Made by a program: the position numbers and the translations under genes. The notes below the pieces were generated by a model. The model did no database searches, was not told the origin of the DNA, and saw only the letters and a list, made by a program, of their open reading frames with translations. From the NCBI RefSeq assembly GCF_009296185.1, contig NZ_WBJR01000001.1, positions 248,001 through 312,000 on the forward strand: 64,000 nt of DNA. The letters are read 5' to 3'. Each line of letters starts with the position of its first letter. The first letter of the stretch is position 1. Shown here in pieces: positions 1-64,000 of the stretch. This DNA comes from Hydrogenovibrio sp. JE_KL2. Its GTDB lineage: Bacteria; Pseudomonadota; Gammaproteobacteria; Thiomicrospirales; Thiomicrospiraceae.

Positions 1-528
1 GTCAAACACTTTTAGGCTTGAAAGAATATCTTTTGCTTCATCAAAGCCTTTTTTCAAACCACCACCAACAACTTCGTTGAACTTGTCCATCAAGGCTTGC
101 CCTTGTAATTCGGGGTGAATTTTTTGGAAGCCGTCCAAAAATGCTGTTGCACCCGTTACAATTCGGTTTGCGGTGTTTTCTGGTGACCAATACTCAATGC
201 CACCTTGTTGTTTTAACGCTTCTTCGCTAATCGGTGCTGTGTCGGATGAACTGCTACCTGAACTGGTTTGGTCTGCAGTTAAAATCTCGTTCAACTTGCT
301 GATGGCAGCTTGATAAGTCATCTTTAGCGCATCACTTGGCGCAGTTTCCTTGTTGCCAAATAGTGAGGTGACAATGCTTGCCTGTTGTGAACGGTTGGAG
401 GTGCTAATATCTACACCATATTGTGCTGCTCTTTGTGCAGCGATATCCAATCCTTTTACTTTGCTAGTGTTTTGGCTTGAATTGCTCTGATAAGCCTGAA
501 CTAAGTCATTAATACTGGTTCCTGACAT
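1..528 (-). CDS. DUF5610 domain protein (3' end outside window)
   Basis: Reverse-strand frame open for 176 codons from an ATG at 526-528, continuing past the left edge. An AAGGAAA ribosome site lies just upstream of the ATG. The N-terminus is Ser/Gln/Asn rich and low in complexity (about residues 1-60). The conserved part (from about residue 70) holds an AISKLNEIL segment, then YWSPENTANRIVTGATAFLDG and a glycine-rich GGGLKKGFDEAKDIL helix. This matches my recollection of the DUF5610 family, which has no assigned biochemical function. No signal peptide or membrane segment is visible in the part seen. Confidence 0.7.
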   Translation of the reverse strand, partial: MSGTSINDLVQAYQSNSSQNTSKVKGLDIAAQRAAQYGVDISTSNRSQQASIVTSLFGNKETAPSDALKMTYQAAISKLNEILTADQTSSGSSSSDTAPISEEALKQQGGIEYWSPENTANRIVTGATAFLDGFQKIHPELQGQALMDKFNEVVGGGLKKGFDEAKDILSSLKVFD

Positions 529-588
529 AATCAAGTTTCCTTCTGGTCTGGGAAGAATTTCTTCTTTTGTTATATTTTTATTCTACGC

Positions 589-606
589 TTCAGCTAAGTA
601 GCTGAA
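589..606 (-). other. Hairpin in the leader of the DUF5610 gene
   Basis: TTCAGCT-AAGT-AGCTGAA forms a perfect 7-bp stem with a 4-nt loop, about 60 bp upstream of the DUF5610 start. It could be a 5' UTR stem or an operator; there is no strong U-tract to call it a terminator. Confidence 0.35.
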
Positions 607-787
607 AAGCATTATATTTTTTTGTATTTTATTTATCGGCAGACGGGGGGGGTTCTTGAGGCTGAATTTTTCCGAGCATTTTCACGGAAGAATTCATTTT
701 TTGTCGGCTAACATGGCTGAATCCAACCGTTAAAAATGATAGAATTCCTCTTTTTTATCACAAGCCGTTAATGAGGCTGCAGAGAAG

Positions 788-1883
788 ATGGAATTAAACC
801 CGATTTACAGCAAAATCAAAGATTTTTCAGAGCGTACCCAAGTACTTAGGGGGTATCTTTGACTTCGAAACCAAACAAGAGCGTTTAATCGAAGTAGAAA
901 GGGAGTTAGAAGACCCTACAGTTTGGAATGATCCTGAAAAGGCTCAAGCTCTTGGCAAAGAAAAAGCCCAATTGGATAATGTCGTTAAAACTATCCAAGA
1001 CCTAGACACCAGCCTAGAATCCGCACAAGAAATTCTTGAAATGGCAGAAGCCGATGAAGACCAGGAAATGGTTGAAGATGTTGTTTCTGAACTAGAGCGT
1101 TTGGAAGGCATGCTGGACGCGCTGGAATTTCAGCGTATGTTTTCTGGTGAGTTGGATGCCAATAATTGCTATCTGGAAATTCAGGCGGGTTCCGGTGGGA
1201 CAGAAGCTCAGGATTGGGCAAACATTCTATTGAGAATGTATTTGCGTTGGGCGGAGTCGCATAATTTCAAAGCTGAAATCGTGGAAATCTCTGCAGGAGA
1301 GGTTGCCGGCATTAAAGGGGCCACTGTCCATGTACAGGGTGATTATGCCTACGGTTGGTTGAGAACGGAAACGGGCGTGCATCGCTTGGTGCGTAAGTCT
1401 CCATTTGATTCCGGTAACCGCCGTCATACGTCTTTTGCATCCGTATTCATTTCTCCAGAAATTGATGATAGTTTTGAAATTGAAATCAATCCAGCTGATT
1501 TGAGAATCGACGTTTATCGTGCAAGCGGTGCAGGTGGTCAGCACGTTAACCGAACAGAGTCAGCGGTGCGAATTACACACTTGCCAACTAATACCGTGAC
1601 CCAGTGTCAAAATGGTCGTTCTCAGCACCAGAACAAAGCTGAGGCGATGAAACAGTTACGCGCCAAGCTATATGAATTAGAGATGCAAAGCCGCAACGAA
1701 GAAAAACAGCAGTTGGAAGACAGTAAGTCCGATATCGGCTGGGGAAGTCAGATTCGCTCTTATGTTTTAGACTCGGGTCGAATCAAAGATTTAAGAACCA
1801 ATATCGAGACCGGAAATACCGGCGCAGTATTGGATGGAGATTTAGATCAGTTTATTATCCCCAATCTTAAAGCGGGCGTTTAA
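788..1883 (+). CDS. prfB: Peptide chain release factor 2, programmed +1 frameshift
   Basis: RF2 terminates translation at UGA and UAA. The gene starts at ATG 788 and reads 24 codons to an in-frame TGA at 860-862. The classic slippery context AGGGGG-TAT-CTT-TGA-C is present, with an internal Shine-Dalgarno 3 nt before CTT. Skipping T860 continues the protein to 1883, giving 364 residues, as in other bacteria. SPF (stop-codon recognition, in [11 protein letters not shown]) and GGQ (peptidyl hydrolysis, about residues 249-251) are intact. The frameshift is the conserved RF2 autoregulation: low RF2 favours slippage at its own UGA. lysS follows after 54 bp, the same order as in E. coli. Confidence 0.97.
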
Positions 1884-1937
1884 GCGATCATTTAAAAGTA
1901 AATTATTCTGTAAGAGTTCAAGTTAATAGGAAATATC

Positions 1938-3464
1938 ATGTCAAAAACCGAGAATCAGTCGCCAGACCAAGCCAATCCGGTAGACGAAAATAAAATCATC
2001 GCGGAACGTCGTGCGAAGCTAAATGCATTGCGATCAGAAGGGCATTCGTACCCGAATACATTCAGACGTCAGGATATTTCTACCGATTTGCATGAGAAAT
2101 ACGGTGATATTTCAAAAGAAGATTTGGCTGAAATGGAACCGGTTCGCGTGAGAGTTGCGGGTCGTATGATGTTGCGTCGTATTATGGGGAAAGCCAGTTT
2201 TGCAACTTTGCAAGATACACAAGGCCGTATCCAGATTTATGTCACGCGTGATGAATTGCCAGAAGGCTTCTATAACGAGCAATTCAAGAAGTGGGATTTG
2301 GGTGATATCGTTGGTGCAGAAGGGTACTTGTTCAAGACCAATACCGGTGAGCTATCAGTGCATGTTCAGCATATTGAGTTGATTACCAAATCCATTCGTC
2401 CGTTGCCGGATAAGTTCCATGGTTTGCAAGATCAAGAAATCAAATATCGCCAACGTTATGTTGACTTGATTGTGAATGAAGAAAGTCGTAATCGTTTTGT
2501 ATTACGTTCAAAAATCGTTCAGCACGTTCGTGAGTTCTTGATTGGTAAAGGCTTTATGGAAGTTGAAACGCCAATGATGCACGTCATCCCGGGTGGTGCA
2601 ACGGCGAAGCCTTTCAATACGCATCATAATGCATTGGACATGCCGTTGTATTTGCGTATTGCGCCAGAACTTTACCTAAAACGTTTGGTTGTCGGTGGTT
2701 TTGAAAAAGTATTCGAGATTAACCGTAGCTTCCGTAATGAAGGCTTGTCTACACGACACAATCCCGAGTTCACCATGGTTGAATTCTATTCGGCCTATAC
2801 CGACTATCACCAGTTGATGGACTACACCGAAGAGCTTTTGAAAGAGCTGGCGGAGTTGGCGATTGGTTCTACCAAAGTGCCTTATCAAGGGCAAGAGTTT
2901 GATTTCGGTAAGCCATTCGCGCGTATGACTATGAAAGAATCCATCATGCACTTCTATCCAAATGTCACTGCAGATCAGTTAGCGGATTTGGAATCGGCGC
3001 GAGCGCTAGCGAAAGAAATGCATGTTTCAATCGACGACTCTTATGGTTTGGGTAAAGTGATTACCGAAATTTTTGAAGAGCATGTTGAAACCAAGCTGCA
3101 AGACCCAACATTCATTACCGAGTACCCAGCGGAAGTTTCACCGTTGGCGCGTCGTAATGACCAAGACCCATTTATCACAGACCGTTTTGAGTTGTTTATC
3201 GGCGGAAGAGAATTGGCGAATGGTTTCAACGAGTTGAATGATGCGGAAGATCAAGCGGAACGCTTCAAGGCGCAGGTTGCCGCGAAAGATGCCGGTGATG
3301 ATGAAGCCATGCATTATGATGAAGACTATATCATCGCACTAGAGCATGGTATGCCGCCAACAGCGGGTGAGGGGATTGGTATTGATCGTTTGGTGATGTT
3401 GTTTACCGATTCTGCATCGATTAGAGATGTGTTGCTGTTCCCTCATATGAGACCAGCAGACTGA
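1938..3464 (+). CDS. lysS: Lysyl-tRNA synthetase, class II
   Basis: Charges tRNA-Lys in the cytoplasm. The 508-residue length fits LysS. An OB-fold anticodon-binding domain (about residues 70-180, [18 protein letters not shown]) precedes the class II catalytic core. Motif 2 is seen as [20 protein letters not shown] and motif 3 as [13 protein letters not shown] near the C-terminus. AGGAAA lies 8 nt before the ATG. It probably shares a transcript with prfB, and a strong hairpin terminator follows the stop. Confidence 0.97.
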
Positions 3465-3490
3465 TAACCTAATCAGTTATCTTGTTGCAT

Positions 3491-3530
3491 AAAAAAGCCT
3501 TTGTTCAGAATGTCTGACAAAGGCTTTTTT
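3491..3530 (+). terminator. Rho-independent terminator after lysS
   Basis: AAAAAAGCCTTTGT and ACAAAGGCTTTTTT form a long stem that also includes TCAGA/TCTGA around a 3-nt loop, followed by T6. The A-run on the other side means it could also terminate ygfZ transcripts arriving from the right. Confidence 0.85.
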
Positions 3531-3551
3531 GTTTGTACCGAATAGTCTTTG

Positions 3552-3600
3552 CCCCCCCAACCTGGAAGATTTTCAGCAAAATCTACCAGGTTGGGGGGGG
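3552..3600. repeat. Inverted pair of the dispersed 18-bp motif
   Basis: Two copies of AAAATCT(G/A)CCAGGTTGGG face each other: reverse complement at about 3552-3573 (one mismatch, T at position 8, preceded by C7) and forward at 3578-3600 (exact, followed by a G8 run). Only 4 nt separate the arms, so RNA from either strand folds into a stem of about 20 bp between the convergent lysS and ygfZ genes. Confidence 0.85.
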
Positions 3601-3614
3601 CTAAATAAGCAAAC

Positions 3615-4679
3615 TTATTCTTCTGACAGGTCGTAAGGCATCGGCTCAATAGTTGCAATAGCGCCATCTGCCGTTTTCAAGTCGCCTTGAGTAGACTCTA
3701 GAGGTTTTAGAGTTGTGACCGCAAGCGCAATAGAGCCTTCGTAAATATCCTGGCCGATGGATACGATGGTAAATTTATAGCTGCGCTCTGCGCCATCTTG
3801 TAGAACCAACTCTTCACCAGAAGTTAAAGACAATGGTTGCGAGATATGTAGTCTTACCATACGTTTGGTTGCTTTTCCGCGATAGTGCATACGAGCGATA
3901 ATTTCTTGCCCTGGGAAGCAGCCTTTTTTGAAGTTGATGGCTTCTAGTTTGTCTAGGTTTAGGAATTGCGCCACAAATTCATTCGTTGTATTGGCTTTGA
4001 TTTCCGGTTGTCCTGAAACGATGTTCAAGAGTGACCAGTCGGGTCTGCCAACGCATTCGCTATTGCCTTTCAAGGTTTCCCAAACTTGTTTGATGGTGTC
4101 AACATCTCCAAACATACTATAACGGTGGTATGGCCCTGGCAACTTGATGCCGATAACGCCCTCCAAGCCTTCTTTAGACACTTTTTCAACTTGGTAGATG
4201 TCTTTGATTTTAGTCGATAACGCTCTTTGGACATCTAGGTCTGCAAACTCACCAGCATAGCCAATTTGGATCAGGCTGTCCGAAACATCTTCTAGCTCAA
4301 CTTTGGCGCGCAGCTTGAACATGGTTAAACGTTTAACAATGCTGTCTTTTAACGAGTCGTCAAAACTCAGATAAAACGCATCGTCCTGTTTGAAAACCGT
4401 GATAAGGGCAAGAACTTTACCCTGTGGTTCGCAGTAGGCGGTGAGCTGGCCTTTTTCATCTGTTACATCTTTCAAGTCGTTGGAAAACTGACCTTGAAGA
4501 AAAGTGAAAGCTTCTTCGCCGCTAACTTTAATTAATGCTTGGTAAGAAAGGTCGCTTAAAACAGGACCATGTTTAATCAGAAAGTGTTCTAGTTCAGGGT
4601 TGCCGAAATGTTCAATAACCCCGAATTCGTTAAAACTCGCACCTTGTTCTTGTAAAAAACTTTTCCATTCACTATTCAT
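3615..4679 (-). CDS. ygfZ: YgfZ-type folate-binding protein
   Basis: YgfZ/IBA57 proteins use a GcvT-like folate-binding fold and assist iron-sulfur cluster enzymes such as MiaB. The signature KGCFPGQEIIARMHYRGKA is present near residues 250-270, with its conserved cysteine. Length (354 residues) is typical. ATG at 4677-4679 begins a compact protein without signal peptide. It is convergent with lysS, separated by the terminator and the 18-bp inverted pair. Confidence 0.9.
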   Translation of the reverse strand: MNSEWKSFLQEQGASFNEFGVIEHFGNPELEHFLIKHGPVLSDLSYQALIKVSGEEAFTFLQGQFSNDLKDVTDEKGQLTAYCEPQGKVLALITVFKQDDAFYLSFDDSLKDSIVKRLTMFKLRAKVELEDVSDSLIQIGYAGEFADLDVQRALSTKIKDIYQVEKVSKEGLEGVIGIKLPGPYHRYSMFGDVDTIKQVWETLKGNSECVGRPDWSLLNIVSGQPEIKANTTNEFVAQFLNLDKLEAINFKKGCFPGQEIIARMHYRGKATKRMVRLHISQPLSLTSGEELVLQDGAERSYKFTIVSIGQDIYEGSIALAVTTLKPLESTQGDLKTADGAIATIEPMPYDLSEE

Positions 4680-4801
4680 TGTTAGTTTAACCCCGTTTTT
4701 TTAGGCGCTCTATTATATACTATTGAACAATGTAAGCTTAATCGGTAATATCATTTGAAAATGATTAAGTCTGATGCTAAACGTCAGTTTGGAGATAAAT
4801 T

Positions 4802-5353
4802 GTGTCTGAATCAAAAAAAGATTTTCTAACGTTTAAGTTAAGTAAAGAAGATTACGCGGTTGAGATCAACCGGGTTCAAGAAATTCGAGTTTGGCAAGAG
4901 CCAAGCCCGTTGCCGAATGTGCCCGCTTTTGTAAAAGGGGTTATTGATCTTCGTGGCGATGTGGTTCCCATTCTTGACTTGAGAGAAAGATTTCACCTAA
5001 AAGTGTCTTATAACGCGACAACCGTAGTGATTGTGGTGAATGTAAACACCCAAAATGGTGAAAGAGTGGTTGGCTTTGTGGTCGATGCGGTGTCTGATGT
5101 GCACCAGTTTGACTTGGATAAAGTACAGCCTGCGCCTGATGTTGCCGCAATCGATAACCAGTTTATGATGGGGTTGTCGACGATTATCGAAAAGAATCAT
5201 GCGAGCAACTCAATGGGTTCTAATCCATCAGAAGACAACACGTCAGATAAAAAACGCATGGTGATTTTGATTGATATTGATAAGCTGGCGACTGATGGTA
5301 TGTTGCAGCAAATCAGTCAGAATGTGGATAACCTACCGCTGCAAAACGGTTAA
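4802..5353 (+). CDS. CheW-like chemotaxis coupling protein
   Basis: A single CheW domain fills most of the 183 residues (FKLSKEDYAVEINRVQEIR, then FVKGVIDLRGDVVPILDLRERF, the usual receptor/CheA coupling surface). The start is GTG 4802 with GGAG about 8 nt upstream. A short insert (ASNSMGSNPSEDNTSDKK) interrupts the domain before the last strands. It stands alone, 22 kb from cheA, so it may serve a separate receptor set. It is one of three CheW-domain genes here. Confidence 0.9.
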   Translation: MSESKKDFLTFKLSKEDYAVEINRVQEIRVWQEPSPLPNVPAFVKGVIDLRGDVVPILDLRERFHLKVSYNATTVVIVVNVNTQNGERVVGFVVDAVSDVHQFDLDKVQPAPDVAAIDNQFMMGLSTIIEKNHASNSMGSNPSEDNTSDKKRMVILIDIDKLATDGMLQQISQNVDNLPLQNG

Positions 5354-5410
5354 TTGAATCATTCAAAGTCGGACAGCGCTAAAATAGCGCTTGTCCGATG
5401 TGTTTTTTGA

Positions 5411-7036
5411 CTATTTCTTTTTTGTCTCGATTGTCGTTTTAGGCAGTTTCTTTTTGGGCTTCAGGAAAGTGGGTTTTGCCTTGGCTTTGGTCTTGGGGTA
5501 ATCCAGATTGTAATGTAGTCCACGGCTTTCTTTGCGCTTGATAGCGCTTTTAACCATCAGCTCAGCCACTTCCGTTAGGTTTCTCAGCTCCAATAAATCA
5601 CTTGTTAAGGTATGGGCATAGAAATATTCGCGTACTTCCTGTTTCAGAATGCGTATGCGTTTTAGTGCACGGTTAAGGCGTTTGTTGGTGCGTACAATGC
5701 CGACATAATCCCACATCAATCGTCTCAACTCATCCCAGTCATGGCTGATAAGTACTTTTTCTTTTGCTTGTGTAACAAAGCTGGTGTCCCAGTTTTTGAC
5801 GCAAAAGAAGGTCTCCGAAGAAACGGGTTCGAAATGCGCTTCTATCCATTCATAAGCGGTTTCGGCAAACACCAAACCTTCCACTAGCGAGTTACTTGCA
5901 AGTCTGTTGGCACCATGAAGTCCTGTATAAGCGGTTTCACCGATAGCAAAAAGCCTTGTTAGGTCGGTTTTACCGTTCAGGTCGGTTTTGATGCCGCCAC
6001 AAGTGTAATGCGCGGCGGGAACAACAGGAATAGGCTCTTTGGTGATATCAATCCCAACTTTTAGGCAGCGCGCATAAATCGTAGGAAAGTGATGGATAAT
6101 GAAGTCCGCAGGGCGATGTGAAATGTCCAGATAAACGCAGTCGATACCATGACGTTTCATCTCCTGGTCAATGGCGCGCGCCACAATGTCCCGTGGTGCC
6201 AGGTCGGCTCTCTGGTCATATTCAGACATGAAGGCATGTCCATTTGGAAGTTTAAGGATGCCGCCTTCACCGCGCACCGCTTCGGAAATCAAAAAAGACC
6301 TATCTTGTGGGTGGTACAAGCAGGTTGGGTGGAATTGGTTAAACTCCATATTGGCAACGGTACAACCTGCACGCCATGCCATGGCAATGCCATCTCCCGT
6401 GGATGTATCAGGATTGCTGGTGTAAAGATAGGTTTTGCTCGCGCCGCCGGTTGCCAACACGGTATAGTGCGCAAGAAGGGCTTCAACTTTATCTGTTTTT
6501 TTATCAAGTACATAGCTTCCCAAACATTCCGAGCGATCACTGTTCAGGATCAAATCGACAGTCATGTGTTCAGGCAAAAGAGTGATGTTCGAGTTTTCTG
6601 AGACTCTCTCGATCAGCGTTTCGGCAACACTTTTGCCTGTGTGATCGGCAGCATGGATAACCCGTCTATGACTATGACCACCTTCTTGAGTGAGGTGATA
6701 GTCGTCTGAAGTTGTGTCTTTACTAAATGGAACACCAAGTTCAATCAACTCATAAATCGCAGGCGTGCCTTTGGTGGTCACGAGGCGAACAGCCTCTTCT
6801 TCGCATAAGCCCGCGCCAGCTTCTAGGGTGTCTTTGATGTGGGATTCGACAGAATCAAACGGGTCGAGTACGGCGGCAATACCCCCTTGCGCATGTTGTG
6901 TGCTGCCTTCGTGTAAGGCGGCCTTGGCGACAACGGTCACACGATAGTGACGTGCAAGTTTCAGTGCGATGGACAAACCGGCAATGCCGCTGCCGATGAC
7001 CAAAATGTCCGTTTGTTGCTTAAAAGCGCTTGTCAA
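5411..7036 (-). CDS. nadB: L-aspartate oxidase
   Basis: FAD enzyme oxidising aspartate to iminoaspartate, the first step of de novo NAD synthesis. The Rossmann motif VIGSGIAGLSIALKLA is at the N-terminus. HHFPTIYARC, VPAAHYTCGGIKTD and ETAYTGLHGANRLASNSLVEG match NadB active-site regions. Start is a TTG at 7034-7036 with AGGAT upstream. Length is 541 residues, slightly long because of a Lys/Pro-rich tail (about the last 28 residues). nadB beside the rseC-lepA region is the ancestral gammaproteobacterial arrangement. Confidence 0.95.
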   Translation of the reverse strand: MTSAFKQQTDILVIGSGIAGLSIALKLARHYRVTVVAKAALHEGSTQHAQGGIAAVLDPFDSVESHIKDTLEAGAGLCEEEAVRLVTTKGTPAIYELIELGVPFSKDTTSDDYHLTQEGGHSHRRVIHAADHTGKSVAETLIERVSENSNITLLPEHMTVDLILNSDRSECLGSYVLDKKTDKVEALLAHYTVLATGGASKTYLYTSNPDTSTGDGIAMAWRAGCTVANMEFNQFHPTCLYHPQDRSFLISEAVRGEGGILKLPNGHAFMSEYDQRADLAPRDIVARAIDQEMKRHGIDCVYLDISHRPADFIIHHFPTIYARCLKVGIDITKEPIPVVPAAHYTCGGIKTDLNGKTDLTRLFAIGETAYTGLHGANRLASNSLVEGLVFAETAYEWIEAHFEPVSSETFFCVKNWDTSFVTQAKEKVLISHDWDELRRLMWDYVGIVRTNKRLNRALKRIRILKQEVREYFYAHTLTSDLLELRNLTEVAELMVKSAIKRKESRGLHYNLDYPKTKAKAKPTFLKPKKKLPKTTIETKKK

Positions 7037-7156
7037 AAGAGGTATCCTATTAGTTTGTGGTTTCGGTTGACGTAAATAGTATTAAAACTATTCTGCTGTC
7101 ATGTGTATTTGCTCTATTATAACGCTGTCATAGAGCTGGTTTATCGGGAAGTTGTT

Positions 7157-7651
7157 ATGAAAAATCAAAATCAAATCATTCAGCCTTTTTCTTTTGATGC
7201 TGAGTCGGCTGACTATGCTTCTCATGGCAAGCTGGTGGCAATGGGGACGGTCGTGGATGCGAAAGAAGGAAAGGTTTGGGTTGTGACCGAACGCAATACA
7301 GGGTGTAGCGGTTGTTCGGCGGAATCTGGGTGCGGTACCTCGGCGTTGGCGAAATTGTTTTCACCCAATAATAAAGCACCATTGATGTTGGATAATGACC
7401 TTGGCGTCGGGGTTGGCGACCGAGTTCTACTCTCAATAGTGGAGTCAGACTTATTTAAACATTCTATGATGGCTTATGGCTTACCATTATTTTCAATGAT
7501 TGTACTCGCCTGGATAGGCTTGGCGGCGACTCAAGAAGACGTGTTTTCGATTTTTGGTGGCGTTGTTGGGCTAGGTTTAGGTTGGTGGTTTGCCAAGCGT
7601 TATTATCGACCGCATTTACCTAAGTTGGAAAAGATCATACAGGCGCAGTAA
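7157..7651 (+). CDS. rseC: SoxR-reducing system protein RseC family
   Basis: An N-terminal cysteine cluster (CSGCSAESGCGTSALAKLF) precedes two hydrophobic segments (about residues 95-112 and 118-135). This is the RseC/MucC layout: an inner-membrane protein tied to Rsx/SoxR reduction and, in some species, sigma-E signalling. I chose ATG 7157 because GGGAAG lies upstream; a GTG at 7103 would add 18 residues. mucD follows directly. The usual upstream partners rpoE, rseA and rseB are absent; nadB is divergent instead. Confidence 0.85.
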   Translation: MKNQNQIIQPFSFDAESADYASHGKLVAMGTVVDAKEGKVWVVTERNTGCSGCSAESGCGTSALAKLFSPNNKAPLMLDNDLGVGVGDRVLLSIVESDLFKHSMMAYGLPLFSMIVLAWIGLAATQEDVFSIFGGVVGLGLGWWFAKRYYRPHLPKLEKIIQAQ

Positions 7652-7704
7652 GAGATTTCATTTGGAAATTTCTATACGAATAAATAAAACCAAAGGGAGA
7701 AAAC

Positions 7705-9123
7705 ATGTTTGTTAATAAACATAAGTTCTTATCTGCTAAGACTATGTCAGCCATGTGGCTAGCAGTTTTGTTAAGTGTGTCAGCAGCAGCCTCTGCAAAA
7801 ACACCAATGGTGGCATTGCCGGATTTTTCGGTTTTGGCTCAGCAAAACAGCCCGGTTGTGGTCAATATTAGTACGACGAAACATGTCTCAACCGTTCCTC
7901 AGCAATTTCAAGGGTTGCCTGATGAGATGTTACGTCGTTTTTTCGGTATTCCAGAAGGTCAGCAACCTGGTACACAAGAGAGACAGGTCACTTCCTTAGG
8001 GTCTGGTTTTATTATCAGTTCTGACGGCTATATTTTGACCAATAACCATGTGGTTGATGGTGCGGATAACGTTGTGGTGAAACTCAGTGATAGAAAAGAG
8101 TTGAAAGCAAAAATCATCGGTCAAGATAAGCGTACTGATGTTGCGGTCTTGAAAGTGGATGCAACAGGGTTGCCGGTAGCGAAGATCGGTTCTTCAAAAG
8201 ATTTGAAAGTTGGGCAGTGGGTGTTGGCAATCGGCGAACCATTTGGTCTTGATTACACGGTAACGCATGGTATTGTCTCTGCGATTGGTCGTGCTTTGCC
8301 AGATGATACTTATGTGCCTTTTATTCAAACGGACGTTCCAATTAACCCAGGTAATTCTGGTGGGCCATTGTTTAATATGAACGGTGAAGTTGTCGGTATT
8401 AACTCACAAATCTACAGTAACAGTGGTGGGTCAATGGGCTTGTCTTTCTCGATTCCGATCGATATTGCGATGTCAGTTGCTGAGCAGTTGAAAGAAAAAG
8501 GTCATGTTACGCGAGGCTTCCTAGGTGTCAGTGTTCAGGATGTATCTGGTGATTTGGCGAAATCCTTCGGATTAACTATTCCAAAAGGTGCATTGGTTGC
8601 AGAAGCTGTTAAAGGAACACCCGCTGAGAAGGCAGGTATTCAGGCTGGAGACATTATCCTTGCATTCAATGGTCAGCCAATTAATAAGTCGGCGGACTTG
8701 CCACCAATCGTTGGTGCAACACCAATCGGTAAGAAGGTGAAGGTTAAAATTTTGAGAGCGGGTGACATCAAGTATGTAACTGTTGTATTAAAGCCATTGG
8801 ATAAATTTGGCGGTAATGCAGGTGGTGATAATGCTGTCGATATTCCATCATTGGGCGCTCGCGTTGAAATGGTTGATCCTAAAGTGCTACATAAACTGAA
8901 TTTGCCGTTTGGTGTTCGTTTAGTGCATGTCGAAAATGACGGTCCTGCGGACAAAGCCGGGCTGATGAAAGGCGATATTCTGGTGACAGTTAATTTCCAT
9001 TCTGTAGAGTCGGTAGCTGCATTGGAGAAAATTGCCAAAGATGTGCCAAAAGACAGAGCAGTTCCAGTAAGAGTGGTTAGAGGTAATCGATCTATTTTCT
9101 TACCGGTACAGTTTGGTAAGTAA
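7705..9123 (+). CDS. mucD: Periplasmic serine endoprotease DegP/MucD-like
   Basis: HtrA-family protease for misfolded envelope proteins. A signal peptide (about residues 1-31, cleavage after ASA) is followed by a trypsin-like domain. His is in TNNHVVDGAD, Asp in KRTDVAVLKV and Ser in NPGNSGGPLF. Two PDZ domains follow (GFLGVSVQDVSGDLAK and the C-terminal GVRLVHVENDGPADKAG). Length 472 fits MucD. GGGAGA lies 6 nt upstream of the ATG. It sits between rseC and lepA, as mucD does in Pseudomonas relatives. Confidence 0.95.
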   Translation: MFVNKHKFLSAKTMSAMWLAVLLSVSAAASAKTPMVALPDFSVLAQQNSPVVVNISTTKHVSTVPQQFQGLPDEMLRRFFGIPEGQQPGTQERQVTSLGSGFIISSDGYILTNNHVVDGADNVVVKLSDRKELKAKIIGQDKRTDVAVLKVDATGLPVAKIGSSKDLKVGQWVLAIGEPFGLDYTVTHGIVSAIGRALPDDTYVPFIQTDVPINPGNSGGPLFNMNGEVVGINSQIYSNSGGSMGLSFSIPIDIAMSVAEQLKEKGHVTRGFLGVSVQDVSGDLAKSFGLTIPKGALVAEAVKGTPAEKAGIQAGDIILAFNGQPINKSADLPPIVGATPIGKKVKVKILRAGDIKYVTVVLKPLDKFGGNAGGDNAVDIPSLGARVEMVDPKVLHKLNLPFGVRLVHVENDGPADKAGLMKGDILVTVNFHSVESVAALEKIAKDVPKDRAVPVRVVRGNRSIFLPVQFGK

Positions 9124-9223
9124 AGCTTGTTCAAACCATTTTAAAGAGTGAGTTTGAAGTCAAATTAGCGTAAAATACGGCGATTATTGGATTATGCTCG
9201 TATCTATGCTGGTTTGAAATGCA

Positions 9224-9296
9224 TCACACTGAGGTTTCTCAGTAGTGTGAAATAAAGGAAGGGTGCAAATTCCGTTGGAATAGGCGCCCTTTTTTA
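9224..9296 (+). ncRNA. Structured leader or small RNA candidate before lepA
   Basis: A bulged hairpin (TCACACTGAG / CTCAGTAGTGTGA, 9224-9250) is followed by a terminator-like stem, GGGTGC-AAATTCC-GTT-GGAATAG-GCGCCC with T6 (9261-9296). This could end the rseC-mucD transcript, attenuate lepA, or be the 3' half of a small RNA. The sequence supports the second stem strongly and the first one moderately. Confidence 0.45.
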
Positions 9297-9367
9297 TTGT
9301 TTTGTTAAGTAGAAAATCAGTGATAAAGAGGCGAGACGAAAACAGATTGAAGGTTGTTGAGGCTTAA

Positions 9368-11170
9368 ATGTCAGTAAATATTGACCATATCAGAAATTTT
9401 TCCATCATTGCGCATATCGATCATGGTAAGTCCACCATCGCAGACCGCTTTATTCATATGTGCGGCGGATTGACGGATCGAGAAATGGCGGCACAGGTTT
9501 TGGATTCAATGGATATTGAACGTGAACGTGGCATCACTATCAAAGCGCAAAGTGTGACATTGCATTACAAAGCCGAAAATGGTCAAACCTATCAGTTGAA
9601 TTTCATTGATACTCCAGGTCATGTCGACTTTTCTTATGAAGTTTCACGTTCTTTGGCTGCTTGTGAAGGTGCGTTGCTGGTGGTGGATGCTTCTCAAGGT
9701 GTTGAGGCGCAGACGGTTGCTAACTGTTATACCGCTATTGAACAAGGGCTGGAAGTCTTGCCGGTCTTGAATAAGATAGACTTGCCAGCAGCGGAACCTG
9801 AGCGTGTGGTCGACGAGATTGAAGAGATTATCGGTATTGAAGCCCATGATGCGGTTCAGGCGAGTGCAAAGTCCGGTATCGGTATCAAAGAAACATTGGA
9901 ACAGATTGTTCAAAAGGTGCCTGCGCCGACGGGGAATGCTGATGCGCCTTTGAAAGCCTTGATTATCGACTCGTGGTTCGATAACTACCTGGGGGTGGTT
10001 TCTTTGGTCCGCGTTGTGGATGGACGCATCGGTAAGAAAATGAAGATGAAGATTTGTTCAACCAAAGAGGAATACATGGTTGATCAGGTCGGTATCTTTA
10101 CACCAAAGCATACGCCGACGGAATTCCTGTCTGCGGGTGAGGTGGGGTTTGTGATTGCCGGGATTAAAGACATTGACGGTGCTCCGGTTGGGGATACCAT
10201 TACGTTAGCGGGCAATGATGTTTCACCATTGCCTGGCTTTAAACCTGTACAACCACGGGTTTTTGCCGGGCTGTTCCCGATCAGTTCCGAAGATTATGAA
10301 GATTTGCGTGAAGCACTTAGAAAGCTTCGTTTGAATGACGCGGCACTACATTTCGAACCAGAGTCTTCCGATGCCTTGGGGTTCGGATTCCGTTGTGGTT
10401 TCCTTGGGATGCTGCATATGGAAATCATTCAGGAGCGCTTGGAGCGCGAATACAACCTTGATTTGATTACCACAGCACCAACGGTGGTCTATGAAGTGTT
10501 GACCAAGTCGGGTGAGGTCATTAAGGTCGATAACCCGTCGAGTTTGCCGGAAGTATCGAGTATCGATGAGATTCGTGAGCCTATTATCCAGGCGAATATC
10601 TTGGTGCCGAATGAATATGTAGGTGCGGTCATGAAGCTGTGTTTGGAAAAGCGTGGTATTCAAAAGAATATGCAGTACGCAGGGAACCAGGTATCTCTTA
10701 ACTATGAAATGCCGCTGAATGAAGTGGTGTTGGATTTCTTTGACCGCCTGAAATCGACCAGTCGAGGCTATGCGTCAATGGATTATGAGTTCAAACGTTT
10801 CCAGGCGGATGACTTGGTGAAGTTGGAATTCATGATCAATGGTGAAGGGGTGGACGCGCTTGCTGTGATTGTTCACCGTTCAACGGCGGTGCAACGTGGG
10901 AAAGTGTTGATTGAGAAGCTGAAAGACATTATTCCTCGTCAAATGTTTGATGTTGCCATTCAGGCCGCTATTGGTGCTAAAATCATCGGCAGAACAAACG
11001 TTAAGGCGTTGAGAAAGAACGTAACCGCTAAGTGTTATGGTGGAGATGTCTCACGTAAGAAAAAATTGCTGCAGAAGCAAAAAGAGGGGAAAAAACGCAT
11101 GAAAGCCATCGGTAGTGTCGAACTGCCGCAGGAAGCGTTTTTAGCTGTATTGAATACTTCGGAAGATTAA
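9368..11170 (+). CDS. lepA: Elongation factor 4 (back-translocating GTPase)
   Basis: Ribosome-bound translational GTPase. G1 [10 protein letters not shown]3 DTPGHVDF and G4 NKIDLPAA are all present, with the LepA-specific C-terminal domain ([27 protein letters not shown]). Length is exactly 600 residues, as is normal. It starts the lepA-lepB-rnc-era-recO-pdxJ-acpS run, and lepB begins 11 nt after its stop. Confidence 0.97.
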
Positions 11171-11181
11171 GGACAGAATAG

Positions 11182-11952
11182 ATGAGTTTTGAACTGATAC
11201 TGGTCATCGCAACGGCTATAACGGGGGCGATTGCCTATGTCGATAAGTTGGTTTGGAAACCAAAGCGTGATCGTTCGGTCACGACCGAAAGTGAACCATT
11301 AATCGTTGAATACTCTCGTTCTTTATTTCCAGTCTTTTTAGTGGTTTTAGTTTTACGCTCTTTCGTTGTAGAGCCTTTCAGAATTCCGTCCGGTTCTATG
11401 TATCCTACTCTAGAAATCGGTGATTTCATCGTCGTGAACAAGTTTGCCTATGGGTTGAAGTTGCCAGTCACGCAAACCAAAATTGTACCGATTGGTGAAC
11501 CGAAACGTGGTGACGTGGTGGTGTTTAAATATCCAAAAGACCCTGATGTTGACTACATCAAACGCGTGATTGGTCTGCCGGGTGACAAGATTACCTATAT
11601 TGGTCGTACGGTTTTTGTGAATGGTGAGCCTCTGAAACAAAAATTTGTGGAGACCTATAAAGGCCATGATTCAGGCGCTAACATGACAGGCACTTCGGAA
11701 GTTCAGGAAACTTTCCCATCCGGTAGGAAGCATATGATCCTATTGGATAAAGATAAATATAGCCAAGACATGCAAACAGTTACCGTGCCGCCAGGGCATT
11801 ATTTCATGATGGGTGATAACCGAGATTATTCCAATGACAGTCGATTCTGGGGCTTTGTCCCAGAGCAAAATATCAAAGGCAAAGCGTTTGGTATTTGGAT
11901 GAACTGGGATGATGGTATTCACTTTGGACGAATTGGGAAAGGGATTGATTAA
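11182..11952 (+). CDS. lepB: Signal peptidase I
   Basis: Inner-membrane protease removing Sec and Tat signal peptides. Two N-terminal hydrophobic segments (residues about 2-20 and 50-63) anchor the periplasmic domain. The nucleophile Ser lies in RIPSGSMYPTL and the general-base Lys in DYIKRVIGLPGD. The C-terminal GDNRDYSNDSRFWGFVP box is intact. Length 256. Operon position before rnc matches E. coli. Confidence 0.97.
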   Translation: MSFELILVIATAITGAIAYVDKLVWKPKRDRSVTTESEPLIVEYSRSLFPVFLVVLVLRSFVVEPFRIPSGSMYPTLEIGDFIVVNKFAYGLKLPVTQTKIVPIGEPKRGDVVVFKYPKDPDVDYIKRVIGLPGDKITYIGRTVFVNGEPLKQKFVETYKGHDSGANMTGTSEVQETFPSGRKHMILLDKDKYSQDMQTVTVPPGHYFMMGDNRDYSNDSRFWGFVPEQNIKGKAFGIWMNWDDGIHFGRIGKGID

Positions 11953-11954
11953 CA

Positions 11955-12650
11955 ATGTCTGAACGCGAAAAGCAGGCAAAGTTAAAAAGACTTGCTAAAG
12001 CACTGGGTTACGACTATCAAGATATGGGTTATCTTGAAAAAGCATTGACGCACCGTAGCGTTGGAGCCAAAAATAACGAGCGCTTGGAGTTTCTAGGAGA
12101 TAGCTTGGTAAACTTCATGATTGCCGATGCGCTTTTTCACCAGTTCGAAAAAATTTCCGAGGGTGACTTGAGTCGAATTCGCGCCTTTTTGGTTAAAGGA
12201 GAGACGCTCGCCAAAATCGGAAAAGAGTACCAGTTGTCTGAGTATTTGATGCTAGGGCCGGGTGAGCTGAAAAGTGGCGGTTATCGTCGAGAATCCATTA
12301 TTGCGGATGCTGTCGAGGCGATTATTGCATCGGTTTATGAAGACGGTGGTTTGGAGCCTTGTCGAGATCTGGTGTCGAGATTGTACAAAAAACGTTTGGA
12401 AGAACTTGAGCCGGAAAAAGTCGGTAAAGACCCGAAAACGCGTCTACAAGAGTTTTTGCAATCTCATCATCAGCAGTTGCCTGAGTATAGCGTTATCAGT
12501 GTGAATGGCCCTGCTCATGCACAAGAGTTTATCGTTAGTTGTTATGTTGCGCAGTTAAACCGAAAGTTTGAAGCGACAGCCACCAATAGAAGAAAAGCGG
12601 AACAGCTTGCCGCAGAACAGGCTCTTGACGTTCTGGAGAATCAATCATGA
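11955..12650 (+). CDS. rnc: Ribonuclease III
   Basis: Cleaves double-stranded RNA in rRNA and mRNA maturation. The catalytic signature ERLEFLGDSLVNFMIADAL is near residue 40, and a double-stranded-RNA-binding domain occupies the C-terminus from DPKTRLQEFLQ. Length 231. Only 2 nt separate it from lepB, and its end overlaps era by 4 nt (ATGA), implying translational coupling. Confidence 0.97.
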   Translation: MSEREKQAKLKRLAKALGYDYQDMGYLEKALTHRSVGAKNNERLEFLGDSLVNFMIADALFHQFEKISEGDLSRIRAFLVKGETLAKIGKEYQLSEYLMLGPGELKSGGYRRESIIADAVEAIIASVYEDGGLEPCRDLVSRLYKKRLEELEPEKVGKDPKTRLQEFLQSHHQQLPEYSVISVNGPAHAQEFIVSCYVAQLNRKFEATATNRRKAEQLAAEQALDVLENQS

Positions 12651-13561
12651 GTGATGAAAAGGATTTTAAAGCCGGTTTCGTTGCTGTAATCGGTCGCCCT
12701 AATGTCGGTAAGTCGACTTTGATGAATACCCTTTTAGGGCAAAAGCTAAGTATCACTTCTCCTAAACCCCAAACAACGCGACACCGAATTCACGGTATCC
12801 ACTCAACTGAAAATTATCAAATCGTTTTTGTCGATACGCCGGGTATGCATTTGGGTGGGCAAAAATCGATCAATCGTTATATGAATCGTGCGGCAAACAG
12901 TGCATTCGCAGATGTTGATGTGGTGTTGTTCGTTGTCGAAGCTGGACGTTGGACTCAGGAAGATCAAGCGGTAGCGCAGAAGTGCCAGAACCTAGATATT
13001 CCTGTGATTGTCTTAGTGAATAAAATCGACAAGATGCAGCAGAAAGAAGTGTTGCTACCCTATCTGCAAAAGATCGCGGAAAAGATTGATTTTGATGAGG
13101 TTATTCCTGTTTCTGCCTACAAAAAATCCGGTATAGATTTGATTGAAACAGAAGTCTTGAAGCATTTACCAAACCAGCCTGCTATTTTTCCTGAAGATTA
13201 CATTACGGACCGTTCTTCGCGCTTCCTTGCATCGGAAATTGTCCGTGAAAAGCTGATGCGTACACTGGGTGACGAAGTACCTTATGGCGTGACTGTCGAG
13301 ATTGAGCAATTCAAGTTTGATGAAGAAGAAGGTCGCTGGGTAATTCATGCATTGATTCTGGTTGAGAGGCCGGGACAAAAGCAAATCGTTATCGGTAAGC
13401 AAGGACAGCTGATCAAACAGGTCGGTATTCAAGCTCGTAAGGATTTGATGAAGATGATGGATAGTCGCGTTCACCTTGAGTTGTGGGTGAAGGTCAAAGA
13501 AAATTGGGCAGATGACGATCGCGCTCTGGCGAGTTTAGGTTATACCGACGAAATCAATTGA
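12647..13561 (+). CDS. era: Ribosome-assembly GTPase Era
   Basis: GTPase that binds the 16S rRNA 3' end during 30S maturation. GRPNVGKST (G1), DTPGMH (G3) and NKIDK (G4) form the GTPase domain. The C-terminal KH domain has the GKQGQLIKQVGIQARKDL loop. Length 304. It overlaps rnc by 4 nt. Confidence 0.97.
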   Translation: MSDEKDFKAGFVAVIGRPNVGKSTLMNTLLGQKLSITSPKPQTTRHRIHGIHSTENYQIVFVDTPGMHLGGQKSINRYMNRAANSAFADVDVVLFVVEAGRWTQEDQAVAQKCQNLDIPVIVLVNKIDKMQQKEVLLPYLQKIAEKIDFDEVIPVSAYKKSGIDLIETEVLKHLPNQPAIFPEDYITDRSSRFLASEIVREKLMRTLGDEVPYGVTVEIEQFKFDEEEGRWVIHALILVERPGQKQIVIGKQGQLIKQVGIQARKDLMKMMDSRVHLELWVKVKENWADDDRALASLGYTDEIN

Positions 13562-13579
13562 TAGCTGAGAGGATAGGCT

Positions 13580-14311
13580 TTGGCTTTAGAGATACAGCAG
13601 CAAGCCTATGTATTGCACAAAAGACCTTATCGCGAAACCAGCTTGTTGGTCACTTTTTTAACTGCCGAAAAAGGACGCCAAAACGCGGTTGTGAAAGGGG
13701 TTCGTAGTAACTCTAAGTCTAGTCGAGTTAAGCAAGCTTGGTTGCAGCCATTTCAAAGTCTTAATATCAGTTGGGCAGAGCGTTCAGTGCATCAATCCGA
13801 TTTGGTTAATCTCAGATTGTTGGAACCAGCCTCAGTAAGGTTCCCGTTAGTTGGCGATGCCAATATTTGTGGGTTATACCTGAATGAGCTGTTGTATCGT
13901 CTGCTTTATCCTCGTGTGACCTCTGAATCCATTTTTGAAGATTATCAGCAAGCTTTGCTTGGTTTGGCAAGAGCGCAAGACCGAAATGAACAGGCGTGGG
14001 TATTACGACAATTCGAGTTTCAACTGCTGAACGACTTGGGCTATGGCTTTGACTTGTCCAGCGATGCTGCGGGTAAGGCGATTGACGAGGACAAACAGTA
14101 TAAATTTGTCCCGGAAATCGGTTTTGTAGAGCTTTCTGGGTTGATTGAAGTTCAGGGGGCGACAATTTCGGGACGATGCATTTTGCGGTTTTTGGCGGAA
14201 GATTATTCCCCTGACTGTGCGAATGCCATCAAACAATTTTTCAGACAGGTATTGGCCTATTACCTGGGAAATAAACCTATCCAAACCCGTGCGTTATTTC
14301 AGGGGAATTAG
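13580..14311 (+). CDS. recO: DNA repair protein RecO
   Basis: RecO loads RecA with RecR in recombinational repair. An N-terminal OB-fold (YVLHKRPYRETSLLVTFLT, then RQNAVVKGVR) precedes the helical domain. Length is 243 residues. Start is TTG 13580, supported by GAGAGGAT upstream. The fit rests on fold pattern and on its position between era and pdxJ, which is the canonical order. Confidence 0.92.
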   Translation: MALEIQQQAYVLHKRPYRETSLLVTFLTAEKGRQNAVVKGVRSNSKSSRVKQAWLQPFQSLNISWAERSVHQSDLVNLRLLEPASVRFPLVGDANICGLYLNELLYRLLYPRVTSESIFEDYQQALLGLARAQDRNEQAWVLRQFEFQLLNDLGYGFDLSSDAAGKAIDEDKQYKFVPEIGFVELSGLIEVQGATISGRCILRFLAEDYSPDCANAIKQFFRQVLAYYLGNKPIQTRALFQGN

Positions 14312-14352
14312 GTGAACAAAATAGGTCTACACTGAGGTAAGAAGGAATAGAA

Positions 14353-15099
14353 ATGAATCCGATTTATTTGGGATTGAACATCGATCATGTGGCAACGGTT
14401 CGTCAGGCGAGAGGAACTCGTTACCCGGATCCTGTCAAAGCGGCGTTGGATGCAGAGATGGCGGGTGCGGACAGCATCACACTTCACTTGAGGGAAGATC
14501 GTCGCCATATCCAAGATGATGATGTAAGGCGTATCAGTGAGTCTCGACAAACCAAAGTAAATTTAGAGATGGCGGCTACACCAGAGATGGTCGCTATCGC
14601 ACTGCAATACTGTCCTGCAGATGTTTGTTTGGTGCCGGAAAAGCGCGAAGAATTGACAACAGAAGGCGGGCTGGATGTCGCTTCTCAGCAACCATGGCTG
14701 ACAGAAGTGTGTGGGAAATTAGCGGCCAATAAAACACGTGTTTCCTTGTTCATTGATGCTGATGAAACTCAAATCCGTGCGGCAAAAGCCGTTGGTGCTC
14801 CTGTGATAGAAATCCATACCGGTACTTATGCCGAGTTGACTGATCCAGCTGAGATTGCTACTGAGTTGGAACGCATCAAACAAGCGACGGCTTTGGCAAA
14901 GTCTTTAGGCTTGGTGGTAAATGCCGGGCACGGGTTGCATTATCATAATGTGCAAGCGATTGCCGCAATACAAGATATTGAAGAATTGAATATCGGTCAT
15001 GCAATCATTGCTCAGGCGATGTTCTCCGGTTTGCCTGAAGCGGTGAGAGAGATGAAACGCATCATGGTGGAAAGCCGTAAACAATCTTATCTAGGTTAA
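14353..15099 (+). CDS. pdxJ: Pyridoxine 5'-phosphate synthase
   Basis: Condenses 1-deoxyxylulose 5-phosphate with aminoacetone phosphate to give pyridoxine phosphate. The family opening [17 protein letters not shown] is present, with [34 protein letters not shown] and [10 protein letters not shown]. Length 248. Standard neighbour of recO and acpS. Confidence 0.97.
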
Positions 15100-15117
15100 G
15101 GGCGGCTTGACAGTAAG

Positions 15118-15498
15118 ATGATTATCGGAATCGGAACGGATATTGTTGAAATCGAAAGAATCTCCTCTTTGTTAGACAAAAGAGGGGAGTCATTTGCCCG
15201 TAGAATTTTGTCCAAAATCGAAATGAAAGAGTTTGTAGATCAGATGCATCCTGCGGTATATCTTTCAAAACGCTGGGCAGCAAAAGAAGCCATTGCTAAG
15301 GCTTTGGGCACAGGGTTCACGCAAGGCGTTTGCTTTTCCGAAATGACGGTCGGTCATACTGACCTAGGTCAACCACAAGTCCATTTGCATGGCAAAACAC
15401 TTGCACTTTCTGAGTCACGTCACATAACCGACTGGTCAATCAGTATCAGTGATGAAAAGCACTACGCGATTGCATTTGTCGTTGCTGAAAGTCGATGA
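15118..15498 (+). CDS. acpS: Holo-[acyl-carrier-protein] synthase
   Basis: Transfers 4'-phosphopantetheine from CoA to acyl carrier protein. GIGTDIVEIERI (metal/CoA site) opens the protein and KRWAAKEAIAKALGTGF is the second conserved motif. Length 126. Its TGA at 15496-15498 directly abuts the first possible ATG of fliO, joining housekeeping and flagellar genes. Confidence 0.96.
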   Translation: MIIGIGTDIVEIERISSLLDKRGESFARRILSKIEMKEFVDQMHPAVYLSKRWAAKEAIAKALGTGFTQGVCFSEMTVGHTDLGQPQVHLHGKTLALSESRHITDWSISISDEKHYAIAFVVAESR

Positions 15499-16035
15499 AT
15501 GCGTTTCATTGAAAATATCTCTGAAGGATTCCGCTTACACTTTTCGATAAGATTTAATACAATGCAATCTATGAATCGATTAATCATTGTTTTTGTAAGA
15601 AAAATCTGCCAGGTTGGGGTGTTTGCTTTTGCATGGTTTTCGGCAAATGTTTATGCCGCAGTACCCGAGCCGACAACGCTATCCAAAGGCATTGAACCGA
15701 CAAGCTATTTCGGTCAAATTCTCGTATCTCTTGCATTTATTATTTTGGTTATCTTTGCAGGTGCATGGATGCTGAAGCGTTTAGGGAAAGTCAATGGCTT
15801 GGTTAGCAAGGATATGCGGGTACTTGGTAATATGGCGGTTGGACAGAGAGAGCGAATCTTGCTGCTACAAGTTGGTCAAGAACAATTATTGATTGGCGTC
15901 ACTTCAAGCCGTATCTCGCTGCTACATGAGTTGAAAGAGCCGATTGAAGTACAAGAGTCGGTTCCGATGAATAGCGCCTTTGCCCAACGGCTTCAAGAAG
16001 CCCTAGCCAATAGAAAAAAGCCGGAAAATGACTAA
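15499..16035 (+). CDS. fliO: Flagellar export component FliO
   Basis: FliO helps assemble the FliP ring of the flagellar type III export gate. A hydrophobic N-terminal segment (possible signal/[17 protein letters not shown]) precedes the main TM helix ([19 protein letters not shown]). A small cytosolic domain follows ([25 protein letters not shown]), typical of FliO. The start is uncertain: ATG 15499 abuts the acpS stop, ATG 15562 would give a normal-length protein, and neither has a strong ribosome site. The dispersed 18-bp motif (15601-15618) lies in the coding sequence and encodes KICQVG. The protein overlaps fliP by 8 nt. Confidence 0.85.
15601..15619 (+). repeat. Dispersed 18-bp motif inside fliO
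   Basis: Exact AAAATCTGCCAGGTTGGG followed by another G, within the N-terminal coding region of fliO. It is read in a different frame from the cheB, thpR and rarA copies, which argues for selection on DNA rather than on a peptide. Confidence 0.85.
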
Positions 16036-16783
16036 ACGATTACCTTTCTTACTGTTTGTTTTTACACTTTTCTTTCCGATGATTGCCGGTGCCGATCCCG
16101 GTATTCCAGCCTTTACCGTTCAAACGGATGCACAAGGCAATCAAGATTACACCTTAACGATCCAAATTCTATTGTTGATGACAGGGTTGACCTTGTTACC
16201 GGCAGCGTTGATTGCAATGACATCCTTCTTGAGAATTATCGTGGTGCTTGCATTATTGAGACAGGCGCTTGGCGTTCAGTCAACACCTTCTAACCAAGTG
16301 TTGATTGGGTTAGCCTTGTTTTTAACCTTGTTTATCATGTCTCCAGTACTTGATAAGATTTATAAAGATGCGGTAACACCGTATTTGAATGAGCAAATCA
16401 AGTTCAAAGAAGCGATTGATATTGGCGCTAAGCCATTGCATCAATTTATGATTGAGCAGACGCGGGAGTCGGATCTAGGTATGTTTGCCCAAATGGCGGA
16501 TGTCGAGTTGAATGATCCGCAAACAGTTCCTTTTAAAGTTCTGATTCCGGCATTCATGACCAGTGAGTTGAAAACGGCGTTTCAAATAGGATTTATGATT
16601 TTTATTCCTTTCTTGATCATAGATTTGGTGGTCGCGACGTTGTTGATGGCAATGGGGATGATGATGTTGTCACCGATGATTATCTCGTTGCCCTTTAAGA
16701 TCATGCTGTTTGTTTTGATCGATGGATGGGCTTTGATTATGGGAACTTTGGCGAACAGTTTTGTCGTTGCAGGAGGTACTTGA
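16028..16783 (+). CDS. fliP: Flagellar export gate protein FliP
   Basis: Core membrane protein of the flagellar secretion gate. A signal peptide opens the protein ([15 protein letters not shown]), followed by the family core [29 protein letters not shown]. The late [23 protein letters not shown] block is also typical. Length 251. Overlaps fliO by 8 nt; its TGA overlaps the ATG of fliQ. Confidence 0.97.
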
Positions 16784-17052
16784 TGACACCTGAATTTGTA
16801 TTGACGCTAGGTCAAAGAATGTTGGAAGTGGTTGCGATGCTCTCGGTGCCACTATTATTGCCGGCGTTGGCTGTCGGTTTGTTGGTCGGTATGTTTCAGG
16901 CCGCAACCCAAATCAACGAAATGACGTTGAGCTTTATCCCTAAGGTTGCAGCAGTAGGTGTGGTTCTGGTGATTGGCGGTCCATGGATGCTGACGACATT
17001 GATTTCTTTTACTAAAGAGCTTTTCCAAAACATCCCCGCATTGATTGGTTAG
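16783..17052 (+). CDS. fliQ: Flagellar export gate protein FliQ
   Basis: 89-residue two-helix membrane protein of the export gate. [20 protein letters not shown] and the AATQINEMTLSFIPK loop are diagnostic. The start is ATG 16783, overlapping the fliP stop (TGATG) with AGGAGG 8 nt upstream. A longer upstream reading is out of keeping with the family. Confidence 0.96.
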   Translation: MTPEFVLTLGQRMLEVVAMLSVPLLLPALAVGLLVGMFQAATQINEMTLSFIPKVAAVGVVLVIGGPWMLTTLISFTKELFQNIPALIG

Positions 17053-17056
17053 CGCT

Positions 17057-17836
17057 ATGCTGACGTTTAACTATGATGATTTTCTGCGCCTACTAGGGCT
17101 GTATTTCTGGCCATTTGTCCGTATTACCGGCATGCTTATGCTTATGCCGTTATTTTCTGCAAGTTACGTTTCCGTTAATGTCCGCTTGATGCTGGCTGTC
17201 TTTATCACTTTGGCGGTCGCACCTTCTTTGCCGTTACCGGCTCCCATTGACCCTTTTACCTGGCATGGTGTGTTGTTGATTGTTCAGCAATTCGGCATCG
17301 GGTTGGCAATCGGCCTGATTTTTGCCGTTATTTTCCAAGCATTTGTTATTGCCGGTCACTTGATTTCAATGGCGATGGGGCTGGCAATGGCGACCATGGT
17401 TGACCCTTCAACTGGCGTTAATACCCCCATTATCGGGCGTTATTTTACAATTGTCGCCACTCTGTTATTCTTGTTGATGAATGGTCATGTTTTGATTTTT
17501 AAAATGGTGCTGGACAGCTTTCAAACGATGCCTGTCGGGCTGCATTTTTTTGATTCCATGAGCCTGAAACAAATTTATGGTTTTGGTAGCACCATGTTTG
17601 AATCCGGTGTGTTATTAGCGCTACCGTTGGTAACCGCATTGTTGCTAGTGAATATTTCTTTTGGTGTGGTAGCGCGTGCGGCACCTGCACTGAATATTTT
17701 TGCGGTTGGTTTTCCAATTACGCTATTGGCAGGGTTGATTATGTTGATTTTCATCACGCCTTTGTTGCAGCCTACTATGCAAAGCTTGATGGTGGCGGCA
17801 CACGATTTGATTGAAAGTTTAGCGCTGAGCAAGTAG
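17057..17836 (+). CDS. fliR: Flagellar export gate protein FliR
   Basis: Membrane protein with about six hydrophobic segments, completing the FliPQR gate. Conserved stretches include LMLMPLFSASYVSVNVRLML and the FQAFVIAGHLISMAMGLAMATMVDP block. The start is probably ATG 17057 (259 residues); a TTG at 17045 would overlap fliQ by 8 nt. Operon with fliQ and flhB. Confidence 0.95.
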   Translation: MLTFNYDDFLRLLGLYFWPFVRITGMLMLMPLFSASYVSVNVRLMLAVFITLAVAPSLPLPAPIDPFTWHGVLLIVQQFGIGLAIGLIFAVIFQAFVIAGHLISMAMGLAMATMVDPSTGVNTPIIGRYFTIVATLLFLLMNGHVLIFKMVLDSFQTMPVGLHFFDSMSLKQIYGFGSTMFESGVLLALPLVTALLLVNISFGVVARAAPALNIFAVGFPITLLAGLIMLIFITPLLQPTMQSLMVAAHDLIESLALSK

Positions 17837-17857
17837 AGAGTTACTTAAGGGTTTTGG

Positions 17858-19018
17858 ATGGCTGAGAACGAAGACGGCACAGAAAAAACGGAAGACCCCT
17901 CCGATAAAAAGCTCCGGGAAGCTAGAGAGAAAGGTCAGGTTCCGAGATCAAGAGAGTTATCAACACTGTTGATGACCTTGTCTGCTGCTTTGTTTTTGTA
18001 TTTTTTCGGTCATTTTATGGTGGTTCGATTTGAAGAAATCATGATACAAGGGTTTCAGCTGGACCGAGCTCATGCCTATGACATTGGGTTACTCACCAAT
18101 CGTATTCTTGGCATGGCTTTAGAATCAATCTATATGTCATTGCCTTTCTTGACGTTAATGATGCTGGTAGCGATTGTTTCGCCCATGTTGCTAGGTGGCT
18201 GGAATTTCAGTACCCATTCATTGGCGCCTAAATTGAGCAAGCTGAATCCCATTAGCGGCATTAAACGGATGTTTTCGATGAATGCTTTGGTCGAGTTAAT
18301 CAAAGCGTTATTGAAGTTCACATTGGTTTCTGCAGTAGCCGCTTATTTCCTATGGCATACTTATCATGAAGTGGTTTCTATCGGGTTGGAGCCACTCAAG
18401 ATCGCCATGGAACATTCGGCGAAACTGGTGCTCGAAGCTTTCATTTTCGTCAGTCTTTCACTCATAATCATTGCAGCCATTGATGTCCCTTTTCAGATGT
18501 ATCAGCATATCAAACAGCTGAAAATGACTAAACAAGAAGTGAAAGACGAATATAAACAACAGGAAGGAAGTCCAGAAGTTAAGGGACGCATTCGTCAGTT
18601 ACAAAGGGAAATGTCTCAGAAACGTATGATGCAGCGTGTTCCGGAGGCGGATGTGGTTATTACCAACCCGACACACTTTGCTGTTGCATTGAAGTATGAC
18701 CCCGATGCGATGCAAGAACCGATGGTGTTGGCAATGGGGGCTGACTTTATGGCCTCGCAAATTAGGACACTGGCAACTGAACACAATATTCCATTAGTAG
18801 AAGCGCCTCCTTTAGCTCGTGCTTTATACTATAATGCAGAAGTTGAGCGACCGATTCCTTATGACTTATTTAAAGCGGTTGCAGCGGTGTTGGCTTATGT
18901 CTATCAGCTAAGAGATGGTCGAATGCCGCAAGAAATGGATTTTGAGACTTTACCTATTCCCGAAGGAATGAAAACTGAGCAATCCTCAGAGAGTAGAGAA
19001 CGAGAATTAGAAGAATAA
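17858..19018 (+). CDS. flhB: Flagellar export switch protein FlhB
   Basis: Controls the switch from rod/hook to filament export by autocleavage. The N-terminus has the family motif EKTEDPSDKKLREAREKGQV, and four TM segments follow. The cytosolic domain holds the self-cleaving NPTH site (VVITNPTHFAVAL, about residue 268). Length 386. A separate gene at 27712-27993 encodes a standalone FlhB-like C-terminal domain. Confidence 0.97.
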   Translation: MAENEDGTEKTEDPSDKKLREAREKGQVPRSRELSTLLMTLSAALFLYFFGHFMVVRFEEIMIQGFQLDRAHAYDIGLLTNRILGMALESIYMSLPFLTLMMLVAIVSPMLLGGWNFSTHSLAPKLSKLNPISGIKRMFSMNALVELIKALLKFTLVSAVAAYFLWHTYHEVVSIGLEPLKIAMEHSAKLVLEAFIFVSLSLIIIAAIDVPFQMYQHIKQLKMTKQEVKDEYKQQEGSPEVKGRIRQLQREMSQKRMMQRVPEADVVITNPTHFAVALKYDPDAMQEPMVLAMGADFMASQIRTLATEHNIPLVEAPPLARALYYNAEVERPIPYDLFKAVAAVLAYVYQLRDGRMPQEMDFETLPIPEGMKTEQSSESRERELEE

Positions 19019-19025
19019 CCATTAG

Positions 19026-21119
19026 ATGAATTTTACTCAGCTGCTCAATCAGATAAAACAATCATTCAAAAATGGATTAGGGATACCTGTCGCTATTCTG
19101 GCACTTTTGGCAATGGTTGTTGTGCCGCTACCGCCGTTCTTGTTGGATGTTTTCTTCACTTTCAATATTGCTTTATCACTTGTCGTTTTGATGGTGACCT
19201 TGTATGCCAAGCGACCAATCGAATTTTCAATTTTCCCAACCATAATCTTGTTGACGACTTTGTTTAGGCTGTCTTTGAACATTGCATCCACACGTGTCAT
19301 CTTGTTGGAAGGTCACAATGGTGGCGCTTCAGCTGGTTATGTAATCGAGTCTTTCGGTGAGTTTGTTATCGGCGGTAACTATGCCGTTGGTTTGGTGGTC
19401 TTTGCGATTCTTGTGGTTATTAACTTTGTGGTTATCACCAAGGGTGCCGGTAGGGTTGCTGAAGTAAGCGCACGTTTTACGCTAGACTCCATGCCAGGTA
19501 AACAAATGGCGATTGACGCTGATTTGAATGCAGGTTTAATCACACAGGAACAGGCGCAGGAGCGCCGTTTTGAAATTGCGACAGAAGCCGATTTCTATGG
19601 CTCAATGGATGGTGCTAGTAAGTTTGTAAGAGGGGATGCGATCGCAGGGATTATCATTCTATTTATCAACTTACTGGGCGGTTTTGCAATTGGTGTTGGT
19701 CAGCATGATATGTCATTCAGCGATGCAACCCATGTCTACACGATTTTGACGTTAGGGGATGGTTTGGTCGCACAAATTCCTTCGTTGTTACTGTCTACCG
19801 CGACGGCGATTATCGTTACCCGTGTGTCAGGCGAAAAGAAAGATATGTCCCAGCAAGTACAACTGCAGATGTTTGCCAATCCAAAGGCGTTAGGCATGAG
19901 TGCGGGTATCGTTGGTGTTCTAGGTTTGGTTCCAGGAATGCCAAATATCGCCTTTTTATCCTTTGCAGCGATTTCAGGTGTGGGCGCCTATTTAATTCAC
20001 AAGAAACAACTGGAAACGCCTCCTGTTGAAGAGTTGTTGAATGAAAGTGAGTCTGAAACGCCGGAGCAAGCATCTGAGTTGAGCTGGGATGATGTGCAGG
20101 CAGTTGATGTGCTGGGTCTTGAAGTTGGTTATCGTTTGATTCCAATGGTGGATCAAGCTCAAAATGGACAACTTTTGGAACGCGTCAAAGGTGTTAGACG
20201 AAAAGTATCTCAAGAACTTGGTTTTTTGGTTCCACCTGTCCATATTCGCGATAATCTGGATCTTACGCCGAACAATTATAAAATTATGCTATTAGGGGTC
20301 TCCGCTGGAGAAGGCGAAGTTTTCCCAGATAAAGAGCTAGCAATTAACCCTGGACAAGTTTTTGGCGAGATTCAAGGGACACCGACAAAAGACCCGACAT
20401 TTGGTTTGGATGCGGTTTGGATTTCTCCATCGGATAGGGAGCAAGCGCAAGCACTGGGTTATACTGTGGTAGATTCAAGTACGGTTGTGGCGACGCATAT
20501 CAGCCAAGTAATTCAAGACTATGCAGCGGAGTTGCTAGGGTATGATGAAACACAGAAGCTTTTGGATAAACTCAAAGAATCTTCACCTAAGTTGGTGAGT
20601 GAACTGATTCCAGATAAATTGCCATTATCGGTTGTAGTAAAAGTTTTGCAGAACCTTCTGGAAGAGAAAGTCTCTATTAAAGACTTGAGAACGATTTTGG
20701 AAACTTTGACAGAAAGCGCGGCTAAAATTCAAGACCCCAGTTTGTTGACGATACAGGTGCGTGCCGCGTTAGGTCGTTCGATTATTCAAAACCTAGTAGG
20801 ACCGGAAGGTGAGTTGAAAGTCATTACATTGGATCCGAGTTTGGAACAGTTGTTGCTACAGGCATCTCAGGGCTCTCCAGAAGGGCAATTAGCGATTGAA
20901 CCTGGCTTGGCAGAAAGATTGCATAATACTTTGAAAGAAGAATCGCAAAAGGTCGAAATGGAAGGCCAGGCGGCCGTGCTACTGGTTGCACCGCAGATTC
21001 GAGCACAGTTAGCTAGACTGTTTAAGTTTAGTTTACCTAGCTTAAATATTTTGGCATATTCCGAAGTGCCGGAAAACCGTCAGATAAGCGTGGTTGCAAA
21101 TGTGGGGCAGGGAGGCTAG
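19026..21119 (+). CDS. flhA: Flagellar export protein FlhA
   Basis: Large export-apparatus protein; its cytosolic ring docks chaperone-substrate complexes. About eight TM segments lie in the first 320 residues, including the FHIPEP-family stretch RPIEFSIFPTIILLTTLFRL and SMPGKQMAIDADLNAGLI. The soluble domain extends to residue 697, a normal length. flhF begins immediately after the TAG. Confidence 0.97.
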   Translation: MNFTQLLNQIKQSFKNGLGIPVAILALLAMVVVPLPPFLLDVFFTFNIALSLVVLMVTLYAKRPIEFSIFPTIILLTTLFRLSLNIASTRVILLEGHNGGASAGYVIESFGEFVIGGNYAVGLVVFAILVVINFVVITKGAGRVAEVSARFTLDSMPGKQMAIDADLNAGLITQEQAQERRFEIATEADFYGSMDGASKFVRGDAIAGIIILFINLLGGFAIGVGQHDMSFSDATHVYTILTLGDGLVAQIPSLLLSTATAIIVTRVSGEKKDMSQQVQLQMFANPKALGMSAGIVGVLGLVPGMPNIAFLSFAAISGVGAYLIHKKQLETPPVEELLNESESETPEQASELSWDDVQAVDVLGLEVGYRLIPMVDQAQNGQLLERVKGVRRKVSQELGFLVPPVHIRDNLDLTPNNYKIMLLGVSAGEGEVFPDKELAINPGQVFGEIQGTPTKDPTFGLDAVWISPSDREQAQALGYTVVDSSTVVATHISQVIQDYAAELLGYDETQKLLDKLKESSPKLVSELIPDKLPLSVVVKVLQNLLEEKVSIKDLRTILETLTESAAKIQDPSLLTIQVRAALGRSIIQNLVGPEGELKVITLDPSLEQLLLQASQGSPEGQLAIEPGLAERLHNTLKEESQKVEMEGQAAVLLVAPQIRAQLARLFKFSLPSLNILAYSEVPENRQISVVANVGQGG

Positions 21120-22289
21120 ATGAAGCTTAAACGTTATCTGGGACCAAATATGCGACAAGTGATGGCGCTGGTTCGTGAAGAATTAGGAGACGATGCTGTC
21201 ATAATGTCAACGCGTAATACGGATGAAGGCGTTGAAATTGTTGCCGCGATTGACCCGGAATCGTCAATCAAGCAAGAAGCTCCCATTCAACAGGGAGCGA
21301 GAGCGAGTTTTACTTCGCCGGAGTTGAGCCATCAAGGCGGGCAAGGGTTTGGCAAAGAAAACCAAGAAATACAAAAAATGGCAGCGGAGCTCCAGGCTGT
21401 CAAAACCATGTTAAAAGACCAACTGGCTGGACTGGCTTGGAATCATTCGGAAAAAATGGAGCCAGAAAAAGTCCGGTTGCTGAAGCGTTTGGTTCAACTT
21501 GGTATTGGTTGGGATTTAGCACAAGAGCTGGTTGATGGGCTGGAAAGTCTCAATGAGAGCTCTTGGGCTGAAGTTTTGGTCGAGTTGGAAAGACGTATTC
21601 CAACGGGTATGGGGGATGTTGTTGACATGGGTGGTGTGGTAGCTTTGGTAGGCCCCACCGGAGTCGGGAAAACCACCACCATCGCAAAAATGGCAAGTCG
21701 CTTTGTGATGAGAAACAGTCCTAGCCAATTAGCATTGATTACGACGGATTGTTATAAAATAGGCGCACAAGCTCAACTTAAGACGTTTGCAGATTTGCTG
21801 GGTGTTCCTGTTTATGTCGCAGCTTCAGAAGGCGAACTGTTAAATTTACTAGCATCGTTGACCAGTAAAAAACTGATATTGATTGATACGGCTGGCCTCA
21901 GCCAGAAAGACTCGCAAATTGAGCAGCAGCCCACTAAAACAAAAATGGGATTGGAGACGATACGAAATTATTTAGTGATGTCTGCAGCAACCCAGTTGAG
22001 TGTCATGAAAGACATTGTTAGCGCTTTCGGCAAAGTTGGTTTAAAAGGTTGTATCTTGACGAAGTTGGATGAGGCAACCCAGTTGGGTAATATTTTGACG
22101 GTGTTGATCGAAAATAAGTTGCCACCAGCTTATGTGTCGAATGGCCAGAGAGTTCCAGAAGATTTGGAGCCGGTAAGAATAAGAGATTTAGTTGATAAAG
22201 CCATGGTCTTAGGACAGCAAAAATCAGTAAATGAAGAAGAAGTGGCATTTCGTTTAGGAATGGGTAAGGATATTTCAGATGCACAATGA
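21120..22289 (+). CDS. flhF: Flagellar placement GTPase FlhF
   Basis: SRP-type GTPase that marks the cell pole for flagellum assembly. The N-terminal B domain opens with MKLKRYLGPNMRQVMALVREELG. The NG domain has the P-loop GPTGVGKTTTIAKMA, plus TTDCYKIGAQAQLKTFAD and DTAGLSQKD. Length 389. It abuts flhA and overlaps flhG by 11 nt. FlhF-FlhG pairs generally indicate polar flagella of controlled number. Confidence 0.96.
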   Translation: MKLKRYLGPNMRQVMALVREELGDDAVIMSTRNTDEGVEIVAAIDPESSIKQEAPIQQGARASFTSPELSHQGGQGFGKENQEIQKMAAELQAVKTMLKDQLAGLAWNHSEKMEPEKVRLLKRLVQLGIGWDLAQELVDGLESLNESSWAEVLVELERRIPTGMGDVVDMGGVVALVGPTGVGKTTTIAKMASRFVMRNSPSQLALITTDCYKIGAQAQLKTFADLLGVPVYVAASEGELLNLLASLTSKKLILIDTAGLSQKDSQIEQQPTKTKMGLETIRNYLVMSAATQLSVMKDIVSAFGKVGLKGCILTKLDEATQLGNILTVLIENKLPPAYVSNGQRVPEDLEPVRIRDLVDKAMVLGQQKSVNEEEVAFRLGMGKDISDAQ

Positions 22290-23193
22290 TCAAGCAGCAG
22301 GTTTAAGAGCCATGCAATCCAGCCAAGCCAGCACTCCGGTAAGTGAAGAAAGCGCTCCGAAAAAAACTTCGGGGAGGCCTCCAAAACCGGTTAGAGTGCT
22401 TGCAGTCGCAAGTGGTAAAGGTGGTGTCGGTAAAACGAATGTGTCTGTTAACCTCTCTGTTTCACTAGCTCAGCTAGGCAATCGCGTCCTATTGATGGAT
22501 GCGGATATGGGGTTGGCGAATGTCGATATCATGTTGGGGCTGCAAACCAAATATAACCTCGCACATGTGCTAGATGGGGAAAAAACGTTGCGTGAAGTAA
22601 TGGTGGATGCTCCAGGCGGAATTAAAGTCATTCCGGCAGCATCTGGTGTTAAACGCATGGCTCAGTTATCGACAGCTGAGAACGCAGGGATTATCAACGC
22701 ATTTTCTGAGATTGACGGTTTTTTAGATGTTTTGGTTATTGATACAGCTGCTGGTATTGCAGATAGCGTTGTAAGCTTTTGTAGAGCGTCTCAAGACGTA
22801 ATTGTGGTTGTAAATGATGAGCCAGCGTCTATGACGGATGCTTACGCGTTGATAAAAGTATTAAGTAAAGAATATAATCTAACAAAGTTCAAGTTGCTGG
22901 CGAATATGGTTCGCACTGAGAAGCATGGCTTAATGCTTTATGATAAATTCTCAAAGGTATGCGAGCAGTTCTTAGATGTTTACATTGATTATTTAGGGAC
23001 CGTTCCTTTCGATCATGATTTGAGAGAAGCGATTCAACGCCAAACACCTGTAACGATTTCCAAGCCGAATAGTGAGTCGGCAAAAGCGTTTAGAAAGATT
23101 GCGGCAGAAATAAACAACTGGCCGATACCAACGGGAATCACTGGGTATTTGCAGTTTTTTGTCGAGCGATTGTTTCAATCGCAAAATAGTTAA
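22279..23193 (+). CDS. flhG: Flagellar number regulator FlhG/FleN
   Basis: MinD-like ATPase limiting flagellar number with FlhF. The deviant Walker A motif ASGKGGVGKTNVSVNLS and the LLMDADMGLANVDIMLGL switch are present. The first 37 residues form a Ser/Thr/Pro-rich tail; FlhG N-termini often bear a peptide that activates FlhF. Length 304. Starts inside the end of flhF. Confidence 0.95.
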   Translation: MHNDQAAGLRAMQSSQASTPVSEESAPKKTSGRPPKPVRVLAVASGKGGVGKTNVSVNLSVSLAQLGNRVLLMDADMGLANVDIMLGLQTKYNLAHVLDGEKTLREVMVDAPGGIKVIPAASGVKRMAQLSTAENAGIINAFSEIDGFLDVLVIDTAAGIADSVVSFCRASQDVIVVVNDEPASMTDAYALIKVLSKEYNLTKFKLLANMVRTEKHGLMLYDKFSKVCEQFLDVYIDYLGTVPFDHDLREAIQRQTPVTISKPNSESAKAFRKIAAEINNWPIPTGITGYLQFFVERLFQSQNS

Positions 23194-23212
23194 TCAAGGA
23201 TTGGGTTAATTC

Positions 23213-23935
23213 ATGACAGGCACGCAAATTTATGCAAATATTCAAAAGCAATCAGGGCAACCGATTGATATTGAAGAGTTTTTGCCGCTTGTCAATAGAA
23301 TTGCTTATCATTTAAAAGGTCGTTTGCCTGATAGTGTAATGGTAGATGATTTGATTCAGTCTGGCGTTGTTGGACTGATTGAAGCAGCGCAAAAGTTTGA
23401 TGCTAGTCAGGGTGCTAGCTTTGAAACTTATGCAGGCATTAGAATTCGTGGGGCGATGTTGGATGAAATTCGCCGCGGAGACTGGACACCGAGGTCCGTT
23501 TACCGTAAGTCTCGAGAAGTATCAGACGCGATTGCTAAAATCGAGGCAAAGCAAGGACGGGAAGCCAAAGACCCTGAAATCGCTGAAGAAATGCAAATAA
23601 GTTTAGATGATTATTACCATATTCTTCAGGACACGAATTCGGTACAATTGCTGTCCATTGATGAACCCGATCATGATGAGCTTTCTGAAGACAGAATGGT
23701 TGGACAAATGAAATCTCAGTTGGCGGAGATTTCCGAAGAAGGGTTTCATAAGGCGCTGTCGCAAGAAATTGCAAATCTGCCTGAAAAAGAAAAACTGGTG
23801 ATGGCTCTTTACTACGATGAAGAGTTGAATCTAAAAGAAATTGGTGAAGTCTTGGATGTAAGTGAATCTCGTGTAAGTCAGATTCACAGCCAAGCGATAA
23901 AGCGTCTTAAAGCACGCTTAGATGATTGGATTTAG
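23213..23935 (+). CDS. fliA: Flagellar sigma factor sigma-28
   Basis: Directs late flagellar and chemotaxis transcription. Region 2 (VNRIAYHLKGRLPDSVMVDDLIQSG, split here over residues 26-50), region 3 and a helix-turn-helix region 4 (LKEIGEVLDVSESRVSQIHS) are visible. Length 240. Placed between flhG and cheY as in Pseudomonas and Vibrio. Confidence 0.96.
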   Translation: MTGTQIYANIQKQSGQPIDIEEFLPLVNRIAYHLKGRLPDSVMVDDLIQSGVVGLIEAAQKFDASQGASFETYAGIRIRGAMLDEIRRGDWTPRSVYRKSREVSDAIAKIEAKQGREAKDPEIAEEMQISLDDYYHILQDTNSVQLLSIDEPDHDELSEDRMVGQMKSQLAEISEEGFHKALSQEIANLPEKEKLVMALYYDEELNLKEIGEVLDVSESRVSQIHSQAIKRLKARLDDWI

Positions 23936-23974
23936 AATTAAAGGAATATCAGTATTAAACTGAAGGAATAAACG

Positions 23975-24388
23975 ATGCAAATTGATAGAAATATGAACAT
24001 CTTGGTGGTAGATGATTTTTCTACGATGAGAAGAATTGTTAAAAATCTGCTGAAAGAACTAGGCTTTAGTAAGTTCGATGAAGCAGATGATGGCGCTAAT
24101 GCTTGGCCGATGATTCAAACGGGAAAGTATGATTTCATCGTAAGTGATTGGAATATGCCTCAAATGACTGGTATTGATTTGCTAAGACATGTTCGTGCGG
24201 ACGCAAAACTGAAAGATACGCCATTCCTATTGATTACTGCGGAAGCGAAAAGAAGCCAAATCCTTGAAGCGGCTGAAGCAGGAGTGGATGGTTACATCGT
24301 TAAGCCATTTACTGCCGCGACTTTGAATGCAAAAATTCAGAAGATTTTTGAGCGAGTTGAAGAACGTAAAAAAGCTAATGCCGGCTAA
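23975..24388 (+). CDS. cheY: Chemotaxis response regulator CheY
   Basis: Phosphorylated by CheA; binds the flagellar switch to change rotation. Receiver domain with acidic pair VVDDFSTMRR, phospho-acceptor Asp in VSDWNMPQM, Thr in LLITAEAK and Lys in IVKPFTA. Length 137, slightly long, with a basic C-terminal tail. It lies before cheZ, from which it is separated by a terminator. Confidence 0.95.
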   Translation: MQIDRNMNILVVDDFSTMRRIVKNLLKELGFSKFDEADDGANAWPMIQTGKYDFIVSDWNMPQMTGIDLLRHVRADAKLKDTPFLLITAEAKRSQILEAAEAGVDGYIVKPFTAATLNAKIQKIFERVEERKKANAG

Positions 24389-24413
24389 CGGAAGATCATA
24401 AAAATATAATATT

Positions 24414-24453
24414 AAAAGCCTTATATAACTTAATTTATATAAGGCTTTTTTTT
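24414..24453 (+). terminator. Terminator between cheY and cheZ
   Basis: AAAGCCTTATATAA and TTATATAAGGCTTT form a long perfect stem with a short loop, followed by T8. It should end much of the flhF-cheY transcript, so cheZ may be read by leakage or from its own promoter. Confidence 0.85.
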
Positions 24454-24471
24454 TAGCAAAGAGGGGAAAAA

Positions 24472-25125
24472 ATGGAAAACATCAGTGTTGCTCAAGTGGA
24501 GTCTTTGTTAAAGTCGATTAAAGACAAAAATTATCAAGAAGCCGCATCCATTATTGATGAATTGGTAAAAATGAAAAATGAAAGTCTGGTCAATGAAGTA
24601 AAAGAACTCTCCGCAGGCTTGCATAAATCTCTAGAAAGTTTTGGCAACGACACCATCATTCTAAAGCACACAAAGCATGATTTGCCGGATGCCTCGGAAA
24701 GACTGAAATATGTTATTGAAGCCACGGAAGAAGCCAGTAACAAAACACTCGAAGCAGCCGAATCGGTGCTGGGAAAACTGGAAACTTTGGAATCACAAAT
24801 AACCGATGAATCCGTGTTGGCAACCTTGTCGACCATACAAACCCAGATGACAGATATCATGGTTGCCCAATCCTTTCAAGACTTAACCGGACAGGTGTTG
24901 AATCGCATAGTTGATTTAGTGACCAGTCTAGAAAAAAACTTAAATGAGCTTATTGTTAAGGCTGGTGTTGATTTGGACAATGTCGCAGGGCTTGAAGCGA
25001 CGGATGAGCAGCGTCACGAGGATGAAATGAAGGGAGTTGGCCCTAACGTGACCAAGTCCAGCAAGAAAGATTCTGTTTCTTCTCAAGACGATGTGGATGA
25101 CCTGCTTGGTGAACTTGGATTGTAA
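24472..25125 (+). CDS. cheZ: CheY phosphatase CheZ
   Basis: Dephosphorylates CheY. Long helical hairpin (about residues 40-170) containing VAQSFQDLTGQVLNRIVDLV, with the catalytic Gln in QDLTGQ. A flexible linker leads to the CheY-binding peptide at the C-terminus (DDVDDLLGELGL). Length 217. GAGGGGA precedes the ATG. Confidence 0.94.
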   Translation: MENISVAQVESLLKSIKDKNYQEAASIIDELVKMKNESLVNEVKELSAGLHKSLESFGNDTIILKHTKHDLPDASERLKYVIEATEEASNKTLEAAESVLGKLETLESQITDESVLATLSTIQTQMTDIMVAQSFQDLTGQVLNRIVDLVTSLEKNLNELIVKAGVDLDNVAGLEATDEQRHEDEMKGVGPNVTKSSKKDSVSSQDDVDDLLGELGL

Positions 25126-25132
25126 TTTGGGC

Positions 25133-25148
25133 TGGCATGCTCGTTGCT
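25133..25148 (+). promoter_or_regulatory. Sigma-54-type promoter before cheA
   Basis: TGGCATGCTCGTTGCT matches the -24/-12 consensus TGGCACG-N4-TTGCA closely, with GG and GC at the required spacing. It is in the cheZ-cheA gap, 72 bp before the cheA start. A sigma-54 start here would separate cheA-cheW expression from fliA-driven genes. Confidence 0.6.
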
Positions 25149-25220
25149 TAAGGTTTTCTAGATTTAATTATCAAGAAAATAAGTCACTATGTTGACAGGC
25201 ACCTAGACGAGGTATGAATT

Positions 25221-27209
25221 GTGGATGAAGAAATTTTACAGGATTTTTTAATTGAAGCATCAGAGCTGGTAGAGCAGCTAGATGAGCAATTAACCGATCT
25301 GGCCAATTCACCGACAGACTCTGATTTGCTGAACGCCATTTTTAGGGGGTTTCATACCATTAAAGGGGGCGCAGGCTTCCTAGGCGTTACGCCTTTGGTT
25401 GAAGTGTGTCACAGAGCTGAGAACGTCTTTGACAAAATCCGAAATGATGAAGTAGCCTATGATGATGTTGCTAGTGACGTTATCATGCGCGCTTTTGACG
25501 TTATTTCAGACTATATCGAAAAATTGAGAGATGGTGCTCGTGAACTTGACGAAGCAGATACAGGATTGCTTTCCGAATTAGATGCTTTGTGGCGTGGTCA
25601 GGCAGCTGGCGCAACTCATGAGGAAGAAATTGCCACACCAGAGGCGGAAGTTGCCCCTTCGCAGCCTGAAGTTAAGCTTCAGCTTCCAGAAGGCGTTGAT
25701 CCCGATGGCGATATTAGTGATGATGAATTTGAAGCACTGCTTAATCAACGTGATGCGCTTTCCGTATCTGCTGATGAGCCAGGAACAACTTCTGTTGCCG
25801 GCGTAAAACTTCAATTAGAAGAAGGGGTTGACCCTGATGGGGATATTACCGACGACGAATTTGAAGCACTGTTGAATCAAAGAGATATGTTAGGGGTAGA
25901 TGAACCTTCTGCTCCTGCTGAACCACCAAAGTCTGCTGTAGAACCTAAAGTCGCTGCGCCAGCGCCACAACCAGCTCCGGCTCCTAAACCTGCTGCTAAA
26001 GACAGTGATGGTGACAAAGGTGAGGATAAGCCTTCAAAAGCTGCTGCTGAATCTACTGTGCGTGTCGATACACGCCGCTTGGATGAGATCATGAACTTGG
26101 TTGGTGAGTTGGTGCTTGTCCGTAACCGTCTGTTGACCTTAAAATCTTTAGAAGATGCGCAAGAAGAGCTTTCGAATGCCGTTGGTAATTTGGATCACGT
26201 AACTACTGACTTGCAAACATCAGTCATGAAGACTCGTATGCAACCAGTTAAGAAAGTATTTGGTCGCTTCCCTCGCGTTGTAAGAGATTTGGCCAGAAAG
26301 CTTGGTAAAGAGATTGAGCTTGAATTGCAAGGTGAAGAGACAGACCTTGATAAAAACCTTGTAGAAGCGCTAGCGGATCCATTGGTTCACTTGGTAAGAA
26401 ACTCTGTTGACCATGGTATTGAAATGCCAAGTGAACGTGAAAACGCCAATAAACCGAGAAAGGGCACGGTCATTCTTGCCGCAGAACAAGAAGGGGATCA
26501 CATTCTTCTATCAATTACCGATGACGGGAAAGGGATGGATCCTGATGTTTTGAGACGCAAAGCTGTCGAAAAAGGCATGATGGATGAAGTCAGTGCAAAC
26601 CAGCTAGATGACAAGGCAGCGTTCGAGTTAATCATGTCGGCAGGATTTTCGACTGCTGAAACGATTAGTGATATTTCTGGTCGTGGTGTTGGTATGGATG
26701 TTGTAAAAAACATGATTACCAAGCTGAACGGTAGTATTGATATCCATTCTGTTTTGGGGAAAGGAACACAGATTAATATTCGTGTACCTTTGACATTGGC
26801 TATCTTGCCGACATTGATGGTTTCTTTCGGTGAAGACAGTTATGCAATTCCACTAACGAGTGTTCAAGAAATTTTCGATTTTGATTCTGATCAAACGAAT
26901 AAAATTGATGGTCAAATGATGGTTCGCCTGCGTGAGAAGAGTATTCCGCTGATTTTTCTTTCCGAATGGCTTTCGCCTGAGTGTGATAAGACCACTTATG
27001 ACGGAGATAAAGTAATTATCGTCTCTATTGGTAATCAGCGAGCAGGATTTGTCGTTGATCAGGTAAATGGTCAGGAAGAAGTGGTTATTAAGCCGCTGGG
27101 TGTAATGATGAAGCATATCGAAGGCTATGCCGGAGCTACCATCACAGGTAATGGAAATATTGCTTTGATTCTGGATTTACCAGGTGTCATTCAACGTTTT
27201 CAATATTAA
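25221..27209 (+). CDS. cheA: Chemotaxis histidine kinase CheA
   Basis: Receptor-coupled kinase for CheY and CheB. Hpt domain with phospho-His45 (GFHTIKGGAGFLG). The linker holds a tandem duplication (residues about 151-178 and 195-222, each with VKLQL, GVDPDGDI and DDEFEALLNQRD). An Ala/Pro stretch, the dimerisation helices and the ATPase follow (NSVDHGIEMP, DDGKGMD, GRGVGMDVV). A CheW-like domain ends the protein. Length 662. Start GTG 25221 with ACGAGG upstream. Confidence 0.96.
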   Translation: MDEEILQDFLIEASELVEQLDEQLTDLANSPTDSDLLNAIFRGFHTIKGGAGFLGVTPLVEVCHRAENVFDKIRNDEVAYDDVASDVIMRAFDVISDYIEKLRDGARELDEADTGLLSELDALWRGQAAGATHEEEIATPEAEVAPSQPEVKLQLPEGVDPDGDISDDEFEALLNQRDALSVSADEPGTTSVAGVKLQLEEGVDPDGDITDDEFEALLNQRDMLGVDEPSAPAEPPKSAVEPKVAAPAPQPAPAPKPAAKDSDGDKGEDKPSKAAAESTVRVDTRRLDEIMNLVGELVLVRNRLLTLKSLEDAQEELSNAVGNLDHVTTDLQTSVMKTRMQPVKKVFGRFPRVVRDLARKLGKEIELELQGEETDLDKNLVEALADPLVHLVRNSVDHGIEMPSERENANKPRKGTVILAAEQEGDHILLSITDDGKGMDPDVLRRKAVEKGMMDEVSANQLDDKAAFELIMSAGFSTAETISDISGRGVGMDVVKNMITKLNGSIDIHSVLGKGTQINIRVPLTLAILPTLMVSFGEDSYAIPLTSVQEIFDFDSDQTNKIDGQMMVRLREKSIPLIFLSEWLSPECDKTTYDGDKVIIVSIGNQRAGFVVDQVNGQEEVVIKPLGVMMKHIEGYAGATITGNGNIALILDLPGVIQRFQY

Positions 27210-27221
27210 GGAAGGAAACAC

Positions 27222-27722
27222 ATGGCTTTAGTAGCAGCAAACAAAAACAAAGACGTTGATCTAGCGCTTATGAATGAAGAGGATCAGGAGAAGTATTCTG
27301 GGCCAAGCATTCGTTGTGTGTTATTTGAGTTGGATTCCGAGATTTATGGCATCAATGTTAAAAAAATACGTGAAGTCTTGAGAGTCGGGTCTATCCGTAA
27401 AGTTGAGGGTTCTGACTACAATGTTTTAGGGGTTATTAACGTCCGCGGTGTCATTGTGACCGTCGTTGATACTCGCCTGTCCTATGGTATTTCTCCTAAA
27501 GCAGTTGACGATCTATCGCGAATCATTATTGTTGAGCTTGATGACGATAATATCGTTGGAATGTTGGTTGATTGCGTTCTGGAAGTAAAAGATATTCCTG
27601 AAAAACAATTCGAGTCGATGTCAGCCACTAAAGAGGGTGCTTCAAGGTATCTTCAAGGCATCGCACACTTTAACGGCAACGTTATCATCCTAGTGGACGT
27701 TGATAGCATGTTCAAGGTTTAA
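27222..27722 (+). CDS. cheW: Chemotaxis coupling protein CheW
   Basis: CheW domain of 166 residues linking receptors to CheA (FELDSEIYGINVKKIREVLRV, VLGVINVRGVIVTVVDTRLSYG). It begins 12 nt after cheA with AAGGAAGG upstream, so it is the main CheW of the array. The 3' end overlaps the convergent gene at 27712-27993 by 11 nt. Confidence 0.94.
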   Translation: MALVAANKNKDVDLALMNEEDQEKYSGPSIRCVLFELDSEIYGINVKKIREVLRVGSIRKVEGSDYNVLGVINVRGVIVTVVDTRLSYGISPKAVDDLSRIIIVELDDDNIVGMLVDCVLEVKDIPEKQFESMSATKEGASRYLQGIAHFNGNVIILVDVDSMFKV

Positions 27723-27993
27723 GTTCGGGGTGTTTGCCTGAAATTTGATAGGCAAAAATCAAGACTTGAACCACGGCTTCATAAAGCGATTCCGGGATTT
27801 CACTATCTAGCTCTACCTGAGAAAGAAGCGCCGCCAAATTTTCATCCGAAGTGATAGGAATATCATTTTCCTTTGCTATCTGGATGATTTCTTCTGCAAC
27901 ATACCCGTAACCTTTCGCAGACACTGTTGGTGCGCCCTCACCATCATATTCAAGAGAAATAGCGACTGACTTATCGAGTGTAATTTTTTCCAA
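27712..27993 (-). CDS. Standalone FlhB-like C-terminal domain protein
   Basis: 93 residues resembling the cytosolic part of FlhB after the NPTH cleavage site (AISLEYDGEGAPTVSAKGYG, IAKENDIPITSDENLAALL, LYEAVVQVLIFAYQI). Such EscU/YscU/HrcU-like or FlhX proteins can partly stand in for the FlhB C-terminal fragment. Start is a TTG at 27991-27993 with AAGGAA upstream. It is the last gene of a reverse-strand run that begins with fliK, the usual partner of these small proteins. Confidence 0.85.
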   Translation of the reverse strand: MEKITLDKSVAISLEYDGEGAPTVSAKGYGYVAEEIIQIAKENDIPITSDENLAALLSQVELDSEIPESLYEAVVQVLIFAYQISGKHPELKP

Positions 27994-28094
27994 ACCAGCG
28001 TTCCTTTAGTGGTTTTGAAAGGTAGTGCTTGGTGAGTTTTGCCGCTTTGGATTCATTGCAGCGTCATTAATTTTTGATAGAAGCCCGGAAAATT

Positions 28095-28373
28095 TTAGGA
28101 AAGCATTAACTTTTCGCTCAAGCCAAGTTTGCTTGCGCTGGTGGTTAATTGTTCTGATGGAGCTGTCCATTGGATTGTTTTATTACCGGCTTGTGCACTT
28201 TTAATAAGTGCTAGCAATAGTTGCAATCCTGAGGTGTCAATGTTTTCAACTTTTGAACCTTCCAGATTGAAAGTTTCAGCATCGGACTGGAAGGCCAGTC
28301 TTAAGTCACCAAGTTGACCTTCTATATGGTGAATCGTCAGGCTTTCTGGAAGAGTGATTGTGGTTTCGCTCAT
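28095..28373 (-). CDS. STAS-domain protein
   Basis: 92 residues with the STAS pattern: EGQLGDLRLAFQSDAETFNL, then VENIDTSGLQLLLALIKSA, where the Ser/Thr of DTSG is the usual phospho-site of anti-sigma-antagonist folds. GGAGAAG precedes the ATG. It lies directly after a CheY-like gene in the reverse chemotaxis operon, so a scaffold or phospho-dependent switch in signalling is plausible. The partner is unknown. Confidence 0.8.
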   Translation of the reverse strand: MSETTITLPESLTIHHIEGQLGDLRLAFQSDAETFNLEGSKVENIDTSGLQLLLALIKSAQAGNKTIQWTAPSEQLTTSASKLGLSEKLMLS

Positions 28374-28409
28374 GACGTTCTTCTCCGGTTCTGAAAAAAG
28401 GTGATGCGC

Positions 28410-28769
28410 TTATAGAACGCGTGTAATAACTGATAACAGTTTTTCTGGGCTGAAAGGTTTAACAATCCAACCAGTTGCACCTGCTTCTTTACCTTTTTGC
28501 TTCATATCGCCAGAAGATTCTGTCGTCAAACACAGAATCGGCGTGAACTTGTAGTTTGGTAAAACTCTCAACGCCTGGATAAGCTCGATTCCATTCATGT
28601 TTGGCATGTTGATATCCGTAACAACCAGATCGAATTGTTCGCGTTTCGCAATATCGAGTGCCATAGCGCCATCTTCAGCTTCTGTGACATCATGGCCAGC
28701 AGATTTTAGAGACATGCTTACCATTTGACGCATTGATTTAGAATCATCTACTGCGAGAATTTTAGACAT
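28410..28769 (-). CDS. Single-domain CheY-like response regulator
   Basis: 119-residue receiver: AVDDSKSMRQMVSMSL (acidic pair), Asp in VVTDINMPNMNG, Thr in LCLTTESSG, Lys in IVKPFSPEKL. It has no output domain. GAGGAAA precedes the ATG. With the adjacent STAS and CheW genes it forms a second small signalling set, separate from the cheY at 23975. Confidence 0.92.
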   Translation of the reverse strand: MSKILAVDDSKSMRQMVSMSLKSAGHDVTEAEDGAMALDIAKREQFDLVVTDINMPNMNGIELIQALRVLPNYKFTPILCLTTESSGDMKQKGKEAGATGWIVKPFSPEKLLSVITRVL

Positions 28770-28818
28770 TGTTTTCCTCTCAAAAAAATTTTTAGATTAT
28801 TTAAGAATAATTATAACG

Positions 28819-29349
28819 TTATTCTTCAATTCGCAAGTTTTTTTTAATCGCTGCCAACACCCCTTGAGTGATCAATTGATCAACATTGAGGACGATAACC
28901 ATTTTTTCGGCAACTGTTGCCAACCCTTTCACATAATCTGAATGGATGGAGCCATTGATATCCGGTGCGCTTTGAATCATGTTGCTATCTAAGGTGTGTA
29001 CATCTGATACACCATCGACAACAATCCCAATAATTTTTTGTGTACCGGTGTTTTCATCGTTAGATCTAAGAATAATGACAACGGTGCTGTCGTCATAAGT
29101 GACGTTTGGCAGCCCGAATCTTACACGAAGGTCGATAACAGGAACTACTGCGCCCCTTAGGTTGATGACTCCCATGACATAATCTGGAGAGTTTGGAATA
29201 CTTGTGGTTTTTTCCCAGTCTTTGATTTCTTGGACACGGAGGATATCTACACCATATTCTTCTCCACCAAGAACAAAGCTCAGAATTTGTTCGTCATTTC
29301 CATCTGAAGGTTCATACTGGCTAGAATTATTTTCAGCTTCTGTGCTCAT
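28819..29349 (-). CDS. CheW-like chemotaxis coupling protein
   Basis: A CheW domain of 176 residues with an acidic N-terminal tail (about 20 residues). LGGEEYGVDILRVQEIKDWE, YVMGVINLRGAVVPVIDLRVRFG and KIIGIVVDGVSDV are typical. It is close in style to the CheW at 4802, sharing the same strand order. It heads the cheY-STAS-flhB-like part of the reverse operon, after fliK. No receiver domain is attached, so it is not CheV. Confidence 0.9.
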   Translation of the reverse strand: MSTEAENNSSQYEPSDGNDEQILSFVLGGEEYGVDILRVQEIKDWEKTTSIPNSPDYVMGVINLRGAVVPVIDLRVRFGLPNVTYDDSTVVIILRSNDENTGTQKIIGIVVDGVSDVHTLDSNMIQSAPDINGSIHSDYVKGLATVAEKMVIVLNVDQLITQGVLAAIKKNLRIEE

Positions 29350-29529
29350 AGACCACCTTTAGTACCCGAAATCATTTCATTAATAGGTAAAAGTTAACCG
29401 ATTTGTGTCAAAAGGTCTAGCCCAATTTATACGATATTTCATCTTCTAATCTCCAAATTGATGCTTTGATAAAAGTATGTCGTTGTTTTCAGGGTAGAAA
29501 GAAGTATTTAAACCAGTTTGATAAAGGCT

Positions 29530-30585
29530 TTATACTCTAATATCAATCAATGCAATTTTCGTCGCCATAGGGTTGGCCTCGGGCTTTTGCGTATTCATGA
29601 GTATGTGTTTTACACTCAGCCCGTTCCGTCTGAGCTGTTCTCTGAAGCCATCTAAGTTATCTTCAATCTGTTTTGCCAGTGCGGATTCTTCTGCCCAAAA
29701 CTGAAACCCAAACTCTTCGTTTTGCATGGTGCATTTAGCAACCATCGTGCCCATGTCGCTTACGTCGAGAGAAATAATGGTTTCCCAAATAGTATTATGT
29801 GCTCCTGTGGTTTTCCTGATATCAAGTTGAAATTCAATTAAAGGGTTGTTGTTAGGAGAGGTAGGAAGTTGAATCGTCCATGCATTAGGATTTTCAACCG
29901 CTTGAATTTGTTGGTGTGTGACTTTGTTTAAAAGCTGATTCAATGTTTTTGCCAGAGACTTAAGTTCCGGTGATTGGGAAGACTCGTTGCGAATGATGTC
30001 CAGTAATTTGAGTAAGTGCGCCTTAAAATCATTGGCATAGGGTTTCTTATTTTTAGTCAAGCTGTTTTCCAGAAAAAGTCCGCTAGTGAGCAAAGCGGCT
30101 TTAAACTCTTCAACTTTGACTTTATCGGATAGTTTGAAGAGGCTATCGAATAATTTAAACAGATAAGTTTGGATGATGGTTGGTAATCCGCCAGTTTGAG
30201 TCAATTGAACCAGTTGGCTTAAGCCTTGAGAGACAGAGGTTTGATTTGGCAGTATTTGGGTAAGAACCTGTTGTAGAAGCTTGTCGGAATTTACCGGAAC
30301 CGGTTGGTTCTGTGTGTTTGAAAAAGTCAGTACAACACTGGGTTTGATTTGGATCACTCTGGCTTGTAGTTGCTGGCCTTCAAGTAGCGGCATTTCAGGA
30401 GATGTTTTTGCCGCAAAGGTTTGTCCGGCGATGTTCAGCAAGGCTTGCCCATTACTTATTTTCAGCACAGTTGCCGCCAGTGTTTGGCCTACTGAAATTT
30501 GCAATCCTTTGCCTGAAGCCCCTAGTTTTGCGAGGGCAGACAGAGTGTCAGTAGCTGGGGGATTGTTCGGAGGGGTTATCGCCAT
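29530..30585 (-). CDS. fliK: FliK-family flagellar hook-length control protein
   Basis: 351 residues: a Gln/Pro/Ser-rich N-terminal half and a C-terminal domain (from about 240: PLIEFQLDIRKTTGAHNTIWETIISLD, split by loops, then FWAEESALAKQIEDNLDGFREQLRRNGL) that matches the FliK substrate-switch domain. It measures hook length and triggers the FlhB switch. A standalone FlhB-like protein lies in the same operon. The family is poorly conserved, so assignment rests on the C-terminal pattern and context. Confidence 0.75.
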   Translation of the reverse strand: MAITPPNNPPATDTLSALAKLGASGKGLQISVGQTLAATVLKISNGQALLNIAGQTFAAKTSPEMPLLEGQQLQARVIQIKPSVVLTFSNTQNQPVPVNSDKLLQQVLTQILPNQTSVSQGLSQLVQLTQTGGLPTIIQTYLFKLFDSLFKLSDKVKVEEFKAALLTSGLFLENSLTKNKKPYANDFKAHLLKLLDIIRNESSQSPELKSLAKTLNQLLNKVTHQQIQAVENPNAWTIQLPTSPNNNPLIEFQLDIRKTTGAHNTIWETIISLDVSDMGTMVAKCTMQNEEFGFQFWAEESALAKQIEDNLDGFREQLRRNGLSVKHILMNTQKPEANPMATKIALIDIRV

Positions 30586-30726
30586 AGTGTTTTCATATCG
30601 AAACGAGAGAATTTAGTTAGGTTCAAGCCTATTTGTTTTATATAATCTAATCATAGATGATGTGCTCGCGAAAAGAAAATTCTGAGTGGATTTCAGAAGG
30701 CATTAAAGTTCGGAAAAAGGTGGCAG

Positions 30727-31557
30727 ATGAATTCGGAAAGAGAGTTTGAATATACAGAAACAGATTTTTTACGAGTCAAAAATCTGGTTTATAACTTTGC
30801 AGGAATAGACCTGAATGACTCAAAAAAGAACCTTGTTTATAACAGACTGGCAAAGCGTATACGCTTTCTACAGCAAGATTCATTCGATGAATATCTGAAT
30901 TATGTTGAAGCTCAAGGCGAAGCAGAATTCATCCATCTTATCAACGCCATTACGACTAACCTGACATTTTTCTTTAGAGAGAATCACCATTTCGAGTTTT
31001 TGGCGGAAACGGTTATTCCCGAACTCTTGCAGAAAAATCAGTCGACCAAAAAAATTCGTGTTTGGTCTGCAGGTTGCTCAACGGGAGAAGAGCCTTATTC
31101 AATTGCCATTGTTTTGAAAGAGGTTGTGCCTCCAGGTTGGGACGCAAAAGTAATTGCCACGGATTTGGATACAAATGTGGTCAATACGGCCAGTAGTGGA
31201 GTGTATAAAGTCGATAGACTCAAAGGTGTTTCTGAAGCCAGAAAGAAAAACTGGTTTATGAAAGGAAAAGGTAGTAATGATGGCTATGTCAAAGTGAAGC
31301 CTGATCTGCAATCTATTATTGAGTTCGGGCAAATTAATCTTATGAACGAATGGCCTATCAAAGACCAGATAGATGTCATCTTTTGTCGTAACGTTGTGAT
31401 TTATTTTGATAAAGAAACACAGTCTAAATTGTTTAATCGCTATGCAGACTTGTTAAGGGAGAAGGGGTATTTGTTTGTAGGGCACTCGGAATCATTATAC
31501 AAAGTCTGTGATCGCTTTGAACTGCTTGGGAAAACGATTTACCAGAAAAAAGATTAA
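30727..31557 (+). CDS. cheR: Chemotaxis protein methyltransferase CheR
   Basis: Methylates receptor glutamates with S-adenosylmethionine. An N-terminal helical domain (residues 1-75) is followed by the SAM-binding motif VWSAGCSTGEEPYSIAIVL. ATDLDTNVVNTA, FCRNVVIYFDKETQ and LFVGHSESLY are also present. Length 276. cheB follows 77 bp downstream. The sequence CCAGGTTGGG at 31132-31141 shares the core of the dispersed motif, but the rest does not match. Confidence 0.96.
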   Translation: MNSEREFEYTETDFLRVKNLVYNFAGIDLNDSKKNLVYNRLAKRIRFLQQDSFDEYLNYVEAQGEAEFIHLINAITTNLTFFFRENHHFEFLAETVIPELLQKNQSTKKIRVWSAGCSTGEEPYSIAIVLKEVVPPGWDAKVIATDLDTNVVNTASSGVYKVDRLKGVSEARKKNWFMKGKGSNDGYVKVKPDLQSIIEFGQINLMNEWPIKDQIDVIFCRNVVIYFDKETQSKLFNRYADLLREKGYLFVGHSESLYKVCDRFELLGKTIYQKKD

Positions 31558-31634
31558 ACCAGAAAGCAGGATAAGTAATCTCTAGTGAGACTAAAAAAGA
31601 GAATAAGAATAATGAAAAGTAGGGTGGTGGAAGT

Positions 31635-32762
31635 ATGTCAAAAGTAAAAGTGCTGGTCGTTGACGACTCTTCATTGGTAAGACAGATGTTGTCAGATATG
31701 CTCGATTCGGATCCTTTTATTGAAGTGGTTGGTACAGCTTCAGATCCTTACGATGCAAGAGAAAAAGTCAAAACACTTCGCCCAGATGTGTTGACGCTGG
31801 ATATTGAAATGCCGCGCATGGATGGTGTGACCTTTTTAAAAAATCTGATGAGATTGCATCCTATGCCGGTGGTAATGGTTTCTACCTTGACAGAAAAAGG
31901 TGCTGACATCACGTTTGAGGCATTGGACTTAGGGGCGGTGGACTTTGTCACCAAACCGAAAATCGACTTGGAGCATACTTTTGAAGCCTATTCGTTGGAA
32001 ATTCGCCGTAAAGTCAAAATCGCGGCAAAGGTTTCCAAAGAACAGTTGATCAGACAATATGAGCGTTATGTTCAGAACCTAGATGCTAAGCCTGCGTTTA
32101 AACCCAATTCTGCTGCCAAGGCTGATAGAGTGCCTGATAAGTTGAATGTTGACGCGATCATTCCCGCTAAACCAGTTCCGAAGAGTTTTGGTAAAACCCA
32201 TCAGGTTATTGCTTTAGGGGCGTCAACCGGCGGAACCGAAGCTATTAAAGAAGTACTGATGCGTTTGCCGGAAAACACGCCGCCAATCGTTATTACCCAG
32301 CACATTCCGGCTGCATTCAGTTTGCCATTTGCTAACCGTATGGACACGATTTCGGCAATGAGAGTGGTGCAAGCGGAAGATGGGCAGGAAATTCTGCCAG
32401 GTTGGGTCTATATTGCACCTGGTGACCGCCATTTACTTGTTGAAAAACAAGGTGGGAAATATATTTGCCGTCTCAATGATGGGCCACCAGTCAATCGCCA
32501 TAAGCCTTCTGTAGATGTCATGTTTAGAAGCGTGTTACAAACTGTTGGAACCAATGCGATTGGCGTGATTCTGACGGGAATGGGCGCAGATGGTGCGCAA
32601 GGGTTGAAGGAGTTAAGAGAGATAGGCGTTCACACCATTGCTCAGGATGAAAAAACCAGTGTGGTGTGGGGAATGCCGGGTGAAGCAACCAAAATCGGTG
32701 CGGCAGAAGAAGTGATGCCGTTAGATAAGGTTGCAGAAAAAATTCTCAGTTGGGTCAAATAA
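31635..32762 (+). CDS. cheB: Chemotaxis response regulator / methylesterase CheB
   Basis: Removes receptor methyl groups once phosphorylated. Receiver domain (VVDDSSLVRQML; phospho-Asp in LTLDIEMPRMDG), a linker of about 60 residues, then the esterase triad: Ser in GASTGGTEAI, His in ITQHIPAAFS, Asp in GMGADGAQG. Length 375. One copy of the 18-bp motif (one mismatch) lies at 32389-32406 and encodes the conserved ILPGWV of the esterase domain. Confidence 0.96.
   Translation: MSKVKVLVVDDSSLVRQMLSDMLDSDPFIEVVGTASDPYDAREKVKTLRPDVLTLDIEMPRMDGVTFLKNLMRLHPMPVVMVSTLTEKGADITFEALDLGAVDFVTKPKIDLEHTFEAYSLEIRRKVKIAAKVSKEQLIRQYERYVQNLDAKPAFKPNSAAKADRVPDKLNVDAIIPAKPVPKSFGKTHQVIALGASTGGTEAIKEVLMRLPENTPPIVITQHIPAAFSLPFANRMDTISAMRVVQAEDGQEILPGWVYIAPGDRHLLVEKQGGKYICRLNDGPPVNRHKPSVDVMFRSVLQTVGTNAIGVILTGMGADGAQGLKELREIGVHTIAQDEKTSVVWGMPGEATKIGAAEEVMPLDKVAEKILSWVK
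32389..32406 (+). repeat. Dispersed 18-bp motif (1 mismatch) inside cheB
   Basis: AAATTCTGCCAGGTTGGG differs from AAAATCTGCCAGGTTGGG at one position. It encodes part of EILPGWVYIAPGD, a conserved CheB segment. The protein constraint could explain part of the match. Confidence 0.55.
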
Positions 32763-32781
32763 GTTTGGCATTGATTTTATT

Positions 32782-32797
32782 TGGCATAATGCCTGCT
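32782..32797 (+). promoter_or_regulatory. Sigma-54-type promoter before the chemoreceptor
   Basis: TGGCATAATGCCTGCT carries GG and GC at the sigma-54 spacing (TGGCA at -24, TGC at -12), 39 bp before the receptor ATG at 32837. The match is weaker than that before cheA but in the right position. Confidence 0.45.
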
Positions 32798-32836
32798 TTA
32801 CACAAAGCATAGTTAATGTCGATATAAGGGCTCAGT

Positions 32837-34072
32837 ATGTTACTAGTTTTACAGCGTTATTGGATTGCATGGTTGCTTACATTGATTGGTGTAGGCCTAT
32901 CCTTTACCGTCATACCTTATATAGGGGTGATTTTCCTATTTATTGTGTCCATCACGTGGACGCTTCTTGCGGCAAATTCTGCCGATAAAACCACGCATGC
33001 CGTTTCTGCGACACCTGCAGAGCCCGTTAAAGTAAGTGGTGGCTCGATTCCTGATGCTGAAGTCAACCTTATTGAAAACACACTGGCAACCATTTTGGCG
33101 GACATTGATTCTGTAATGGGGCAAGAAGTTGAGGTGGTCAGAGGGGAGTTGACGCAGGTTAAGACGTTGGTCGGGGAAGCCATTGAGACATTGAACGATA
33201 GCTTTATGGGGCTGCATGAGCAGACACAAGCGGAATACAACTTGGTTCTGTCTTTGATCGACAACTTGGGTGGTGGCTCTTCTGAAGGAATGAGTATTCA
33301 GAAGTTCTCTGAAGAAATCAAAACGCTTTTGAGCTACCTGATTGAACTGTTGACCATTTCGAGTCAGCGCAGTAATGAAACGGTTGGCAAGATCGATAAC
33401 ATGGTTGAGCAAATTGAATCTATCTTTATCTTGTTGGAAGACGTTAAAGGTATTGCTGACCAAACAAACTTGTTGGCATTGAATGCGGCAATCGAAGCGG
33501 CAAGAGCCGGTGAAGCCGGTCGTGGGTTTGCCGTTGTTGCCGATGAAGTTCGAAAACTTTCACTTAATTCCAACTTGTTGAACGAACAGATTCGTAAGCA
33601 AGCCGAGAAAGCGAAGCAAACAGTTGATCATGTTCGTAAGTTGGTGAGTGATACTGCGGCTAAAGACATTCAAGAAGCCAACAGTTCAAAAGATCAGGTG
33701 ACGGGCTTGTTAACGGATTTGGAATCTATGAACACAGGCATCTCCGGTAAGCTTGGTGATGTATCTGGCATTATTTCTGAAATTGAAGTTTCGGTTTCCA
33801 ATGCCATGCGTTCTTTACAGTTCGAAGACATCGTTCGTCAGTTGGTTGAACAAATTATGCATCACTTAGATAACTTGCATTCTTTCTCACAAGAGATTAA
33901 TAAACAAGTGGAAGAGGATAAAGATAAACCACCTGTCAGTTATGACGAATATAAAGAAAGAATGGCGATTTTTAGAGCCAAGATTCATAATCAAAGAGAA
34001 GCAATCGAAGCCCAGCGAATGAAGCGCGTGACGTCTTCAACGATGGATGAGGGAGAGGTTGATCTTTTCTAG
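32837..34072 (+). CDS. Methyl-accepting chemotaxis protein without a periplasmic domain
   Basis: 411 residues. Two closely spaced N-terminal hydrophobic segments (about 8-24 and 27-47) leave no room for a periplasmic ligand domain, and no HAMP is obvious. The signalling tip is intact ([19 protein letters not shown], then [15 protein letters not shown]). The flanking helices are shorter than in standard receptors, and the C-terminus ends in DEGEVDLF with no pentapeptide tether. Such receptors usually sense internal or membrane state; the signal is unknown. Confidence 0.88.
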
Positions 34073-34096
34073 TCTGAGAGAGTTGAAATTCAGACA

Positions 34097-34131
34097 ATAA
34101 AAAAAGCCCGTCAAGTACGGGCTTTTTTTAT
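34097..34131 (+). terminator. Terminator after the chemoreceptor
   Basis: AAAAAAAGCCCGT / ACGGGCTTTTTTT around a short CAAGT loop region. The symmetrical A and T runs make it usable from both strands, suiting the convergent gene at 34151. Confidence 0.85.
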
Positions 34132-34150
34132 TGCCGTAAAATGGGGAGGA

Positions 34151-34438
34151 TTACATTCCGCCCATTTGAGAGTTCCAGAAAGTCCCGAAGATCAAGCTGA
34201 AAAACAAACCTGTCGCAAATACAACATACCAATACTTCTTATAGGTGGCAACTTTAGCCGCTGCTTCGGTATCAACATCTTCTTTTGAAGAAGGGTCCTT
34301 GAAAAAGACCAGCATAAAACCAATCGCAGCGATGAAACCAGCGATATTGGCGAAGTAGTGTATTTTTGTCACCATGGAAAGAATGCCGAGGGTAAGGATA
34401 ATGGCATAGGTAATCAAAATCAGTTTCATAGATTGCAT
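34151..34438 (-). CDS. Small membrane protein, unknown function
   Basis: 95 residues with three hydrophobic segments (about 4-22, 27-46, 70-90) and a charged loop (KDPSSKEDVDTEAAAKVATYKK) between the second and third. No motif is recognised. ATG 34436-34438 is likely; an internal Met four codons on is possible. It is followed by the shared terminator and is divergent from the NIF3-like gene. Confidence 0.6.
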   Translation of the reverse strand: MQSMKLILITYAIILTLGILSMVTKIHYFANIAGFIAAIGFMLVFFKDPSSKEDVDTEAAAKVATYKKYWYVVFATGLFFSLIFGTFWNSQMGGM

Positions 34439-34501
34439 ATCAGGTATCCTTGGTTTTTTGTATATTGTATCTGCAATTCGTTTTAACGAGGGAGATTTGG
34501 T

Positions 34502-34825
34502 TTGTTAAAGTTAACGTTTTTTGTTCCCAGCACCCATTTGGAGCAGGTTAAGTCAGCCTTGTTTTCGGTCGGTGCCGGCAAGATAGGTCATTATGATAGT
34601 TGTTGTTGGCAAGTGCAAGGGCAAGGACAATTTAGACCCTTGGAAGGGAGTCAGCCTTTTTTGGGGCAGCCAGGCGTTGTTGAAACTGTTGATGAGTATA
34701 AAGTTGAGATGGTGCTGGAAGAGGCTTTAGCAAAAGCCGCTTTAGAAGCACTTCTTGAGGCTCATCCGTATGAAACGCCAGCCTATGAGTTTTATCGATT
34801 ATTGGATGTGGAAGCGGGAGAATAA
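34502..34825 (+). CDS. NIF3/YqfO insertion-domain-like protein
   Basis: 107 residues: KLTFFVPSTHLEQVKSALFSVGAGKIGHYDSCCW, here split as opening strand and GAGKIG loop, then HPYETPAYEFY near the end. This is the CutA-like domain found inserted in NIF3/YqfO proteins and also as a standalone small protein. Biochemical role is unknown. Start is TTG 34502 with GAGGGAG upstream. Confidence 0.75.
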   Translation: MLKLTFFVPSTHLEQVKSALFSVGAGKIGHYDSCCWQVQGQGQFRPLEGSQPFLGQPGVVETVDEYKVEMVLEEALAKAALEALLEAHPYETPAYEFYRLLDVEAGE

Positions 34826-34894
34826 AGCTTTTATATATTAACTTTATCTATGATTATAAAAGAATATTATATTAGTAAAAAATAATGCTGTCAC

Positions 34895-34980
34895 TTAAGA
34901 TAAGCGCCAGTTGAAACTTCAACTAATCCTCCCTTGGTATTTAGAACATAATACAGCCCCAAATTTTTGGGGCTTTTTTG
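34895..34980 (+). ncRNA. Candidate small RNA with a CCTCCC segment
   Basis: A 6-bp hairpin (AGTTGA-AACT-TCAACT, 34910-34925) is followed by an unpaired stretch containing CCTCCC, complementary to ribosome binding sites. A strong terminator ends the region (AGCCCC-AAATTTTT-GGGGCT-T6, 34954-34979). That is the usual layout of a trans-acting bacterial sRNA. Alternatively the last stem just terminates the NIF3-like gene 130 bp upstream. No promoter could be assigned with confidence. Confidence 0.4.
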
Positions 34981-35000
34981 TATGCGGGAGTAAGAGAAGC

Positions 35001-35708
35001 TTAGTGACTAGGCTTGTCTTTACTGTAGGTGATCATTTCAATTGTAAAGATCAGTGTTTGGTTTGGTCCAATCACTTTACCCGCACCTTTCGAACCGTAG
35101 CCCAATGAAGGTGGAACAAAGATTTTCCATTTAGAGCCAGGCTTCATCATTTTCAATGCTTCTGACCAACCGCCAATCACGTCATGCATTTGGATTTCAA
35201 TCGGGGTACCACGTTGATATGAACTATCAAATACTTTCCCGTTAATATCTGTTCCTTCGTAGTTTGCTGTGATGTAGTCACTATCGGTTGGTGGTGTGCC
35301 TTTACCTTCTTTCAATACAACATATTGAAGACCGCTTTTAGTGACTTTAACACCAGGCTTGTTCTTGTTTTGTTCTAGGAACGCTTGACCGGCTTTAGCG
35401 TTCTTCTCGCCCAGCGCTTTGCGTGCTTCCATTTGTTTTTTGATCAGGTTTTGCTTCACTGTTTCAACAGCTTGTTGCATTTCCTCTGGCGTCAAACGGA
35501 TTTTTTGTTTGTTCATAACATCGGTCAGACCCAGCATCAGTGCCTTTGAGTCGACTTCCAAGCCTTGTTTCTCAAAGCTTTTTGCCAAGTCAATTCCCAG
35601 TGCGTAGCTTGCTTTTTGGTTTGCAGTTTTCAAATCAACATTTGCAGCAAAAGCGGAAGGGGCAAGCAAAGAAGTTGTGAGTATTGAAATTAAGGCGGTG
35701 TGTTTCAT
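35001..35708 (-). CDS. Periplasmic FKBP-type peptidyl-prolyl isomerase
   Basis: Signal peptide (about residues 1-21, ending SAFA-AN), an N-terminal helical dimerisation domain (FKBP_N; QKASYALGIDLAKSFEKQGL), then the FKBP fold (VLKEGKGTPPTDSDYITANYEG here spread over residues 128-150, VIGGWSEALKMMKPGSKWKIFVPPSLGYG). This is the Mip/FkpA architecture for periplasmic protein folding. Length 235. It follows trxB on the same strand. Confidence 0.92.
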   Translation of the reverse strand: MKHTALISILTTSLLAPSAFAANVDLKTANQKASYALGIDLAKSFEKQGLEVDSKALMLGLTDVMNKQKIRLTPEEMQQAVETVKQNLIKKQMEARKALGEKNAKAGQAFLEQNKNKPGVKVTKSGLQYVVLKEGKGTPPTDSDYITANYEGTDINGKVFDSSYQRGTPIEIQMHDVIGGWSEALKMMKPGSKWKIFVPPSLGYGSKGAGKVIGPNQTLIFTIEMITYSKDKPSH

Positions 35709-35734
35709 ATCAATCCTTGGATTTATTGGTGAGA

Positions 35735-35764
35735 AAAATCTGCCAGGTTGGGCCCGGCAGATTT
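35735..35764 (+). repeat. Dispersed 18-bp motif with partial inverted partner
   Basis: Exact AAAATCTGCCAGGTTGGG at 35735-35752, followed by an inverted 9-bp partner GGCAGATTT at 35756-35764. Together they form a hairpin between the trxB stop and the FKBP start and could attenuate the reverse-strand transcript. Confidence 0.8.
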
Positions 35765-35817
35765 AAACTAGACTTGACTATACAAGAAGATGTAGCGTTA
35801 TTCAAACCCTTTTAGGA

Positions 35818-37109
<1,292 letters not shown>

Positions 37110-39542
37110 ATGCCTGATTATTCTCAATCCAACCTCTCCAGAAAAAGTGGCGAAAGTTCAGATGCGCCTACGCAGCGTTTTCATTGGATCATAAAAGACG
37201 CGATTGTATTAGCGTGTATCGGTGTGTCATTCTTCTTGTTTTTGGTGTTGTTCAGTTATAGCGGCACTGATCCTGGTTTTGAAACCGCCTCCTCGTCGCA
37301 GAACATCCAAAATTACGGTGGAAGAACCGGTGCTTGGATTGCTTCACTTTTACTTTATCTATTTGGATTGTTCGGTTTTTTGATTCCGTTTGGCATTTTT
37401 ATGGCGGGTATGGTGACGTTGAAAATACGCTCCGAGGGGGATACCGATTACTTGCATTTCGGGTTAAGTTTGACCGGGTTAATTCTTCTGATCGTATCCG
37501 GTTCTGCGCTATCGACACTGTTTCTATCGCCAGACCTTGGGTTTCTCAAACTGCCTTATTCCGGTGGTGGGGTGCTAGGTTACGAAGTCAGCAATGTTCT
37601 GGTGTCAGCGATTGACTTGTTGGGTACAACATTACTTCTGCTGGTAATTTTCGCTGTTGGTATCAGTCTTTTCACCCAGTTGTCCTGGATGACCATTCTG
37701 GATAAAACCGGACAAATCACCTGGGTGTTGATAGATAAAGCCAAACCACACTTACAAGCCTTGTGGGGGAATGTCTCTTCCAAGTCTGAAGGAAAAGACT
37801 CAGAAGATTCACCTTCACTGGTCATCGCAGCGCGAAGCGAACAAGAGCAAAAGATGAGAAGTCCATTGGTCGGTAAGCTCGCAGAAAAAGTTAAGACCAA
37901 AACGCTGGCGGTACTGGAGAAGTCTGAAGATAAACTTTCAACAGCTGCAGATCACGAAATCTCAATGGGAGATGATTTATCCGAGGGTGGTTCTTCATCG
38001 GTTAGAGTGGGACGAAAGGTTACTTCAAACATTACGGTTCCTGTGCATCAGGGCGGTGACTTGCCAGGGGTCGATTTATTGGACCCTATTCCTGTGTCCG
38101 AAGACAGTTTTTCGTCCGAGGAACTGACTGCCTTGTCGTTTCTGCTTGAGCAGCGTCTAGAAGAGTTTGGGGTGTCCATCAAAGTTGAAGCCGTTCAACC
38201 GGGGCCAGTGGTTACCCGTTTCGAGGTGCTTCCGGCTGCAGGTGTGAAAGTCAGCCAAATTTCCAACTTGGCAAAAGATTTAGCGCGAGTACTCTCGGTC
38301 AAGTCCGTACGTGTGGTCGATATCATCCCCGGTAAAGCCGTTGTCGGAATAGAAATTCCGAACGAAAAACGCGAAGTGGTGAGCTTCCGTGAAGTGATTT
38401 CTTCTGAAGAGTTCCAAACTTCAAAATCTCCGCTGACCGTTGCCTTAGGAAAAGACATTTCCGGGAAACCGGTTGTGGCGGATATTGCCAAGATGCCGCA
38501 TTTGCTGGTGGCGGGGACGACAGGCTCCGGTAAGTCGGTCGGGGTTAACAGTATGATTCTGAGCTTGCTTTATAAGAGCACGCCGGAAGAAGTTCGACTC
38601 ATTATGGTCGACCCCAAAATGCTTGAGCTTTCCATCTATGAAGATATTCCACATTTGTTGACCCCTGTGGTTACCGATATGTCCGAAGCGGCAAATGCCT
38701 TGCGTTGGAGCGTGTTCGAGATGGATCGTCGTTATCAATTGATGGCGAAGCTTGGGGTCAGAAACATTGCCGGGTTTAATGCCAAAGTCCGTGGTGCGAT
38801 TGAAAAGGGTGAACCTTTGATTGATCCTTTATATCAGCAAGCTGCAAACTTTGGTCATGAGTTGGGTGAAAAGCCACCCACGTTGGAGCCATTACCTTTT
38901 ATCGTAGTGGTGGTTGATGAGTTCGCCGATATGATTATGGTCGTCGGTAAAGAAGTGGAGCAGTTGATTGCACGTATTGCACAAAAAGCACGTGCTGCGG
39001 GGATTCACTTGATTCTGGCAACCCAGAGGCCGTCTGTGAATGTCATTACCGGTTTGATCAAAGCCAATATTCCGACCCGTATCTCTTTTATGGTTAACAC
39101 CAAAATCGACTCACGAACCATTCTTGATCAAGGTGGTGCTGAGCAACTGCTGGGAATGGGCGATATGCTGTTCATGCCACCGGGGAGTGGTAATCCTCGC
39201 CGAGTGCATGGTGCATTCATGACCGATGAAGAAGTGCACCGAGTCGCGGATTTTGTGAAGACTCAAGGTGAACCACAGTATTTGGAAAGTATTACCCAGC
39301 CGCCTTCAGCGGATGGTAGCGATTCGTTGGGTGAAGATGCCGAGCAGGATTTGCTCTACGACCAGGTGGTAGCCTTTGTGACCGACAACCAACGTGTATC
39401 GGTCTCTTTGGTGCAGCGTCATTTTAAAATCGGCTATAACCGTGCGGCAAGAATCGTTGAGGCAATGGAGTCTTCCGGTGTGGTTTCACCAATGAAATCC
39501 AATGGTAACCGTGACGTGCTAGCCGGAAAATCGCCACAGTAA
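37110..39542 (+). CDS. ftsK: DNA translocase FtsK
   Basis: Couples division to chromosome dimer resolution. Four or five N-terminal TM segments (within residues 20-190), a short linker, then the RecA-like motor (Walker A AGTTGSGKSVGVN; Walker B FIVVVVDEFADMIM) and a C-terminal gamma winged helix (VSVSLVQRHFKIGYNRAARIVEAME) that reads KOPS. About 810 residues, much shorter than E. coli FtsK because the linker is short. I prefer ATG 37110; a GTG at 37056 would add 18 residues. lolA and rarA follow, as in E. coli. Confidence 0.95.
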   Translation: MPDYSQSNLSRKSGESSDAPTQRFHWIIKDAIVLACIGVSFFLFLVLFSYSGTDPGFETASSSQNIQNYGGRTGAWIASLLLYLFGLFGFLIPFGIFMAGMVTLKIRSEGDTDYLHFGLSLTGLILLIVSGSALSTLFLSPDLGFLKLPYSGGGVLGYEVSNVLVSAIDLLGTTLLLLVIFAVGISLFTQLSWMTILDKTGQITWVLIDKAKPHLQALWGNVSSKSEGKDSEDSPSLVIAARSEQEQKMRSPLVGKLAEKVKTKTLAVLEKSEDKLSTAADHEISMGDDLSEGGSSSVRVGRKVTSNITVPVHQGGDLPGVDLLDPIPVSEDSFSSEELTALSFLLEQRLEEFGVSIKVEAVQPGPVVTRFEVLPAAGVKVSQISNLAKDLARVLSVKSVRVVDIIPGKAVVGIEIPNEKREVVSFREVISSEEFQTSKSPLTVALGKDISGKPVVADIAKMPHLLVAGTTGSGKSVGVNSMILSLLYKSTPEEVRLIMVDPKMLELSIYEDIPHLLTPVVTDMSEAANALRWSVFEMDRRYQLMAKLGVRNIAGFNAKVRGAIEKGEPLIDPLYQQAANFGHELGEKPPTLEPLPFIVVVVDEFADMIMVVGKEVEQLIARIAQKARAAGIHLILATQRPSVNVITGLIKANIPTRISFMVNTKIDSRTILDQGGAEQLLGMGDMLFMPPGSGNPRRVHGAFMTDEEVHRVADFVKTQGEPQYLESITQPPSADGSDSLGEDAEQDLLYDQVVAFVTDNQRVSVSLVQRHFKIGYNRAARIVEAMESSGVVSPMKSNGNRDVLAGKSPQ

Positions 39543-39565
39543 ATTTCCCGATTTAATTTTTAGTG

Positions 39566-39598
39566 ACATACCAGGTGACCCCAACCTGGTAGATTTTT
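39566..39598 (-). repeat. Dispersed 18-bp motif between ftsK and lolA
   Basis: Reverse complement copy (CCCCAACCTGGTAGATTTT, A variant, exact) at 39579-39597. An 8-bp inverted partner TACCAGGT lies 6-7 nt upstream, so the core can form a small hairpin in the ftsK-lolA gap. Confidence 0.8.
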
Positions 39599-39624
39599 GA
39601 ATACATACTTGTGAAGAAGAAAAT

Positions 39625-40275
39625 ATGAAAAAGCATTTGTTAACTTGGTTGGGTTTCATTGTCTTAGCAACGAGCAGTTGGCAGGCACTGGCAGAGTCGC
39701 CAAAATCCAAGATCGAGACCTTGCATCATTTTCTGGAAAACCTTCACACCTTCAAAGCCAATTTTGTTCAGACTCAGCCAGATGAACAGTTGTTTCAAGA
39801 AAACAAATCCACCGGCTATGTTGTGTTGTCCCGCCCTGGGAAGCTGATTTGGGTTTACAAGAAACCGGATCGTCAGGAGATTATTTCTGACAGTCTCAAT
39901 CTCTGGGTGTTCGAACCGGATATCGACCAAGTGACCGTGCGTCCATTGACATCCGTGCAGTCGGATTTTCCATTACGCTGGTTGCTGTATAACGACAAAA
40001 TCGAAAGCAATTTCAATGTGTTACCTGAAACCATTAAAGATGGTGTCAGTTGGTACAATCTGACGCCTAAAGATTCGACCTTCTTCCAAAGTTTGGAAGT
40101 CGCCATCAAAGGGGATAAGTTGGTCCAGATTTGGATGTATCAGAGTACGGACAACATCACCAAAGTGAAGTTCACCGATATTCAGCAAAATCCTAAGATT
40201 GCCAGCAGTCAGTTTGATTTCATTCCACCGGAAGGCGTGGATGTGATTGGACAGCAGGTTAATAACCTAAAATAG
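39625..40275 (+). CDS. lolA: Outer-membrane lipoprotein carrier LolA
   Basis: Periplasmic chaperone ferrying lipoproteins from LolCDE to LolB. Signal peptide about residues 1-23 (cleavage after ALA). Mature protein has HHFLENLHTFKANFVQTQPD, SRPGKLIWVYKKPDRQEIISD and the LNLWVFEPDIDQVTV strands of the open barrel. Length 216. Lies between ftsK and rarA, the standard order; rarA begins 2 nt later. Confidence 0.95.
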   Translation: MKKHLLTWLGFIVLATSSWQALAESPKSKIETLHHFLENLHTFKANFVQTQPDEQLFQENKSTGYVVLSRPGKLIWVYKKPDRQEIISDSLNLWVFEPDIDQVTVRPLTSVQSDFPLRWLLYNDKIESNFNVLPETIKDGVSWYNLTPKDSTFFQSLEVAIKGDKLVQIWMYQSTDNITKVKFTDIQQNPKIASSQFDFIPPEGVDVIGQQVNNLK

Positions 40276-40277
40276 AC

Positions 40278-41588
40278 ATGAGCTATAAACCACTTTCCGA
40301 CAGGCTCAGACCAACCGAGCTAGAACATTATGTCGGGCAAAAGCATTTGCTCGGGGCGAATCGTGCCTTGTCGAAGCTGTTAAATTCCGGTCGTTTGCAC
40401 TCCATGATTTTCTGGGGGCCGCCGGGTACCGGCAAAACAACGCTGGCAAGATTGATTGCTCAGCAGTCCGACTTGCAGTTCATCAGTTTGTCCGCCGTGC
40501 TGGATGGTGTGAAATCGGTACGCGAGGCGGTTGAGCAAGCCAAGCTTCATCAGGCGCAGTTCAACCAAGGTACGTTGTTGTTTGTTGATGAGGTTCATCG
40601 TTTCAATAAAGCGCAGCAAGACGCGTTTTTACCTTATATTGAAGACGGCACCTTCATCTTCATCGGGGCGACGACAGAAAACCCGTCATTCGAATTGAAT
40701 AATGCCTTGCTTTCACGAGCACGTGTCTATGTGTTGAGACCATTGGAACAAGAGGATTTGATGCAAGTGTTACAACGCGGCATTGAACTTCTGAGTGAAG
40801 ATTTGGGTACAACGCTGGAATTGGAACCGCAAGCCGAAGAGTTGTTGGTGCAATACGCGGATGGCGATGCACGACGCTTGCTGAATATGTTGGAGCAGGC
40901 GGTCGATTTTGCCGAGCAAAATCTGCCAGGTCGGGTAGTGTTGACTGCGGATCATTGCCGAGAAGTCGTGCAGGGTGGTGTGCGTCGTCAGGACAAAGGC
41001 GGCGAGTTGTTTTATGATCAAATCTCCGCGCTGCATAAGTCCATACGAGGCTCAGATCCGAATGCGGCGTTATATTGGCTGACGCGCATGCTGGAAACCG
41101 GCGTTGATGCGCGTTATCTGTCCAGGCGGTTGATTCGCATGGCGAGTGAAGATATTGGGAATGCCGATGTGAAAGCCCTTGGCTTGTGTTTGGATGCAGC
41201 AGAAGCTTATGAGCGCTTAGGTTCCCCCGAAGGGGAGTTGGCGCTGGCACAAGCGGCGGTTTATCTGGCGGTGGCTCCTAAGTCCAATGCCGTTTACATG
41301 GGATATAAAGCCGCGGTGAGAGATATTCAGGAGCACGGTACCTCGGAGGTTCCGTTGCACTTGCGCAATGCGCCGACCAAATTGATGAAGAACCTAGATT
41401 ATGGCGAAGGCTATCGTTATGCGCATGATGAGCCTGAGGCTTTTGCCGCCGGAGAATGTTATTTCCCCGAAGACATGCCTGAGCGTGATTACTACCAGCC
41501 AGTGCCAAGAGGGTTGGAGATAAAAATCGGCGAGAAAATGGCTCGACTCAAACAAATGAATTTGCAGTCACCGCAAAAAAGGCGGTGA
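40278..41588 (+). CDS. rarA: Replication-associated recombination protein RarA (MgsA)
   Basis: AAA+ ATPase acting at stalled forks with SSB. Walker A WGPPGTGKTTLARLIAQ, Walker B LLFVDEVHRFNKAQQDAFLP, sensor GATTENPSFELNNALLSRARV, then the tetramerisation domain (SIRGSDPNAALYWLTRMLETG). Length 436. A near copy of the 18-bp motif lies at 40918-40935. Confidence 0.96.
   Translation: MSYKPLSDRLRPTELEHYVGQKHLLGANRALSKLLNSGRLHSMIFWGPPGTGKTTLARLIAQQSDLQFISLSAVLDGVKSVREAVEQAKLHQAQFNQGTLLFVDEVHRFNKAQQDAFLPYIEDGTFIFIGATTENPSFELNNALLSRARVYVLRPLEQEDLMQVLQRGIELLSEDLGTTLELEPQAEELLVQYADGDARRLLNMLEQAVDFAEQNLPGRVVLTADHCREVVQGGVRRQDKGGELFYDQISALHKSIRGSDPNAALYWLTRMLETGVDARYLSRRLIRMASEDIGNADVKALGLCLDAAEAYERLGSPEGELALAQAAVYLAVAPKSNAVYMGYKAAVRDIQEHGTSEVPLHLRNAPTKLMKNLDYGEGYRYAHDEPEAFAAGECYFPEDMPERDYYQPVPRGLEIKIGEKMARLKQMNLQSPQKRR
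40918..40935 (+). repeat. Dispersed 18-bp motif (1 mismatch) inside rarA
   Basis: AAAATCTGCCAGGTCGGG, one mismatch from the consensus, encoding QNLPGR in a variable stretch of RarA. Confidence 0.65.
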
Positions 41589-41627
41589 TAGCTTGATGTA
41601 TAAATAGAAAGAACTAGGAGAAACCTT

Positions 41628-42023
41628 GTGCAAAGTTTTCACTTGATGCAATTACTCGCTGTCGGGGTCGGCGGTACCTTTGGTGCCATGTCCCGTTTTT
41701 TGCTGTCGAACCAGATGTATGCCTGGTGGGGGCGTGACTTCGTTTGGGGAACTTTGACGGTAAACGCTTTGGGATCTTTTTTGATCGGGCTGTTGACGAT
41801 TTTGATGATTGATAAATTACAGCTTGCCCTTGAGTGGCGTGCGTTATTAATCGTCGGTTTTCTAGGGTCATTCACTACTTTCTCGACCTTTGCTTTTGAA
41901 ACCCTGTTGTTCTTGCAGGAAGGGTTGTTTGAAAAAGCGATGATGAACATCGTTGCCAATGTTGTGTTGTGTATTTACATGGTTTGGTTTGGCGTCTGGT
42001 CTGGCAAACAATTCTTGTTGTAA
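41628..42023 (+). CDS. crcB: Fluoride ion channel CrcB/Fluc
   Basis: Dimeric fluoride exporter. Four TM segments in 131 residues, with GGTFGAMSRFLLSN, the Asn-containing GTLTVNALGSFLIGLL and the GFLGSFTTFSTFAFE signature. GTG 41628 start preceded by AGGAG. Follows rarA by 39 bp; no fluoride riboswitch was recognised upstream. Confidence 0.95.
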   Translation: MQSFHLMQLLAVGVGGTFGAMSRFLLSNQMYAWWGRDFVWGTLTVNALGSFLIGLLTILMIDKLQLALEWRALLIVGFLGSFTTFSTFAFETLLFLQEGLFEKAMMNIVANVVLCIYMVWFGVWSGKQFLL

Positions 42024-42166
42024 TGAGGTTTCCATAGAGAAATTTTCTACAAGTAATTCATAAAATAACCCTTAGAATTTAATGAATATTTTTTATTCCT
42101 AAGTCCACATTTTGATAAACTTTTGACTTCAAATTTTTGCAAATTAACGTCAGTCAGAGAGACGCC

Positions 42167-43291
42167 ATGACAGAGTCCGCCAACCTTCTCAAAACCCCTT
42201 CTTACGACCTTCATGTCGAAGCTGGTGCCAGAATGGTTCCTTTCGCTGGTTACGATATGCCGGTGCAGTACCCGATGGGCATTAAAAAGGAGCATCTGCA
42301 TACACGCGAAAAGGCGGGGTTGTTCGATGTGTCTCACATGGGACAAGTCAAACTTAAGGGTGAAAAAGCCGCGCAAGCACTCGAAGCGTTGGTACCCGTC
42401 GATATTATCGATCTGCCTTTATTGAAACAGCGCTATGCATTGTTCACCAATGATAAGGGTGGTGTGTTGGATGACTTGATGGTCACTTGTGTTGATGATG
42501 GTCTGTTTCTGGTCGTCAATGCCGCCTGTAAAGAGCAGGATATCGCTCATCTGAAAGCCAATCTTGATAGCTCGGTTACAGTAGAAGTGTTGGACGATAA
42601 AGCCTTGTTGGCGTTGCAGGGACCAGAAGCCAAAAACGTGATGGCAAAGCTGGCACCGGAATCACAATTCATGACATTTATGACTGCCAAATCTTTGGAG
42701 ATTGGTGGTATCAACTGCTTTGTGACACGCTCCGGCTATACTGGTGAAGATGGTTTTGAAATTTCCGTTGCCAAAGATCAAGCCGTTGATTTGGCAAGAA
42801 TGCTATTGGCGGAAGACGCTGTGGAGTGGATTGGTTTGGGCGCACGGGATTCTTTAAGACTGGAAGCCGGTTTGTGTCTATACGGACATGAGCTGACAAC
42901 TGACATCACGCCGATTGAAGCCAGTTTGAACTGGGCAATTTCCAAAGCAAGACGTCCGGATGGCGTCAGAGCAGGCGGTTATCCGGGGGCGGATGTGATT
43001 GGTGGGCAAATGCTGTCCGGCGCGCCACGTAAACGTGTAGCGATTTTACCGCAGGGAAAAATGCCAGTGCGCGATGGCGCGGAAATCATTACCGAAGATG
43101 AAACCCTTGTCGGTATCGTCACCAGCGGTGGTTTTGGCCCTAGTTTGAATGTGCCGATCACGATGGCGTTATTGGATACGGATGTAGCCCAAGGGCAACA
43201 GCCGTTATTTGCAATGGTTAGAGGTAAGGCGATTCCTGTTGAAATAACGTCTTTGCCGTTTGTTAAACAAAATTATTACCGTGGTGCTTGA
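42167..43291 (+). CDS. gcvT: Glycine cleavage T protein (aminomethyltransferase)
   Basis: Transfers the methylene group from aminomethyl-lipoyl H protein to tetrahydrofolate. MVPFAGYDMPVQYPMGIKKEH, the folate region DVSHMGQVKLKG, RSGYTGEDGFEI and LEAGLCLYGHEL are visible. I take ATG 42167 (374 residues) as start; the frame extends upstream to a TTG at 42137. It heads gcvT-gcvH-gcvP. Confidence 0.96.
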   Translation: MTESANLLKTPSYDLHVEAGARMVPFAGYDMPVQYPMGIKKEHLHTREKAGLFDVSHMGQVKLKGEKAAQALEALVPVDIIDLPLLKQRYALFTNDKGGVLDDLMVTCVDDGLFLVVNAACKEQDIAHLKANLDSSVTVEVLDDKALLALQGPEAKNVMAKLAPESQFMTFMTAKSLEIGGINCFVTRSGYTGEDGFEISVAKDQAVDLARMLLAEDAVEWIGLGARDSLRLEAGLCLYGHELTTDITPIEASLNWAISKARRPDGVRAGGYPGADVIGGQMLSGAPRKRVAILPQGKMPVRDGAEIITEDETLVGIVTSGGFGPSLNVPITMALLDTDVAQGQQPLFAMVRGKAIPVEITSLPFVKQNYYRGA

Positions 43292-43358
43292 GGATAAGTT
43301 AAATCAGCATGCTAAAACAATTTAATAGAACAGTTTATTGATTCAGAGGAGATAAGTG

Positions 43359-43730
43359 ATGAGTCAAATTAAATATACAGAAGATCACGAGTGGATTGAA
43401 ATTCATGGCGATGGTACGGCGACTATCGGCATTACGGATTTCGCTCAAGAACAACTAGGTGACTTGGTTTATGTTGAAGTGCCTGAAGAAGGTTCTGACA
43501 TTACCAAGGGGGAAGCGGTCTCGGTTATCGAGTCTGTTAAAGCCGCATCTGATTTGATTGCACCTGTTTCTGGAACCATCATCGAATCAAACCAATCTTT
43601 GGAAGATGAACCTGAAAAGGTCAACGAAGACCCAATGGGCGATGGTTGGTTTATCAAAGTGCAAATCGCGGATGAATCCGAGTTGGAAGATTTGATGGAC
43701 GAAGCTGCTTATCAAGCTTGCATCGAGTAA
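43359..43730 (+). CDS. gcvH: Glycine cleavage H protein
   Basis: Carries the aminomethyl group on a lipoyl-lysine shuttling between P, T and L proteins. YTEDHEWIEIHGDGTATIGIT, then the lipoylation site SVIESVKAASDL. Length 123. ATG 43359 with AGAGGAG upstream; GTG one codon earlier is less likely. Confidence 0.97.
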   Translation: MSQIKYTEDHEWIEIHGDGTATIGITDFAQEQLGDLVYVEVPEEGSDITKGEAVSVIESVKAASDLIAPVSGTIIESNQSLEDEPEKVNEDPMGDGWFIKVQIADESELEDLMDEAAYQACIE

Positions 43731-43783
43731 TTTGATTTCTCACTAAGTGACATGAAGTAAGACAAAGCCATTAAGAGAAGATT

Positions 43784-46621
43784 ATGACCGGAAAAATTGC
43801 AGATTTGATGAAGACCGATAATTTTAGTCAACGTCACATTGGCTCCAATCATGAGCAACAGCAGGCAATGTTGTCTGCACTGGGTTATGACTCTCTTGAA
43901 CAACTTTTGGACGGAGTAGTCCCTAAGTCTATTCGCCGTCAGTCTGAGATGGCGCTTGGTGAAGGCTTGTCCGAGCATGATGCTTTGGCCAAGCTCAAAG
44001 CAATGGCAAGCCAAAACCAGTCAATCAAATCTTTTATCGGCATGGGGTTCTATAACACGCTAACACCGCCGGTGGTGTTGCGTAATGTATTGGAAAATCC
44101 GGCTTGGTACACGGCCTACACGCCATATCAAGCGGAAATCTCTCAAGGGCGTATGGAAGCCATGCTGAACTTCCAGACCATGATTGCCGATATGACCGGC
44201 ATGGAGCTTGCCAACGCGTCGATGCTAGATGAAGCGACTGCCTGCGCAGAAGCTATGACATTATGTCAGCGTATGTCAAAATCGAAAGGCAATGTGTTCT
44301 TTGTGGCTGAAGATTGCCATCCACAAAATATTGAAGTGCTGAAAACCCGCGCTGAACCACTGGGTATTGAAGTGGTGGTTGGCAATCCAGAAAACGGGTT
44401 TGCAGATTTGGAATTGTTCGGTGTTTTGCTGCAATATCCGGGCACCTATGGCGATGTAAAAGAGTTATCCGCCATTATCGCCGAAGCGCATGAAAAGAAA
44501 GCCTTGGTTGCCGTTGCAACAGACTTACTAGCGCTGACGCTGTTGAAATCACCGGGAGAAATGGGGGCGGATGTCGCCATCGGGAACTCACAACGTTTTG
44601 GTGTGCCTTTAGGGTATGGCGGACCACATGCTGCTTTTATGGCAACCAAAGACGACTTTAAACGTTCCATGCCGGGGCGTTTGATTGGAGTGTCGGTTGA
44701 TCGTTTGGGCAACCCTGCTTACCGCTTGGCATTACAAACGCGTGAACAGCATATCCGCCGCGAAAAAGCGACCAGTAACATTTGTACCGCTCAAGCACTC
44801 TTGGCGGTGATGGCAAGCTTTTATGCTGCTTATCATGGAGCAGAAGGTTTAAAACGTATCGCCAATAAAGTCTTTCAGCTAACCGCAGCTTTTGCCGATG
44901 CGCTCAATAAAGCGGGCATCAAGGTTCAAAATATCACTTACTTCGATACGGTCAGTTTTGAAGTCACATCTGCCGATGCTACTTTGCAGGCAGCGGAGCA
45001 GGTGGGCTACAACCTAAGAAAAATCAACGATACGCTAATTGGTGTATCTTTTGACGAATCCACGACTTTAGAAGATGTGACAACTCTATTGAGTGTGTTA
45101 AATGCATCTGCGGAGATTGCGGATAACACGCCATTTTCATTACCAGCGGAGCTACAACGTACCTCGGATTTCCTAACGCATGAGGTCTTCAATCGCTATC
45201 ACTCTGAAACGGAAATGATGCGCTACATGCGCCACCTTGCCGATAAGGATTTGGCATTGGATAGAGCAATGATTCCGCTTGGGTCTTGTACAATGAAGTT
45301 GAATGCTGCTGCGGAGTTGATGCCGGTATCCTGGAAAGAATTCAGTGGCATCCATCCTTTTGCGCCTTTACATCAGGTTCAAGGCTATCAACAAATGATT
45401 GAAGACTTGGAGCGCATGCTTTGTGAAGCCACAGGCTATGATGCGGTTTCGCTACAACCTAACTCGGGTGCGCAAGGAGAATATGCCGGTTTGTTGGCAA
45501 TTCGAGCGTACCATGAAAGCCGTGGCGAAGGGCATCGCGACATCTGTTTGATTCCAGCTTCCGCGCACGGAACCAACCCTGCCTCAGCACACATGGCTGG
45601 GATGAAAGTCGTGGTCGTCAAGACGTCTGAAAAAGGCGATATCGACCTTACCGACCTTCAAGCCAAGTGTGAGCAACATGGGCAAAACATTTCCGCGATT
45701 ATGATTACCTATCCTTCAACGCATGGTGTGTTTGAAGAAGACGTGAAAACCGTCTGTGACATGGTGCATCAGCAAGGTGGTCAGGTTTATATCGATGGTG
45801 CCAACATGAACGCCATGGTTGGCGTTTCGTCACCGGGCGAATTCGGGGGTGATGTTTCCCACTTGAACCTTCATAAAACCTTTGCCATTCCGCATGGCGG
45901 CGGTGGACCAGGTGTCGGGCCAATCGGTGTTGGTAAACATCTTGCGCCTTTCTTGCCACGCACCCCTAAGCAGGATTCAACGGTGGGTCAGGTTTCTGCC
46001 ACACCTTGGGGCAGTGCGGGTATTTTGCCAATCAGTTGGATGTATATCGCCATGATGGGTAAAACTGGCTTGTACCAAGCAACCGCCAATGCGATTTTGA
46101 ACGCCAACTACATTGCACATCGCTTGGCGCCGCATTTCCCGATTTTGTATACCGACAAAAACGGTCATGTTGCGCATGAGTGTATTGTTGATTTGCGTCC
46201 AATCAAGGCGGAATCAGGCATTACTGTCGATGACATAGCCAAGCGTTTGATTGACTACGGTTTCCATGCGCCTACCATGTCTTTCCCTGTTGCTGGAACC
46301 TTGATGATCGAGCCGACTGAATCCGAGTCACAGGCTGAGTTGGATCGATTCTGTGACGCTATGATTCAAATCAAGTACGAAATCGCGCAAGTGATGGAAG
46401 GGCAGTTCACTGCCGAAGACAATCCATTGGTGAATGCACCTCATACCGCTCTGGAAGTGACAGGCGATTACTGGGCGCATAGTTATTCCAGACAGCAGGC
46501 GGCTTATCCGTTGGAAAGCCTGAAACGTGAAAAATACTGGTCTCCGGTGGCAAGGGTTGACAACGTTTATGGTGATAAGAACCTTGTGTGCTCTTGTTTG
46601 CCGATGTCAGCATACGAGTAA
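43784..46621 (+). CDS. gcvP: Glycine dehydrogenase (decarboxylating), P protein
   Basis: PLP enzyme releasing CO2 from glycine and loading H protein. Single-chain form of 945 residues with two homologous halves. The PLP lysine is in [18 protein letters not shown] in the C-terminal half. [17 protein letters not shown] opens the N-terminal half. 53 bp after gcvH. Confidence 0.97.
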
Positions 46622-46654
46622 CACCCCTACATAAACGAAGCGAGAGGTGATGAG

Positions 46655-47173
46655 ATGAGACAATCGATTGTAGTCAGTGTTTTGGGGGAAGATTCTCCGG
46701 GCTTGGTTGCCGCATTATCCAAGCTGATTGTCAGTTATCATGGCGACTGGGTGGAAAGTAGCATGGCAAGCTTAGCGGGCAAGTTCGCTGGCATTCTGCG
46801 TGTTGACCTGCCTAGAGAGCAAGTTGAAGGTTTTACCAAAGCCCTTGAGTCGGAAAATTTGGGACTGAAGGTGATGTATGAAGTGTCTGAACCGGAAACA
46901 GTTGCTCATGCATTCAAACAATATGACATTGAGTTGATTGGTCAGGATCGTCCGGGTATTGTTCACCGTCTAACAGACGCTTTGGCAAGACTTGGCGGTA
47001 GTGTAGAGAGTTTGGAGTCTGAAGTGATTGAAGCCAGCATGTCTGGCGAGCAATTGTTCAAGGCGCAGTTATCGTTAAAGATTCCGATGGATGTCAATCG
47101 TAATGACATTCAAGAGGCATTGGAAGCCATTGCAAATGAATTGATTGCCGACATTCAATTGGCAGATGCTTAA
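46655..47173 (+). CDS. GcvR-like double ACT-domain protein
   Basis: 172 residues with two ACT domains (SVLGEDSPGLVAALSKLIVSYHGDW and DIELIGQDRPGIVHRLTDALARLGG, split over loops). Resembles GcvR, which in E. coli binds glycine and antagonises GcvA. Immediate position after gcvP supports a role in glycine-dependent control, though no gcvA is in the window. GCGAGAGGTG precedes the ATG. Confidence 0.82.
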   Translation: MRQSIVVSVLGEDSPGLVAALSKLIVSYHGDWVESSMASLAGKFAGILRVDLPREQVEGFTKALESENLGLKVMYEVSEPETVAHAFKQYDIELIGQDRPGIVHRLTDALARLGGSVESLESEVIEASMSGEQLFKAQLSLKIPMDVNRNDIQEALEAIANELIADIQLADA

Positions 47174-47231
47174 AGCTCACTTACAATACGCACATTAAGA
47201 ATTTATTAATTAAAAATAGAAAGAAAACTAA

Positions 47232-48527
<1,296 letters not shown>

Positions 48528-48567
48528 TCAAGCCTGTAATAAAAATTCAAAAAAGTGCGTTATTTGC

Positions 48568-48595
48568 TTGCAATTATTTTGCCACACTCTATAAT
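48568..48595 (+). promoter_or_regulatory. Promoter of tRNA-Ser
   Basis: TTGCAA (48568-48573), 16-bp spacer, perfect TATAAT (48590-48595), ending 13 bp before the mature tRNA 5' end. Confidence 0.75.
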
Positions 48596-48608
48596 ACGCA
48601 CCTGTTCC

Positions 48609-48699
48609 GGTGGACTGGCTGAGTGGTTGAAGGCGGCGGTCTTGAAAACCGTTGTAGGTTAGTAGCCTACCTGGGGTTCGAATCCCTAGTCCACCGCCA
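48609..48699 (+). tRNA. tRNA-Ser (anticodon UGA)
   Basis: Acceptor GGTGGAC pairs with GTCCACC, followed by G and an encoded CCA. The anticodon stem-loop CGGT-CTTGAAA-ACCG gives anticodon TGA. The long variable arm (TTGTAGGTTAGTAGCCTACCTG) is typical of serine tRNAs, and GGTTCGAAT is the T-loop. Confidence 0.97.
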
Positions 48700-48750
48700 T
48701 TTTTCAATGCTACGCAACGAAAAATAGGAACAACCGAATTGGAAGAAAAC

Positions 48751-48778
48751 TTGACGCAACGTCAAAAATCCTTACAAT
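48751..48778 (+). promoter_or_regulatory. Promoter of tRNA-Arg
   Basis: TTGACG (48751-48756), 16-bp spacer, TACAAT (48773-48778). The -35 lies in a small inverted repeat TTGACG-CAA-CGTCAA. This suggests tRNA-Arg is transcribed separately from tRNA-Ser. Confidence 0.65.
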
Positions 48779-48819
48779 TCACAGCTTACTTTGAACCTTC
48801 GTTACAAAGTTCTCAATAA

Positions 48820-48896
48820 GCGCCCGTAGCTCAATTGGATAGAGTACTCGGCTACGAACCGAGCGGTTAGGGGTTCGACTCCCTTCGGGCGCGCCA
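48820..48896 (+). tRNA. tRNA-Arg (anticodon ACG), apparent integration site
   Basis: Acceptor GCGCCCG pairs with CGGGCGC, then G and encoded CCA. The anticodon arm CTCGG-CTACGAA-CCGAG gives ACG. The D-arm AGCTCAATTGGAT and T-arm GGGGTTCGACTCCC are normal. An imperfect copy of its 3' 35 nt recurs at 51531-51564, suggesting that this tRNA served as attachment site for the island in between. Confidence 0.96.
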
Positions 48897-48899
48897 TTT
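48865..48899 (+). repeat. Proximal att-like repeat (3' end of tRNA-Arg)
   Basis: The T-arm and acceptor end of tRNA-Arg, beginning GGTTAGGGG and ending GCGCCATTT. It matches 51531-51564 with a few substitutions and a 1-nt gap. It would be the intact attachment-site half that regenerates the tRNA after integration. Confidence 0.6.
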
Positions 48900-49101
48900 A
48901 TGTTTTAAAATCAATAGCTTATATTGTATTTAAATTTTTTCAGCTTAAAACTTAATTATTTTCGCCGGAAATTTATCGGTAACTGATCTTTAACGTATTG
49001 AAAATAAAGAAATGTTCACTAGGTTATAAGCGGACTGCTTTATTGTAGTTATTAAAAGTGAATATTTATTTTGTTATATAAAAGAGAGGAGGTTAGAAAG
49101 T

Positions 49102-51149
<2,048 letters not shown>

Positions 51150-51183
51150 CTTAAGGTCTTATGTTAGGAGAGCTTTGAGAAGT

Positions 51184-51310
51184 AAAAAGTTCAATGTTCA
51201 ACGTTAAGGAAACCTTAACTCTTTCAATTATCTTGAACTAACACAAAGTGTTATCCGATTAGTGTCATTTGCAGTGCAAACGTTTCAGTTTCCATCTCGA
51301 AAAGATGTAA
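51184..51310 (-). ncRNA. Candidate structured RNA upstream of the SLATT-RT operon
   Basis: Five short perfect stems in 120 bp: AGTTCAA/TTGAACT (51188-51194 with 51233-51239) enclosing GTTAAGG-AAA-CCTTAAC (51203-51219); TAACAC-AAA-GTGTTA (51239-51253); TTTGC-AGT-GCAAA (51268-51280); CATCT-CGAAA-AGATG (51293-51307). On the reverse strand the last stem runs into T5, a terminator-like end about 35 bp before the SLATT ATG. RT-based defence genes often carry such an RNA as template or cofactor. Strand and function are inferred. Confidence 0.45.
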
Positions 51311-51530
51311 CTAACTCTTCTCAAAGCAATATTGAGTATAAAACGCATTCTTTAAAATTCAAGAAGAAACTGCCTTTAAAGTTAAGTTATATTGAGTTGT
51401 TTTTGTATTGAAATCTTTCCCGACAAAATGTTTCTAAATCACATATAAACAGGGGTAAGAAGGAGGTGACGGAAAAATATAAGTTAACCTATTGAATTTT
51501 AATGATTGTTTTTTCAGTCATGAATCAAGG
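51311..51530. other. AT-rich island margin without genes
   Basis: No open frame of note on either strand. AGAAGGAGGTGAC near 51460-51472 resembles a strong ribosome site but is followed by no useful frame, so it may be debris of a lost gene. Probably also contains the promoter for the SLATT-RT operon on the reverse strand. Confidence 0.4.
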
Positions 51531-51564
51531 GGTTAGGGGGGGGCTCCCTTCAAGCGTGCCATTT
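51531..51564 (+). repeat. Decayed copy of the tRNA-Arg 3' end (att-like)
   Basis: GGTTA, then a G8 run, then CTCCCTTCAAGCGTGCCATTT. The tRNA has GGTTA-GGGGTTCGA-CTCCCTTCGGGCGCGCCATTT. The flanks agree except for three substitutions; the centre is altered and 1 nt shorter. Together with 48865-48899 it brackets a 2.6-kb island in the orientation expected for tRNA 3'-end integration. Confidence 0.65.
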
Positions 51565-51718
51565 TCCTTAGTTTTATAGTCAGTCTGTTGGACGATTATT
51601 TATTCCATTGTTGTCTTTCAAATAAATACTTTTCTCTATAAATTTCATTGTATTTGCTTCTGTCAAAGTTGTGCTAATATGGTTTTCAGAAACTAAGCCA
51701 GCTCAAAAGGAGTTAAGC

Positions 51719-52627
51719 GTGGATTTTAGCTCTTCAGATTGTTATAGGTTTAAAACATTCATTGAGAATATGAATGATGCCATTGTTGTTGAGAACGAGA
51801 GTGGCGAGCTTGTCTTAGCCAATCAGGCCTTTTGTGATTTGTTCAATATCACTGCCTCTCCCGACGACATTGTTGGTATCGATTGTGCGTATTCTGCACA
51901 GCAATCAAAGCATCTGTTTAAAGATCCTGAACGTTTTATTGAAAGAAAAAACGAAATACTCAGAAACAAGGAACCCGTAGGTCACGAGGTGCTGGAAATG
52001 GTAGGAGATAAGTTTCTGGAAAGAGATTTTATTCCGATTTTTGAGAAAGGATCTTACGTGGGGTTGGTTTGGGTTTTTAAAGACCTGACGGCTCATTATC
52101 AGATGCAATCGCAGCTTGTGATGTTAACCGAAACAATACGAGAGCAAAGTCTGACGGATTCGCTCACTGGAGTTGGTAATAGAAGATATTTAGATAGCGA
52201 GTTGCCTAGGTATTCTGACTATGCCAAACGTCACAACACACCGTTGTGCATAGCGATTGTTGATATAGATTTCTTTAAATCCGTCAATGATGAATACGGT
52301 CACGAAATAGGCGATCAGGCTCTGGTTCATGTCGCAAATTACTTAAAGACTTCGATTCGTTCGTCTGATTTAATTGGGCGGATGGGTGGGGAGGAGTTCA
52401 TGATTGTTATGCCTGAAACCTCTCTTGAGGATGCCAAAAAAAGGATTTTAGATTTGCATGCATCCTACCGGCCACCTGCTAATCTCAATAAAAGAATGAC
52501 GTTTAGTGTTGGGATGTCTTGCGTTTCAGGTGATGAAGATTATAAGGTGACATTGAGTCGTGCAGATCAAGCGCTTTATGAAGCAAAAAGGGAAGGGCGA
52601 AATAGGGTTGTTGTTTCAGAAGCTTAA
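51719..52627 (+). CDS. PAS-GGDEF diguanylate cyclase
   Basis: Makes cyclic di-GMP from GTP. An N-terminal PAS-like domain (about residues 10-120, ENMNDAIVVENESGELVLANQ) precedes GGDEF. The active-site loop reads GRMGGEEFMIVMP, and RSSD five residues before GGEEF is a canonical inhibitory I-site, so both activity and feedback look intact. GTG 51719 is chosen because AAAGGAG lies 7 nt upstream; a GTG at 51671 would add 16 residues. 302 residues. Confidence 0.92.
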   Translation: MDFSSSDCYRFKTFIENMNDAIVVENESGELVLANQAFCDLFNITASPDDIVGIDCAYSAQQSKHLFKDPERFIERKNEILRNKEPVGHEVLEMVGDKFLERDFIPIFEKGSYVGLVWVFKDLTAHYQMQSQLVMLTETIREQSLTDSLTGVGNRRYLDSELPRYSDYAKRHNTPLCIAIVDIDFFKSVNDEYGHEIGDQALVHVANYLKTSIRSSDLIGRMGGEEFMIVMPETSLEDAKKRILDLHASYRPPANLNKRMTFSVGMSCVSGDEDYKVTLSRADQALYEAKREGRNRVVVSEA

Positions 52628-52668
52628 ACTCTTGTCTTTCAATATCTTATTTTGTGGGATAGAAATAA

Positions 52669-52696
52669 AAAAGGTCAGCATAGCTGACCTTTTTTG
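52669..52696 (+). terminator. Terminator after the GGDEF gene
   Basis: AAAAAAGGTCAGC-ATA-GCTGACCTTTTTT, a near-perfect stem flanked by A and T runs; usable by the convergent gene at 52709 as well. Confidence 0.85.
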
Positions 52697-52708
52697 TTTT
52701 AACTTTGT

Positions 52709-53095
52709 TTATTTCACAAGGGCTTTACACCAGTCTTCCATAAAGTCGGTCGCGACTTGCATTGGTGGTTCCATAAAGCTGACCATGAAGCTGTCTCCTA
52801 GGTCGGCAACTGCAATTGAGCGTGGGCGAACTGCCAGTACTTCCGGGTTAGGGATTTTCATACCGAAACAGAAGAGGATGTTTTTGGCATCTTTGATGTC
52901 ACCGCGGATTTCGCCATCAATGCTTTGTGTGTGGCTGTAATGGTCGAAAATAGCGATTAACGTTGCCTTCGGATTGGCTTCGATTTCAGATTGAAGTTGT
53001 GCAATGATGTCATCTACAGTAGCGAATTTAGATTCAGACTTGTTAAACTGAAGCTTGTAGATTGGAAACTTTTCTTGGAATATTTGTTGTTGCAT
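52709..53095 (-). CDS. Conserved protein, possibly DUF6858
   Basis: 128 residues, soluble, no signal peptide. Notable parts are ATLIAIFDHYSHTQSIDG, IKDAKNILFCFGMKIPNPEVL and a C-terminal MEDWCKALVK. I recall similar small proteins, labelled DUF6858, in sulfur-oxidising bacteria, but this is tentative and no activity is known. AGGAGT precedes the ATG. It lies between the GGDEF gene and thpR. Confidence 0.6.
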   Translation of the reverse strand: MQQQIFQEKFPIYKLQFNKSESKFATVDDIIAQLQSEIEANPKATLIAIFDHYSHTQSIDGEIRGDIKDAKNILFCFGMKIPNPEVLAVRPRSIAVADLGDSFMVSFMEPPMQVATDFMEDWCKALVK

Positions 53096-53234
53096 ATTGG
53101 ACTCCTGATTTTTTTGGACTATGAGAATAGGTTCAAATGAAGGGGTGATAATAATTATAAATATAATTTATATCTAATAAGTATTATTAATGCAAGCTCT
53201 AAAGCAAAACTAATTGATGCTATTTAAGTAAGTT

Positions 53235-53789
53235 ATGCGCATTTTTATCGGTGTTGAAGTCTGTGATGATGAATTGAAAAAGGCCTTGCTGTCTTGGCAG
53301 CATAATGCTGAGCCATTTTTAGGAGAAAGGTGGCGCATGACGGCGCCATATAACTTCCATTTAACGCTACGATTTCTGGGGCAGATGGAAGCGTCTCAGG
53401 TTGAAAACATCATCAAAAATCTACCAGGTTGGGTATTTGGATGTAAAACCCTAACAGTAAGGAGCAAAGGCTTAAAGCTTTTGCCCAGTGATGAAAAGGT
53501 AAGGGTTGTGACTTTGGCTTTTGAAAACTCATCGGCATTGCAAGATTTGGCGGAAAAAGTTAATGCGGGGTTGATGTCATTAGGGTTTGATGCGCCAGAT
53601 TTACCCTTTTTACCGCATATCACGCTTGTTCGTCACAAAGGTAAGCCTTTGCGCGAGTTTGATATGGGAGGGGTGCAATGGCATGAAGACAACTCTGTTG
53701 ATTTGGCGGTTAAGACGGTTACAGTGTTTAGTAGTGAGTCGTCATTAAACGGTGTGGTTTATCGTCCGCTGTTCAGTATAAATTTTTAG
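53235..53789 (+). CDS. thpR: RNA 2',3'-cyclic phosphodiesterase (2H family)
   Basis: Also known as 2'-5' RNA ligase LigT. The two catalytic HxTx motifs are HLTLRFLG (about residue 43) and HITLVRHKG (about residue 127), the normal spacing. Length 184. The exact 18-bp motif at 53416-53433 encodes NLPGWV just after the first motif. Confidence 0.93.
   Translation: MRIFIGVEVCDDELKKALLSWQHNAEPFLGERWRMTAPYNFHLTLRFLGQMEASQVENIIKNLPGWVFGCKTLTVRSKGLKLLPSDEKVRVVTLAFENSSALQDLAEKVNAGLMSLGFDAPDLPFLPHITLVRHKGKPLREFDMGGVQWHEDNSVDLAVKTVTVFSSESSLNGVVYRPLFSINF
53416..53433 (+). repeat. Dispersed 18-bp motif inside thpR
   Basis: Exact AAAATCTACCAGGTTGGG (A variant), in the coding strand of thpR. Confidence 0.85.
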
Positions 53790-53906
53790 TATTTTTGCTT
53801 ACTATGGTTTGAAAGTATTTCCTTGTTTTTCATCTGGTTAGTTGTGTTTTTAAGGTGAAATGCCCTTTGTATTCCTTTTTGTCTGCGTAAAAATATCGCT
53901 TCATTC

Positions 53907-53925
53907 ATGAACCAATTTGGTTCAT
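53907..53925. promoter_or_regulatory. Palindrome upstream of the ANTAR gene
   Basis: ATGAACCAATTTGGTTCAT is a perfect inverted repeat (8-bp arms, 3-bp centre) 124 bp before the regulator start, looking like an operator for a dimeric transcription factor. The regulator is unknown. Confidence 0.45.
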
Positions 53926-54048
53926 TTTGGCTTTATTTTCAGCATCCATTTTCTTATAAAAAATATTAAGTCTTTGATTAATTTCTATAAATAGTCTTTG
54001 GAATGTTAATTGTTACCATTAGGCGACATTTGGTTCGGAGGTGCAAAG

Positions 54049-54648
54049 ATGCGTTCAAAGTTTGATGTGTTGATTGTCTCGGATGGCGATGACGTTAGTG
54101 AGCTTGAGGCAGGGTTGGTTTCAATTGGCGCAGATCAAGTAAAAGTATTGCCAATTGAGCAAAATATTTTGAAAGCGCTAAATGAAATGCCGGTCGATTT
54201 GATGGTATTGGATGTTAAAAAACCAACGGCAAAACTTTTTGAACAGTTTAGTTTGGTGAATGAATATTGTCCAAAACCGGTTATTTGCTTTAGTGAAGAA
54301 CGTGATAGCAAAGTCATCGAGCAATCAGTAAAAGCAGGTGTGGCCGCTTACATAGTGGAAGGAAAGGATGTTTCCAGGTTGAAGCCGATTGTCGAGGTGG
54401 CAATGTTGCGTTTCAATGCATGCCAAGCGGTGAAAAAGGAATTGTTGCAGGTTAAGGATAAGCTGTCCCAAAGAGCGATTATTGAGAAAGCCAAAGGTTT
54501 GTTGATAGAACATAAGAATATGTCGGAAGATCAGGCCTATAAAACCATGCGAAAAATGGCGATGGATCAGGGGAAGAAAATTTCAACAATCGCACATGAA
54601 ATATGTGATGTTGTTGCGGCATTAGAAAACACGATGACAAGTGTGTAA
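54049..54648 (+). CDS. ANTAR-domain response regulator (NasT/AmiR type)
   Basis: 199 residues: a receiver-like N-terminal domain (VLIVSDGDD, Asp in LMVLDVKKP; the usual Lys-Pro pair is replaced by IVEGKD), a coiled coil and a C-terminal ANTAR domain (LSQRAIIEKAKGLLIEHKNM, then SEDQAYKTMRKMAMDQGKKIS). ANTAR proteins bind paired RNA hairpins to block termination. NasT works with NasS in nitrate assimilation, but no nas genes lie nearby, so the target is unknown. ATG 54049 is set by GGAGGTG 7 nt upstream. Confidence 0.88.
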   Translation: MRSKFDVLIVSDGDDVSELEAGLVSIGADQVKVLPIEQNILKALNEMPVDLMVLDVKKPTAKLFEQFSLVNEYCPKPVICFSEERDSKVIEQSVKAGVAAYIVEGKDVSRLKPIVEVAMLRFNACQAVKKELLQVKDKLSQRAIIEKAKGLLIEHKNMSEDQAYKTMRKMAMDQGKKISTIAHEICDVVAALENTMTSV

Positions 54649-54681
54649 ACAAGCTGATACAAGCTTGATCTGATACGGAAG

Positions 54682-54708
54682 GCGCATTTCATTTGAAATG
54701 CGTTTTTT
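54682..54708 (+). terminator. Terminator after the ANTAR gene
   Basis: CGCATTTC-ATTT-GAAATGCG followed by T6. Confidence 0.85.
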
Positions 54709-54799
54709 GTCTCTAAATAAGAAAATAATTGGCGCTGGATTCCGTTGGTTGGATTGGTTTGATTGGTTTGTGGTCGTTAAGTAGACAGGTTTATAAATT

Positions 54800-56050
54800 A
54801 TGGAAAATTTAAATAGGTTGCATATGGATGAAATAGCCTCGTCGGAACTGTCGACGTTAAACACCCTTGAGAATAGACTGTACTCAGTTTTTCAACCGAT
54901 ATACAGTTTTTCTAATCAAGCTTGTGTTGGTGCGGAGGCGCTGGTGAGAGGGCGTTCGTTAGAGAATGGTTTTCAAGTGCCTGTCTATAATTGTTTGGAA
55001 GTGCCTGAAGGATTGACCCAAGCCGAATTCAGCCAGCAATTGAACCGGATGCATTTTGAAAACTGGGCAAAACTAAAGCGCCCTGACAACTGGTTGTTTT
55101 TGAATTTGGATTTCGAGGGCGTAACCTCACTGGGAGATTTGTGCATCTCTGACTTGCTTCATGATCTTAAGATTCAGGGTCATGAAGTGGTTATCGAAGT
55201 GGTTGAAAGCGAAATCAAAGACGAAGAATTGTTTAATAAAGTGATTACCACGCTGAGAGGTTTGGGGTGTTTGATTGCATTGGATGACTTTGGTGCGGGG
55301 CACTCGAATGTGGATCGTATCTGGAAGGCGCAACCAGACATTGTTAAGTTGGACCGCGGTGTGTTGTTGGAGGCGACGAAGAGTATCAGAAGCCAAAGCG
55401 TGTTACGCAATCTGACCAATCTTATTAAACAAGCCGGCAGTATCTGTTTGCTCGAAGGGGTGGAAAACAGAGAGCAAGCTTTGTTGGCGATGGATATTGG
55501 GGTCGATTTGGTTCAGGGATTTTATTTTGCAAGACCTCGTCAGTTGTTGGATCGCATCAAACAAGGCGAGTCTTGCATAAAGCAAGTGACAGAGCAATAT
55601 CCGTCCTATATTGAAGAAAAAGCCTTCTTAAAACAAATTCAGAGGAAAGGGTACGAAACTTTGTTTGAAAGTTTCTTGGGTATGCCGAACTTAGCGGCTC
55701 TTGAACTACAGATGGAAAAACTGCTGACGTTATCGTTTGTGAAAAGGTTTTTTATCTTGGATCAAGAAGGCTATCAGGTTAGTGATGAATATAATGTCGA
55801 AGACAAAATCAAACAAGTTAGCGTGTTGAAGAAGGGTAAGGGGTTGTGCTGGAAAAATCGCCGTTATTTCGTGAAGGCAATACAGGCTCCCGGAAGATTG
55901 TATGTTTCAGAACCTTACCGTTCACTGATAGATATGCAGCTATGTTTAACGGTTTCAAAAGTGGTGCATATCAATGAAAAACCCTTTGTGGCATGCTTTG
56001 ATGTTAGCTATGTCGATAAATCTACAGAGAGCGTTCAGATCTCGGTTTAA
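54800..56050 (+). CDS. EAL-domain c-di-GMP phosphodiesterase with a C-terminal sensor-like domain
   Basis: 416 residues. The EAL domain (about 25-255) has FQPIYSF, GAEALVRG, FLNLDFEG, the metal-binding DDFGAG pair, KLDRGVL and LEGVENREQ, so catalysis looks intact. The C-terminal third (about 280-416) is a separate domain resembling PDC/Cache sensors (VKRFFILDQEGYQVSDEYN, YVSEPYRSLIDMQLCLTVS), similar in pattern to the N-terminus of the next gene. No TM segment is visible, so it is cytoplasmic. The ribosome site is weak. Confidence 0.9.
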   Translation: MENLNRLHMDEIASSELSTLNTLENRLYSVFQPIYSFSNQACVGAEALVRGRSLENGFQVPVYNCLEVPEGLTQAEFSQQLNRMHFENWAKLKRPDNWLFLNLDFEGVTSLGDLCISDLLHDLKIQGHEVVIEVVESEIKDEELFNKVITTLRGLGCLIALDDFGAGHSNVDRIWKAQPDIVKLDRGVLLEATKSIRSQSVLRNLTNLIKQAGSICLLEGVENREQALLAMDIGVDLVQGFYFARPRQLLDRIKQGESCIKQVTEQYPSYIEEKAFLKQIQRKGYETLFESFLGMPNLAALELQMEKLLTLSFVKRFFILDQEGYQVSDEYNVEDKIKQVSVLKKGKGLCWKNRRYFVKAIQAPGRLYVSEPYRSLIDMQLCLTVSKVVHINEKPFVACFDVSYVDKSTESVQISV

Positions 56051-56223
56051 CCAATCATTTGTGTAGGCTTTGTTGCAAAGATAGGTCTGCACCAAAATCG
56101 AACAAATGCCTAGTCATAATTGTTAGGTTTTGTTCGTCAAATTTCATAATAAACTGCTGATATATAACACAAATTTAAGAACGGGTCTCCTTCTCGCTTT
56201 AATAGGATTAAAAGGGGAGATTT

Positions 56224-57084
56224 ATGCAGGAATTTATTAATCTTTATCAAGACCATCGGGTTGAAATCGAAAAGTTTCTGATCGAAACCATTCGGAACAA
56301 CGGGCAATGCCTGCAGCCTCATGTCGTCGGAATGAAGGGTTTCTTCTCTATCCTACCGAGCCTTGAGCTGGTGTATATCACCGACAAGTCGTTTATCCAA
56401 ATTTCACCGAATGTCTTCAAAAATAAGACCAACAAGTCCGCGGTGGGCAAAAATCGTGATTACTTGGTGTCTAAGGTCAAATCTCGTGATGAAGTGGTTT
56501 CCATTAGTGAGCCCTATATCAGTTCTGCAACGGGTGAATCGTGTGTGACGGTCATGATTGCCGACGGCGACTACTATTACTTTTTCGACTTTAATCTACC
56601 CACCTTGCTGACCCGCTTCGGCTTGGTAGAGCGTCACCCCTTGTTCAATCAAGTTACCAAAAGCTTCTATCTGGTAATTGGCCTGTCATTGATGTTCTTT
56701 TCAATTATGTCGATTGGCTATGCTTTCTATGACTATGTGATCCAGTTAAATCATTTGGCGCAATACAGTTTGGAGAGTATTTTCAAGCCGATTATCTCTC
56801 TGACGATGGGGTTGGCGATTTTTGACTTGGCTAAAACCCTATTGGAAAGGGAAGTTTTCTTTAAGGCTTATTCGGACAAAAAAGACGATGCCCGTTTGCT
56901 GGCGAAGTTTTTGACGGCAATCATTATTGCCTTGTCGATAGAGGCGTTGATGGTAGTGTTTAAAGTTGCATTGAACGATCCGGCGCAAATGTTGTACGCC
57001 TTGTATCTGATTGTCGGGATTGCCTTGATTATTTTGTCGCTGGCCTTTTATAACAAGTTTGTCATTAAGAAGCCGGAAAATTAA
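56224..57084 (+). CDS. PDC-like sensor domain membrane protein
   Basis: 286 residues. The soluble N-terminal part (1-135) looks like a PDC/Cache-type domain (SLELVYITDKSFIQISPN, VSISEPYISSATGESCVTV), followed by four TM helices (about 148-170, 187-203, 230-250, 258-280). No output domain is visible. It shares the SEPY-S-...-C-TV pattern with the C-terminus of the preceding EAL protein. AGGGGAG precedes the ATG. Function is unknown; a link to c-di-GMP signalling or to the osmolyte genes downstream is only positional. Confidence 0.7.
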   Translation: MQEFINLYQDHRVEIEKFLIETIRNNGQCLQPHVVGMKGFFSILPSLELVYITDKSFIQISPNVFKNKTNKSAVGKNRDYLVSKVKSRDEVVSISEPYISSATGESCVTVMIADGDYYYFFDFNLPTLLTRFGLVERHPLFNQVTKSFYLVIGLSLMFFSIMSIGYAFYDYVIQLNHLAQYSLESIFKPIISLTMGLAIFDLAKTLLEREVFFKAYSDKKDDARLLAKFLTAIIIALSIEALMVVFKVALNDPAQMLYALYLIVGIALIILSLAFYNKFVIKKPEN

Positions 57085-57128
57085 TGCTTCAATGAAGCAT
57101 TTCCCGCTTTGATTAGGAATTGGCGTTT

Positions 57129-57896
57129 ATGAGTCAAATGGTTATTTTTACAGACTTGGATGGAACTCTGCTGAATCATCATAATTATGATTATCAGGGA
57201 ATTTGTCCACTTCTGGTTAAGCTGAAGGAAATGGGGATTCCGGTGATTTTGAATTCCAGCAAGACACTGGATGAGCTTGCTCGTTGGCAAGAACTGCTGA
57301 AACTTGATCCGCCGGTAATTGCCGAAAACGGCGGGGTGGTGCTGTTGCCATCCCATGAAGGGTCTCAAAAAGTTTTGATTGGCAAGCCTTACAGTGATAT
57401 TCGCTCTTATTTGAAGCACTTGAGAAAGGCGCATCATTGGGATTTTGAAGGCTTTGGCGACTGGACGGTCGCAGAAGTGATGAACAAAACCGGATTGAAG
57501 GTCAAAGAGGCGGCACTGGCGAAAGAGCGCGAAGTGACCGAACCGATTATCTGGAAAGATTCACCGGAGGCTTTGGCGCAGTTTGAAATCGAATTGGAAA
57601 AAGAAGATTTGATTTTGAAGAAAGGCGGGCGTTTTTACCATGTGATGGGTAAGCATGACAAAGCCGATGCCATGCAGTTTTTGGTAAACAAGGAATATTT
57701 CAGTTGCGGCAGTCTATGCAAAATCATTGCATTGGGCGATAGCGACAATGATTTGGCAATGTTGAATTATGCCGATACCGCAGTGGTTTTACCGGCGGCT
57801 TCGGGCGAAAGATTAGAGGTGGCGGGTGCGATTTATGTTGAAGATCATGCGCCGCTGGGTTGGGTGAAAGCTGTTGAGTCGATTGTAGGGTTATAA
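57129..57896 (+). CDS. Glucosyl-3-phosphoglycerate phosphatase, HAD-IIB (MpgP family)
   Basis: Predicted to remove phosphate from glucosyl- (or mannosyl-) 3-phosphoglycerate. The HAD nucleophile is in FTDLDGTLLNHH, the second motif is NSSKTLDEL, and the last acidic motif is ALGDSDNDLAML. Length 255 from ATG 57129 (AGGAA upstream). The next two genes encode the matching synthase and a GH13 phosphorylase, favouring the glucosylglycerate substrate. Confidence 0.85.
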   Translation: MSQMVIFTDLDGTLLNHHNYDYQGICPLLVKLKEMGIPVILNSSKTLDELARWQELLKLDPPVIAENGGVVLLPSHEGSQKVLIGKPYSDIRSYLKHLRKAHHWDFEGFGDWTVAEVMNKTGLKVKEAALAKEREVTEPIIWKDSPEALAQFEIELEKEDLILKKGGRFYHVMGKHDKADAMQFLVNKEYFSCGSLCKIIALGDSDNDLAMLNYADTAVVLPAASGERLEVAGAIYVEDHAPLGWVKAVESIVGL

Positions 57897-57938
57897 ATGG
57901 CGAAGTAGTAAAGTGTAAAAGCATAGGAGCTTTGAGTT

Positions 57939-59147
57939 ATGGGTGATTTTTTTCAAAACGGAACAGTAACGACATTTCATAATCTAACGGATAGGCCGGT
58001 TGAAGAGTTGGAAAGAGAACTTCTCAACTTCAGTCAATCCAAACCCCTCGGTATTATCCTGCCGTCCTTATTCAGCGAGCTTGAAGGGCCAGCGCTGAAA
58101 CACATTGTCAGTGAGTTGAAAAAAGTACCCTATCTCAGCCAGATCGTTATCGGTCTGGACAAAGCCAATGCTGAGCAATTTGCTTATGCCAAGGAATACT
58201 TCTCCGAGTTGGAGAATGTCAAAATCGTCTGGAACGATGGTCCTCGTATGCAAGCCATCACAGCCAAGTTGAAAGAAAAAGACCTGGCGCCTTTGGAGCG
58301 AGGAAAAGGCAGTAATGTCTGGAACTGTTATGGCTACGTTTTGGCATCAGATCAAGTGGAAGCAGTCGCGTTGCATGATTGCGATGTGCTCACTTATGAC
58401 AGAAGCTTACTGGCGCGTTTGATTTACCCTGTGGCTCACCCGACATTTAACTTTGTCTTCTCGAAGGGGTATTACCCAAGATATGCAGATGGCAAACTTA
58501 ACGGTCGGGCTTCACGTTTGTTGGTGACGCCGCTACTTCGCGCCCTGAAAGGGGTTGTGGGAGATGATGCATTACTGGATTATCTGGACAGCTTCCGCTA
58601 CCCGTTGGCGGGCGAGTTTGCAATGGATGTTCATTGTCTGAAGGAGATTCGCATTCCATACGACTGGGGCTTGGAGATCGGCGTGATGTCCGAGGTGCTG
58701 AGAAACTATTCAAATCGCCGCATTTGCCAAGTGGATATTGCAGATGTCTATGACCATAAACATCAAGACGTTTCGTATGAAGATAAAACGGCGGGGTTGT
58801 CTCGCATGAGTCAGGATATTGCCAAATCATTATTCAGAAAGCTGGCGGTAAGAGGACATCAGTTCTCCCGCAGTACTTTGAGAACCATTCGTGCCAAATA
58901 CTACCGTACGGCGTTAGATCAATTGGAGTCCTACGCGTTTGATGCAGAAATGAATGGTTTAAGGTTGGATTTACACTCGGAAGAAAAAGTGATTGAGTTG
59001 TTTGCTACAAACATCATGGATGCCGGGGTCGGCTTTATGGACAACCCGGGAGAAATGCCGTTTATGCCAAACTGGAATCGCGTTGTCAGTGCCTGTCCGA
59101 CGATTCTTGAAGAAATTAAATTGGCGGTGGATCTAGACAACGCCTAA
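57939..59147 (+). CDS. Glucosyl-3-phosphoglycerate synthase-like glycosyltransferase
   Basis: 402-residue GT-A type glycosyltransferase resembling GpgS (GT81). It would transfer glucose from NDP-glucose to 3-phosphoglycerate. A DxD-type motif is in ALHDCDVLTYDRSLLARLI; GKGSNVWNCYGYVLA and PLAGEFAMDVHCLKEIRIPYDWGLEIG match the family. It lies between the phosphatase and the phosphorylase. A mannosyl donor cannot be excluded from sequence alone. Confidence 0.85.
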   Translation: MGDFFQNGTVTTFHNLTDRPVEELERELLNFSQSKPLGIILPSLFSELEGPALKHIVSELKKVPYLSQIVIGLDKANAEQFAYAKEYFSELENVKIVWNDGPRMQAITAKLKEKDLAPLERGKGSNVWNCYGYVLASDQVEAVALHDCDVLTYDRSLLARLIYPVAHPTFNFVFSKGYYPRYADGKLNGRASRLLVTPLLRALKGVVGDDALLDYLDSFRYPLAGEFAMDVHCLKEIRIPYDWGLEIGVMSEVLRNYSNRRICQVDIADVYDHKHQDVSYEDKTAGLSRMSQDIAKSLFRKLAVRGHQFSRSTLRTIRAKYYRTALDQLESYAFDAEMNGLRLDLHSEEKVIELFATNIMDAGVGFMDNPGEMPFMPNWNRVVSACPTILEEIKLAVDLDNA

Positions 59148-59200
59148 CCAAATTTAAATAGGTTAAACATATTAATGAAAGCACGCGCACCGGAGAAAGT

Positions 59201-60967
59201 ATGAGTCATGAAACGCTTCGTCAGATAGAAACCAAATTACAATCACTCTATCCTGAGAAAGAGGCGGCTTATGCTTATCAGCGTATTGTAGAAATGATGG
59301 AGGCCTTTCCTAAATCAAATTTCGAAGGAGAGCGCTGGAGTCAGGAAGATGCGTTGTTGATTACCTATGGTGATACTTTCCTACAAGAAGATTTAGCACC
59401 ACTGGAAACGTTGAAGAAGTTTTTGCAGACGCATATCAAAGACGCCATCAATACGGTTCATATCCTGCCGTTTTTCCCTTACAGCTCGGATGATGGTTTT
59501 TCGGTTATTGACTACAAAATGGTCGACCCGGATTTGGGCGATTGGGAACACGTTGAAGGCCTGAAGGAAGCCTATGATTTGATGTTCGATTTCGTTGTGA
59601 ATCACGTCTCCCGAGAAAGCTTGTGGTTTACCGACTATAAGGCGGATAGAGAACCTTACAATCGCTTCTTTATTGAAATGGAAGGTCATGAAGATGTTTC
59701 TCAAGTAACGCGCCCAAGAAACTCGCCGCTTCTGGTTCCTGCCTATACGCATCGTGGGCGTAAGATGGTTTGGGCGACTTTCAGCGCCGACCAAATCGAC
59801 CTAAACTTCAAGGAAGTCGAAGTCTTGATCAAGATGATCGAAGTGCTTCTGATGTATCTGGAGAAAGGCGCTCGCTTGATTCGTTTGGATGCCATTGCTT
59901 TCTTGTGGAAAGAGTTGGGAAGCAACTGTATTCACTTGCCGCAAACCCATACCGCCGTGAAATTGTTTCGGGATATTATGTCCGTGGTACGCCCTGAAGC
60001 CATTATGCTGACAGAGACCAATGTACCCCATCAGGAAAATCTGTCCTATTTCGGCAATCAGGATGAAGCACACATGGTGTACCAGTTTGCCTTGGCGCCC
60101 TTGGTGCTGCATGCGCTGCATCGTGGTGACGGGCAGTATCTGACGCAATGGGCGAGCGAGTTGGGGGAACCGCCAAAGGGTTGTACTTTCCTGAACTTCA
60201 CTGCCTCGCATGACGGTATTGGTGTGCGCCCCATTGAAGGTATTTTGCCCAAACGTGAAGTGGATGATTTGATTACCGGCATGCACCGTTTAGGTGGGTT
60301 CGTGTCTATGAAAAGTAACCCGGATGGTACGGAAAGCCCTTATGAAATCAATATTGCGCTATTCAGTGCTTTCCGCGAAACGCATAAGTCAAACGGGCCG
60401 GATCAATGGCAGGTAGATCGCTTTATTTGTTCTCAGAATATTATGATGACATTGCAAGGTATTCCTGCATTTTATGTCCACAGTTTGGTGGCGACACCGA
60501 ATGATTTGGACGGGGTTGAGAAAACCGGACGAACGCGTTCCATTAACCGTCGTAAGTGGGACTATGAATATCTTCAGGCATTGATTGAAAGTGGCAGAAC
60601 CTCTAATGCCGAGGTTATCAAACGTCTGACGAATATTCTGCAAAGACGTAAAAAACACAAAGCTTTCCATCCAGATACGCCGCAAAAAATTGTTGATCTG
60701 GGGAGTGATTTCTTTGCGTTATGGCGAGATGGCGAGGGTTTGGTTTTCCCATTGTTGGCAATTCATAACCTGACGAATGACATCAAGATATTGAACCTGT
60801 CTGAGATAGCCGGCATAGAACGTCACAACTACTGGGTAAACCTATTGTACAACCAAGGGGTAGCCAGCCAGGAAGAGAAGTATGTGATTCAGCCTTATCA
60901 ATCCGTTTGGTTGATGCCGGAGTCCATTGATAGTGTTTCCGCCTTGTGGGCACCGTTTACACCTTAG
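59201..60967 (+). CDS. GH13_18 sugar phosphorylase, probable glucosylglycerate phosphorylase
   Basis: 588 residues, sucrose-phosphorylase-like TIM barrel. The nucleophile Asp is in ARLIRLDAIAFLWKE, the acid/base Glu in MLTETNVPHQEN, and FLNFTASHDGIGVRPIEG carries the transition-state Asp region. Subfamily GH13_18 includes sucrose, sucrose-6-phosphate and glucosylglycerate phosphorylases. The neighbouring synthase and phosphatase point to glucosylglycerate: phosphorolysis gives glucose 1-phosphate and glycerate. The substrate is inferred from context. Confidence 0.85.
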   Translation: MSHETLRQIETKLQSLYPEKEAAYAYQRIVEMMEAFPKSNFEGERWSQEDALLITYGDTFLQEDLAPLETLKKFLQTHIKDAINTVHILPFFPYSSDDGFSVIDYKMVDPDLGDWEHVEGLKEAYDLMFDFVVNHVSRESLWFTDYKADREPYNRFFIEMEGHEDVSQVTRPRNSPLLVPAYTHRGRKMVWATFSADQIDLNFKEVEVLIKMIEVLLMYLEKGARLIRLDAIAFLWKELGSNCIHLPQTHTAVKLFRDIMSVVRPEAIMLTETNVPHQENLSYFGNQDEAHMVYQFALAPLVLHALHRGDGQYLTQWASELGEPPKGCTFLNFTASHDGIGVRPIEGILPKREVDDLITGMHRLGGFVSMKSNPDGTESPYEINIALFSAFRETHKSNGPDQWQVDRFICSQNIMMTLQGIPAFYVHSLVATPNDLDGVEKTGRTRSINRRKWDYEYLQALIESGRTSNAEVIKRLTNILQRRKKHKAFHPDTPQKIVDLGSDFFALWRDGEGLVFPLLAIHNLTNDIKILNLSEIAGIERHNYWVNLLYNQGVASQEEKYVIQPYQSVWLMPESIDSVSALWAPFTP

Positions 60968-61145
60968 ACCCTTTTGCACCGCTTTAATACACAAATGCAT
61001 AGCCGTGAAGCAAATGTTACAGAATTATTGAGAAAAAATGATTTCAAAAAGTCTAAAAAATAGTTAAGTTGTTGAATTTAAATAGCTATTAGATTTTAGG
61101 CATATCGATTGTTATATGATAAGTGTTAAGTTAGAGTGCCTTGCT
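60968..61145. other. Intergenic, AT-rich
   Basis: No gene seen. A possible -10 TATATGAT (about 61111-61118) lies 28 bp before the terminator stem at 61146, so a very short transcript could start here. Confidence 0.3.
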
Positions 61146-61183
61146 CGCACAAAGCGAACGATTGTTTTGTGCGGGATTTTTTT
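61146..61183 (+). terminator. Terminator downstream of the phosphorylase gene
   Basis: CGCACAAA / TTTGTGCG, a perfect 8-bp stem around a 12-nt loop, followed by GGGA and T7. It is 180 bp after the phosphorylase stop. Confidence 0.8.
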
Positions 61184-61190
61184 AACTTAA

Positions 61191-61280
61191 TCAAGAGTTT
61201 ATCTGTTGCGTCTTTTTGAATTTTAAGCGAGGTTCATCTGGACGTTTAATATGCAACGATAGTATCTGTTCTTTAGTCAT
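61191..61280 (-). CDS. Possible 29-residue small protein
   Basis: Reverse-strand frame from ATG 61278-61280 to TGA, preceded directly by GGAGGTAATA (61281-61290), a near-ideal ribosome site. The peptide starts MTKEQILSLHIKRPDEPRL and ends basic (KFKKTQQINS), with no membrane segment. A 6-bp inverted repeat (CATAAT/ATTATG, 61302-61319) lies just upstream and could be an operator. No family is recognised; the evidence is the ribosome site and isolated position. Confidence 0.4.
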   Translation of the reverse strand: MTKEQILSLHIKRPDEPRLKFKKTQQINS

Positions 61281-61406
61281 TATTACCTCCATTGAGCCAT
61301 TCATAATTCCCTCATTATGAGTGGTTTTTTTTCCGCTCGTTTTTACTTCTCAGTGTCTTTTCTGCTTATAAATCGCCGATTTACGTCGGTAATGCGTGCG
61401 AACTGA

Positions 61407-61435
61407 TAGACAAAACTCGGGCTTCTCAGTAAAAT
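61407..61435 (+). promoter_or_regulatory. Promoter of the yebC-family gene
   Basis: TAGACA (61407-61412), 17-bp spacer, TAAAAT (61430-61435), 52 bp before the ATG at 61488. Confidence 0.6.
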
Positions 61436-61487
61436 GCCTGCCCAATTAACCACTAATAATTTTTGATTCGAAAGAGAGTGATATCAG

Positions 61488-62210
61488 ATGGGAAGAGCCT
61501 ATCAAAACCGTAAGGATTCCATGGCAAAGACCTCCAATATGAAAGCGAAGGTCTACTCAAAGTTCAGTAAAGAAATTTACGTTAGCGCCAAAAATGGTGG
61601 GACAGACCCGACGGCTAATTTGGCATTGTCCCATTTGATTGAAAAAGCCAAACAAAACCAAGTACCTGCACACGTTATTGATAAAGCACTAGAAAAGGCT
61701 TCTGGTGCGGGTGGTGAAGATTTCGTAACGGTTCGTTTTGAAGGGTTCGGTCCAGGCGGCTGTATGATGATTGTTGACTGTCTGACCGATAACAACAACC
61801 GTACGTTTGGTGAAGTCAGAGGCGTGTTCAATAAAATCAAAGCGAAGTTGGGTACGCAAGGCACAACTGCCCATATGTTTGACCATTGCGCAGTTTTCGA
61901 GTTTAAGTATGACGATGAAGATGCAGTATTGGAAGCATTGATGGAAGCGGATGTCGATGTCTCTGATGTTGAGTCGGAAGACGGTTTGGTGCGTGTATTG
62001 ACACCACCAACAGAATACTTCAAGGCCAGAACCGCTTTGACGGAAGCTTTCCCTGATGTGACGCTTGAAACGGATGAAATCACATTCATTCCTCAAACCT
62101 ACACTTTGCTACAAGGCGAAGAGTTGGAAACTTTTGAGAAGTTTATGGATTTGTTGAACGACCTAGATGATGTTCAAGAAATCTACCACAACGTTGAAGT
62201 AGAAGATTAA
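61488..62210 (+). CDS. YebC/PmpR family protein (YeeN-like)
   Basis: 240 residues: [21 protein letters not shown] and [25 protein letters not shown] at the N-terminus, [25 protein letters not shown] in the middle. The family binds DNA and/or aids translation of proline stretches; the shorter opening fits YeeN rather than YebC proper. Monocistronic, with its own promoter and an inverted repeat element after the stop. Confidence 0.92.
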
Positions 62211-62233
62211 TCTCAATCTTGTCACTATTTTCA

Positions 62234-62352
62234 CCCCAACCTGGCAGATTTTCTCGACAGTTCTTCGTGTCTCGACTTACCCTTTCAGGCGTCGAGTTCT
62301 TCGTGTCTCGGCTTACCGCTTCGGTTGCATAAAATCTGCCAGGTTGGGGGGC
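62234..62352. repeat. Inverted pair of the 18-bp motif flanking a direct repeat
   Basis: Exact motif in reverse (62234-62252) and forward (62331-62349) orientation, 19-bp perfect arms. The 78 bp between contain two 28-bp direct repeats (62259-62286 and 62295-62322, two mismatches). The whole forms a long stem with large loop between convergent genes. It could serve as a terminator or be a small MITE-like element; no target duplication is obvious. Confidence 0.8.
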
Positions 62353-62407
62353 TTTCGTTCCACTCTCATTAAATCTCTTTAATTCTGTTTAATTCTTTTA
62401 ACAAGCT

Positions 62408-64000
62408 CTAGTCAAAGCTCTTTCCGAAGTAGAAGTAAACCGATTGTTTGCTAGAATTGTGGTATCCATAGGCAAGGTATGCGGGCCCTAAAGGCGTGTT
62501 CATGCCAAGAAAAACGCTGCCAGCCTGCTTGGTTTTATCCAAGTCAATTTTTTCCGGCGAGGTGTAGCTACCGAATACATTCCCGGCTTCCAAGGTAGCG
62601 CCCAGATAAAGTGGAAAGTGAAATACCGAATTACTCTCACCTAACAGGCGGTAGAGGTACTTCAATCGGGTAAAGACGATCTGGTTTCCGATCAACTCGT
62701 TTTGACGAAATCCGGACAATCTCTGGAAACCACCTAAAGTATAAAACTGACTGCTCTCAAAACCGATAGGCCCGTTCATATCGGTGTATTCCGCATAGAA
62801 GTTGAAGGTGTGGCGGTGAAAAGAGCGATAGCTTGAAAGTTTGAAAACGTCAGTGTGACTTTCCAGCGAGGGTTCATATTTGCTGGAAATGCCCGAGAAT
62901 CCATAATACAGCAGGCTACCGGATGTTGGGAAAGCGACTTGGTCAAGCGTGTCATGCGCAAGCCCGACTGTGGTGACGGTTTGGTGATATTTGTCGCTGA
63001 TTTCCTTTGAAGTTTTGTGGCCGATAATCAATTCACCGCTTTCGTAGTAGTATTGGGTGAACAGTCTGTTGTTGGTGGTGAGGTTAACGCCAAGTTCCAA
63101 ACCGGTTTGGGTGCGCTTTTTATCCAAGGCAATGGAGAAGGTACCGAAAGCGTCATTGTTGTAAAGATAGTTTTCTTCCTGGTAGTCGGCAAAAGGTTTG
63201 ACGTAAAAACTTTGTCCTTGGGTAATGGGTTGGTAAAACTCGGTGCGGACATGCTGAATCTCACCGATCTGTAATTCATTTCGCCATTCCGCGCCCAGAT
63301 CGTCCACAGGTTGATAGGTGTGCCTAACGCCTAAATTGAATTGAGTGTCGTCGCCAAGGTTTGAAGCCAGGTTGAATTTAAGTTTAAAGAAATTCGGCCC
63401 CCATTCAGGTTCGGTAGTGTGAATCAGCAACTTTCCCTGTCCTTTATGGTTGATGAAGTCATAACTCACGTTCTTGAAAAAGCCCAAGCCATACAGATAA
63501 GAGAGGTCTGTTTCCAGTCGTGTTCTATCCAGTGGTTGATCAATTTTCTGATGGATGTAACGGAGAACCACGCTGTTAGCAATGCCGGTCTGATTGTCCA
63601 GCGCAATTGTTTTGACTAGCAAAGAATGGCTACGATGTTGGTTAGGTGGGCTGTAGGGTTCCAGTAACGCCAATTTTTTCAGTGCGTCTTCATGTGCGGT
63701 TGCCGCTTGCTCTCCGCGTTCGATAAGTAAGGTGCTTTTGTCAAAATCAGTAGAGGTGAAACCGGTCAAGTCAGGACAAATCAGCACATCTTTCTTTGTG
63801 AGTGTCGAAAGCTGTTGCAAACTGTTGTTTAAGGTCAAACCGGTAATCAATTGGTTAGTGATGTCGACAAAACTTTTGAGTTTGTCTCGCTGTGCTCGCT
63901 CGTCATGTATGTCGGAAACAATGACAATGTCCGCGCCCATTTTGCGTACGACATCAATGGGCGTGTTGTCGGTAATGCCGCCATCCACCAAAAGGTGTTT
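62408..64000 (-). CDS. Patatin-like phospholipase with outer-membrane beta-barrel (5' end outside window)
   Basis: At least 530 residues, open at the right edge. The visible start contains the patatin Asp of the Ser-Asp dyad in LLVDGGITDNTP; the Ser motif lies outside the window. A POTRA-like segment (about 120-200 of the part seen: RYIHQKIDQPLDRTRLETDL) is followed by a 16-strand-type BamA/surface-antigen barrel ending in Phe-Asp (YFYFGKSFD). This is the PlpD/type Vd autotransporter architecture. Confidence 0.88.
   Translation of the reverse strand, partial: KHLLVDGGITDNTPIDVVRKMGADIVIVSDIHDERAQRDKLKSFVDITNQLITGLTLNNSLQQLSTLTKKDVLICPDLTGFTSTDFDKSTLLIERGEQAATAHEDALKKLALLEPYSPPNQHRSHSLLVKTIALDNQTGIANSVVLRYIHQKIDQPLDRTRLETDLSYLYGLGFFKNVSYDFINHKGQGKLLIHTTEPEWGPNFFKLKFNLASNLGDDTQFNLGVRHTYQPVDDLGAEWRNELQIGEIQHVRTEFYQPITQGQSFYVKPFADYQEENYLYNNDAFGTFSIALDKKRTQTGLELGVNLTTNNRLFTQYYYESGELIIGHKTSKEISDKYHQTVTTVGLAHDTLDQVAFPTSGSLLYYGFSGISSKYEPSLESHTDVFKLSSYRSFHRHTFNFYAEYTDMNGPIGFESSQFYTLGGFQRLSGFRQNELIGNQIVFTRLKYLYRLLGESNSVFHFPLYLGATLEAGNVFGSYTSPEKIDLDKTKQAGSVFLGMNTPLGPAYLAYGYHNSSKQSVYFYFGKSFD

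What the first reader, a model, noticed from the sequence alone, without database searches (positions are those of the whole stretch)
51184..51310. Run of perfect hairpins upstream of the SLATT-RT operon: candidate RT-associated RNA
Five perfect short stems occur within 120 bp of a gene-free, AT-rich stretch, one nested inside another. Reverse-strand transcription would end in a T5 tract just before the SLATT gene. Defence RTs and retrons commonly use a structured non-coding RNA encoded next to the RT.
Basis: partly seen in the sequence, partly recalled or inferred. Interest (0 to 1): 0.6.

Follow-up and report, generated by a model that had tools for sequence, protein, structure and literature searches.

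The report
Template RNA of antiviral reverse transcriptase
The row of hairpins is the conserved guide RNA of a recently described bacterial antivirus system (DRT10) whose enzyme, like telomerase, is thought to copy a short piece of RNA over and over into repetitive DNA; it is a sound new example of a known kind.

Summary
Exactly five perfect hairpins lie in 51184-51310, against a mean of 1.1 in shuffles (16 of 2000 reach five). The neighbouring genes are a UG17 reverse transcriptase (PADLOC E 9e-134) and its SLATT partner (2.6e-46), that is the DRT10 defence system (PMC12632851), which has a 137-nt ncRNA at this position templating tandem-repeat DNA. A covariance model built from six relatives without the window finds 51171-51328 as the best hit of the 64 kb (E 4e-5). 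All 32 modelled pairs show compensatory change. The template loop holds UUGAAC-A-UUGAAC, predicting a (TGTTCAA)n product. Relative L129 carries the published Eco3 template in the same place. The T5 tract lies inside the template loop and is no terminator. New member of a known kind. Oddity: a perfect (TCCTGT)21 array inside the RT gene, in 1 of 73 RT genes examined. The cassette lies between tRNA-Arg and a degenerate copy of its 3' end.

The parts
51171..51328 (-). DRT10 ncRNA (covariance-model boundaries)
   Evidence: Best hit of model R2 in the 64 kb, E 4e-5, window not in the seed; fold z -4.5
51317..51327 (-). 5' arm of the closing stem, pairs with 51172-51182
   Evidence: MFE fold; helix 1 covaries
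51172..51182 (-). 3' arm of the closing stem
51285..51314 (-). Stem-loop 1 (larger than in the six seed relatives; an insertion relative to the model)
   Evidence: MFE fold; not aligned to the model helix
51266..51282 (-). Stem-loop 2
51258..51262 (-). Single-stranded CUAAU, shared by many relatives
   Evidence: alignments
51239..51253 (-). Stem-loop 3
51223..51237 (-). Stem-loop 4 (not in the covariance model)
51203..51219 (-). Stem-loop 5, proposed 5' template boundary
   Evidence: role by analogy with PMC12632851
51195..51201 (-). Predicted template A-B (UUGAACA), cDNA unit TGTTCAA
51189..51194 (-). Predicted re-annealing segment A' (UUGAAC)
51335..51362 (-). Promoter-like TTGAAT-16-TATACT ending 7 nt before the RNA's first base
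   Evidence: such matches are not enriched over shuffles
50559..51149 (-). SLATT_5 membrane protein, 196 aa
   Evidence: PF18160 1.8e-21; RTasSLATT 2.6e-46
49102..50562 (-). UG17/DRT10 reverse transcriptase, 486 aa, YVDD, last residue Ser
   Evidence: RT_UG17 9e-134
49921..50046 (.). Perfect (TCCTGT)21 array in the RT gene, encoding 42 residues of alternating Gly/Thr (residues 173-214)
48820..48896 (+). tRNA-Arg (anticodon ACG); its 3' part (48856-48899) is the likely left attachment copy
51522..51564 (+). Degenerate copy of the tRNA-Arg 3' end, likely right attachment copy

Best explanation
51171-51328 (minus strand) is the ncRNA of a three-part DRT10 phage-defence cassette (ncRNA, SLATT protein, UG17 RT). 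The RNA folds into a closed central stem carrying five stem-loops and is bound by the RT. Stem-loop 5 sets the 5' edge of the template. The RT primes DNA on its own C-terminal serine, copies A-B (UUGAACA), lets go, re-anneals on A' (UUGAAC) and repeats, making single-stranded (TGTTCAA)n, which is thought to control the membrane protein SLATT. Shown here: gene identities, conserved covarying structure, position, the A-B-A' pattern, the terminal Ser. Inferred from published Eco3DRT10 work: RNA binding, priming, repeat synthesis, defence and control of SLATT (the last is speculative in the paper too).
For: RT_UG17 9e-134 and RTasSLATT 2.6e-46. Model R2 without the window in its seed: E 4e-5, next best 0.72 in 64 kb. 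32 of 32 pairs compensated, 407 of 435 cells paired in 14 sequences. In 13 loci outside the seed the best hit of each lies just before SLATT, or before the RT in L048 which has no SLATT match. Template-loop repeat of 6 nt, P 0.0145 (base shuffle) / 0.05 (dinucleotide shuffle); over 19 loops 12 of 2000 dinucleotide shuffles reach the summed repeat length. L129 carries the published Eco3 template (CAAT-GATTC-CAAT) right after the last stem-loop of the same architecture. RT ends in Ser, as do most relatives. Source of the mechanism: PMC12632851.
Against: No expression data. R2 finds only 25 of 71 loci at E <= 0.1 with default filters (several of those loci begin at or near the RT and lack upstream DNA). 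It reaches the Eco3-like RNA only weakly: L129 E 0.34, and in L106 the expected place is not the top hit. R1 missed the window with default filters. Stem-loop 1 of the window is an insertion relative to the model. The A-B-A' is not significant in many single loops. The 42-residue Gly-Thr insert in the RT could have weakened or inactivated this copy.
Confidence: 0.95

Rival explanations
1. The RNA is a DRT10 template but the repeat register or unit differs from (TGTTCAA)n, for instance copying of the U5 tract as in DRT9.
For: The loop also holds UUUUU 3' of A'; DRT9 copies a poly-U tract (PMC12632851). The single-loop A-B-A' statistic is modest (P 0.05 with dinucleotide shuffles).
Against: The RT is UG17 by a wide margin (Drt9 1.6e-14 against 9e-134). 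The 6-nt A/A' is tied for the longest of the 19 loops and stands directly after stem-loop 5.
Confidence: 0.15
2. It is a retron msr-msd RNA, copied into a branched RNA-DNA molecule.
For: A structured RNA beside a bacterial RT; a weak match of the RT to retron St85 RT (9.7e-10, 38 bits, cut-off 235).
Against: RT family is UG17. No retron RNA among the Rfam matches up to E 5. The RNA matches the family found before SLATT in UG17 loci.
Confidence: 0.01
3. Chance hairpins, a terminator or decayed repeats in an AT-rich intergenic stretch.
For: Short stems arise easily in AT-rich DNA; the quoted interval alone has z -1.0, and with arms of at least 6 the count is not unusual (37 of 300 shuffles).
Against: Structure and boundaries are shared with compensatory change across loci from several phyla; z -4.5 for the full element; the one terminator-like match is on the other strand.
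Confidence: 0.01

Closest known systems
DRT10 / UG17 (Eco1-3DRT10, PMC12632851)
   Same: UG17 RT, SLATT partner, ncRNA directly before SLATT, closed central stem with small stem-loops, template just 3' of the last one, A-B-A' pattern, C-terminal Ser.
   Different: Predicted unit is 7 nt with a one-base B (Eco3: 9 nt); larger stem-loop 1; a 42-residue Gly-Thr insert before the GVPQG motif of the RT.
DRT9
   Same: Related RT fold (PDB matches 9vma, 9nlx); the DRT10 paper says its ncRNA resembles the DRT9 ncRNA.
   Different: RT belongs to UG17, not Drt9; SLATT partner; A-B-A' template rather than poly-U.
DRT3 (Drt3a)
   Same: Second-best PADLOC family for the RT (2.1e-31); ncRNA-templated repeats (PMC13174585, passages).
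   Different: DRT3 uses two RTs and an ACACAC template.
Telomerase
   Same: Mechanism by analogy (template plus alignment segment), as argued in PMC12632851.
   Different: Not a member; no phylogeny was run here.

Membership tests
DRT10 (UG17) | UG17-clade RT with catalytic YVDD | tested here: met
   RT_UG17 9e-134; YVDD at residue 254
DRT10 (UG17) | Adjacent SLATT gene | tested here: met
   RTasSLATT 2.6e-46, SLATT_5
DRT10 (UG17) | Structured ncRNA directly upstream of SLATT | tested here: met
   R2 E 4e-5; covariation. Expression not tested
DRT10 (UG17) | A-B-A' repeat in the loop 3' of the last stem-loop | tested here: met
   UUGAAC-A-UUGAAC, P 0.0145 / 0.05
DRT10 (UG17) | C-terminal Ser or Tyr primer | tested here: met
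   RT ends in Ser; of 72 relatives 57 Ser and 9 Tyr, of which 3 Ser are early stops. Priming itself not tested
DRT10 (UG17) | RT-dependent tandem-repeat cDNA and phage defence | not testable with these tools
   needs experiment
Retron | Retron-clade RT | tested here: not met
   best family UG17; retron St85 model 38 bits, cut-off 235
Retron | msr-msd RNA | tested here: inconclusive
   no retron RNA among Rfam matches up to E 5; most retron RNAs may not be in Rfam
DRT9 | Drt9-clade RT | tested here: not met
   Drt9 1.6e-14 against UG17 9e-134

The most novel reading that the evidence does not exclude
The RT gene of this telomerase-like, repeat-making system itself contains a perfect 21-copy hexanucleotide array, and its unit (TGTTCC on the cDNA strand) shares TGTTC with the predicted product unit TGTTCAA. 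Boldest reading: the array was seeded by capture of the system's own (or an ancestral template's) repeat DNA and now acts as an in-frame, length-variable linker that tunes the RT. The sharing is not significant (P about 0.09), and replication slippage explains the array as well.
Probability: 0.03. Interest if true: 0.8.

Novelty: new member of a known kind. Interest (0 to 1): 0.36.

Why it matters
It shows that the telomerase-like DRT10 layout (ncRNA, SLATT, RT) can be recognised from raw sequence, and gives a concrete product prediction, (TGTTCAA)n, for a member with a one-base B segment. Its RT bears a natural 42-residue low-complexity insert between palm motifs A and B, a ready test of how much insertion a DRT10 RT tolerates. 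The cassette lies at a tRNA-Arg site whose cargo differs between relatives.

Tried and rejected
Retron msr-msd, other Rfam families, terminator and chance: see rivals.

The MAFFT alignment of 18 ncRNAs did not align the stems and was not used for counts. Model R1 (4 sequences) missed the window with default filters and found it with filters off in a 5-kb stretch, E 0.0012. R2 was built from 6 sequences, not the window. Covariation was counted on A8, the matches of 14 chosen loci; L002, L007, L008, L009, L047 and L048 were left out (size limit or low score), and the 52 viral loci had not been fetched yet. One spurious row (L014, reverse strand) is counted and dropped. Six of the 14 rows are R2's seed. 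The larger search (default filters) hit 25 of 71 loci at E <= 0.1; its alignment was not counted.

Template occlusion (a complement of the template elsewhere in the ncRNA): 14 ncRNAs, none beyond chance (lowest P 0.076; window 0.144). A link between the RT-gene array and the template unit: not significant (P about 0.09). Phage records: no match among 50,697.

Full report
WHAT IS THERE. The minus strand carries, in order, a structured intergenic element, a SLATT gene (51149-50559) and a reverse-transcriptase gene (50562-49102) whose ATG overlaps the SLATT stop. The five perfect hairpins are real: 5 observed, mean 1.1 in 2000 dinucleotide shuffles, 16 reaching five; of 6388 windows in the 64 kb, 7 reach five and 5 of these are this place. 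With arms of at least 6 the count is not unusual. The quoted interval misses the closing stem and folds poorly against shuffles (z -1.0); 51172-51327 gives z -4.5 (1 of 200 as good) and 51160-51330 z -4.9 (0 of 200).

IDENTITY OF THE GENES. PADLOC: RT_UG17 9e-134, RTasSLATT 2.6e-46. Pfam: RVT_1 2.5e-18, SLATT_5 1.8e-21. PMC8934634 (passages) reports that 82% of UG17 RTs lie beside SLATT_5. PMC12632851 (a preprint; parts 1-4 of 8 of the text and the first of two parts of the figure legends read) renames UG17 as DRT10. It reports a 137-nt ncRNA upstream of SLATT with a central stem and small stem-loops, a template next to SL5 with an A-B-A' pattern for re-annealing, priming from a C-terminal Ser (probably Tyr in Eco1), and that RT, SLATT and ncRNA are needed for defence.

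RELATED LOCI. A scan of genome contigs gave 32 loci, 14 matching at least 233 of the 269 query residues. Plasmids gave 8 records, phage records none, viral contigs 7 and then 73 loci, of which L091-L142 (52) match over most of the RT. SLATT_5 was found in 3 of 93 near genomes, the own included and one below the cut-off. The RT profile matched 3 of 369 genomes of the class at E <= 1e-40, the own included; one of the three (L055) looks to me like a group II intron type RT. So the system is rare around this host.

THE RNA FAMILY. The DNA before SLATT was folded in 17 relatives. In 16 I could delimit a closing stem around four to six hairpins; L045 was unclear. R2, built from L003, L014, L004, L044, L010 and L043, finds the window at 51328-51171 as the top hit of 64 kb, E 4e-5, the next being 0.72. 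In 13 loci outside the seed the best hit of each lies just before SLATT (L048, without a SLATT match, before the RT): nine have E < 0.06, four are weak (L002 0.2, L048 0.2, L047 0.7, L009 6.9). On 14 sequences 407 of 435 cells pair (93.6%; shuffled mean 245 cells, none of 1000 above 272). All 32 pairs have changes on both sides, and sliding the partners by 1-3 columns drops pairing to 34-50% (one search is the tool's count with one spurious extra row). The window row pairs in 26 of 27 cells; its stem-loop 1 is an insertion relative to the model and is not counted. The eight rows outside the seed, the window included, pair in 228 of 244 cells. The alignment was fitted to the model, which favours the structure.

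LIMITS OF THE MODEL. With default filters R2 hits 25 of 71 loci at E <= 0.1; several of the others begin at or near the RT and hold no upstream DNA. With filters off on eight loci of the Eco3-like side, L133, L127, L104 and L112 match at the expected place (4.5e-6 to 0.053). L129 matches weakly (E 0.34) but as its own best hit, at 1601-1735, 135 nt. L126 and L111 are best at the expected place but at E 1.6 and 3.7, and in L106 it is not the top hit. So the link from the window to the experimentally known Eco3 RNA runs through intermediates and through the RT family, not through one strong match.

TEMPLATE. The loop behind SL5 reads GUUGAACAUUGAACUUUUUAC. Its longest direct repeat is UUGAAC with one A between, a 7-nt unit, predicting (TGTTCAA)n. 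P is 0.0145 against base shuffles and 0.05 against dinucleotide shuffles. Over 19 loops the summed repeat length is 80 against 69.9 (sd 3.5), 12 of 2000 dinucleotide shuffles as high; many single loops are not significant. Of 52 viral loci one, L129, holds a 12-mer of the published Eco3 template. There CAAT-GATTC-CAAT stands a few bases after the last stem-loop inside the same architecture. Its A-B is the reverse complement of the published repeat GAATCATTG.

PROMOTER. TTGAAT-16-TATACT ends at 51335, 7 nt before the RNA's first base. Such matches are no more common here than in shuffles (7 against 11.1), so only its position speaks for it.

THE RT AND ITS ARRAY. The RT has YVDD and ends in Ser. 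Of 72 related RTs 57 end in Ser, 9 in Tyr, 3 in Gly and 3 in Lys; three of the Ser group (L098, L140, L141) stop early and prove nothing. A 126-bp perfect array, (TCCTGT)21, encodes residues 173-214, alternating Gly and Thr, just before GVPQG. At TRF score 40 or more no other of 73 RT genes (some taken as the matched range only) has an array of units up to 9 nt above 3.3 copies. The own genome has no second array of this unit (19 overlapping matches, all here). In a 246-kb sample of the genome that includes the window it is the only array of units up to 10 nt above 5 copies; longer-unit arrays of similar score lie at a contig end. AlphaFold2 gives pLDDT 86.5, pTM 0.81, with only residues 179-213 below 50 as a segment. 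Fold search puts group II intron RTs and DRT9 first. The enzyme is therefore probably still folded. Slippage is the simple explanation; a link to the system's own product is not supported (P about 0.09).

SETTING. The cassette lies between tRNA-Arg (ACG) and a degenerate copy of its 3' end (48856-48899 and 51522-51564; alignment score 36, unrelated places 23-25). Of ten other genomes of the genus two hold the downstream GGDEF gene at E <= 1e-60. In G003 two other genes lie between the same flanks, without a match in PADLOC or Pfam and none above cut-off in NCBIfam. In G010 serS and the GGDEF gene are about 37 kb apart. This looks like a tRNA hotspot with exchangeable cargo.

VERDICT. This is a new member with a specific product prediction and one odd feature in the RT. 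In four searches of the held library I saw no description of an array in a UG17 RT, but I read only the listings and the passages and sections named above.

Noticed in passing
49921-50046: Perfect (TCCTGT)21 array in the RT gene, 42 residues of alternating Gly/Thr before the GVPQG motif; unique among 73 UG17 RT genes examined and predicted to be disordered.
   Followed up: partly
48820-48899 and 51522-51564: The SLATT-RT cassette lies between tRNA-Arg and a degenerate copy of its 3' end; related genomes carry other cargo at the same site.
   Followed up: partly
L056:15512-17613: Two genes at the same tRNA-Arg site in genome G003 (441 and 240 aa) with no Pfam or PADLOC match and none above cut-off in NCBIfam: possible unknown defence cargo.
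   Followed up: partly
L011 and L012: In these two loci from Clostridia-type genomes the SLATT-like gene lies behind the RT instead of before it; where their ncRNA lies was not worked out.
   Followed up: no
L048:1737-1853: Rhodococcus plasmid UG17-like RT without a SLATT match has a weak ncRNA-model hit about 590 nt before the RT (E 0.2).
   Followed up: no
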